Made by a program: the position numbers and the translations under genes
Shown here: positions 1 through 64,000 of the stretch, in pieces
Layout: every line of letters begins with the position of its first letter
Position numbering within the stretch: the first letter of the stretch is position 1
Source of the DNA: Glandiceps talaboti
Lineage: Eukaryota; Hemichordata; Enteropneusta; Spengelidae
Assembly: GCF_964340395.1 (NCBI RefSeq)
Contig: NC_135551.1
Location: 20,081,003 to 20,145,002 of the forward strand
DNA: 64,000 nt
Direction: 5' to 3'
Notes under the pieces: model-generated
Database searches by the model: none
Told to the model about the DNA's origin: nothing
Seen by the model: only the letters and a program-made list of their open reading frames with translations

Positions 1-218
1 AGTGACGAAACTATAATATTTTGAAATACTTTCAAAAGAGCTGAGAAACGTAGGGCCTCTCTTTCAACATGAGCCGTTAATAAGGAATTGTCTTATTTGC
101 AGTAAAACCATTACAAAAATCAAAAGTAACATATTTCTTATTTTATTGTCAACAATTACATTAAGAAACACGCACGCTCGTATGCACACACAACAAACAC
201 ATATACACATTACGTATT

Positions 219-389
219 TATACATACATACATACATACATACATACATACATACATACATACATACATACATACATACACACATACATACATACATGCA
301 TACGTACAGACATACAGACAGACAGACAGACAGACAGACATACATACATACATACATACATACATACATACATACATACATACATACAT

Positions 390-460
<71 letters not shown>
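219..460. repeat. Compound tetranucleotide microsatellite
   Basis: Alternating blocks of TACA and CAGA repeats with few interruptions. Reading frames through it encode only Tyr/Val/Cys/Met or Thr/His repeats and are not genes. Confidence 0.95.
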
Positions 461-587
461 TACTAGTACATCATAAGCTACGGAGTGTCGTTTAATTACA
501 GTGAGAAAGTCTTTGATTACTCATCTGAAATGCTTCACTACCTAACTCATGTTATAGGGAACAACTTAACTCATGGTGTATACTCAC

Positions 588-816
588 CAACGCCAGGGCC
601 AATTGATAAAGTTCGAAAACATTGTTCTTTTGGTGTTAACTGTTGTAATATCGATGGTAATTCTTGGTCTATCCAGTAGGCTACTGTTTCCCACTGGTTA
701 GATAGCTCGTAGTATTTCTTCATAGCGTAGTAGGAGTAGGAACTAATCCTGCCCACACAGTCTCTTTCTTTACTGGTTGCTGTTGGGTAGAACAAATGAA
801 TTTGGTCAAAATAAGT
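588..816 (-). CDS. N-terminal exon of a histamine N-methyltransferase-like SAM methyltransferase (partial gene)
   Basis: The minus-strand frame reads through YYAMKKYYELSNQW, then YWIDQELPSILQQL, then LSIGPGVG. This has the order and spacing of the HNMT N-terminus, where a short helix and a (D/E)xxLPxI segment precede the glycine-rich SAM-binding motif I (LSIGxGxGE). A strong donor, G then GTGAGTATAC, cuts the exon inside the GxGxGE motif, so the Glu is completed by the next exon, which must lie left of the window. The 5' limit is less certain: a modest acceptor ending CTTAG lies just above 816, and the only in-frame Met (MKKYYEL) is well inside the exon, so the true start is probably in an upstream exon not identified here. 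Members of this family methylate small amines such as histamine in the cytosol, but the substrate cannot be inferred from about 70 residues. Confidence 0.55.
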
Positions 817-1339
817 CTAAGCGCACAAAAGGAAAGACTTTGCTGTAGTGGTTTATTTACTGAGAACGGACTGGTACAGTGTATTTGTGTTATCTTGTGA
901 TATGTAAACCGTGTATATATAGCTATGCTAATTGTACAGCCGTGCATTATTCTGTGTTGTGTCGTGTAGTTTTGTTAGATATGTAGTACAGTGTATAGTT
1001 TTGTTTTGAATTTTGTGTTCATATTGTTGGGTTGTACAGTGTTTGACAGCTCTGTATTTCTGTACATGCGTTTTGTGTGAAAGCTATAATGAGCACGTGT
1101 TTCATATATTAATCTTTTTGACAAAAAGTTGAAATCAACATCAATATCTAGATATTGTATGTAACCACAACAAATTCAATGTTAATGGTTGTAAACCTTA
1201 GTGGCAAATTCAATTTATTCTTGCATTTCAAAAAATCAAAACAATGTTCTCACCATCTATGTTAATAATAATGTCACGACATATGAAACCCATTTCTGTG
1301 TTACTACAACTATATACATAGAGAACATTGCACACCCAT

Positions 1340-2130
1340 GTAACATTCGTATACCAAGGACAGGGGTGTGCACATATAGCTGTACCATCTCAGTGGAGCC
1401 ATGGGGGCTGTACCAGCTATGTGAAAAATATCCATGTTACAGCTCATGCCAACACACTAGGTGAAACATACCTAGATTTGACAAATGTGTGATTGGTATG
1501 CCAACATCAATGTAACATGGATGTTAAAAATAGCAATGCAGTATATGTTTTTATAACATCCGCGTACACCACCTTTTTCTCGCAGCCATGTACCAGCTAC
1601 GTGAGCATAGCTGTTATGTAGGAATTTCCCAATTTCATGCACCGGCTATGTCAACATTGCTGTAACAGCGGTATTTCCCACAGCCATGTACCAGCTGTTT
1701 GAGCAATGCTAGTCCGTTATGAACAAAAGGGCTGTTATAGGGTATTATTCCACCATAGCTGTTTCATGTACAAAATGTACATGTATGTGCACAACTGTGT
1801 GCTAGGTGTGCATCGTCGCAAACCACAGCCTGTTTTACGGCAACGTTCTTAACGAGCCCCCCACTGGTTTCGAAATGTAGTGGTAGAAATAATAACTCTG
1901 GTTTGCGAGAATGTACACAGCTATTGTACTGGGATGTGCAAAACAGATGTGGCACAGAGACGGCATTCCACATCCATGCAACAGGCATGTTTTTCACAAC
2001 CATGTACCAGGGCTGTGAATAAATATACCCTGTAACGGGGCTGTGTACATAGCTGTGCTCTCCTTCCTAGCACTAGGATGTGGCCACATCCTTGCACCAG
2101 GATGTGCACATCCAAGTGCTAGGATGTACA
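1340..2130. repeat. Degenerate tandem repeat built on an ATGTACCAGCTATGTGA-like unit
   Basis: Variants of CCATGTACCAGCTATGTGA followed by a CATAGCTGTTA-like stretch recur about every 60-80 bases, drifting to GCACCAGGATGTGCACATCC near the right end. The copies are too diverged for an exact unit length. No coding potential is seen, and a foldback element sits inside. Confidence 0.5.
1811..1912. mobile_element. Short inverted-repeat element, TCGCAAACCACAG family, copy 1
   Basis: It begins TCGTCGCAAACCACAG and ends CTCTGGTTTGCGAGAAT, giving inverted ends of about 14 bp. Related copies lie at 45217-45295 and 45727-45886, with the same ends and a shared right interior (AGAAATAACAGCTCCGG type). It encodes nothing and looks like a MITE. 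Confidence 0.6.
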
Positions 2131-2413
2131 AGGTCCCCTGTATACATGTGTCAAATTTCATGAAAATCAATTATTATAATGATACCCAAGTCATACATTA
2201 CTGATGTGGACTTCACTGTTATTGGCTACTCTACAACTCTTACATTACAGATGAATGCTTCTTCACTATTGGCTACTCTAAACTAATGTACGGTGATGTC
2301 ATTTTTAGAGTAAAGAGCAAAATCCTATATATTTTTCTATACTTAAAGACGAAATAAGAAGTCATTCTACGTAACTTTCTATTGAAAATCAAATGATCTC
2401 CCCCCCACACACA

Positions 2414-2517
<104 letters not shown>

Positions 2518-3566
2518 CCTCCCTCCCTTCATTCGAGATTTCAACCCCTAAGTCCTCGCACCTCCAATATTGTGAGTTATCAGTTTGCGATCTCAGGATT
2601 ACGTGTATCTCGGGAAGACATAGATATTTAACTAAAGTATGAGCTTAGTGTAACGATTTAACTAAAGTATGTCAATTAATTCTGCAAGCTAGTATAAAGT
2701 AAGAAGATAGAGCACTACGGCACGGCAATCTCGAGTTTGATCGATTAGGGAAGAGATAAAAAGTAATTGTAGAATTGATGGTGCTCTGACAGATTAATTA
2801 GAAATATAGGTTATGGCTATTATTCTCGTCTTTCACATAATCTCAAAAAACTAGCATAGCATTTTAATCGCTTTTTAACTTTACACTGTAGCTTCTTGTA
2901 AGTGCTACACCATTTGAATGTTTTAAATACCATTCTTCGACAAATTGTGACTGTTTAAAATTTTCCCCCTATTTTTTTTTTTTTTTTTTTAAAGATGACT
3001 CTTTCTTATCATATATCTAGCTACAAGCTGTGCAGTAATTAATTGCCTTGGGCGAACAGTACCCAAGGTGTGAAATGAGATTGCTAATTCTATTATCTCT
3101 CGAGAAACGTTAAAAAAAATTCGTACTTTCTGGCAAAAATCATTCTAAAATATACTCCTTTTGGTGCGATTTTTCTCACCATTTTTTAAAGTAAATTTCT
3201 GAAATACCTTTAAGGAACATTAATGTACAAAATAAAATGCATGGTTACGTAAAATTTAATCGCTGACAGCAGTAAATCGAACGATTAAACCAGACTAGAT
3301 ACTGAACATACAAGTAATATGTTTCAGATATATAAATGAAATTATGTTACGTTTTGTATACATTCGCCAAATCTTCTTCGAAAGGTCTGGGCACTGAGGC
3401 TGACAGTGCATGAATTTGTGATCGTATATTTCAAGTAATATATTAACGACTGAATGTCTCCTGTATAAGTTGGACACAAATCTATCACTTTTAGTGTAAC
3501 TTTGACTAAAATGTCTTCACTGTACCAATGAGGTGCGTTTCCGAGGAAGGAGTGAGATGTGTTTAC

Positions 3567-3676
3567 CTTCGTCCATGCCGAGTATGGGTTGTTCTTTCCG
3601 TAGCACTGTTTCCAGGATTAAGAAGTCCAAATCCTTCAGGATGATTGGGACTCTTCGAAGCTCGATTGGCTCGAAC
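3567..3676 (-). other. Candidate internal exon of an unidentified gene
   Basis: A 110-bp segment is bounded on the minus strand by an acceptor (CTTTGCAG) and a donor (GAAG then GTAAAC). Two frames stay open. One reads FEPIELRRVPIILKDLDFLI and continues to ILGMDE; the other is Ser/Asn/Arg-rich (SKSPNHPEGFGLLNPGN). I recognise neither. The splice-like edges and unusual openness are the only support, and no partner exon was identified. Confidence 0.22.
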
Positions 3677-4046
3677 CTGCAAAGGAAATGAAATCCAACC
3701 AGACAGAGGCTTGGTGTCATCAATTCATGATTGCCACAGAGGAATGATATATGACTAAGCAGTACAAAAAAATGAGTCTGATCAGCCCACAAATAATATG
3801 AATAATGTAACGGAAGCTACATATTATATCAGTTGTCCCAGCGTTTAATATTCATCGCAGATACAGAATATCATAAATTTTACTTGACAATTTTACAAGT
3901 TTTGACGTTATCTTGTTTCATCAACTCGTTAATTCAAACTTAAATGTAACACCATTATGACTACATCGACATATTTTTGCAAGTCGAAATAGATGCTGAA
4001 TTTAGATTCAAGTTTTAGAATTATACAAGGCACAGTAAGCTTATGT

Positions 4047-4441
4047 ACTACAGTCAATTTCAAAATACCGTGCAGCTTTTCTGTTAGATACAACCACGCA
4101 GAAACAAACAAGAAACTTCAATAGCAAAAACGCATGTTTTGCTACATTTAGTCAGAATGAAATAAACCATTTCAATGTATTACAACTCCACGCAGACATT
4201 TGGGCACCAATGTTTTTCTAAGTACCAAACACCCGATGGCAGCGAGTAAAATGTCCTTTGCGGTGTTCATTTGATGTCTGTATGGTGGCATGTGTAGTTC
4301 ATTTCACTTAGACAAAATGTAGCAAGAAACTGTACTCATTCAGTCTTGCTATCTTAAAGTGTAGCATATGCAGTTTCTTATTGGTTTCTGCATGGTTGTA
4401 TCAAACAGAAAAGCTGTACGGTATTGTGAAGTTCACTGTAT
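4047..4441. mobile_element. Foldback/MITE with about 38-bp inverted ends, copy 1
   Basis: The left end reads inward as ACAGTCAATTTCAAAATACC and the right end is its near reverse complement, including ACAGAAAAGCTGTACGGTAT. The interior around 4300-4380 (TTGCTATCTTAAAGTGTAGC) also matches, in reverse, the element at 28851-29217. No protein is encoded. Confidence 0.65.
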
Positions 4442-6709
4442 GTGTTTTGTGTGATTTGTTCACCAGACGTACGTGCTCACACCTTGAAAGAAATGTCCAA
4501 TGGTAGGACACTTGCGCGAACTATCTCCTAGTGTCAATGAAGAATTGTTTGTTGGTACTTTCTCTTCTCTGGGCTTCAGACGACAAAAAGTTTTATTAAA
4601 ATTCTGCAACTCATATGGTAGGGAACGAGCAGAATTTACGGGGGGGGGTCTGTTGGAAAAAGGGGGAAGACCACAAACTGGGGATGCGAGGGGGGGGGGC
4701 GGTTGAAAATTCTGATGATCTGTGTAGGAGGGGCATTTAAATATCTCGCTCTTGATTTGGGGCTCTTTGGACCAAATTACCCCCCCCCCCCAGCGGTCGT
4801 TAATTACTTTCAAAATTTATTGTGGTTTTGTGAAATGTGATACGCCGTACTCACACGATATCTTCTTATTCGAAAAATTGCAAAATGGTCTGACTCTTGT
4901 TTTGTAAGTTGGATTATTATTTTTTAAATAGAATTCTCGCTCATCAAGTTCCTAAAGGTGCATATTTTAGACATATCGTAAACAGACTGATAAAACATGG
5001 CATACTTTAAAAAAAGAAAGAAATATGTTTCATAGATTTGATAAATGGTGATGTCACCATTAGTGTTTGCAAATGCTAAATGCCAGCAAGTTTTCCTCAT
5101 TGTAATGAAATGTTTGAACATCATTATCTGCATGACACGCAAGATGGCAACATAATATTTCTCTTTAACAGTCTTTTCTATTCGTGCTACAGACAGTCTC
5201 CATTCTACATCATAAGTGGATAAGAGCGCCAATACACACAGACTCGATAGTTGAAGGAATAAGAGTAATCGAGAAGTTAATGATGGTAAGAAAGCGGTAC
5301 TTTTCGAACAAAACAAGCATGTAGAATAATGTATACTCTGGGAAAGTAATATGTAACGCAATACCAACCAAACAAACACATTTCTATGCCAAAATGCTCA
5401 TTTTCCCATACATCATTTTTGCAGACAACAAACCCGCTGATTTCAGTTGTAGAAGACATATTTAAATAAGAAAAATCGAAAAATCGATGTATTCCAACGT
5501 GGATTTAGTATGATCTCTTAGAAATAGCCGCCCGTTCGTTTCACCGACTAAACAGAGTCCGATGAAGTACTTGTAATTCTCACAGCAGGATAATCCTATG
5601 GCCATGAATGTTTCAATAACATGCGGGTATTATGCGTGTGAAAACACAGCCGTATTGACAATATTGCATTTATCTGAAGTCTTTATCGATGTAGCAAGTC
5701 AAGTCTTAAAGAACAAGCCTTCGTCAATGACATATACCCCAATACAAGTACAGAACGTACTTTGAACTGTTTGCTGTCTAAAAAGGCACTTGGATGTAGA
5801 TTTTTCAGTTACATAACATTTGTTCTATGCACAAACCAGTTTGACATGATTTTGACATCAGAATGCGATCATAATTGTGATCGTTGACGGGAACAATGCA
5901 AAGAGTGTGTTATAATTATTTTAAGTAATTTCGAGTGTTACCTATACTTTGGAAAACATTACTAAGTGTAAAACTAAAGTTTGACATGGTTTAAATATTA
6001 TTCCCAATATTTTTCTTTGTTCAGTTGCGAAAGTAGTGAAATAAGGAGTCTTATCAGTACTCGTCTTCGGCTCGTAGTGACAGACCCCTTATGTTACTCA
6101 TATTTTGCAGCTGATTGAAAAGAAACATAATGGAGAATGATATCTGCGCAAGTCTCAATCTAAAAGAAGAAAGTGAAGGCGATTTTCAACGTTTTGACAA
6201 GTATGTCCGATTGTCGAGCACCACAGAACCAATGATGTAGACATGAATTGTCACTGACGTAGAACAACCATGGGTATAAATTCCATATTTTTGTTCGAGC
6301 GCGTACAACCTCAGTAAACAAAGTTTTTAGGCCACATTTTGCCATCCCCCTTTTTTTTGCTAAAAATGACGTAAGAATAACCATAAGTGAACTAAGTCTT
6401 TTAAGATTGATGGAATTTTCAGTGTACCAAACAGACACTTTTCTTTACGTTGAACGGCAACATTTTCCAAAAGCAAAGAACAGACCAAGGCTTTGTACGC
6501 AGAGTGTAGACAAGACAAACTGATTGTTTTAGATGCGAGAATATAACATTTCATGAACGTACCTATGTAGAAAGTTCTTCGGTTATGTTTACCGATGCAT
6601 TTTTTCAACCCTAAAATTCCATCATGATATTTTGAAAGCTATCTATCTATCTATGAATGTGAGTGTATGTATGTGTTTATGCGTACGTATGCATTTCGTG
6701 ACTCTAAAT

Positions 6710-6777
<68 letters not shown>

Positions 6778-9700
6778 CCATTCATAATAACATCCATCCA
6801 TCCATCCATCCATCCATCCACGCACCCCACCACGACCACCCACATACATATATACATACATACATACATACATACATACATACATACATACATACATACG
6901 CAGGGGTGATCATGAAGAAATCAGTAACAATTGTGATTAGTACAAATGGAAATTATCGTGTATAGTGAAAATAAACCATGAATAGTCAAAGAGACTGTGA
7001 TAGGAAGTTAGTCAATGTGTACATGATGTATTGAATGGCAATGAACCATTGACACTTACCCATATAGGGATTGGAAGTTTAGACTGATGATAGCATAGAA
7101 AAGTTTGCATGTAACTTGGAGTGTTGGTAAACAACAAACAGGGAAATGAACAAACAGTATGATATTGACAGCCAGACAGCTAAAAAAAACCTCATGAAAT
7201 TGGCAAAATAACGCAGAACAACGTCATTACGTTGACAGATCCAAAGCAAGTATAAATATGAGCTAAAATCAAAGACGTGTAATATTGTAGGAGATAACAT
7301 CACTTACTGCTGGTCGTCTTTACTCGAACTCTCGTCCACGCTCATACTCACCAACTTAGTGAGTCGATGATATAGCGGTGACTTTTTTGACCGCGTTGAC
7401 TAATAATTTCAGTATCGCTTTCAAATGCATATCTTTCTCAAAAAAAATTAATATTCGTAACACGGTATGATCACAGTTTTCACCGGAACCATCTGATCAA
7501 TTAGTCTGTTTCCTTCATTTCGAAAAAAAAAACTCTTTCACAAAGGAATGCTCAGGCTGTATGTTGATTTATTAATGATGTTAATAAGAGTGTACGTGTC
7601 TCGATGCCGAAGTTTATTTTTTTTAATGTTTGGCGAGAAATTATTGTCATTTAAAAATCTAAATTGAAACACCTTGATTTTGACACATATACAATACTTT
7701 GGTATTCCGCCAGTCAATGACTTATATTCCCAAAATCCTCGCGCAAGGTCAGGGACATTTCTGGAAAAAAAATCCCCTGTGATGATACGTAGCTAATTGA
7801 CCATGTAATAGATGTATGTATGTATGTATGTTAGAAAACACCACGCAGATGTGTGTACCGTATTTAAGTAGATTCAAAATACAGCCTACCTGTAATAGCA
7901 GCTGGCCTTTTCATAATTGTCCATACTGCTAGAGGAATAATTCCAGGAACGGAACTGACTAATTATTCAGATGAAAATGTAATATGCAGCCGACTATCGA
8001 TTATACTTTGAGCAACGTACGTCAACACTCTGTTCTCGAATGAAGTCTTCACAATATAATTTCCTTTTGATGACGGCGCATATAGAATAATGGCGCCCAA
8101 TTTTAGATCTCGCTATATCCGGTTTTTGCATATGTATGAGTATTACTACCATTCATCAGATGCTTTGTTCCCGCCCTTTTTTATCTGAAAGTTAGGAAAG
8201 ATGTATAGCATTCCATAAATTCCAATAAATAAACATAAGACGAAAGAAAACAAAACAACTTAAAATTCAACCCCCTCCCCCCACCCTCTCCCAGGGCTTT
8301 TCAGTTGTCAATTGATCGATTCATATCTAAAAAACAAACAAATTGGGCGTATCAACTCTTAAAGAATATTATATATTATATTAAAATTAAACACACTACC
8401 ATCACTAGCATTACACACACAAAGAGTGTGATAACTTTAATTGCCAATGACTCCCCTCCCCCTCTTGTTAATTTTAATAATACCTTTCAGTGTATTTATA
8501 TTGTTACGTAATATTTCGTAGGCACAATGCAATGGTAAATCACGAGGGCAAAAGGTCATTGAAAGTGGACCATACAATCATAACATGTTATGAATATAAA
8601 AACTTTGTTCAGTGTCACTGAAAACTTGATATTTTGTGACAATTTTGACGACAATTTTGGCGGGGAAATGTCGGAATTTTTTTAATTGAAGGGTACAATG
8701 ATTCTGTGTGACAATCTTGACGTCAATTTTGGCTGGGGGGATGTGACAAAATTCAATCACCGAGAAACTACATTAAAACATTTTAAGACCGCGTGATCTC
8801 GGTTACTGATTTTTTTGACATTCGTTACATTGCCGCAAAGCAGAATAACATGATTAATTACCATATAATATCTTCAGTTGTGTTATTTCCCTTCCGTCGA
8901 CGATTGTGTTTTTTGTGTGTGGCATGTTTAGTCCATAAACTAAATGTCTCTTCTTTTTTTTACTTAAACGAGGTTAAAGTCTAGAATCATAACCACATAC
9001 AAGTAAGCTTCGTTAAAAAGGACGTCACATCTGGTGTAGCCGCGCATATACTATTTTGCATTTGTAAATCTAATTAAAATGCATTATCAAATGTAGTATG
9101 GAAGCGTCCAGCTTTAAAAATAGTTTTAATTTTTAAATACCGCATCACATATTCAACTCATTATGATGTAAGAATTAATGAGAATCATTTTACAGCTGTG
9201 ATCGAAGTCATTGTCATGGTAAACTGATCTAAAAATGAAATGCACGCATAAAACAACACGTGTCAATTTTATTCACTTTAATACCATTTCTTGTAAATTC
9301 CTTATTACAATAATTTCTAAATCCGGACTGTTTTCTAATTTTGGGAAATTATCAACCGTTTTTGATCAACCGTTTTGATAGTCTAGATTCTAGAATGTTC
9401 AAGGCCTAGGCCCGCATTCACTACAACCAGTACGTACTAACAGTAACACGTTCCATATTGGTGGCCGTCCGAAACACCTTTTGACCCTTGACCCTTGGGG
9501 GGGTGGGCGGGGTACAAGAACTTATTCACACTATCTTTTACCGACCTGATGAATGTGTTTAAGCACCTTCAGATCTATTTTGGATTTTTATTTTATCATA
9601 ATTTTTGATATTTTGCTGATAAAAATGCATCATTTCAAAAACCTTGGATAACAACTATTCGGGTGTGCAGTATTTGTAAAGTGTAAGTTTTGAAAGAGAT

Positions 9701-10530
9701 AACCAAACCTTGAAGATTATGATGTAAAATTTATCACATTTGCCAAAAACATAAAAACCCAAAATAGTCTGCCTAGGCCCCATTAGAGCCAACGAAATTA
9801 TTAGCACCTATCGTTACTAATTTTTGTGTGTGTAAATTCACACGACTATTCAAACAGGCAATGATCGCACAACACGCATGCGCCAACATAATTCCCAATC
9901 TTCATACTGTACTGTCACTACATGACAGAGGAGTTCGAAAGCTAAGCCTTTAGATTATTTTTATCCACTAATTTTCATTTCCCGTTACACTTGCAGACAA
10001 ATACTCTTGTTTCTGTGTAAGCGTTGATTAGAGTTTCATTGCTCAAGCCTTGCCAAATATTTATAAATTGTCAAGCCAACGGCAAAATGATGAATCCATC
10101 CCCGACAGACAACGATTGCGTCAACGCAGCCTGTTATCTATATGATGTATGAGTTACTTGACTTCGATGACAATACCGTTGAAGTAAATCACTGTTTGAT
10201 TTTATAGTGAGACATGTTTTGTGTGATTACATACATGGTACCTCGGGCTATGACAACAGGTTACATCAACTGAATTTAATGTATCACCTGTTTTACGTTG
10301 ATTCCCTAAGTTAGTAGTGAAACACATTTACATAGACATGCCCGAAATGTGAGCAGACCGCTGTCATGTCATTTCTTGCGAGACTTCGGTATGGTCTCGT
10401 TTACCATGATAAATGACACTGTTCTGTTTATTATCTTTCTGGTTTTATTTTGTTCATCTATAGCGAGAGTTTGCTAATACAGAACCTCAGATATTGATAA
10501 TCGATAGAGATATAGAAATTGCCTATTTGG
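4442..10530. other. No gene recognised
   Basis: About 6 kb with poly-G/poly-C tracts near 4640-4790, a CA/ATCC/ATAC microsatellite at 6713-6898, a 35-bp direct repeat (about 8635-8668 and 8708-8743), and a possible weak foldback between 9399 and 9782 (GGCCTAGGC ends). Reading frames are short and have no recognisable domains. Confidence 0.6.
6713..6898. repeat. Compound (AC)n, (ATCC)n, (ATAC)n microsatellite
   Basis: About 64 bases of CA repeat are followed by eight ATCC units and then about 14 ATAC units. Cys/Val and Met/Tyr/Val repeats in the frames are translation artefacts. Confidence 0.95.
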
Positions 10531-10849
10531 GGAGCCTTCAGTAACTACAAGGAGGGGGGGGGGGCAAGCCCGGTTTGTGGCGTAAAATGTTAGTGGCCTT
10601 CCCTCAATTTCCTTTCTCTTAAAAATGACCCTCCTCCTGTAATGACCCTCCTCCTGTTCAAATATTTCAATGAAAAACGTGTCAGTATCCGCCTCATTAT
10701 CATCAATATCTTGATCATGCCACAATCATAAAATACTTCCCCTAATTTCCATTGTCTAAAATATGGCCCTCCCACGAGGACAGATTTTTAAAAAGCCTGT
10801 GATCCCCAGTCCCCGGCCCTCCCCTCTTTGTACTAAATACTGAAGGCTC
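10531..10849. mobile_element. MITE with GAGCCTTCAGTA ends, copy 1
   Basis: It starts GGGGAGCCTTCAGTAACTAC and ends with the inverse (TACTAAATACTGAAGGCTC). The interior is rich in G/C homopolymers and ATGACCCTCC repeats. A second copy begins at 12267. A fragment with the same purine-rich interior appears near 11040-11115. Non-coding. Confidence 0.6.
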
Positions 10850-11665
10850 AAATGTTCCAATATTGATCCTTGAGATCTCGAGAGTTAATGCCTTCAAAAC
10901 TTATAAAGTGGTGGCAGCAGTGGGATTAAGTCATTTGATTAACCATTGATTCTGAGACTAGTGTCACAGAAAGTGTCCCTTTTCCATGTCTGACAGCAAT
11001 TAAACCATGTTTATTGAAATATTTTAAATGGTCATGTTTTAGAGAAAAGAAAGTGAGAGAGGTTCACTTTTTAGCACGATGGAATGGGGGGGGGGGGGTT
11101 CACATTTTACGCAAAAGCCCATTCATTTATGATTCATTATGCAGAAATTTGAATAAGACTATTATTACTGTATTGTCACCAGGTCACATCAAAAATTAAC
11201 TCATTCACGAAATGCAACGATAGTTTTGCATGCAGCAGCCTGTTACAGGGAGTTATTTGACCTCGACGGCGTGTATCACTTGTGTTTTTTGACCCCCTAA
11301 GTTAACAGTGAAAGAATACATGTACACCTTCGATGAAATGTAGGCCACCATGATATGTTGATGACCCCATGGAACTTTACTATTATGCTGTTCTATTTAT
11401 TATCATTCTGGTTAAAATTTGAGGGTTTGGCTATAAAACACTGAACTTCAGATTTTATCGGAATTTGTCTATTCATAGATTTGTCCAGTTGACTGAAAGT
11501 GCAGACGAACAGCTTATATAATTAGAACAGGCAATGTATTAAAACTCGTTAAACTCGTCAAATTTTCGGCTGATACCAAAGACACGTCTATTTTGAGTAT
11601 CCTCAATGTGACAACACACAATATTTAAATAAGGACGTTTCAGAACTCGAGAATGGTACTACATT

Positions 11666-11731
11666 TAGGCCTAATAAAAACATTGTGTGCATGTGGTTCC
11701 GATTACACTCAATTTTAGAATAGGTGGGGTG

Positions 11732-11763
<32 letters not shown>

Positions 11764-11809
11764 AGTGTCTAGTTCTGGTAGTTATGTTTCATGTGGTTTT
11801 CCATATTTT
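11666..11809. mobile_element. AGGCCTA-ended MITE, left-half fragment
   Basis: It begins TAGGCCTAATAAAAACATTG, then GTGGTTCCGATTACACTCAA and TTTTAGAATAGGTGGGG, matching the left halves of 41159-41553 and 63135-63515. It contains an (AT)n run at 11731-11758. The right half is missing here. Confidence 0.6.
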
Positions 11810-12266
11810 TGGGTTTCGTGTGAAATTCATGTTAATTTTTGCCAACATATATCATTGTGTTCCCCATCATCTGAGCAATTAAAAAATATATGTTGGCAAT
11901 TTTTATTTCAATATTAAGGGTAATTTTTGCAGCAATTTCATAAATGATGTAAAATCATGGTTTTTCTGTATATTGATGGCAAATTAAAATTTGTGAACAG
12001 TACGATTGCTTTATATCTGTATAAATGTACTTATGGGCATCTTGTAGACGATAAACCTGTAGATTGTTGTATAATTTTGCATTTTAATCACAATATTATA
12101 AATTCTGGCTTATTTATTTGCATATCATTTGCATATTATGTATGATGCTTCAGGTTTATTTGATTTCCTGTATTGTTTGATGTTGCTGATTGCTATTCTT
12201 TCAAAAATGTATGCCAACCCTTAACCATGAATTATTTCAGTTACTATGAATACTCTGGTTGGTTTA

Positions 12267-12410
12267 GGGAGCCTTCAATATTTACAGGGGGCGGAGGAAA
12301 TCACACATGGTCTGTTAAGAAAAACATGACCATCCCCCCATTCTCCATTCGTAAAAAGTGACCCTCCCCTTTGTCTCATTTTGTAAAACATGACCCTCCC
12401 CATGACAACT
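12267..12410. mobile_element. MITE with GAGCCTTCA ends, copy 2 (right end unclear)
   Basis: GGGAGCCTTCAATATTTACA leads into a G-rich run and several AACATGACC(C)TCCCC motifs like those in 10531-10849. A clean inverted right end is not visible, so the boundary is approximate. Confidence 0.45.
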
Positions 12411-14179
12411 GCATATACTGAACGTTAATCAATATTCCCATTATATGTACACATACACATTAAATCACTTTGACGCTGTATATTTGTACATATACTACCA
12501 TTACAGGAGTTATATAGAAACGCCTGTGATCAGAACGAAAAAAAGTCTACTTCTTATCACTATCAAACTGACAAATATTGGTACAAAAACAACACCGGGC
12601 GCGCCCCTCTGTTGTAGGTTCATGCACATACATGTACTTGTCTGTGGTTCACGCGACTCTTTTATCGGTTTGTCTGTGCCCGTGAACGTTTGTCATGTTG
12701 TAACATAACATTTGCGTGTAAGCTTATATGATCGTGAAGTTTGTAGTTTAGCAACTCCGCTTGTGTACTGTCCTTTTCGAAATCTCTTGAACTGATTTTG
12801 AAATCTAAACGACAGAAGTCGCTTGTTATCAAGTGTACATACACACATTAAAAATATTCCTTTTCAGATCTGGCATCTGGTTTTAATATGTATCTACACA
12901 TGTGGTATTGAATGCTGGACAGGTACATTCTACACAGGATATAGAGTCCAAGTTTAGGTCTACACAAAATTTGAAATTTTACCTCAATATTAGCATACAA
13001 GTTACATAAATTGGACCTCCTGCAAATATTAGATAGAAAAGAAACATCACTCAGTAAAACACATTTTAGAAACCTTCAGAATGTTTCACCCCCACTTTTG
13101 ACCAATTGAGATACATTCTAGAACAATGGAAAAAGTCAATATGGCAGCTACTTTAGAACGTTTTTGTTATTTGTTCTGTATTCAGTTCTCCCTCTATGTT
13201 CTGTAGAAATATCATGTTAAAAAGTAAATGAATCGTTGTTAAAGGCATTTCATGAGTGCTCATTAATTTCCCACTTTGCAATGGTATCAAAATGAGATAG
13301 ACTTCGTCATCAAGTTGGCATGTGACTACTTATTCCCAGCAATAAAATTTATTTGTGTATGAGAATTACCAAAAGATGTAGAAGGGTACATTCCATATTG
13401 TTTATGTTGAGGATTTGAATGTCAGATTTTATTTGAGTAATAAAAAACTTGGAATGATGGCTAACAATGCAATAAAATTTGATTTAAGATACTATTTTCT
13501 GGTGGGTTGGTGGTTGGGGTTGGGTGGTACATTAGAATGTGTCTCTGCTGTTACTTTCAACCTTTATTCATGACTGACCAAGAGGAAGTTCGTTGCGTAA
13601 TCGAATGTAAGAGTGCCTTCACACTGAATAAGTAAACTAAATATGTATATATTCATATTGTTCCTTTGAAATATTAGAAAAGATATTCTTCAGATACTGA
13701 ATTTATCATCTTTATTTTTTGCAACATTGTCCTTTATCCTGTTTTATTTTAGAATTTCGATGAAATATTGTAATCAAATGTAACAGCGGAGAACACATCT
13801 ATTCATGTTGTGCCCTTGAATTGACATGTAACTCCAACCAAATAGCTATACTAGTAGAAACGTAGACAATGCATACGACATAATGGCGTGAGTGAGAGAC
13901 TAGACAGTAGTTTTGAATAAAAATAATTGGGTCTATTTACTCGAATACATAACTTTGTATAGTAACGATTCAATTGATGCTATGCTATTGATCAAAAATA
14001 TGTTTATATCAGATGTAAACTGAATGCCTTCAATAAAGGCAAAACTTTAGATTGCTGTTCCTTCACGCCTTGTCGAAAGAAAAATTCTGCGCTACCAGAC
14101 ATGATATTGCATATCCATTAGTTACTACATCAATAAATAAAACGTAGCTTTGGAACTTATTGTTCATATCCTCTTCTGT

Positions 14180-14241
14180 AAAAGTTGAGTTTGGTGTATT
14201 TTTAACCCGCTGTAACTTTCACTAGAGTCCACCATTTTAGC
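14180..14241 (-). repeat. Dispersed repeat, copy 1 (partner at 31359-31422)
   Basis: The reverse complement begins CTAAAATGGTGGACTCTAGT and stays similar for about 60 bases to the sequence starting at 31359. It is probably a fragment of a larger transposable element. Confidence 0.5.
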
Positions 14242-14332
14242 TAGCTGCGCGCACTATACGAAAAGTCATATTTGACCATGTCTTTCCACCGGGGTAAAAC
14301 TTTAGCAGAGGATGTGTAAATGTGGTGAGTAT

Positions 14333-14423
14333 GAGACGAAGTGACACCTTTGACTTAATTCACCCCCGGTGACCTCTCCCCTGGGGGCTGTGAACAGTCA
14401 AAAGTGTCACTTTGTCTCGCACT
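14333..14423. repeat. Inverted repeat (hairpin)
   Basis: Arms AGACGAAGTGACACCTTTGA and its near inverse (TCAAAAGTGTCACTTTGTCT) flank a C/G-rich loop of about 45 bases. Confidence 0.55.
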
Positions 14424-15760
14424 ACCCCTTGACAGAGATGGTAGTTAGGTGGGTCACAGGTACTAGGTATGGTAAAGGTTGGATAAAGGTGGGTAAATTT
14501 GATTTTTCGTATAGTAAACCTCAACTGAATCTCTTCTTTCGTGCCAGTAAAATCAATTTAATACTAGACAATAATTTTGAAAAAAAATAATCAGGTCTAC
14601 CACTCAAGTAGTTGTTTTGTCAACTATTTTTGTCCTTGTTACCACGTCTACTCAAATAAAACCTACCTAAGAGTACCCATTCATTCTCATTCAGGCTACC
14701 AACCTACCATCCACAGACACCACCACGATCTAGGTTAGTGTAATCTGTTCACCTTAAGCTTATGAGATTCGCCAAGTTTTATTACAAAAGGGCGATGGAT
14801 TCACTTGTTTCAAAGATGGTAGACTGTAATTTACTAGTTAAATTTCAGTAATTGTACGTGTATTAATGGCTTACAGCTCGATGTAGTTTTAGTGGAGATT
14901 CGACTAACCCTGGGCTTCGCATCACCGTTTCATAGCTGACCCCCACCGGCTACCTGTTCCGAATATATGCATGAACCGTTTATTGTTTCGATACTGAGAG
15001 GTATGACATGTAAATATATACATGTACTAGTATACAATGATATTTTCTCTATTTTATCGATTAAGTATTATATCTATTGAGATCAGAAGTGCATATTTTT
15101 AATCAGCTCACACATCCATATAACACCAGAGGATGAGTGCATTCTTAAGATCTATCATCTAGCCTAATTACTGAAAATCACTAATTATGCAAATAACTCA
15201 TTAAAATTACAAGCTATACGGTATTATCAAACTTTATGACACATGCACTTTGTTATCATTAATGTATGTACTAAATTACTTCGATTCATAATCATATTTT
15301 AACATTCTGAATGACTTAGAAATGGCAAGTAAAGTCAGAAGGAACATTTGAACTGTTTGTTTTATTGAATTTGCCCAAATTTCAGCGATAAAAAAGAATT
15401 TTCATTTACTCATGGTTTTCCTAACCGGTTTTCCTAAGCGTCGATTTAATTTTTTTATATCTAATTGAAGACATTTAGGGTCGTTTGGGTTATGAGAAAC
15501 AGAATTAAGGCTGCCCTTATATATACCTACCAATTACTGTTGCTATCTTTACAATATACATAATGTTCTGACTGTTGCTATGGATATGGTCTTGTTGATA
15601 GGCATATTTCATACATGTTTTGATATTTTTTTGGCCTGACTAACCAAAAATGTTGTTATCTTTGCAAAATACTAGTATACTGACATTGTTGGCTGTTGCT
15701 AAGGCCATATCAATGGAAGTTGACTATAATCACATGGATTCATGGGTTTTCATTGCCTAA

Positions 15761-16448
15761 CCAATGGTTAAGAATAGGGTCTTGGGGCCACAATTTATTT
15801 TTAGCCCCCTAAGACTAATTTTGAAGATAAAAATTGCCAACATGTATTTTTTTTATATGTGGTCCTATAATGAATGTAACCATTACATCACATACCAGTT
15901 GTCCCATAGCTATCCAACCAGTGCTAACAACAGTGGTAACTTTCCAATCCCTAAGGTTAACCTCTCAATTAGTCAACACAACTTCAAGTACGCATCTATT
16001 AAAACCTGGAACTCTGTGCCAATGTTTGTAAGAACGATAAACAATAGACATAATTTTAAGAAAAACTTAAGGCAGTATCTTCTGAGGGAATAACCTTTAT
16101 CTGTTGTCTCTTTCAATTTGCCACTGTAATTTTATTTCTGTATATTAGAACTTGTGCTTGTTTCCTGTTCTTATTTTACTATTTTTTCCCGTTATGTTTA
16201 TAAGCTTCCAGCTTCCAGCCACCAACACTTCTCTTTATTTACTAAGAATTATATTTTTGTTGTTATTGTGAAACTCGTACCAGCCCAAATTTGTATTTAT
16301 TATCTGCATGTACGATCCATGGACATTGATTAGTTCCTACGAACTATTTCCATGGCCCTCACCAGAAATGTTCTTTCCGTTGCTTTCAGAGTTTGTGTAT
16401 ATATTTTTCTCTTCTGGTGGAATAAATTTCAATTCAATTCAATTCAAT
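15761..16448 (+). mobile_element. 3' end of a 5'-truncated CR1/L2-like LINE
   Basis: The frame 15764-16093 ends with FKYASIKTWNSVPMFV followed by a stretch ending FKKNLRQYLL. This is the characteristic tail of LINE reverse-transcriptase proteins (a G/S-x-K-x-WNS-P motif, then FK..L...LL). A 350-bp A/T-rich untranslated region follows and finishes in tandem ATTCA units (AATTTCAATTCAATTCAATT), the short-repeat tail typical of CR1/L2-group elements. The reverse transcriptase catalytic core and the endonuclease are absent, so this copy is dead on arrival. Confidence 0.7.
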
Positions 16449-16496
16449 ATATGTTTCATAAAATTAACATGCATTTCACACGAAAACCCATATGCC

Positions 16497-16754
16497 CCTG
16501 TACTATATAGTCTCTGTGTTATTGGTTTCTTCCCATCAGATGTAAAGCCATTACAGATTGGAGAAACAGTTTTATATTGTCGTTTTAAGTTCAACATGAT
16601 GTCAGTTTCTGCATCCACTATTTCTTACGAGACTTCACAGTTTTCGCGATATTATAATTTTGTTCTCAAATTAGTAAAAAAAAGTTTAGGGTTGGCAGTG
16701 AAAAACTAGGTGGGGTCGCCGACGGTAACGGGAACCAAACACTTTTTTAGGCCT
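16497..16754. mobile_element. AGGCCTA-ended MITE, right-half fragment
   Basis: It matches the right two thirds of 41159-41553, with TCTCTGTGTTATTGGTTTCT, then TTTATATTGTCGTTTTAAGT, then GGTTGGCAGTGAAAAACTAG, and ends TTTTTTAGGCCT. The left end is not present, and the copy abuts the LINE tail. Confidence 0.65.
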
Positions 16755-17180
16755 TACTTTCCAATCTAAATAATATTCTTGAGTTAATGGATTTAACTTC
16801 ATATTACTCCGAAATTTACAATTAGCTTACCAAAGCTTTCGCCAGGTATCCACCATGGCTTCGTCAGAGTTACTTTCATCATAATATTCTTGAGCATATT
16901 TATAAAACTAAAAACTGGACCATTTTTTGAAACTATATGTCGTAATTATATAATGGTTTACTTCTCAATATTGAATCACCTAGAAGTCAACTTATGAGTG
17001 TAACTGTACATATAATGCGGCAACTGACTTTGTATTTGGCAGAACGGACCCTAAACTCATAACCTCCATCAACCAGTCTGAGAACACATTGAACTTGACA
17101 ACAAAAAATAACCATTCACGCGACACGCTGTGAAATAATACGCAGTGATCACTGTGACTGAACGTGCATGACATAGCTTT

Positions 17181-17235
17181 TGCCTTGATATTATATATAT
17201 AATGATCATGCCATATATAGGTATATATCAAGGCA
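17181..17235. repeat. Short hairpin
   Basis: TGCCTTGATAT at the left and ATATCAAGGCA at the right form a perfect 11-bp stem around an AT-rich loop. Confidence 0.6.
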
Positions 17236-17244
17236 AGTCAAACT

Positions 17245-17320
17245 AACATGGATCTGGATTCAAACCCAGGGTTTCACTAAAGATATAAGCCCGTCATTAA
17301 ACTACCAACATATTGGACGA
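17245..17320 (-). repeat. tRNA-like / SINE-like fragment
   Basis: On the minus strand TTGGTAGTTTAATGACGGGC is followed 30 bases on by CCTGGGTTTGAATCC, resembling the A box to B box spacing of a tRNA-derived SINE. Weaker relatives with AACCTGGGA(A/T)TGA occur at about 17490-17520 and 54675-54710. A complete cloverleaf cannot be folded, so it is not called a tRNA gene. Confidence 0.3.
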
Positions 17321-18142
17321 GTGTCCTTTTATAGGTAACTGAACAATTGTAGCGAATATATCTTAGGTTGCTCGATGAAAAAATGTCCCAGTTGCAACCA
17401 GTGCAAATTTAATAGCTTCGCCAGATTAGTCTGTGATTCCTTTTGCTTAAACAAGTTTTTTCATTTGTGATTTTCGCTATAGTTAAAGGCCAGGGATTCA
17501 TTCCCAGGTTTTCGCATTAGTCAAAGTAGTCAATAAGATTATACACTTATTTACAACCACATCACACCACATCACATCACATAGCATTTTCTGTTGGTGA
17601 AATCGGTAAAAGTCAGACATACACGCAATAGTATACGTAATTATTGTTTTACTACATAATAGTATTTTTATTATGTCTGACCCGTGTATATTTTGTAAAA
17701 TAGATATGACCATAGTTCTCATATTAAACACTTAAAATACTATATAGACATATCCAATATCTTGATATGACCAAATCCCTAATTTAGAAATTTACAGTCA
17801 TGGAGCATGTACTTTACTACCGTACTTGACCACGTATAACCCCCTACTTGTTTATACAGACACAGTCACCTGTGTATAAACTCTCGTTTTATGTGTTTGT
17901 GTCATCCGCTAGACAGCTTTTTTTTTCAAGGGCGACCAGGGTGTTTATAACATCATTATAATAAAAGTTTATTCTACTTCTAATGGAGTGATGTACCTCA
18001 TTTCTCTATTTCAAAACCATGTATAGTTTTATTCATTAATATAGAGGTAGACTTTTGTTTTTATATTTCTAGAGCTAGAATATGGTGTTGGATGTACCTG
18101 AAGAAAGAAGACATATATATTATGCTGTTCAATTTTACTATA

Positions 18143-18513
18143 AGGGGCGAAATCAATAGTTCAATGTAGGATAAAAATATAAATTCTTATACTTAGGCCT
18201 CAGAACCTCAATCCCTTCTAACTAAATTGGCCAATATTGAAAATTGCTTCAAACAATATGAATTTCAAATCAGGATGTAGTAATATGTAGTGCTATGAAT
18301 ATAAAGTCAGTATGTAGTGAGTAAAGAATAGTTCTTTTGTTGACACTTTGCTTTATTTTAGTGCCACGCATTTACTAGAAATATTTGTATTTAGGGGTAC
18401 AAAAAATCCATTAAAAATAAAATCAATTTTGTAGGATGAAAATTGCTCAAACCCCCACCCCAATGTAAAAGAAATTAGTTTTTTATCCTACATTGAACTG
18501 TTGATCTTGGGGG
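18143..18513. mobile_element. MITE with AATAGTTCAATGTAGGAT ends, copy 1
   Basis: It starts AGGGGCGAAATCAATAGTTC and ends with the inverse (GAACTGTTGATCTTGGGGG), about 30-bp terminal repeats. The interior matches 25221-25660 throughout, for example TTCTTATACTTAGGCCTCAG. It lies just past the malic enzyme stop codon, so it may be in the 3' untranslated region. A TTTATT inside, at about 18352, reads AATAAA on the gene strand. Confidence 0.75.
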
Positions 18514-18678
18514 ACTATTGTGACAACCGTTCTATCCATTTTATTTGGGCGTCACCTACAATTTGACTTAATAATTATAATTACTAAACAAAAAAGTGGG
18601 ATGTACCATCCTAAATTGTCCATTTTTTTCTGATAAAAATTGATACTATTGTTGTGTCAAAATCCAATGTAATATTCA

Positions 18679-27999
<9,321 letters not shown>

Positions 28000-28469
28000 A
28001 ATTTCTGTCCTTAAAAATCCTTGGTTGACTTTCGTAATAATATTTCTCTTCGGTATTCTGCCAACATCGAATGCAGATCTAGATGTCCTGTAAGCGAAGA
28101 TGATCCAGGGCCATGAAGTTCTGTTTGTACGTTCTGATGTTCGTGCTACCGACTGGGTTATCTGTATAGATTATGAGTTACGACATGTCATAGCAAGTGA
28201 CGTCACAACCAACTCGCCAGTTTAAAGTCATAATAAGCATATGAATAGAACAAAACGATACTTATCTGCATATCATGAATAATATATATATCAGCATATT
28301 TTCAGAATCACTTGTGGACATATTGTTTCAACTTTGCAAAGACTGATTTTCCGTTTTCTCGACTTCATACTTTTTTTGTCACTCAGTATTTTTGTTTATT
28401 AGTTCATAAATAGTAAATAATTTGGTAAAAAAAGTATAATGTCAATGTCGAAGCATGCCTTCTATCACA

Positions 28470-28546
28470 GCACAGGCACTTGAATCAAACTATGATTTTA
28501 TTTTTAAAAATCGTACAGTTTGATTCAGGACAAGTGCCTGTGCCTT
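28470..28546. repeat. Hairpin / foldback
   Basis: GCACAGGCACTTG at the left and CAAGTGCCTGTGC at the right, with further pairing (AATCAAACTATGATTTT against AAAATCGTACAGTTTGATT) and almost no loop. Confidence 0.7.
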
Positions 28547-28850
28547 CCATGACATTTACAGTGCTGTTAGAACATTGCATAGTGGGGATTTTCTTGACAT
28601 TTTATAAAGTATAATAAATTACGTCATCGAGTCGTTTATAAGTTATATCTTAATGCCAGGCTGGAGTTCAGCTACTTAGAACTGGTGGTTAAGTGCACTT
28701 CAGTAAGTAGTATACCGTGATTACTACAAAAATCTAAAAAGTCAGTTTGTGCCCCAGGACCCTATTTGTTTTTATTTTTCTTGAAGTGAGACAAGGACTA
28801 AGTATTTCGGGAGAAGTAAAATTACCAGTTTATGGCATCCGATTGTTAAT

Positions 28851-29217
28851 ACAGCAGATTTGAAAACACCGTTCAGCTACTCTGTTTGATGAATTAACTA
28901 ATTTATTAAAAACTGTATATGCTACACATTAAGATAGCAATATTGAATAAATACAGTTTCTTGCAACATTTTATCAAAATGAAATGAAATGAAATGACGT
29001 GCCACCATGATGCAGACATCGAATTCAGGCGTCTAGACATTGGCGTCCGCGTGTCTGTGTCTTTTTGCAGGATGTTGGTTTAAAATGGTTGATTTCATTA
29101 ACATTCAGACTGAATATAACCATATATTGCTATCTTGCTATAAAGTATAGTATGTGTAATTTCTTATTGATTGTATCAAACAGAACAGCTGAACGGTATT
29201 TTGAAATCCGCTGTATA
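28851..29217. mobile_element. Foldback/MITE with about 38-bp inverted ends, copy 2
   Basis: The left end (ATTTGAAAACACCGTTCAGC) and right end (GCTGAACGGTATTTTGAAAT) are inverted relatives of those at 4047-4441. The interior TGCTACACATTAAGATAGCA matches the other copy in reverse. Confidence 0.65.
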
Positions 29218-31358
29218 TATCCAGTTAAATAATCTCACCTTGTTACATCTTTGGTTCCTAATGACAGTAAACCCGGCGGCTAAACACAACGACGTGCTGC
29301 CTGTGAGAGAACTCCGGACAGTGCGTAGCGCACACATAATATATAATCTAACGTGAATGATATCAGTTGTCCGTCAAAATATTCTAGATTTATGACGTCA
29401 TTAAATACTGTTGAAATTTATGTCTATACTGTCTTCGCTAATCGGTTAAATTAACAATGAAGTGACTCTAGTAATTATACGTAAGCAACAATTATTTTGT
29501 GATTGTATTCTATTTCGAACACTATCGCTGTGTCGTCATGCCAGTTGGCTTTCACGATTGCGAGCGCGCCCTCTTGCGTTCAAGTTAAGTTTGGCCACTG
29601 ACATCCAACATGATTGTCTATTGTTCGAAACGGTCTGTTTTTAAGGACCGTTCTTTCAAAGCACTACTTCCAATATGTCCACAAAGGGGCTTCCAGAATT
29701 TATGTTGTTGTTGTTGTTGTTGAAAAAATCCATTCATTATATTCATTTATTTGCAAAAGTGGATTTTTTTACGGCAAGAAGCTTGAATTATTTCTTTTGA
29801 AGTTTCGTGACTGATTTTGAAGTATTTTGAAATTGATCGATAGCTTTGAGAGTTCGATCATCTTGGTATCGTTTCCTGACTCGGAAGGCTTTTCTTGAAA
29901 TATGGAACCAATTTCATGTGATTATTATTTGAAATGGTGAAATTTTGATGGCGGGGGGGGGGGTCACAATTGTGAATATTATGAGCACTTTGGCATTTCA
30001 AGTGGAGAAAGCAGCTGGAGATAAAAATAACATAATATTTTATGAATAAATGAATATAAATTTTAAAAAAAAATATGTCTGGACCTACTATACATTGCAC
30101 TCTAATATAAAAGTTCATTTGGTGTTCTGGGGGATAATCTTTAACTGTCAAAAATCATGTTGTAGTTAATTGTCATAAATCTACTTATTTTGACCCCAAA
30201 ATATATATGTATACACAAGAAACGGTCATGACCCTGAAATTTAGAAAACAAAGGTGGTGACACAGTATTTTCTCTGCATTTTGTACATATTCAGATATCA
30301 ATGTTTAAGTATGCAAAGTATAAGAGAAATCTATCGACCTTTTTTTGAATTTGACACCTCCCCCCCTTAACTGAGTTCGTTACACCGTCAACTTTTGTTA
30401 AGCCAATGTTACCTCTCGGAAGTCAGGTCTTACTTCGACTAGTTTTTAATTTTTTTTTATTTTGTTGTTGTTGCAATTTTCATTAGTTCCACTCCAAATC
30501 CAGACCAAAACCTAGTTCATGTCTAGATCCACTCCAGCTCGATTTATACTATAGTTCTACCTCAGCGTTTATTGCACATGCGCTATTTTTAGACTAATAA
30601 TTTTACGTCTCTCAATTTCTAATGTTTTATTAAAATCCTAACATGATTATGTGAAAATGAATAAATGGATAATTCAAGCTGAACTCATGCCAAAAGGTTA
30701 CAACCGTTCATCTCTAAACATTGTGACTATTTTGTCTAGATAAACATGTTTTTTTCACTCAACATTCGAAAATATCATGTATTGTTATCACAATACAGGA
30801 ATAACTACAATTTGGCCTACAAATTGTTCTCATTATGATAAAAGTCTTTTCAAACTTGAAATGGGTCAAACCTAACTATATTATAGAATTAGCCTTTAAA
30901 CAGTACCTTGGCGAACGGGGGGGGGGGGTCGGGGTGCGGCCAAAAGGGGTTAACGCTACCTTTCACGAAAAAAACATACCCAATCAACATGGGCTCAAGT
31001 TCAGTCTGAACATTTTCAAGATACGCGGGCTAAAAACGGCTAAAACATTTAGCCCATTCGAAATGTTTCCGTTCAGAATGGGTGAAACCGAACAACCACA
31101 GAATTTGCCAGGAACAGAATATCTAAACTATCTGTATACATCTAGCCAATTTTGTTCACTGGGGTCATTTACAGCACATAAGAATTCTTAAAACGTTCCG
31201 GTCCGAACTATGAGCGACAAAGTGGACCAAAATTTCCGGGGATCAAGCATGCTTCATCACATCGCCGTAAAATCAGTATTCCTACCAATAATTCATAAAC
31301 TGATTTTACTGGCACGAAAGAAGGGATGTTAGTTGAGGTTTACGCTTTTACAGTATCT

Positions 31359-31422
31359 AAAATGGTGGACTCTAGTGAAAGTTATGGCGAGTTGAAAATA
31401 CGCCAAACTCAAGTGGATACAT
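31359..31422 (+). repeat. Dispersed repeat, copy 2 (partner at 14180-14241)
   Basis: CTAAAATGGTGGACTCTAGT begins about 60 bases that match the reverse complement of 14180-14241 with scattered substitutions. Confidence 0.5.
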
Positions 31423-31760
31423 GTATGTACGATGTGTCGGTCGGAGTTCCAAAGCCAATGACATGTCTCGTAGCAGAATATTTGTTTTTGACAAGGCGTG
31501 AAAGAACAACAATCGAAATTTAAAAGGTTTGTCCTTACGGAAGGCAGTCAGTTTACACATGATCTGTTTTAATCATTCACATTATTTTATAAACAAATTT
31601 AACATTACAGATTGCCACCGTTTTCGTCTACCGGTTTTTCTGAAGGTCAAAACATGATGATGCAAACTAACAATCTCAGTTGACAATAAGAAACGCGGTG
31701 TTTACCCTCGATGTTGAAATTGCTGTAGTTGCTGAAAACAACTGTGTTGGTCGTCTGAAC

Positions 31761-31772
31761 CTCAGACCACTA
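31761..31772. mobile_element. 12-bp CTCAGACCACTA insertion between 8-bp direct repeats
   Basis: CTCAGACCACTA is flanked on both sides by GTCTGAAC. The same 12-mer or its inverse recurs at 44449-44460 and in the palindrome at 44924-44949. Confidence 0.45.
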
Positions 31773-32544
31773 GTCTGAACCAAAACTTAGCCCGCATTCA
31801 GACTTTATTTGACAGGGTCACACGACTTTAGGCCAAAATCAGAGCGCCCTCTACGACCACTAAGATTTTATACTTCAAACAAAAGTGACGACTAGATACT
31901 GATCGATAATCGAGTACGGTCGCTGTTAATACTCGTATCTATGTACATTGTACTACCCTGTAGCGTGGTTTTATGTCTCGGAGTAGCCATATTTGTGACG
32001 GACATCTGTGAACAACGGTGAGTAGTGTTCAGGGATCATCAGACATCAGCAGTCAGACACAGTGTCCAAAGCTAAAATACGATTGACAATATACTTGTAT
32101 TTTCGAACTCTTAGCATGGCTAATATTCATGACAGTGGAAAAATTCAACGTTAATAGGCTTAGCTAATTAGACCATGGATATATTCGCCCCTAATACGTC
32201 CATGACTACATGACTAGACGTACGTCGTTCATGTATGACTCGTGCTTTGAAACTTGTAATGTGGGTTGCCTTGCTTGTAGTAACTGTGTGCCACTTGTCT
32301 GATAAAAAAATCAAAATGCAAACCGTGTCCGATCGACGTAACGTTCTTCAATGGGTACTTCTTTGATGTAACTGCCAATGAAATTTGCATCTCTTTTGTA
32401 TTGTGTCTACCGGCAGACATTTACATATCAACAAATAAGAGAAAATGTTTTTTGTCGCATGAACCTTTACAGTCACACGTCACTGACCATATTATCGACT
32501 TTCAGCGATTCTTTCCTGGTCACAGTTACCTGAGTGGTGTTGAC

Positions 32545-32553
32545 ATGTCGGAA
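32545..32553 (+). CDS. Possible start exon of the sulfotransferase gene (Met-Ser-Glu)
   Basis: ATGTCGGAA is followed by GTGTAAGT. Splicing after GAA to the acceptor before 34231 would put the start codon in frame with the membrane anchor. A stronger donor two bases on would break the frame, so this start is only an inference. The start could equally be an internal Met of the 34231 exon or lie in another exon. Confidence 0.3.
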
Positions 32554-33819
32554 GTGTAAGTACTGTAACAACGCTCAAGTACAGGTTATCACAGGAGTTG
32601 GTAGCTACTGGTAAAAATAAGAAAGCCAGACAGATAGTCTTCAAAAGTGACCATGAATTCTCCGACCTCACCCGGACGACACACGAAGGTAAGATTTGTT
32701 GTAGTATGCATAACGTCAGGCCTGGAGGTTTGGGATAATAGTACGTAAATTATACCTAGAACAACATATTTTACCCCCATGGAGGGGAGGCCACCTTTGG
32801 GTGGGACACAGGGAGGCTACCTTTCTGTGAAATGATAGATTTATTAATGATAAAATGAACGAGATGATCGCCAAATCTATAAATATTGCCATTATAACCC
32901 GATCAAGAGGACCCGGTCCACTTCTAACACATCGCTGCCATCAAGAACCCATAGAACTCTGATCTACGAAACCGGGCATAAGATAAATTGTGTATAACGT
33001 TTGTGACACTTGCATTGTGAACTCGACATTATTGTGTGATTCAGTCAAACGTCATGGTCTTTTGTTCCGATTCGTGCAAGCACCTCAGACTAACATTGAA
33101 AAAGCTTGGTTACGTCATATGTATACTTTCAATCATCTACCCATTGTGAAGGGGGTGACCAGTACACCACACCACACCACACCGTCACACGTCAATGTAT
33201 GTACATCAAGTACCAAAGTCATTTGCGTGCAAGTTTGCTGCTTATAGTCCACACCTCTTCCCCCAACAAGTAATCAATTTGACACCATCAATTTGTCCCC
33301 TTTCAACTCGCCCCACCCCCCCCCCCCCATTTTCATATCTGATTTCATTTTCAACTCTTCCGACTCTTTCAAAATCACGTAATTTACAGATCTTTGCAAT
33401 GTGATTTACGTGTGGCAGTATTTTAGTTATAGAAGACGTTTCGATACTAAGACGAAAAAAAACACCGTACATTGGCCAGTGTATTGACTTTTCAGTCTGG
33501 TTTAATACCCCTACCTTGTTTTGGTAGGAGAACCAGACCTTTTTGCAGATACTGCAAAATATAACAAAAAACAATCACCCCAGAAATCCGATGCACTGAA
33601 ATTGGGACGAGTTGAAATTGTCTTGGGGTGAGTTGACAGTGGGACGAGTTGAATGGGAGGAGTTGAAATTCGAACGAAATGATCCGTCACCTTCCACTAT
33701 ACCTCACTGTACCTACTTGTAATGTTCCTCTTGACCCTGAACTGTTTTTCCAAGGTTTTGTGAAGATTGAAATCGAATTGGCTGTTGATAAGTTAGATAG
33801 TAAATCATTAATGCTATAA

Positions 33820-33976
33820 TACACACACACGCACACACACACACATACACACACACACACACACACACAACAACAACAAAACCAAGTAAAATATATATAC
33901 TTTGTTTTTGCACTGTATGTTATGTTATGTTATGTTATGTTATGCTATTATGTTATGTTATGTTATGTTATGTTAT
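33820..33976. repeat. (AC)n followed by (ATGTT)n
   Basis: An interrupted CA run is followed by about 11 ATGTT units. The sequence just right of these, read on the minus strand, is A/T-rich and ends AATAAACAATAACATAAC, which may be the tail of a LINE inserted on the minus strand. That last point is inference. Confidence 0.6.
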
Positions 33977-34230
33977 TGTTTATTAAAGTGTCCTTTGTGG
34001 ACTTATTTAAATTATATAATGCTTTAATAAAATTTACAAACAAAAGAGGCACATTCACAAAAAGAAATGTCAAAATACATAAAATAAATAAATAAATATC
34101 ACGTGTTTTAATTATAAATAAAGGTTTTCCTACGATTAAATACGTCGTGTAAGCATAAAATAGTTTCATTTCCATGGATACTCACTACCAGTGTAATTGT
34201 ATGTTTTTCATTTGTGTGTTTGCTTTGCAG

Positions 34231-37200
34231 GCTAAGTATTCCTTCTTAGTTGTGTTTTTACTTGGCATGACCATGATTGTTTATTATTCCTGGGCTGGGT
34301 CCAGTGTTTTCATCGCCAATCCATATTCATCTACGTAAGTCTGTATTTACAAATGGATCTCTTTTAACTTAGTGACTAGTAGTAGTACTTATATATGAGA
34401 GAGAAAGAGAAAGAAAGAAAGAGAGAGAGAGATCCATGAATAAAACAACGGTCCACTTTCTTCTACAAGGAGTGCAGACGTCCACATATCCCTGCTTTCA
34501 TTATCCTTATATGTTTTGTAATCAAGCTGTATGTATAGTGGTACAAATCATAAAATCATCTACCCAAAAGTAAAAACAAATACCATCTATTCGACGTCAT
34601 ATTGATCTTGTCCACAACTAGTAGTGACGTAACATTATGTGTGCAGGTACGCATGTGACATGTAAACAAGAAACATAAACCCACTGTAGAGAATAAAAGT
34701 AATCCAATTTTATCGAAAATGATGATTTTTTAAAAACGATTTTCTTCACAGGCAACTCATCCACAGGATACTACCACACAATGCAGTCAATGTCACCACT
34801 GGATCTCAAAACTTTTCCACAACTAGTAGTGACGTCACAACATCCAAGACAGAAGTTTCTGAAATGCCGTGGTTGACAAATCTGACAGCTTATGCAAACA
34901 CTTGTACCCAGCTGAGGGATGTCGCCTATATATTCAACCGTAAAACCGGCAGCACAACGCTTGTCACGATATTAGACAGATTTGGAAAACAAAACCATTT
35001 TCCTTTCCAGAGGATGAAAGTATTCCATAAGGGTAAACGTTACATGGGAGCTTTACAAACCTATCTAGTTCATGGAGAAAATAATCCCAATGTTTCTCTT
35101 CCCGTGATGGGAACTAAGCGGGAAGACAGGACACTAGTTGCAAAGACAGGCCAAACTTTAAACTTCGCTGTTGCTAACGGGACACACATGAACGTACTGG
35201 AAAAAGTTCCCCAAACCATCCTTCTTTCAATTGTACGTGAACCAGCATCAAATTTTGAGTCTGTCTTTAACTTTTTTCATTTATACAAGTATGTGAATAC
35301 AAAGTCAACCCCTGGTAAAAAATTAAAGGAGTTTTTAGAAAAGCCAGAATATTATCGCGATCGGGTAAGTAGAGGTCGTAACTGGTGTGTAGCAAGAAAT
35401 GGCCAAGCATGGCATCTGGGGTTAGACCATAGATATCATGATAGAGAAAACATTGTCGAGGAATACTTCTCCAGACTAGCAAATGAGTTGGACTTGGTGT
35501 TTGTCACGGAATACTACGACCATTCATTGATATTACTAAAACGAATAATGTGCTGGAAGATGGAAAACATATTATACATTGCCCGTCGGGTGAGAAGCAA
35601 TCGTACACCCCTCACTGAAGATATGAAAGAAAAAATACGAAAATGGAATTACGTGGATGTGAAACTTTATCAAATATTCAACAGAACACTTTGGAGAAAA
35701 ATTCAACAGTATGGACCTGAATTTGACAATGATTTAAAGAATTTTCGTCAAGTTAGGGATGCTGTATCTAAGGATTGTGATAGCAGTAAGACAATGACAA
35801 AAGGAACATTAACATTATTGGCAAAGTTTGGTACTAAAGTTAATGACCCCAAAAAGTTCTGTGCTAAATTGGAAGCTTGGTTTTCCATGGATACTCGTCT
35901 ATCAGTCGGTGGAGGTATGCACGGTTTAGGTGCCTACACAGCAGTGGTGAAAGGTAAGATGTAAACCACAGAGGACAGGAAACATACGCAAATATTTTAT
36001 TTTCACTGTTTCTCTTCCAGTATTTTCTTTTTACTGAGTCTCCATCAATATCTTTGTTTGCTGTCCTTGAATTTCCCCAAACCTAATGGGCAGATAGGGA
36101 AAAAACAAACACAGAAAAAAAGCAATGCTAGAATGCAATTTAAAATTAACTTTTATGTCGAGGCCACAGCATGTACGTTGTTATCAGTGACTTGCTATCA
36201 TAAGCATTGTGTGATGCGATATCGTTTTCATTGCGCTTGCGACAGTCTTTCTGGCCTTTACTATTATGCTGTCGACATCGCTTTGATTACAAAATCACGA
36301 TACAACCGGTGGAAAAATACCAGTGCGTTTGCTTGCATGAAGTGAGCAAGGAAAGAATTCATGCAAAGACAAAATTAGGTAAAAACAACAACACATTCAG
36401 TAGATATTTAGATTCTTGGGACAATGTCCTGTACTTTGTTTCTATTTCAAACTCCAATTTTGTTTTACTATTTTAAGTTTCATCATTAATGTCAATAATA
36501 ACAATAACCCACGGTCACCCTCCCCCTCTCCCCTGAGGGTGCTATACAGTTGATTCCATATAGACACTCACGTTCGTACGTATATGTCGACAACCGTCAA
36601 AACCACGAGGTGTACAGTCACCGGGAAGGGGGGGGGGGTACGGGTAGGTTATAGCTGGAACACTTTTACACTTTCACAGTGGTATGTACTAAAACTGTTC
36701 TCGTTTTTTATCCCATACAACAGGTAGCAGTGACCCACTTGGTTCATATCAGTCTTCCAATACTGGCAGAGGAGACCAATGTATAAAAGTGTACTATCAC
36801 AAAGCAAAATCGTCGAAAGATAACAAATCGTTGGATGTTTTTATCACAAAAACAGGGTCTGATATTCCAAATATGAAAATCCAGAATCCGACTAATGGCT
36901 CGTTTGTCGCTAGCTATACTGCAGGTGAATGGGATTATTTTCAGGTACGTGAGATAACAAGAATGTATAATATTCATACTGGTTTTCCTGTCTCGTTTGC
37001 ATGTATTGTCTAGGTTTAGTCAGTTTGCCTATAGCTTGATTTCTCTGGTCCTAGTATAATATATCACTTTGTGTCATCACATGATTCAATGTTTGGTTTA
37101 TCTTCCGGGAACATTTTATTCGGAATATTCAAGTTGACACTTCTTGTACTTTTCGTTTGCTAAACATATTATCTCTCTCTTTTTTTCACTTCTAGATGAC

Positions 37201-37276
37201 ATCGTATGGGAAATACACAAATAATGAATACTTAATTGATTCTGTAAGTATGACAAATGGTCGCTGTGATGAGTAA
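34231..37276 (+). CDS. Galactose 3-O-sulfotransferase-like enzyme (GAL3ST family) with an extra C-terminal region
   Basis: Exons 34231-34334, 34752-35953, 36724-36944 and 37196-37276 join in frame through GT-AG introns, about 535 residues before any start exon. The first exon gives a type II signal anchor (FLVVFLLGMTMIVYY), implying a Golgi-lumenal enzyme. The second holds the sulfotransferase core: FNRKTGSTTLVTIL is the 5'-phosphosulfate loop, LLSIVREPASNFESVFNFF the 3'-phosphate-binding segment, and LLKRIMCWKMENILYIARRV the conserved GAL3ST tail motif. The family transfers sulfate from PAPS to galactose C3 on glycolipids or glycans. Vertebrate members are about 420-490 residues. Here about 150 residues follow the core, ending EWDYFQMTSYGKY then LIDSVSMTNGRCDE, which I do not recognise. 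If intron 3 is retained the frame stops at 35964. The last exon also contains a donor-like GTAAGT at 37244, so the C-terminus could differ. Confidence 0.85.
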
Positions 37277-38561
37277 AAACAGCCGACAGAAATAATTGCA
37301 AATGTGACTCTTTACAAAAAAAGGACAGTCCTGTGGAATATTTAACAAACAGACTGCAATTTGCTGTCGTTGATGGCGCTCTCGTGTACTCTCGCGTGTA
37401 TAGCTCATTGGACACCACAAATAAAACAAGAATTTATTTCGCACAACAATAGACGCAGTGTCGAGCAGGTATTTGCGGATGTTATCCATAGGTTCCTACG
37501 TCACCATCGCCTAAGATTGTACGTCACTTCCGCCTAATGACGTCAAAGTTAGGATGTGCACTGATGATTGGACGTGGGTGAAAGCTTACCACAGCATTGC
37601 ATCTTCAAGTCTTTTTTTTTATCTGACAACGTAAATTCACACTTGAGGTATACTTTACATTCCAGTTGCCAGCCAGCGAGCTTTTATGAAACAAAAAAAC
37701 TAATTTCAAAATGGCATGTGGACCTTAACCTCATAATTTAAGGAGTGAGAACATTTTATGAAAAATGTCAAAATACCAAATGGTGAATGTATATGAGTTC
37801 TGTTATATCTTTTTCTCGTTGGGGTTTTAAACACCATATCAGGAAAGATGTCCCTTTGTATATTGCAACTTATATATTTTTTTACATGAAATTGATAGGA
37901 ATTCTGTTTAGAGTATGTTGTTTAAAGAATCGTTCAATTGGGCATTTCTTTTATGACATGTAAATCTCTATTGTATGGGGGTGGGGGTGAGGTTAACTTA
38001 TTGCTCTGAGCTTACAGTAAATGACTTTGTTTAATTATTTATATGAAAGTTTTTGATTTTTATAAAATATTGCAGTATGGTGTATATCTCATTGTTATCT
38101 TTTGTAATTAGATTTTGTAATTAATTAATTAATGAAGTGCACTTACGATGAATACTTAATGGGGAACTTGCAATCCAGACTGAGCATGCTCAAATGCAAA
38201 GGACTATGGGATTATCTGGGGTTACCGTAATACCTAATCTGGAGCTACCGATAAAAAAACCCTCCCACAATAGTCAGGATAAACTATGAATTGACCATTC
38301 ATGGTTGCAAACAATGTAACAGTATTATTTACAATACCAATTCATTAGTATTTATTATCACATTTCCCATGATGCAACATTCAACATGGCTGGTTTGCAA
38401 GTTCCCTATTTATAGTCATGTATTACACTATGAGTCAGTTCAGAATATTCACGCTTTGTATCTTGTGTGACTGAATTTACTCTGTGACTACACACCTGTT
38501 GTGTTTTTCATTCATCATCACTCACTCTGAAATTAAAGTCTCAGTTGTCCAACGAGAAGCA

Positions 38562-38970
38562 CGAAACCTGAAACAAAATGTTGTCCGTGACGTGACCAAC
38601 ACTGCTACATTTTATCTTCAGGCTCAACAAAAATCTTACGAACAGTGCTACATTTTATCGGTTGGCAGGGCAAATATCTCAGACATGTTGCTAAATCTTA
38701 TCGTCTGGCGCCACAAAAAATCTCCACATGTCATCGTCTGGCATGACAAGAATTGAAGTGTCGTTATATTTTAGTCAATTGACTGTCTCAAAAATACCAC
38801 AATGTTAGGTTTACCTTCAAGAGTTGTCCTACATTTACCTGAGCCATCAACGTAAAGAAAGTATAGCAATATTGGTTAAAATGTATGTCACGCCAGACGA
38901 TAAAATATAGCAATCTTTCAAATCAGTAAATATTTTTGTCCAGGCAGGCAACGTTTGTTTCAGGTTTCAT
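38562..38970. mobile_element. MITE with GAAACCTGAAACAAA ends
   Basis: CGAAACCTGAAACAAAATGT at the left is inverted as ACGTTTGTTTCAGGTTTCAT at the right. Sub-repeats carry GCTACATTTTATC and its inverse GATAAAATATAGCAA. A right-end fragment of the same family is at 53535-53610. Non-coding. Confidence 0.7.
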
Positions 38971-40320
38971 GAGTGTCGTTGTAATAGTTTTCGGTTACCA
39001 TGGTTACCTAGACTCATCGCAGTTGACTACTGCACCTTGAAAAGAGCTACCCATCCGACAACGGTGAGTCAGGGAAATCGATACGTTGTCACTCACCAGT
39101 ATCCTTGTGCCAGGTTTTCCCTGTGTCATCAATTAAATTTTTGGAACGTGATTTTATGAATTGTTATGAAACTTGACACCTTGAAAAGATATATTCTGAT
39201 AAATAAATATTTTTATTTGAAGACCCGTGTCTTTTTCAATTCGTTACCTCTAATAACATAATTATGGATTTTCTAGAAACCGAGTGTTCTACCCTTCAAT
39301 AATATATACGGACATTGGTTTGCGGACTGAGGTTGTATGGTGGATTATAGAGGACCTGACCATGTAAACCGTACTACCAAAGTACATACCCTGTGAAATG
39401 CTAAAATACGTTCAAACTATAAATTCAATAATAGGGGCATTTTGGTATACATGTATCACAGGCAAGTAATACTTGTCTGTGCATGTATATAGGGCTATTA
39501 ACACCGGGTTCGGGCTCTCTGTTTTGTATAGAACCTCGGTTCGCAAGACTCATCCGGGCGTATAATGACTGAATGTCTCGGTATTCTTTTTTGCATATAA
39601 ACCGTTTCCAGGAGAACGGTGAAAATTACTACCAACACGCCCCCAGAACAAAGACATTCCAAACCTCACATACGTCATATCGACATATTCACTCGCCCCT
39701 AAAAAGAGAAAGAAAAAAGTGTGCGCGTACATGTTGGTGACGCCTTCAATTCATAATCACACTTTTAACAGCCTGAGTGACAATGATATTGACATTTTTG
39801 TCAAAATGTGTATTTTATCACTGGCAGATACATGAGTGTGCCCTCTTGTGCTTAGTTCGACCCGCCAACACTTTCACAGGACGGCTGACAGCATGTTTTA
39901 TTTTTTTTATTGTCAGTTGAGATACGCAGAAGTTTTAATAATTTGGGCAACTGATTTGAAAGCATTTTGACCTTGAGAATGACAGCTATATTAAATACGT
40001 TCTACGTTAATGCATTGTGCTATTATCGTTCTAAATTATACATGTAAACAGACACACGAAAGATATGACACGTATAAATATTTATTAAAAATGATTTATT
40101 AATCAACATATCAAATAAAAAATTGTGTCGAAAGAGAAAGTGCTAGGCTTCCACAAAACAAGTATAATATTCCAGCCAACAGTAATATGCCTACAATCCA
40201 CGAAAATACACCGGTGCGTTTACTTGCATGTGGTACAGAAAAGAGACCAGGTTCTTGCAAAGACCGTCAATGTACGTACAGCTAAAATGATGCTGGCTTC
40301 AGTGATGTTTCACTCATCGG

Positions 40321-40530
40321 ACATTACAGCTGAAATGATGTAGGCTTGGTGTTTCACTCATTGGACATTACGTTTTTGACACAAAGATAGACATATTTAG
40401 ACTGACAATAACAGACACACAATAAGCACATCAGGAACCTTTGCCCAATTAAACACGGATAATGGTGTGTAATAAATGTCGTGTTGCATATGAATGAAAC
40501 ACCAAGCCTACATCATTTTAGCTGTAATGT
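40321..40530. mobile_element. Foldback element with about 38-bp inverted ends
   Basis: ACATTACAGCTGAAATGATG, then TAGGCTTGGTGTTTCA, is mirrored at the right by TGAAACACCAAGCCTACATC, then ATTTTAGCTGTAATGT. The left arm is partly duplicated in tandem at 40281-40320. Confidence 0.7.
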
Positions 40531-41158
40531 AGTGTGATTATGAAAGTATAAACACCACATGAGGTCCGGATCCATTAGCTCTGTTTGCTGATAGAACGCA
40601 TTTTAATGATCAAGTCCGACTGTTACTGTTACATTATATCACTCCCCTGTTTGTGATTATAACTTCCACAGATATAAACAAACTGATAAAAGTGCTGTGT
40701 CAACCTGTATCAAAGGCATTCACTGTTGTTTATGTATCAGTTGTATTGTTTCTACTTAATTTTGTCTTTGTGTGAATTCTTTCCTTGGTTCACTTCAATC
40801 AAGCAAAGTGTTTTTTTTTGCCGGTTGTTGACTTGTATTCTATTAGTCTTATACAGACACCAAAACAGCAGAAGTGATTATTCATGGCTCAACTTGACGT
40901 CTCTAGCTCTGAGAGTACAAGTGATGTTAAATCATAAAATGACTCTCCAGAAGCTATCATTTATGAAAATGACTTTATTTCTTGGAGTGGCATTCCCATT
41001 AAAATGGAATCTTGGCCAAGTCAAACTTGAAAAGTCCATAATTTATGCAAAATGTTTAGTTTTGTAATAAAGTCTGTGCCATAATATTAATACAGTGTCT
41101 GGTCCATGTCTACGTTTAAAGATATACGGTAATGTAAAAAGTGCACGTGAGTTCTACT

Positions 41159-41553
41159 AAGGCCTAGCAAAAAAATGTACGGTTCCGATACCACTCTCAA
41201 TTTTAGAATAGGTAGGAAGATTTTTTTAAACAATTTTTTTTGTGTGTGTGACTGTCTAGTTCAGGTAGGTATGTTTTCTGTTGTTTTCCGTATGGTCTCT
41301 GTGTTATTGGTTTCTTCCCATCATCAGATGTACAGCCATTACTGTTTGGAAGAACAGTTTTATATTGTCTTTATAAGTTGATGTCAGTTTCCGCATCCAC
41401 TATTTCTCGCAACACTTCACACACTTTTCGCGATTTTATGATATTTTTTCTCAAATGTAAAAATTTAAAAAAAAGAAAAGAAAAGTAATTTAGGGTCAGT
41501 AGTGAAAAACTAGGTGGGGTTGGGTAACTGGAACAAACAATTTTTTAGGCCTA
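41159..41553. mobile_element. AGGCCTA-ended MITE, full-length copy
   Basis: It begins AAGGCCTAGCAAAAAAATGT, then CGGTTCCGAT, and ends GGAACAAACAATTTTTTAGG, then CCTA, giving about 25-bp inverted ends. Relatives lie at 11666, 16497 and 63135. Confidence 0.75.
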
Positions 41554-41742
41554 ATGACAGGAAAAGATTGGGGTTCAATGACAACATTTTCTTCACTGTG
41601 AATAACAGGTAATTAACAGTATCGACATAGATAATACCAAACTCGTCATCACTTCAAGAAAAAAATGAATAAAAAAAATGCCGACAGCACTGCAACATTT
41701 TTAATATAAGCGTTGTTTAGGTCTCTCTGGTAGACTTGTCTA

Positions 41743-44700
41743 TTAATCTGATTCGCTGTCACTGTAACACAAACATTTGGGCCAATAACAACGACCACAT
41801 TTCTGGAAGAGAAAAAAAAAGAGAGAAAATTTATCATTATAATTTATAGAGACACTTTGTCTTTACATCTGACTAGTTACTTTGGCGTACACTCCGAACA
41901 TTTCATTTAAGAGAGACTACAGGTTGTGATCATTTCAATCAGAGACAATATGAACCACAGACAAGTAATTACTTGCCTGCGTTTGGACTATGATAAACGT
42001 CCAATCTGTATGGCAAACATTGCCTGAGAAAAATATTGGATTGTTGGTTATAACGTGCTATATATAACAATGTAATGTAAGTGAAAATAGCCACACACCA
42101 ATTATCGTATCTTTTCTTAGTGGCCATATGGATTTGGTATTTAGTTCGAATTTCTAATGTATATTTTGCTGTATCCTTATAACTCTCTACAATAACATGT
42201 TTCTCATGAAAATGAAGGATAAATTCATGCTTATGCATTCATCAGAACCTTTAGGCGACTCTTCAATCTAATACGATTTTGAAAAATAATATAGTTCACT
42301 CAAATCACCCGTGCATTCACTATGATCACGATATGTCACTTTGGCAGTAACACACTAGTGTTACAACAAAAAGATTACTTTGTTTTCACATTTTGTAGTT
42401 GATAGAGGGCGCTATTATTAATCAGTACTCACGTTGCAGTGAACAGCACATCTACCAACACAGTCACGACATTTTCTGCAGTGATTACGAGCCTCGGCAT
42501 TACTTATCTCACGCATCTCATAATCACACCATGAATATGCATAGACTTCATCACATTCATCACCAGGGCAACGTATCAACCCAGGAATACATCGATGTAA
42601 CTTCACAGTGGTATTACAGCAATACAGCTCTGTGTCAGTATCCAATAGTTTCCGAAGTCTTTCATCTGTCACCTGTCAAGAGTATTTGTATTAAATGTGG
42701 TTGGTACATGGAAAATCAATATTCAAAGTAATTGTAATTCTGTGTAAACATCCAACAGTAGGCCCTCAACAGGGATTATCTACACTAGCACTACACACAA
42801 CCGGAACGCTGGTGGTTAGTATTTCACGAGTAGTCAGCTAAGCATATTTTATGAGATTGGTGATATCAATAATGCTGGTGAGGGCAGATTTGAAACTGTT
42901 GTCTTTTTTATAGGGAAAATAGTATAAGGTTATATTCTGGAATTACCTGAGGAATGAGTGGATATCTATAACAGTTTTTCTTGCCAGTAGCTTGATCATT
43001 GACAAAAGATAGTGGACCTTACCGTTGTCATAAATTGCATCAAGCAGGGGTCTTCTTTGCACTTGTCAACATCAACTCCAAACTCGGCCATGACTTCCAA
43101 TCGGTTGAATGGATTCTTACAATCACTGCATTTACAGGAAGAACTACACACATTGCCGTATTTGTGGCACCTACATCGATTACTAATGCAGTTGGACTTG
43201 CATCCACAGGACGTGTTATCTGGACTGCTCCTAGTTGCACTTTCACCACTACATGTGTCTAGCCGGGACTTTTTGGTTTTCTTTGGCAACGGCAAGGCAT
43301 AATCTAGAAACGAATGAAAACATTATTTTAGTGTACACTTTACTTCATGTCGAGTTTGACTGCCATCAACCCATTCACAACAATGTATGTCCCGTGTGCA
43401 TTACTTCCTCTGTGAGGTGAAACACGAACAGATGCTGGTGACAAATCTTACGTGGTGGACCTTTGTTTTCAAATGCCTGACAACACATATTGTACACTAC
43501 GAAAGCGCCGTCAAGTCTGGTGCAAACTGTAACTCGCGACAGGAAACCGTCAAGTCTGGTGCAACCTGTACTCGCGACAGGAAACCGTCAAGTCTGGCGC
43601 AACCTGTAACTCGCGACAGGAAACCGAAGTCGGCAGTTAGGGGAAGCGTTGCTCAGAGACTAAACGACACAAAACATTTTTTGCTACTCAATAATTCTGT
43701 TACATTCACAGAATCACTTCAGAGTTTCCTCACATCAAACATAAAAGATAAAAACATAACAGGCCTAGAAACGGCAGCTGACTTTGAAGAAAGAGTCACT
43801 CGAGTCGATGTTACAGCCCAGATTGTAGCAAACCATAGACCCTACACGAAGCTCTCTAGACGTTTCGACATCTGGCCATTTCGCCCCCAGTCATTTCGGC
43901 AAAACTTTCTCGGTACCTGGACGTTTCAGCACCACTACTACCCTGGACGTTTCGTTTCCCCTTATTTTAGCGTAAATTCGTTATCAGTTAACCCTATCCA
44001 AACCCAACCCTAATCCAGGGTAGTGGTGCCGAAACGTTCAGGATACAGAGAAAGTGGTGCCGAAATGACGAGTTACCGTACACGAACCATGACGAGACCT
44101 GACGGTGACCGGTGACGGGCCGGCAAAACTGTTAGCCCGGTCTATTATAAAGCACATCTACTTCGTCTAATTCCCATCTATATAGTATCTTCGAATTCCG
44201 TTTTGATCTTTTCTCATGACAGATACTAGTCCTGCTTGCAAAACGGAATACGGGACTCGATTCTGACAATGTTCCCCTCCTAAAGTTTAGGACATGAATC
44301 ATAACATACACATCCTCTGCAAGCTGGGCTAAAATTGCCAAGGTTCATCATACCATGGAAGTATACTTCCATGATCATACATAACTGTGGCAGTTACGTG
44401 GCTTAATGTGCGACTACGATGTCTGATTACGAGCTCAGTTCTCTACATTGTATAGTGGTCTGAGCATAGGGTAAATGACAAATAATCAATTTTGTTGTCG
44501 TGATTTTCCGGATTTCCAATATTGTTTCTCTACATTTTAAATATTGTTTCCTTTCACTCACTCCCCTATGTTCTACTGCTATCACTGTCTTATCAGAGTT
44601 TACCAACTTTGCATTAATTAGTAGATTGCTAATCCTAGAACAAACTCACATGCTAATTGCCCAATTAACACATTGCTCAGTGAGTGTAATCATCTACTGA

Positions 44701-46288
44701 TCCGACATGTAGGGTCTATGATCCGACCATGGAAGTAGAACCCCCATGATCCGACTAAGCTCTAGTCTATCTGCTCGACCTCGGTTGTTCTTCCGATACA
44801 ATACGACACACGACCGAATATCGCTATCGAGGATAGCCCTCACTGCAAACTTCGTTCGCTTCTAGTATCGAAAGAAAGCCTGAACGTCTAGCAACAAGAC
44901 TAACTAAGCTCAGACTCAGACCACTATTTAGTGGTCTGAGGACTAAGTGCACTGTCATTAATCGGATCATGGATCTGAGTAATGCGTTAATTGCAATTGG
45001 ACAAATAACTAGTGAGTCTGTTTCCGGATTACCAAGCTACTGATTAATGCAAAGCTGATAAACTCTAAGATATTAATAACAGGTAGGAAATGGGAAAAAA
45101 ACAGTGAGAGGAAACAATATTTAGAAATCCGGAAAATCGCGACAACAAAATTGATTATTCGTCCTTTTCCCTGTGGTTCAACTATAATCTAGTGAGTGGT
45201 CATGTGTTGCATACCATCGTCGCAAACCACAGCCTCTGTTAATTTATGGCACAGTCGAAAAGTGTCGAAGAAATAACAGCTCCGGTTTGCGAGAATATTA
45301 TGGCTGCGTACATGGACGGACGGAGGAATTAGGAATGGATATGTAGTGCTACAAATTAGCGTGCGTTATTGGTTTTGGATCAACATGGGCAAAAGGTTCA
45401 TCATCATAAACTTTGATAAAGTGAAAGTTGTGCGATAACTGGTCTGATTAGGATTCCTGTTTATGGCGGGCCGCATTACTAACGGTGCCTGTTACCGTTA
45501 CGGTACACGTAGAGGGCCACTTTCTCCAGTCCCTTGGTAATTTTTTTTTTGAATTTAGAACATTGCTTATCTTTACATGTAAAATTGTTACATATTAAAA
45601 AGAAACAAGATGACAATCGAGTCGGCAACTGGTTACGTGACCATTTTCACTTGGTTTGCTCATAGACCCTGGTGTAGGGTCTATGGTTTGCTGAAACAAT
45701 AGTCCTGTCGCGATGACTGACACGCATCGTCGCAGACCACGGCCTCTTTTATGGCACCGTTCAGTACATTATTTATTTATTTTATTAACTGTATGTTATT
45801 TCGTAGCATGCAAGTATAACCCACGTGGGTTATTCCATGTTCGTAGTATATAAGGCGGAAGAAATAACAGCTCTGGTTTGCGAGAATGAAAACACCGGGA
45901 CTTTGTAAAGTTTGTTGTTATTGCCAGGCAAGAATAAATAATATGGCTGTCTTCGGGAATAATTTCAATAAATGACCGAGAAGTCAAGAGAGTCGTCCGA
46001 AAAGGGGGTGACCTGTTACCGCTCTCAAAATGTGCATTTACGACAGCATGCATCGGCCCAAAGTATAATCCCTCGGGCCTGGGACACAATTTTTTTTTTT
46101 TTACCTTTCACCCAAACCGAGCCCAACCCTTCAATTTTAAAGAGAATAAGTTTTCACTTGCCTATATATCTTCTATAGTAACGCAGGTCAGAGATATCGT
46201 ATATTTCATCGGGGTCGTAGCTCCCAGACAATTCGATGCTTCGTTTCCCAGTACTGCCACAAGAGCTGCCGGTAGACACTTCAGACAT
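41743..46288 (-). CDS. CXC-domain (tesmin/MSL2-type cysteine-rich) protein, 4 exons, complete
   Basis: Exons (minus strand) 46162-46288, 43023-43303, 42433-42672 and 41743-41802 join with matching phases to give 235 residues from ATG 46288 to TAA 41743. The N-terminus is Ser-rich, followed by DPDEIYDISDLRYYRRYIDY, a basic stretch (PKKTKKSR) and a CXC motif (about residues 75-105) beginning CGCKSNCISNRCRCHKYGN. Such motifs bind zinc and, in tesmin and MSL2, DNA. The C-terminal part is also cysteine-rich (CRKCRDCVGRCAVHC, then KCGRCYWPKCLCYSDSESD). There is no RING finger, so it is not a full MSL2 orthologue. Function is unknown; a DNA- or metal-binding nuclear role is an inference. The first intron has a GC donor (ATAG then GCAAGTG), while the others are GT-AG. 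The first intron is 2.86 kb and filled with inverted-repeat insertions. Confidence 0.85.
43508..43626. repeat. Three tandem copies of a 40-bp unit
   Basis: Each unit starts GTCAAGTCTGG(T/C)GCAA and ends CTCGCGACAGGAAACC. The copies differ by a few bases. It lies in intron 1 of the CXC gene. Confidence 0.9.
43890..44069. mobile_element. Foldback element
   Basis: GTCATTTCGGC at the left and GCCGAAATGAC at the right. Pairing continues inward (ACGTTTCAGCACCACTACTA against GTAGTGGTGCCGAAACGT), so arms exceed 50 bp around a loop of about 65. Confidence 0.75.
44354..44373. mobile_element. 20-bp perfect palindromic insertion with 7-bp target duplication
   Basis: CATGGAAGTATACTTCCATG sits between two copies of ATCATAC (44347-44353 and 44374-44380). 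It is simply two CATGGAAGTA ends back to back, the same end as the 48006-50442 element. Confidence 0.75.
44707..44720. mobile_element. Micro-insertion with CATAGACCCTACA-type end
   Basis: ATGTAGGGTCTATG lies between two exact ATCCGAC copies (44700-44706 and 44721-44727). The right end is the inverse of CATAGACCCTACA, also seen at 43834 and 45661. Confidence 0.55.
44728..44748. mobile_element. 21-bp palindromic insertion with 7-bp target duplication
   Basis: It begins CATGGAAGTAGAACC and ends CCCATG, and lies between ATCCGAC at 44721-44727 and 44749-44755. Together with the neighbouring insertion, three ATCCGAC copies separate two inserts. Confidence 0.65.
44924..44949. repeat. 26-bp palindrome, CTCAGACCACTA arms
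   Basis: CTCAGACCACTA, TT, TAGTGGTCTGAG. The same 12-mer occurs at 31761 and 44449 and, altered, at 25611. No convincing target duplication is seen here. Confidence 0.7.
45217..45295. mobile_element. TCGCAAACCACAG-family MITE, copy 2
   Basis: ATCGTCGCAAACCACAGCCT at the left and AGCTCCGGTTTGCGAGAAT at the right. It is the shortest of the three copies. Confidence 0.65.
45661..45685. mobile_element. 25-bp palindromic insertion with 7-bp target duplication
   Basis: CATAGACCCT at the left and AGGGTCTATG at the right with five bases between, flanked by exact GTTTGCT copies (45654-45660 and 45686-45692). Confidence 0.75.
45727..45886. mobile_element. TCGCAAACCACAG-family MITE, copy 3, interrupted
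   Basis: CGTCGCAGACCACGGCCTCT at the left and AGCTCTGGTTTGCGAGAAT at the right. It is longer than the others partly because a 33-bp palindrome is inserted at 45807-45839. Confidence 0.65.
45807..45839. mobile_element. 33-bp palindromic insertion with 7-bp target duplication
   Basis: It begins CATGCAAGTATAACCCAC and ends GTGGGTTATTCCATG, two near-complete ends of the CATGGAAGTATAACCCAC type fused at their inner sides. It is flanked by exact TTCGTAG copies (45800-45806 and 45840-45846). Confidence 0.8.
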
Positions 46289-46465
46289 CTTCTGTTACTC
46301 GTTGAATTTGATGACAAAGACGACACGGTGTTCTGACGACGTCGGGCAGGGAATGTGGAAAACGATTATAAAGTAGCAAGTTATATCCCGCCAAATTTCA
46401 AATATTTGAATATTCATAAGACGATACCATTCGGAGAGGGTTCGTCAAACATGAAGTTTTAATCA

Positions 46466-46504
46466 ACAAACAAACAAACAAACAAACAAACAAACAAACA
46501 AACA
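46466..46504. repeat. (CAAA)n microsatellite
   Basis: About ten CAAA units upstream of the CXC gene start. Confidence 0.95.
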
Positions 46505-47017
46505 AAGTACTGTATTGTGGGATGAAAATCTTTAGCTGTTTTTTGTACTTTACAGACTAATTTGAGTAACTTCTATTACATTCACTATGGCAGCTCATGT
46601 TGAACACAACACAAGGTAAAACTACGTGCTCGTGTTTAAAGAGGCCACACCCCTCTTTCAAATGGTCGATTCTATATGACTCAATAAACGATGCAAACTA
46701 AATGATCAAAGGACCCGTCAGAGGCGCTTGACACACTGATTACGCAACTCGTTAGAACAAAAAGACAACAGAAGATTGGATCACAGACAAGTAAGAAACA
46801 GATTGTTTCTAACTTGTGTGTAGTCAAATTTATCATTGGCGGGTCACAAGTATAGGAAACAGTTCAGGGATTAAAATGTAAAGATCTCTCCCGAGTCTAT
46901 CACATCTACAATATGCAGCTTAATAGTCCATGTTAACGTTCCGGGACTGTTAATCAACTGCTACGCATTCCAAGAACAATCTTACTTTCAAATTTTGCAA
47001 ACTTTAATGAGTCAGAC

Positions 47018-47045
47018 CATGGATGTACTAGGGGATACATCCATG
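47018..47045. mobile_element. 28-bp palindromic insertion with 7-bp target duplication
   Basis: CATGGATGTA at the left and TACATCCATG at the right, with eight bases between. It is flanked by GTCAGAC at 47011-47017 and 47046-47052. A third GTCAGAC (47057-47063) follows after CATA. Confidence 0.75.
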
Positions 47046-47675
47046 GTCAGACCATAGTCAGACAAATGGAACTTTATAATGACCACTACGCCTAGATCAA
47101 CGAGTAAATTTATTCAACAAGCATACACCAGAAGGTGTAATCATTTATATATTTCATTGTAGTACTGTTACTTTTCAGTACTTGTTTATTATCATTGTGA
47201 TCTTTCCATTTTTTGCGCAGTTCTTTAGATTAGTGAAATAAGCCCAATGGGCTGGGTGATGTATTCACTTTCTGTTCTTTTTATTGATAATTTGTAAATG
47301 TATATTCCCATGTCACTATAATAAACCACTATTACTACTACTACTAGTACCACAGAGTGCTTAGGCTCATTTAGTTCTGTTTACAAATATAAACAAAACA
47401 AAATAAACATACAAGTAAACAAACAAAATAACCTGACAAATGAGTAGATACGTCTAGCAGCAAGACTATGCGTACATGTATGCCCATGACAAGTAAGACG
47501 CGTACGCAACCTGATTGGCTGTGTGTCTCACTAAGCAGAAATTCGTTTGCATGGAGGCGATCAGGCTAAAAAATGTAAACATGTACGAAGAAGGTCAATT
47601 CAGGCAAAATAACGAAGGTAAAATAGCAATGAACGATTAGCCGACATCTACATCGGATTTTAATCAGATTGTGTC

Positions 47676-48005
47676 AAGATGCTATCAAAAGAAAGTATAT
47701 TTCAAAAGTACTAGTATTTCAACCCTGTGTAGTTGCTTTTTACATGTTGGTGCCGTCTTGTAAAGCTTGGAATTATTGTCTGAAAGGGTCTGAATAGTCT
47801 CAAAATTGACTCTTCAGAGTAAAACTCCTCCAGGGCTTCTAGAGGGAGACCCCCTTGGACCCCCCCCATGAGGTGGACATATCCCAGTCTCAAGCTCTTC
47901 CCCTCTTACTGTCAAGATGCTATCAAAGTATATTTCGAAAGTATTTCAACCCTATGTAGTTGCTTTTTAGATGTTGGTGTTGTCTTGGAAATTATTGTCT
48001 GAAAG
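47676..48005. repeat. Tandem repeat of about 237-bp unit, interrupted by the 2.4-kb element
   Basis: Unit 1 runs 47676-47912 and unit 2 starts at 47913 with GTCAAGATGCTATCAAAGTA. Unit 2 breaks off at 48005 after CTGAAAG and resumes at 50443 with CTGAAAGGGTCTGAATAGTC, continuing to about 50582, where a third partial unit starts. Unit 1 contains the same site uninterrupted (CTGAAAGGG at 47779). Confidence 0.8.
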
Positions 48006-48299
48006 CATGGAAGTATAACCCACAGGAAGAACAACTGGGGAGGGATCAAACAGCACATGTTGAATGCCGCTGTTTGCACTGCAATCATCAATCGCTTACT
48101 TTAAGCTTGATAAGCTGGCTTTCCTAGCGATGTGTGAACAACTTCCGGGTGTCCGGAACGAGCTTAGCATATTAATGACGTAGTTCGGGTGTTGTTGTGG
48201 ATACTCGTTACACATAAGTCTGAGGTAGAAACACAGGCATTTGTTTCCCCAGTTATGTCTCAGAATATTTCTATCACTGTTATCAGAATAAAATTACAA

Positions 48300-48474
48300 G
48301 GGGAATTGGAGGAGATAATTTTTTTTCTAACTACCTTCCGAAAAAGTGATTGGATATGTTTACATGGTAGACGGAGAGCCGCTATCGGCCGTAACGTGCT
48401 GCTGTTACATAAAGGGCTAGGACAATATGCAAAATAAGTAGTTAGAAAAACATTCTGCTCCGATCCAATTCCCC
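48300..48474. mobile_element. Foldback nested in the 2.4-kb element
   Basis: GGGGAATTGGAGGAGATAAT, then a T run and CTAACTAC, is mirrored at the right by GTAGTTAGAAAAACATTCTG, then CTCCGATCCAATTCCCC. Confidence 0.65.
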
Positions 48475-48483
48475 TACATGGCG

Positions 48484-49039
48484 TCAGAAATCGGTTGATA
48501 TCTTTGGTAGGCATGGTCCGATTGTAACAACGACGCGATTTATCGGAAAATTGTTACATTTGGGAACTAGGAAGGGACGGAAGGTAAAATCGAAATGTTT
48601 GCCCACTACAACGGTCGGTTGAAAGTTCATGTTTATGTACGGTACTGGGTTATACATAATTTGCTGTTCTTCTTCGCCCATGTTTCTTGGGTATAAAGGA
48701 GAAGGTATCTCACTTGGCAAATCGCGCTCTTTTTCACTCGCTGAACTGGATCTTACTTTATCTTCAACCGGAGTTTTTTCTGGAAACTTCACCTTGTATA
48801 TTGGGTTGTTTTCCAATAGTTCACGAACCCTGTCCTTTGGTTTCACTGGTCTACCCTTGGTCAGATGATCACGTTCATAGTTAGCAATAATTTCAGGAAA
48901 ACGGCGATACGCTACCTCAATATTTCGTGGCAGTTTACCATGGTAATGCTCATTTAAAATGCGGGAATGTTTATTTACCAACCACTGCTTAGGTGTGTCA
49001 CCGGTTACAGTAGATACCAAATACTTCGATTCCATGCTT
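48484..49039 (-). pseudogene. Downstream half of the PB1/zinc-knuckle ORF, in the +1 frame
   Basis: From about MESKYLVSTVTGDTPKQW to the TGA at 48484, some 180 residues continue the protein begun at 49912, one base out of frame and overlapping its last 14-17 codons. It is rich in charged and proline residues (KGRPVKPKDRVREL, SEKERDLPSEIPSPLYP) with no recognised domain. Good codon-like composition in both frames around a single shift suggests a recent one-base change, or less likely programmed +1 frameshifting. A separate start (the ATG in MESKYL) is possible. Confidence 0.55.
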
Positions 49040-49912
49040 CGACGGATCACTATTTATCAACCAACTTTCGATTTTCCGCTCAAACGTAGACATTACTTTA
49101 TCTTTAGTTTCTATTTTCTGTTTCAACTCAAGGTCCCTCTTCTTACATGTAATATCCTTCTGTAGTTCATCACGATGTTTGCCGAGACCCGCTAGTACAC
49201 TCTTCTCATTAGCGTGATCTGGATGAGATATATCACCACAGATCTCTGCAGAAGAGCACGCCTGGTAGGGACAATTTCGCCGAGTATGAGAATCACGGAG
49301 GTGACACTTTCCACAACGCTTGTATAGGGAATCGCCAGGTTCAGACCGGGAATACTTTGTATTTTCTTCTGCGATCTGGGCCTCTACTGTCCCAAGTTCT
49401 ACTTTCAGGTCATTTAGTTCAGTTTCTTTCACCTTTATGGCTAATTCGAGTGGCGATGTGTATACAAACTGATCGGTACATGCATTTTCGCTGGCCGTAC
49501 TAGTACATGACAGTGTACTCTCTCGAACTTCAGACGTAATTGACCCATTATCGTTGTCTACACTGGCGTCGGTGAATCTTAGTCGCTTCGGCCGGCTTCC
49601 ATGTCCTTTGTCATTGTTCCTCAAACTGGCTGGTACAGGAGAACAACCATCAACGATAGATACCTTTATCCGCTTGTAGTCAGCCCGTTCCACTGGTTTA
49701 GCACAGCGAAACATGTCAGCCATGTCAAGTTCATGGTTAGACAGAGTGATAGACGTTCCATTATCATCTTGATATTGGACCTGGAAATCCATACATTCTA
49801 ACGATGGTACATGTTGTTTTATTGTAGATATGAAATGTTCATAATTCAATGTCTCATCGATGTAGAGATGTCGAGTTTTGTTCCAATAGCTGAGCTGAAA
49901 TTGATACGACAT
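48998..49912 (-). CDS. Intronless PB1-like, coiled-coil, zinc-knuckle protein carried by the 2.4-kb element
   Basis: A 304-residue frame runs from ATG 49912. Residues 1-87 look like a PB1 domain: two strands, a helix, then an acidic OPCA-like cluster (VQYQDDNGTSITLSNHELDM) and a closing strand (KRIKVSIVDG). PB1 domains mediate head-to-tail protein assembly. A Ser/Thr-rich linker with a basic patch (SRPKRLRF) follows. Two predicted coiled coils (about 153-187 and 233-284) flank a cysteine/histidine cluster, CGKCHLRDSHTRRNC and CSSAEICGDISHPDH. This is a CCHC-like knuckle with one extra residue. The protein ends out of register with the conserved-looking continuation at 48484-49039. I recognise neither a transposase nor a reverse transcriptase. 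A structural (gag-like) or regulatory role is speculative. Confidence 0.65.
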   Translation of the reverse strand: MSYQFQLSYWNKTRHLYIDETLNYEHFISTIKQHVPSLECMDFQVQYQDDNGTSITLSNHELDMADMFRCAKPVERADYKRIKVSIVDGCSPVPASLRNNDKGHGSRPKRLRFTDASVDNDNGSITSEVRESTLSCTSTASENACTDQFVYTSPLELAIKVKETELNDLKVELGTVEAQIAEENTKYSRSEPGDSLYKRCGKCHLRDSHTRRNCPYQACSSAEICGDISHPDHANEKSVLAGLGKHRDELQKDITCKKRDLELKQKIETKDKVMSTFERKIESWLINSDPSKHGIEVFGIYCNR

Positions 49913-50942
49913 CGTGCACGTGACGGTGACAACCAGAGTGACTGACAGCCAAATTTTGTTTACAATCTTATATGTTTATTCAACTTCAATCTCAGTGAAG
50001 GCGATTTTATATGTACACAGTCGTAAAAGGTGGGGGAAAGTCAAAACTGTCGTGCCTATATTTAACCGTTCCTCTAAACATGATATTCCACGTATTGTCA
50101 ACTTGTTTGACTTACACGAAAAGAAGTCGTCGGGATTTACTCCAGAATTTCATTTATTCATACAATGTAATTAATCACGAATAGTATGCCATATTTAGGT
50201 TAACGTTACTCCCCCATTAAAAATGACATTGTCCAGAGAATATTTGATCTCATTTTATACAGAAGTCCATGTACTTGTTTCCTGATGAGTAAACATCCGT
50301 TTACAGATAGATTACATTTAGAGCGACCACGTACTGGGTTGATAATCAAACACTGTTATTTTACACCTGATATGAACGTTTTAATTGAACGGGACAAGTA
50401 GCTGAAACGCTTTACTTCCCCGTTAACGGTTGTACTTCCATGCTGAAAGGGTCTGAATAGTCTCAAACTTGACTTTTCAGAGTAAAAAACCTCCAGGGCT
50501 TCTCACTAGGGGGAGACCCCCTAGGATCCCCCAAAAGAGATGTACATATTCCCTTCTCAAGTTTTCCCCTACCCTTCACTGTCAAGATGCTATTAAACTA
50601 AATATATTTACCCTGTGTAGTCAATAATTATAATTATGATAGTGCTAACCCGGGATCTTAGAAAGTAGATGCAAGACAGTCAAGCAGTCCAAACTGAGTC
50701 ACGATCAAAAAATGCCTGTCATGTGAATATTATATATGGGGGCGGGGGATAATGTTTTAAAATTAAGTGATAGGGGGGTCAGCCTGTTTTGGGTTTTACA
50801 GATGGGGGGGGGGGGGGGTCAGTGACTTTTTTTCGGCCCAATTTAAGAATCTTCCGCCGCCCCGCCCCCCCCCCCCCAGGCTGGAGAAACTGACCGGCAA
50901 ATTAACGTAACATACTTTAGGTTTCGACGTCTGTGCGGAGCA

Positions 50943-51163
50943 CAGGGGCGTGTAATATTTCATAGATTGTTGTTTTCTTATTGCTTAGAATGCCGTTTTC
51001 TTAGGAAAATATCGTACGAATCTTGCTGCTACAAATGTATCAATCTCTATACTACTAAGAAATCTCTTCCCCTTACATGTAGGAATATATATTAATCAAA
51101 CGGTTGTTATATTTAGTCTGTAGACCTGGAAAACAACAACCTATGAAATATTACACGCCCCTG
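50943..51163 (+). mobile_element. MITE with CAGGGGCGTGTAATATTTCA ends, copy 2
   Basis: A 221-bp, near-identical inverse of 24129-24346, with about 35-bp terminal repeats. It lies upstream of BDH1. Confidence 0.85.
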
Positions 51164-51263
51164 TGGTGCTGAGCTCCGGAGGCGCGCGCGCTTGAACGAT
51201 TATCCAAGAAGTTGCCACACTACAACCACTCGCCCCATCTTGATCTTAATACCACTGAAACAG

Positions 51264-51576
51264 CATGGCACGTAGACTCTCTCACAGTCCCAGAGCTTCG
51301 CTTTACTAAAATTAAAGCGAAACGAATTATTTTGTATGTACCGATACCAGCTATATAACCATACTCGAATATCCTTGTACTGCCGCCCCCGGGCTTCCAG
51401 AAAACACGGAGCGCCGCACACGTCAACGAATAGATATCTCTATGTGGTCGATGAGGGCGCACAGTACAAGGTTATTCGTACGTTATGTAGATGGTATCGC
51501 TACATACAAAATAATTCATTTAGCGTTAATTTTAGTAAAGCGAAGCTCCGAGATTGTGAGAGAGTCTACATGACAC
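51264..51576. repeat. Foldback with arms of about 115 bp upstream of BDH1
   Basis: The left arm 51264-51382 (CGTAGACTCTCTCACAGTCC, then AGAGCTTCGCTTTACTAAAA) pairs with 51462-51576 in reverse (TTTTAGTAAAGCGAAGCTCC, then GTGAGAGAGTCTAC), with perhaps 85% identity. The loop is about 80 bases and GC-rich. Frames across it are not genes. Confidence 0.75.
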
Positions 51577-51690
51577 GTGGCTTGGTAGGTGACCCTGGAA
51601 GACAACGTGAACTCCGTCGACGGCCAGGTTCCAAAGTCCGATCAATCTGGTGACTATTTTTGTTACAGATCTGTGGCCAACTGTTTCGGT

Positions 51691-52883
51691 ATGGCGTCCG
51701 TGAAAATTTATATTCTTGTATTGTGTGTATTTGCATCATTGCCTTTCCTCCTACCGCTACCCGTGTCTTGTATCACTACCAAAGTAGGGCTAAGTTTTCT
51801 GACGGTCACTGCAACAATTCTATTTCTTTGGTTAAGTCCCACGAGGGGACGTATCACGGTTGATAACAAGGCTGTTCTGATCACAGGGTGCGATTCTGGG
51901 TTTGGCTTGGCGTTAGCAAAACACCTTTATTCACTTGGCTTCGAGGTATTTGCTGGATGCCTTTTAAAAGATAAAGGAGGAGCTGGAGCTAAGGAATTGG
52001 AGGGGATCGACAAGGAACGATTGACGGTCCTGCAGCTGGACGTAGCTTCCGATCGTCAAGTAAACAACGCAGTCAAAGCAGTGAAATGGACTTTAGCAAG
52101 ATCTCACAGAGGTAACAGAAAATATACATCCCTTTTTTTCGGCGCTGAAAACTACTAATGGTGTATGGTATACGGCCAGGGGTGTAATACTGATAGACTT
52201 CTTTATACATATGCGTGTGGTCTTTTTTTATATTATGGCTAATGTGTGCACCGCCAAGCTTACAAACTGTAAATCTCTGCAGCAAATAGAAGACCTTCTC
52301 CCAAGTTTCTCCAAATATTCACTTCGTCGTAGCTTACAAAACAGAGAATGGCATTTTCCCTTTACAACAATGTCCGTGTCCTTGTTGCCCAATCAATCAA
52401 GTCGGCTTCATGCATATGATTCAAGGTTACGACTATGCTCTTCTCTATGATACTAGACTACCGTATGACCATAGACACTTGAATTGTGTCCCTAGCTTTA
52501 TTTAAGAATAATATAAAATACTAATAAAATGATAACACGGGTTCATAGGATCGCGCAAGTCCACATCATGTGTTTACAGTTATACCTGTGGACTGGCATG
52601 AGGCATAAACAGTGTGTGCACTTAAACGCAATCCTCGGAACCCATGTTATTGTACCCCCTCGCCCTTCACAAATCATCGGCTAAATACATCAATATTATC
52701 AATAATATTGATAATATTGATATGTTTCAGAAAAAGATAAAATATTATTTTATCTTTTTCTGAAACATATCTTTGGACACAAGTGTATATGACCTCTAGT
52801 TCATGGCGAGTCAACTTACCAATGATAAAATCGTAAAAATATATTATTGATATTTGTCAGCATTTATTTATTTATTTGTTTGT

Positions 52884-52914
<31 letters not shown>

Positions 52915-54146
52915 TTGATTGATTTATTTATTTATGTGTTTGTTTGTTTGTCTGTTTGTTTATAAATAAATAAATTTGTTTGTTTATGTTTGTTTGTTTT
53001 CGTAAACAAAACTAAATGAGCCTGTGTCCCCAGTGCTCAGACCACTGGAGTAAATCTTTTATACAATTTTTAAATGTTAATTCTAGACTCTTGATATTTT
53101 CCTTGCCTTTAGTTCTCTGGGGTGTTGTTAACAATGCTGGGGTGTCATCATTTGGCGAGATAGAATGGTGTGCGATAGAGAAATATCGATTCGTGTATGA
53201 CATCAATGTCCTTGGAATGATTCGTGTTACCAAGGCATTCCTACCCCTAATCAGGGGGTCAAAGGGTAAGAAACAGTCCAAAATCTTCATTTATTTAAGT
53301 ATTGGGGCTTTGATGATTTGAACTTGGGGGAAGGGGGGTGGGGTTTAAAAGACATTGTCATATGTTTTACCATTGCCGCAAATAAACTTGGTGTTTCACG
53401 ACCAGTACACTATAAAACAGACAGGCCTCTTTGCGGCAACAGTTTTACGTTTGCAAGAAGTCGACGTCAAATATAACTAGTACATTGTATTTTAAAATTA
53501 AAGCATAATTGTACTAAATAATGATTTTTGTCAGGCCAGATGATAAAATGTCGCAAGTTTAGTAAGACTTTTGTCAAGCCAGCCAACGTTCTGTTTCAGG
53601 CAAACTGGGTTTGTTGTATTTTCTTAATATTTTCTCTCGTCTATTTACCTCCGCGAGACAGGCCGTGTAGTGAATATGGCGAGTGGTATCTCCAGACAAG
53701 CCGTACCATCGAGGTCTTTGTATTGCACTTCAAAGTTTGCTGTACAGGGGTTTTCTGATTGTCTCCGGTACGAGATGCACCGATGGGGTGTTCATGTATC
53801 TATCCTCGAACCGGGTAATTTCATTGCTGCGACGGGAATCTTCAACGAGAGCTTGGTTGATAAAACATCTAAAGAAATGTGGGATGGCATGAGTGAGGAA
53901 GTGAAAAGGGATTATGGCAAAGATTATTTTGATAAAACGGTCAACACCATGAAATCGTACAGTTCAACGTCTGAAGGTTCAACATCAATGGCCCCTGTTA
54001 TTGATGCATATACAGATGCCCTAGTTTCGAGGACACCCAGAATCCGATATTATCCGATGCAATTATACTGGCACGTACGGAGAGTTGTTTTCACCCATCT
54101 ACCTGAGTGCGTAGCAGATGCATTGTACCACGGTATATATTACTAA
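51691..54146 (+). CDS. BDH1: D-beta-hydroxybutyrate dehydrogenase 1-like short-chain dehydrogenase, complete
   Basis: Exons 51691-52111, 53113-53265 and 53662-54146 join in phase to give 352 residues. The Rossmann signature is TGCDSGFG (65-72), NNAG is at 147-150, and the catalytic Ser (about 199), Tyr212 and Lys216 lie in NMASG and YCTSK. EPGNFIAATG, DYGKDYFDKTVNTM and MAPVIDAYTDAL, followed by RYYPM and THLPE, are typical of BDH1 rather than of the related retinol or 17-beta-hydroxysteroid dehydrogenases. BDH1 interconverts 3-hydroxybutyrate and acetoacetate with NAD at the mitochondrial inner membrane. The N-terminus here has two hydrophobic stretches (about 6-24 and 33-48) rather than an obvious arginine-rich presequence, so localisation is uncertain. 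The ATG at 51691 is the first in frame. An acceptor-like TTTTTGTTACAG just upstream suggests a 5' non-coding exon. Confidence 0.92.
52719..52771. repeat. Perfect 53-bp palindrome (26-bp arms, 1-base centre)
   Basis: The left arm GATATGTTTCAGAAAAAGAT, then AAAATA, is exactly mirrored. It sits in BDH1 intron 1 and is preceded by a second palindromic AT stretch (CAATATTATCAATAATATTG). Confidence 0.95.
52863..52998. repeat. (TTTA)n/(TTTG)n microsatellite
   Basis: Interleaved TTTA and TTTG units in BDH1 intron 1. Confidence 0.93.
53535..53610. mobile_element. Right-end fragment of the GAAACCTGAAACAAA MITE family
   Basis: CCAGATGATAAAATGTCGCA, then TTTTGTCAAGCCAGCCAACG and TTCTGTTTCAGG, match the right end of 38562-38970. 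It lies in BDH1 intron 2. Confidence 0.55.
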
Positions 54147-54375
54147 TAAGACAATGTTCTGGATATCTTGTAGGCTGATAGCGATGTTGCTACACGTAGA
54201 TGCTCTGATCCCTAAAAAGCACAAACAGAATGGAGGCTATATTTAATAATACTAATTGGTATAATATCATTGATTGTAGATGTTTCGCCAGTTTCAAACT
54301 ACTTAATGATATGCACTATTTCGAAGTCATTATGTAACTGAACGCCACCTGCCCTACCTATTGCAAATACGTTAT

Positions 54376-54449
<74 letters not shown>

Positions 54450-54474
54450 GTGTGTGTGTGTGTGTCATATAGGT
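54376..54474. repeat. (GT)n microsatellite
   Basis: About 95 bases of GT repeat with one interruption, 230 bp after the BDH1 stop. Confidence 0.97.
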
Positions 54475-54958
54475 TGGCTGTGCATTGTGATCAGTGGATA
54501 TACTCGAGGAGGGGTCGGACAGGGTTTGTGTTCGTCCTGTTTGGGTATTTGATGCAAGACCACTGCAGCAAATCAAGATATATACAAATCAATATATGTG
54601 ATTCTAGCAGTATATGAATAGCATGAGTACAATACAGAATGAGGCTTCCCCTCAAACATTGAAATTGTTATGTTAAAAGACATGTAGGTTTTCATGATCA
54701 ATCCCAGGTTCTCAGATTAGTACTACCTTATCAGGGGAGCCATAAGGATTATATGAGATCATTTTTATTTCTAGACAAAAAACTTTATTCAGCTATGCAA
54801 GACATCTGTTTTTAATGCCTAAATTTTAATCCAAATCTGAACTTTAATAGCCTGTTTATTGCGCTGTTGTGTTACATTGGTGACTCTTGTCATACCTCCT
54901 AGCCCTTGAAACCAATGCTTGTTTTGAGAATGTGAACGATTGGTAATTGCGATTTGAA

Positions 54959-55590
54959 AATGTGTGCCCAATAACCTGATTACAACCATTATATTATTCA
55001 AATAAAGTCATTATGTAAATGTACACCCAATAACCTGATTACAACCATGATGTTATTCAAATGAAGTCATTATGTAAGTGTACACCAAATAACCTGATTA
55101 CAACCATGACGTTATTCAAATGAAGTCATTATGTAAGTGTACAACCAATAACCTAATTACAACCATTATATTATTCAAATGAAGTCATTATGTAAGTGTT
55201 CACCAAATAACCTGATTACAACCATGACGTTATTCAAATGAAGTCATTATGTAAATGTACACCCAATAACCTGATTACAACCACATTATTCAAATGAAGT
55301 CCTTATGTAAGTGTACACCCAATAACCTGATTACATTATTCAAATGAAGTCATTATGTAAGCGTACACCCAATAACCTGATTACAACCATGACGTTATCC
55401 AAATGAAGTCATTATGTAAGTGTACACCCAACAAACTGATTACAACAATGACATTATTTAAATGAAGTCATTATGTAAATGTGCACCAAATAACCTGATT
55501 ACAACCATGATGTTATTCAAATGAAGTCATTATGTAAATGTACACCCAATAACCTGATTACATTATTCAAATGAAGTCATTATGTAAGTG
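54959..55590. repeat. Minisatellite: eleven copies of a 59-bp unit
   Basis: Each unit reads roughly TGTACACCCAATAACCTGAT, then TACAACCATGA, then TTATTCAAATGAAGTCATTA. Units 6, 7 and 11 carry internal deletions (50-56 bp). It lies between BDH1 and ZMPSTE24. Confidence 0.95.
55001..55006 (+). terminator. Candidate polyadenylation signal (AATAAA) for BDH1
   Basis: Only the first minisatellite unit has AATAAA, the others having AATGAA. It is about 860 bases past the BDH1 stop codon, in the same orientation. Use of the site is unproven. Confidence 0.3.
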
Positions 55591-56213
55591 TACACACATA
55601 GAAGAGATGAAGACAGGAGTTAACACATGAAGCATGTGAAGTGTGCATGTGATAATTTACATGTAATTATGTAAATTTAACATTCAAATGTTTGATAACG
55701 ACTTTTGGGGGTGTGGCTTACTGAATCAGTTCTAATGGTTCTCAATGCAAGCGAGTTGGTTTCAATGGCTAGGAGATACGACAACAGCCAACGATGTAAC
55801 ACAACAGTGCAGTAGAAAGACCATCCAAGCAAGACATAAGAGTTGATACAGATCCAAATTGCAGATAACTCCAATATCTAAAAGTTAAACACAACTAAAT
55901 AATGAAGATTCTGTATACAGATAGATGTTAATTCTATTTTACTTTATTGAATGATAGAAACATAACAATAGGATCCAATGAGTTTGTGACTAGACAGAAT
56001 AAAATATGCACAATTAAAACATTAATCAAGTAAAAATAAGTCAAATAACAATTTCAAACTTAGTCGTTAAATTTCTCAAATTCTTGGAAGCAAATCCCAA
56101 TTCTCACAATAATTTCAAAGTTTGCATAAAACGGACTTGAAATACAGAAAGTTTAGAAACACGTGTTTCTATATTACAAAACACCATTTCTTGAGGCCTT
56201 TATTGCGTATACA

Positions 56214-56940
56214 ACTTTACTGCAGTATACAAAACATCAGTCAATATCATCTGCAGCACTGTATTGTGCATAAGCATACTGCGAAATATGAAATTAACTG
56301 CATCAAATGTACCGCAGCACACAAACGGATGTAGTCAATATGATCAGCTGCCACACTTTGTGCTGTGTAATACAAAACATCAGTTAATATCAACTGCAGC
56401 ATTGTATATTACATATAACATACTGCAGAATATGAGCACAGCATCAAAATAAACTGCATCAAATGCACTGCAGTACACAAAATGCGTGCAGTCAATATAC
56501 ATAATCAGCTGCACCATTCTGCACGGCAACCTACCGCAGAATACAAAACATATGTCAATACCGGCTGCAGCTTGTGTACTTGCAGAATATGAAGTTCAAA
56601 GTATCAAATAAACAGCATCAAATGCACTGCAGTACACAAAATATGTACAGTCAATACAATCGGCTGCACCATTCTGTGCTGCAACTTACTGCAGTATACA
56701 AAACACCAGTTAATATCAGCTGCAGCATTGTATTGTGCATATAGCGAACTGCAGAATAAGAAATCAACTGCATCAAATGTACTTCAGTACAAAATGGATG
56801 CAGTCAATATCATCAGCTGCACTCATTCTATGCTGTTGCCTACTGCAGAATACAAAACATCAGCTCGTAATACATGTAGTTGCAGCATTGCATTGTGTAT
56901 ATAGAAATACTGCACAATATTGTACTCAGGTAATACAATA
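56214..56940. repeat. Degenerate tandem repeat, unit about 160 bp, 4-5 copies
   Basis: Recurring blocks: ACTGCAGTATACAAAACATC, then CAGTTAATATCAACTGCAGC, then AACTGCATCAAATG and TGCAGTCAATAT. CTGCAG (a PstI site) recurs many times. It is located 1.7 kb beyond the ZMPSTE24 stop. Confidence 0.8.
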
Positions 56941-58595
56941 TAAAACGTCATAGTCCTTGATATTAACTGCAGTAAATTGTACAAAACTATATGAACAACT
57001 TAAAACTGAATTACAATAAATTGTCAGGTTTGACCACAATTTCTTAATTTGAAGTCTACCATTACATTTAAGCTGCACTAGCTGTAACTAGAATATTATT
57101 TCTTCGATCAGACAACAACCAAAAATATATTAACTGAAAATTGTTAAAATACCAATAATTAGACATTGTACTTGTCAACTTTAGGTCTATTTCATCCACA
57201 AGTAGTTCAGTAATAGGTTGGAATCATGATAGCGTCTTCGAAATCAATTTGATTGATTTCAATGCACTATATTATGTGTACAGCTACACACATAAGTTTA
57301 ACTTTACCAAAAGGTGATTCCATACTGTTCAGGGTGTATGACATTATGAGTAAGTCATTATATCTTACAAAACAGTTTTAAAAAATGATCCAGTTGTAGC
57401 TAATGCAGCTGTAATATTTTGTGTTTTATTGTCAAGTACGCAATAGCATACATGTTACACATGCATCTAATAAATTTGTTGTTAAAATTGATACCAAGGA
57501 AGTGGGAATTTGTTAGTTGTTTGCTTCAATACACTTTTAAAATAATACAGATGATAATGAAACAAAACTGCAATCACACTTATACGCATAAAGGCAAGCA
57601 AAGCAATACAAGAGAACATACAAAAGAAGTAATTTATATTAAAATAATTGCGACATATAGGGTACACAGACATTAATTAGGTATCTTTGATCTTTACTGA
57701 ATTCTAAGTACAAGTGGAAATTAAATATAGTCATAAAAACACAGAAGTACATTATGTAGGTTTATGTAAAGTCCAACTGACTGGAAAGTAAGTATACTTC
57801 TTGACAACCAGATTTTTTTTTTACAAAATACCCCCTTAACACTGTATTAAAGCACTTTCTGTATTTGTCACACTCATTTATTGTAGCATTCATATCAAGT
57901 GTTAAAGTATAGTCTTTCAATTGCTTTAATTATAAGCCTAGTATATGACGTTTCTATTTTAGTCAATTTGTAAATAGTGTTTTCTTTCTGCTAATGAACA
58001 GCAGATTGATTACAGTGAATGACAGCTGCCATAGCCATGGTTTTATGGCATCTATGTTTACATTCTAGTCAATGACTATTTACTTACTTTGTACTGCTAA
58101 CATTGTTTACACTCTAGTCATTGACTATTTACTTGCTTTGCATTGCTAACATTGTTTACAGATTGGTTTAATTGAGAAACACAACATACTCAGCTGATTA
58201 AAGAAATTGAAGCAGTGTAATTTTACACTTGAAATGGATGCTATAAATGATTGTGGAAAATCATGCAAATGTTTTACTTGACTGTTAGCAGTTGTATTTA
58301 ATATGACGTAATTCTGAAATGTGCCAATTCAGTAGTTGTATATTTCCTGATGTATCATTAATGTGTAACTAATCAACCATGCTATAATTCACTACTTTAA
58401 TCAACATTTCATGTTTGCGATATACAGTGGTAATATTTTTTAAGTCCTTTGATTATTACTGGTATTTGTGAAATATGATAATGGCTTAAGTTAAGGACAT
58501 CAATTTGAGAAAGGAAGGTCCACAGCATAGGAATCCAGGTTGCAATGTGTCTGGTCACTAACTCATAACATCTTAGTGTACTTTTTTTTTTAAAA

Positions 58596-64000
<5,405 letters not shown>

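Follow-up and report, generated by a model that had tools for sequence, protein, structure and literature searches.

Palindromic inserts between 7-bp repeats in the genome of Glandiceps talaboti are very probably excision footprints of P-superfamily transposons

The stretch of Glandiceps talaboti DNA analysed here is 64,000 nucleotides long and called the window in the following. A sulfotransferase frame is most similar to proteins of this acorn worm (Hemichordata), at 81 and 77% identity. The window harbours five palindromic inserts of 20-33 bp between positions 44347 and 47063, each with exact 7-bp repeats on both sides. Two further inserts, of 14 bp and 4 bp, each share a flanking repeat with the adjoining insert. 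We consider each of these palindromes to be the excision scar of a departed P-superfamily transposon, and not a miniature mobile element, with a probability of about 95%. A previous sequence-only reading had reported inserts with their 7-mers at 44354-44373, 44707-44720, 44728-44748, 45661-45685, 45807-45839 and 47018-47045, and all of them are present. It had also interpreted the inserts as two fused transposon ends and the exact 7-bp flanks as target site duplications (TSDs) of cut-and-paste transposition, which is in agreement with our results, including full-length elements that possess the same ends and 7-bp duplications. The features read as footprints are the following.

44347..44380, footprint 1: TSD ATCATAC, 20-bp perfect palindrome CATGGAAGTATACTTCCATG (44354-44373), TSD ATCATAC
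44700..44755, double footprint: ATCCGAC three times, at 44700, 44721 and 44749, with two remnants between the copies
44707-44720, first remnant of the double footprint: 14 bp, family B, only the right end kept (13 nt)
44728-44748, second remnant of the double footprint: 21 bp, family A, 16 + 5 nt, one mismatch
45654..45692, footprint 3: TSD GTTTGCT, 25-bp insert (45661-45685), TSD GTTTGCT
45800..45846, footprint 4: TSD TTCGTAG, 33-bp insert (45807-45839), TSD TTCGTAG
47011..47063, footprint 5: GTCAGAC, 28-bp family-C insert CATGGATGTA (47018-47045), GTCAGAC, CATA, GTCAGAC
39450..39488, footprint candidate, family D: TSD CATGTAT, 25 bp CACAGGCAAGTAATACTTGTCTGTG, TSD CATGTAT

The starts of the inserts had been described correctly in general, except that the insert at 45807 begins CATGCAAGTA and the insert at 44707 lacks the left CAT. 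The flanking 7-mers are exact, as claimed; GTTTGCT is not rare in the window (13 forward copies, including the flanking two). The third GTCAGAC copy, at 47057-47063 after CATA, had not been mentioned; we read these 4 bp, which separate it from the second copy, as a putative second, minimal footprint.

The 44354 insert corresponds to two family-A ends with a TATA overlap, 8-12 nt per side, without mismatches. Neither this insert nor the one at 44728 was equalled in its fit to family-A ends by any of 2000 random stretches of the window. The 45661 insert is wholly covered by 10 nt and 15-16 nt of the ends of a complete 9179-bp element on contig C24; earlier fits of this insert and of the 44707 insert relied on window ends chosen for the same ten letters, and the fit to the C24 element is independent. 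In the 45807 insert the left 18 nt are present with one substitution and the right side comprises, by eye, 18 nt minus 3 bp, with 6 mismatches in a gapless fit to the ends. The best fit of the family-C insert at 47018 to the ends of other families has 5 mismatches, no intact element of family C was among those found, and no donor element was seen for the family-D candidate at 39450. The tandem partner of the 45800 site was set aside as candidate empty site, because its alignment is too poor. Searches for tRNA and Rfam families found nothing, and an 18-nt end has no match in viral contigs.

Flank matches of palindromic inserts in the window are far above chance at 7 bp, and not at 6 or 8 bp. 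In a first scan, an insert had to be 4-44 bp long, with CA..TG ends and inverted arms of 3 or more, and to be bordered directly by exact repeats; 300 dinucleotide shuffles served as control. Eight such inserts had flanks of 7 bp, whereas the shuffles averaged 0.49 and never exceeded 3; five belong to the cluster described above, one is the site at 39450, and two, at 43920 and 56537, have weak arms. At 6 bp there were 2 inserts (1.70 in the shuffles) and at 8 bp 1 (0.09). Flanks of 5 bp were also in excess (20 versus 6.26, maximum 13), likely as a result of tandem repeats. When arms of at least 4 were required, 6 inserts remained at 7 bp versus 0.09 (maximum 2 in 100 shuffles), 3 versus 1.22 at 5 bp, 1 versus 0.26 at 6 bp, and none at 8 and 9 bp. 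The same scan with one flank mismatch allowed gave 12 versus 1.78 at 7 bp, 6 versus 5.73 at 6 bp, 0 versus 0.54 at 8 bp, and 2 versus 0.20 at 9 bp. Short palindromes and 7-mer repeats do arise randomly, and the matches at 43920 and 56537 look like such cases and may be due to chance; the 5-bp excess in the same scan would also speak for chance. Nevertheless, chance as the origin of the palindromes in general is vanishingly improbable, being refuted by the recurrence of flanks at the genome sites listed below and also by the shuffles and the intact elements.

The genome comprises 590 Mb in 47 contigs, with the window on contig C4 (20081003-20145002). In this whole genome the 14-nt end CATGGAAGTATAAC of family A occurs in 1111 copies, versus 6 copies of the reversed pattern. 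The analysis of flanks covered the first 100 of the 1111 places listed, which lie on C1 and part of C2 and are not a random draw, and these were taken with 5 kb (40 places) or 180 bp (60 places) of context. They correspond to 94 sites, 74 of which are independent after dropping 20 with flanks common to another site; the 14-nt probe favours scars in which one end is preserved over roughly 14 nt or more. The sequence-only reading had proposed comparing flanking 7-mers with chance across the genome, and the flanking 7-mer recurs within 60 bp in 30 of the 74 independent sites, whereas a swapped-flank control gave a mean of 1.93 and a maximum of 5 in 200 trials. Among the same 74 sites, words of 5, 6, 8 and 9 bp recur in 38 (control 8.36), 31 (3.75), 12 (1.71) and 6 (0.04), and words of 10 bp in one. 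The counts of 31, 30 and 12 at 6, 7 and 8 bp therefore place a break in the length of the flank repeat after 7, although the 8-bp and 9-bp repeats are somewhat above a chance extension of 7. An exact 7-mer repeat within 60 bp is absent from the other 44 sites, which counts against the footprint reading. Among these sites, L080 and L081 are the left and right ends of one intact element, L009 is a scar that was copied as part of a repeat, and others, such as L012, L018, and L024, are visibly aged inserts with both ends and changed flanks.

Excluding L049 and L100, in which the 7-mer match lies inside the probe, 28 of the 30 sites are usable footprints. Their layout is the one expected of P-type excision, in which two TSD copies enclose end fragments no longer than the presumed stagger, and their joins vary. 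The kept end on the probe side measures 13-17 nt in 16 of them, 18 nt in 10 and 19 nt in 2, and is never 20 nt or longer; about 14 nt are forced by the probe alone, and the 19 nt in two footprints are ambiguous because the ends overlap and the extra base can be assigned to the other side. This limit near 18 nt is to be compared with the 32-bp inverted repeat of an intact relative, L109. The joins include 18 + 18 blunt (L106), 17 + 17 (L094), 18 + 14 (L026), and 18 plus one base (L031, L069), and the remaining ones show no overlap, an overlap of 1-3 nt, or fillers of 1 to 17 nt. By eye, the fillers of L090 and L108 resemble nested second inserts. In L031, L040, L069, L085, and L097 one end is nearly gone and the TSD is intact. 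Sixteen of the 44 sites without a flank repeat retain the first 18 nt, of which 5 continue with AGG like the intact element and 11 differ. In L025, a scar of family B, one of the two sides retains 19 nt, so that the value of 18 may not hold exactly for every family.

The loss of interiors by hairpin or slippage deletion after the insertion of whole elements, which the sequence-only reading had offered as one of two explanations, is not needed and is very unlikely indeed. Inverted repeats can promote deletion, and related elements of differing length exist (2437 and 1518 bp). However, such deletion has no reason to stop at 18 nt within inverted repeats of 32-37 bp, and it predicts neither one-sided scars with an intact TSD, such as the five mentioned above, nor fillers.

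One scar, CATGGAAGTATAACCCACGG, is found between TTCTGAT and TCTGAT with identical flanks each time in 12 of the 94 sites (L009 group). Five sites of this group, taken with 5 kb of context, possess a common frame that is, by eye, reverse transcriptase-like, and this scar was probably multiplied by a retrotransposon. As the copies have common flanks, the scar was copied inside a larger repeat.

The other explanation offered before, that the transposase itself mobilises bare end pairs of 14-36 bp, would account for inserts that carry TSDs and end sequences, and for the presence of one identical short insert at many places, as in the L009 group. Nonetheless, it is extremely unlikely. The L009 copies share their flanks and so multiplied within the larger repeat, and independent sites mostly differ in join and TSD, with shared joins only in L048/L078 and L031/L069. 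Drosophila P requires 138 and 216 bp of its ends (PMC1562414). Moreover, mobile end pairs would leave the 18-nt limit unexplained, and they are not needed where kept ends stop at 18 nt, joins are varied and full-length elements exist. The claim that elements this small have no standard description does not hold either, since excision footprints of P-type transposons are a known category into which the inserts fit.

Intact elements support the reading of the inserts as excision footprints. Family A (CATGGAAGTA elements) possesses TSDs (CTGAAAG, CTTGTAG) and inverted repeats. Its relative L109, on C2, is intact, with a length of 1518 bp, a perfect 32-bp inverted repeat and the TSD CTTGTAG. The following features were found in the window.

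48006-50442 (47999..50449 with TSDs), family-A element of 2437 bp: ends CATGGAAGTATAACCCAC and CATGGAAGTACAACCGTT, TSD CTGAAAG on both sides
47780..47786, plus strand, empty site corresponding to the 2437-bp element: CTGAAAG present once in the adjoining unit of the tandem repeat
19340..19674, 335-bp element with family-A-like ends: CATGGAAGTATAAC and CATGGAAGTATATG, flanks ATTGAAG and ACAGAAG, 5 of 7 positions identical

The 2437-bp element lies inside a tandem repeat, and the adjacent unit is uninterrupted at the equivalent place. Since this uninterrupted unit carries a single CTGAAAG at 47780, the 7-bp duplication made by the element is seen directly. The element encodes a frame with a PB1 domain on the minus strand, which a second frame overlaps (48487-49975). 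The PB1 frame was rejected as transposase, as Pfam gives PB1 only. At E <= 0.001, the protein collection contains no homologue of either frame, and a transposase domain was not found in the scanned frames of the element.

A transposase was detected in family B. A genome search with PF21787, the model for the N-terminal RNase H part of P-type transposases, gave 13 matches, 5 of them in open frames of 724-794 aa. At the second-best match lies the complete element of 9179 bp (C24:18349274-18358452), with family-B ends, perfect inverted repeats of 37 bp (CATAGACCCTACAC.. / CATAGACCCT.. / CATAGACCCTACACCAACAGG..), and the TSD GTTACAT on both sides. The TSD length and the repeats, which start with CA, are those of the P superfamily, for which TSDs of 7 or 8 bp and repeats of about 31 bp are expected. 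Three of its four frames scanned, on one strand and unspliced, match PF21787 (E=2.2e-25), PF21788 (E=6.4e-8), and PF21789 (E=7e-8), the models for RNase H N, GTP-binding and RNase H C, which together correspond to a split RNase H fold with a GTP-binding insertion. These domains and the GTTACAT duplication make family B a member of the P superfamily that duplicates 7 bp of its target. The four scanned frames showed no THAP domain, no relatives of one transposase frame were found in the PDB, and the small Pfam model PF12017 for P transposases had 0 matches in the genome, its controls being silent as well.

The 32-nt ends of families A and B agree at 20 of 32 positions, a value reached by 9 of 100,000 shuffles, and a common kind of enzyme is thus likely for family A. 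Of families A to D, only B is tied to a transposase; we infer that families A and C would be served by the same kind of enzyme. Family-A ends were not found at the transposase loci L110-L121. Two of these P-type loci, L112 and L113, are 99.97% alike over 3444 bp, and element ends were not found for them.

Several transposon superfamilies leave footprints, with TSDs of 5-9 bp, and the inserts could in principle be excision footprints of another superfamily, such as hAT, Mutator, or Transib. However, footprints of these types generally retain few bases and are not known to keep 18 nt per end, the family-B element has P-type transposase domains, and the target motif of the footprints is that of P relatives, so that another superfamily is very unlikely. 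The 17-nt cut of P has itself been described as unusual (PMC7776569).

The target motif was derived from the TSDs of the 28 footprints. T is present at position 2 in 24 of 28, A at position 6 in 20 of 28, and both in 17 of 28, and the commonest base at each position gives GTTTAAC. Similarly, the six TSDs of the window have T at position 2 in all cases and A at position 6 in five; CATGTAT (39450), outside this count, has A at both positions. Among the P relatives of flies, 1360 (Hoppel) makes a 7-bp duplication at the target GTTNAAC (PMC3276498) and Galileo a 7-bp duplication at GTAGTAC (PMC2775673), both close to the motif found here, whereas the P element makes an 8-bp duplication at GTCCGGAC (PMC3276498). 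In contrast to the elements described here, Galileo has much longer inverted repeats; the likeness to 1360 and Galileo noted here is one of TSD and target motif. The word footprint is absent from the Galileo paper (PMC2775673), and the passages on 1360 (PMC3276498) make no mention of scars. The ends of the elements are themselves similar to the target motif and serve as targets for other elements, as the family-B scars of L025 and L082 sit at GTATAAC within family-A ends.

The scars are best explained as follows. Insertion of an element duplicates 7 bp of the target. On excision, the transposase would cut one strand where the element meets the flank, and the other strand within the terminal inverted repeat at a distance of about 18 nt, a staggered cut predicted from the scars. 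Each side of the break would then be left with a tail of at most about 18 nt derived from the transposon, and the host would fuse both tails by end joining, either filled in and blunt (36 bp), through short overlaps such as TATA, after trimming, or with filler; this kind of repair is suggested by the joins observed. The product would be a TSD, up to 18 nt, again up to 18 nt, and a TSD. Where a third TSD copy is present, a second element would have hit the same target and then left as well.

Excision scars of P elements are familiar from crosses of flies. Similar to the inserts described here, the P element of Drosophila melanogaster is a cut-and-paste element with 31-bp inverted repeats starting with CAT, and its scars consist of the TSD and two fused end fragments. 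Its excision leaves tails of 17 nt (PMC7776569), which are joined at microhomology, bluntly, or with filler (PMC2895639, Table 1), and the classes of joins are the same as here, including blunt, overlapping, one-sided, and filler joins (PMC2895639). In contrast, the TSD of P measures 8 bp and its stagger 17 nt (PMC7776569), as opposed to 7 bp and an inferred 18 nt here. Among deuterostomes, the zebrafish P-type element Pdre2 / THAP9 also has inverted repeats starting with CATACC, but an 8-bp TSD and inverted repeats of 13 bp. P-type MITEs of Anopheles gambiae are likewise short P relatives with TSDs; however, they have an 8-bp TSD and a real interior, which the inserts lack. The mechanism is already known from flies; what looks new is the combination of 7 bp and 18 nt, and that such scars are naturally abundant in a deuterostome. 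Literature searches on P-type footprints across genomes, 7-bp P relatives, and hemichordate P elements, mostly judged by title, retrieved no title on such scars outside flies.

Scar-like inserts are also present away from the probe sites. The scan for CA..TG inserts with arms of at least 4, applied to 200.8 kb of such DNA, partly overlapping, gave seven distinct inserts with exact flanks of 7 bp, some of them with weak arms; at other flank lengths it gave 7 (5 bp), 2 (6 bp), 0 (8 bp), and 1 (9 bp). Together, 7 inserts in 200.8 kb and 6 in 64 kb would correspond to some tens of thousands genome-wide, which is a rough estimate because the DNA was not drawn at random. We are slightly inclined to regard the genome as a natural archive of P excision, in which scars outnumber intact elements, several P families share a 7-bp target and an 18-nt rather than a 17-nt stagger, mutual insertion into element ends at GTATAAC leads to nested scars, and germline breaks are mostly end-joined and not copied from the sister or homologue. 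In this deuterostome genome the scars appear to be permanently present, and a single assembly could therefore document the outcome of break repair in nature in very many cases, each with a starting structure that is known. Stagger length, the germline spectrum of end joining, and the balance of insertion and excision of P elements could then be measured outside flies by sequence alone. In repeat libraries, scars of this kind may be entered as tiny elements.

Several other observations were made in the window. A lone family-B end at 43827-43847 follows AGCAAAC, the reverse complement of GTTTGCT, and thus of the TSD of the scar at 45661, which lies at a distance of 1.8 kb in inverse orientation; 21 bp match exactly between the two places, and the lone end is possibly filler copied during repair, or the result of a rearrangement. 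At 32167-32219, a 31-bp palindromic insert (CATGGATATATTCGCCCC..ACGTCCATG) after ATTAGAC is followed by a CATG spacer and ACTAGAC, and this complex site is probably an aged double scar. An inverted-repeat element of about 740 bp occupies 44452-45187, with the double scar 44700-44755 in its loop. A 43-bp palindrome with 21-bp arms, unrelated to families A-D, lies between ATAT repeats at 52724-52766. A short hAT-like element of 222 bp with an 8-bp duplication (CTGTTGGT) is found at 24119-24356, and an inverted copy of 91% identity at 50939-51165. Finally, a tandem repeat with a unit of about 59 bp extends over 54955-55598.
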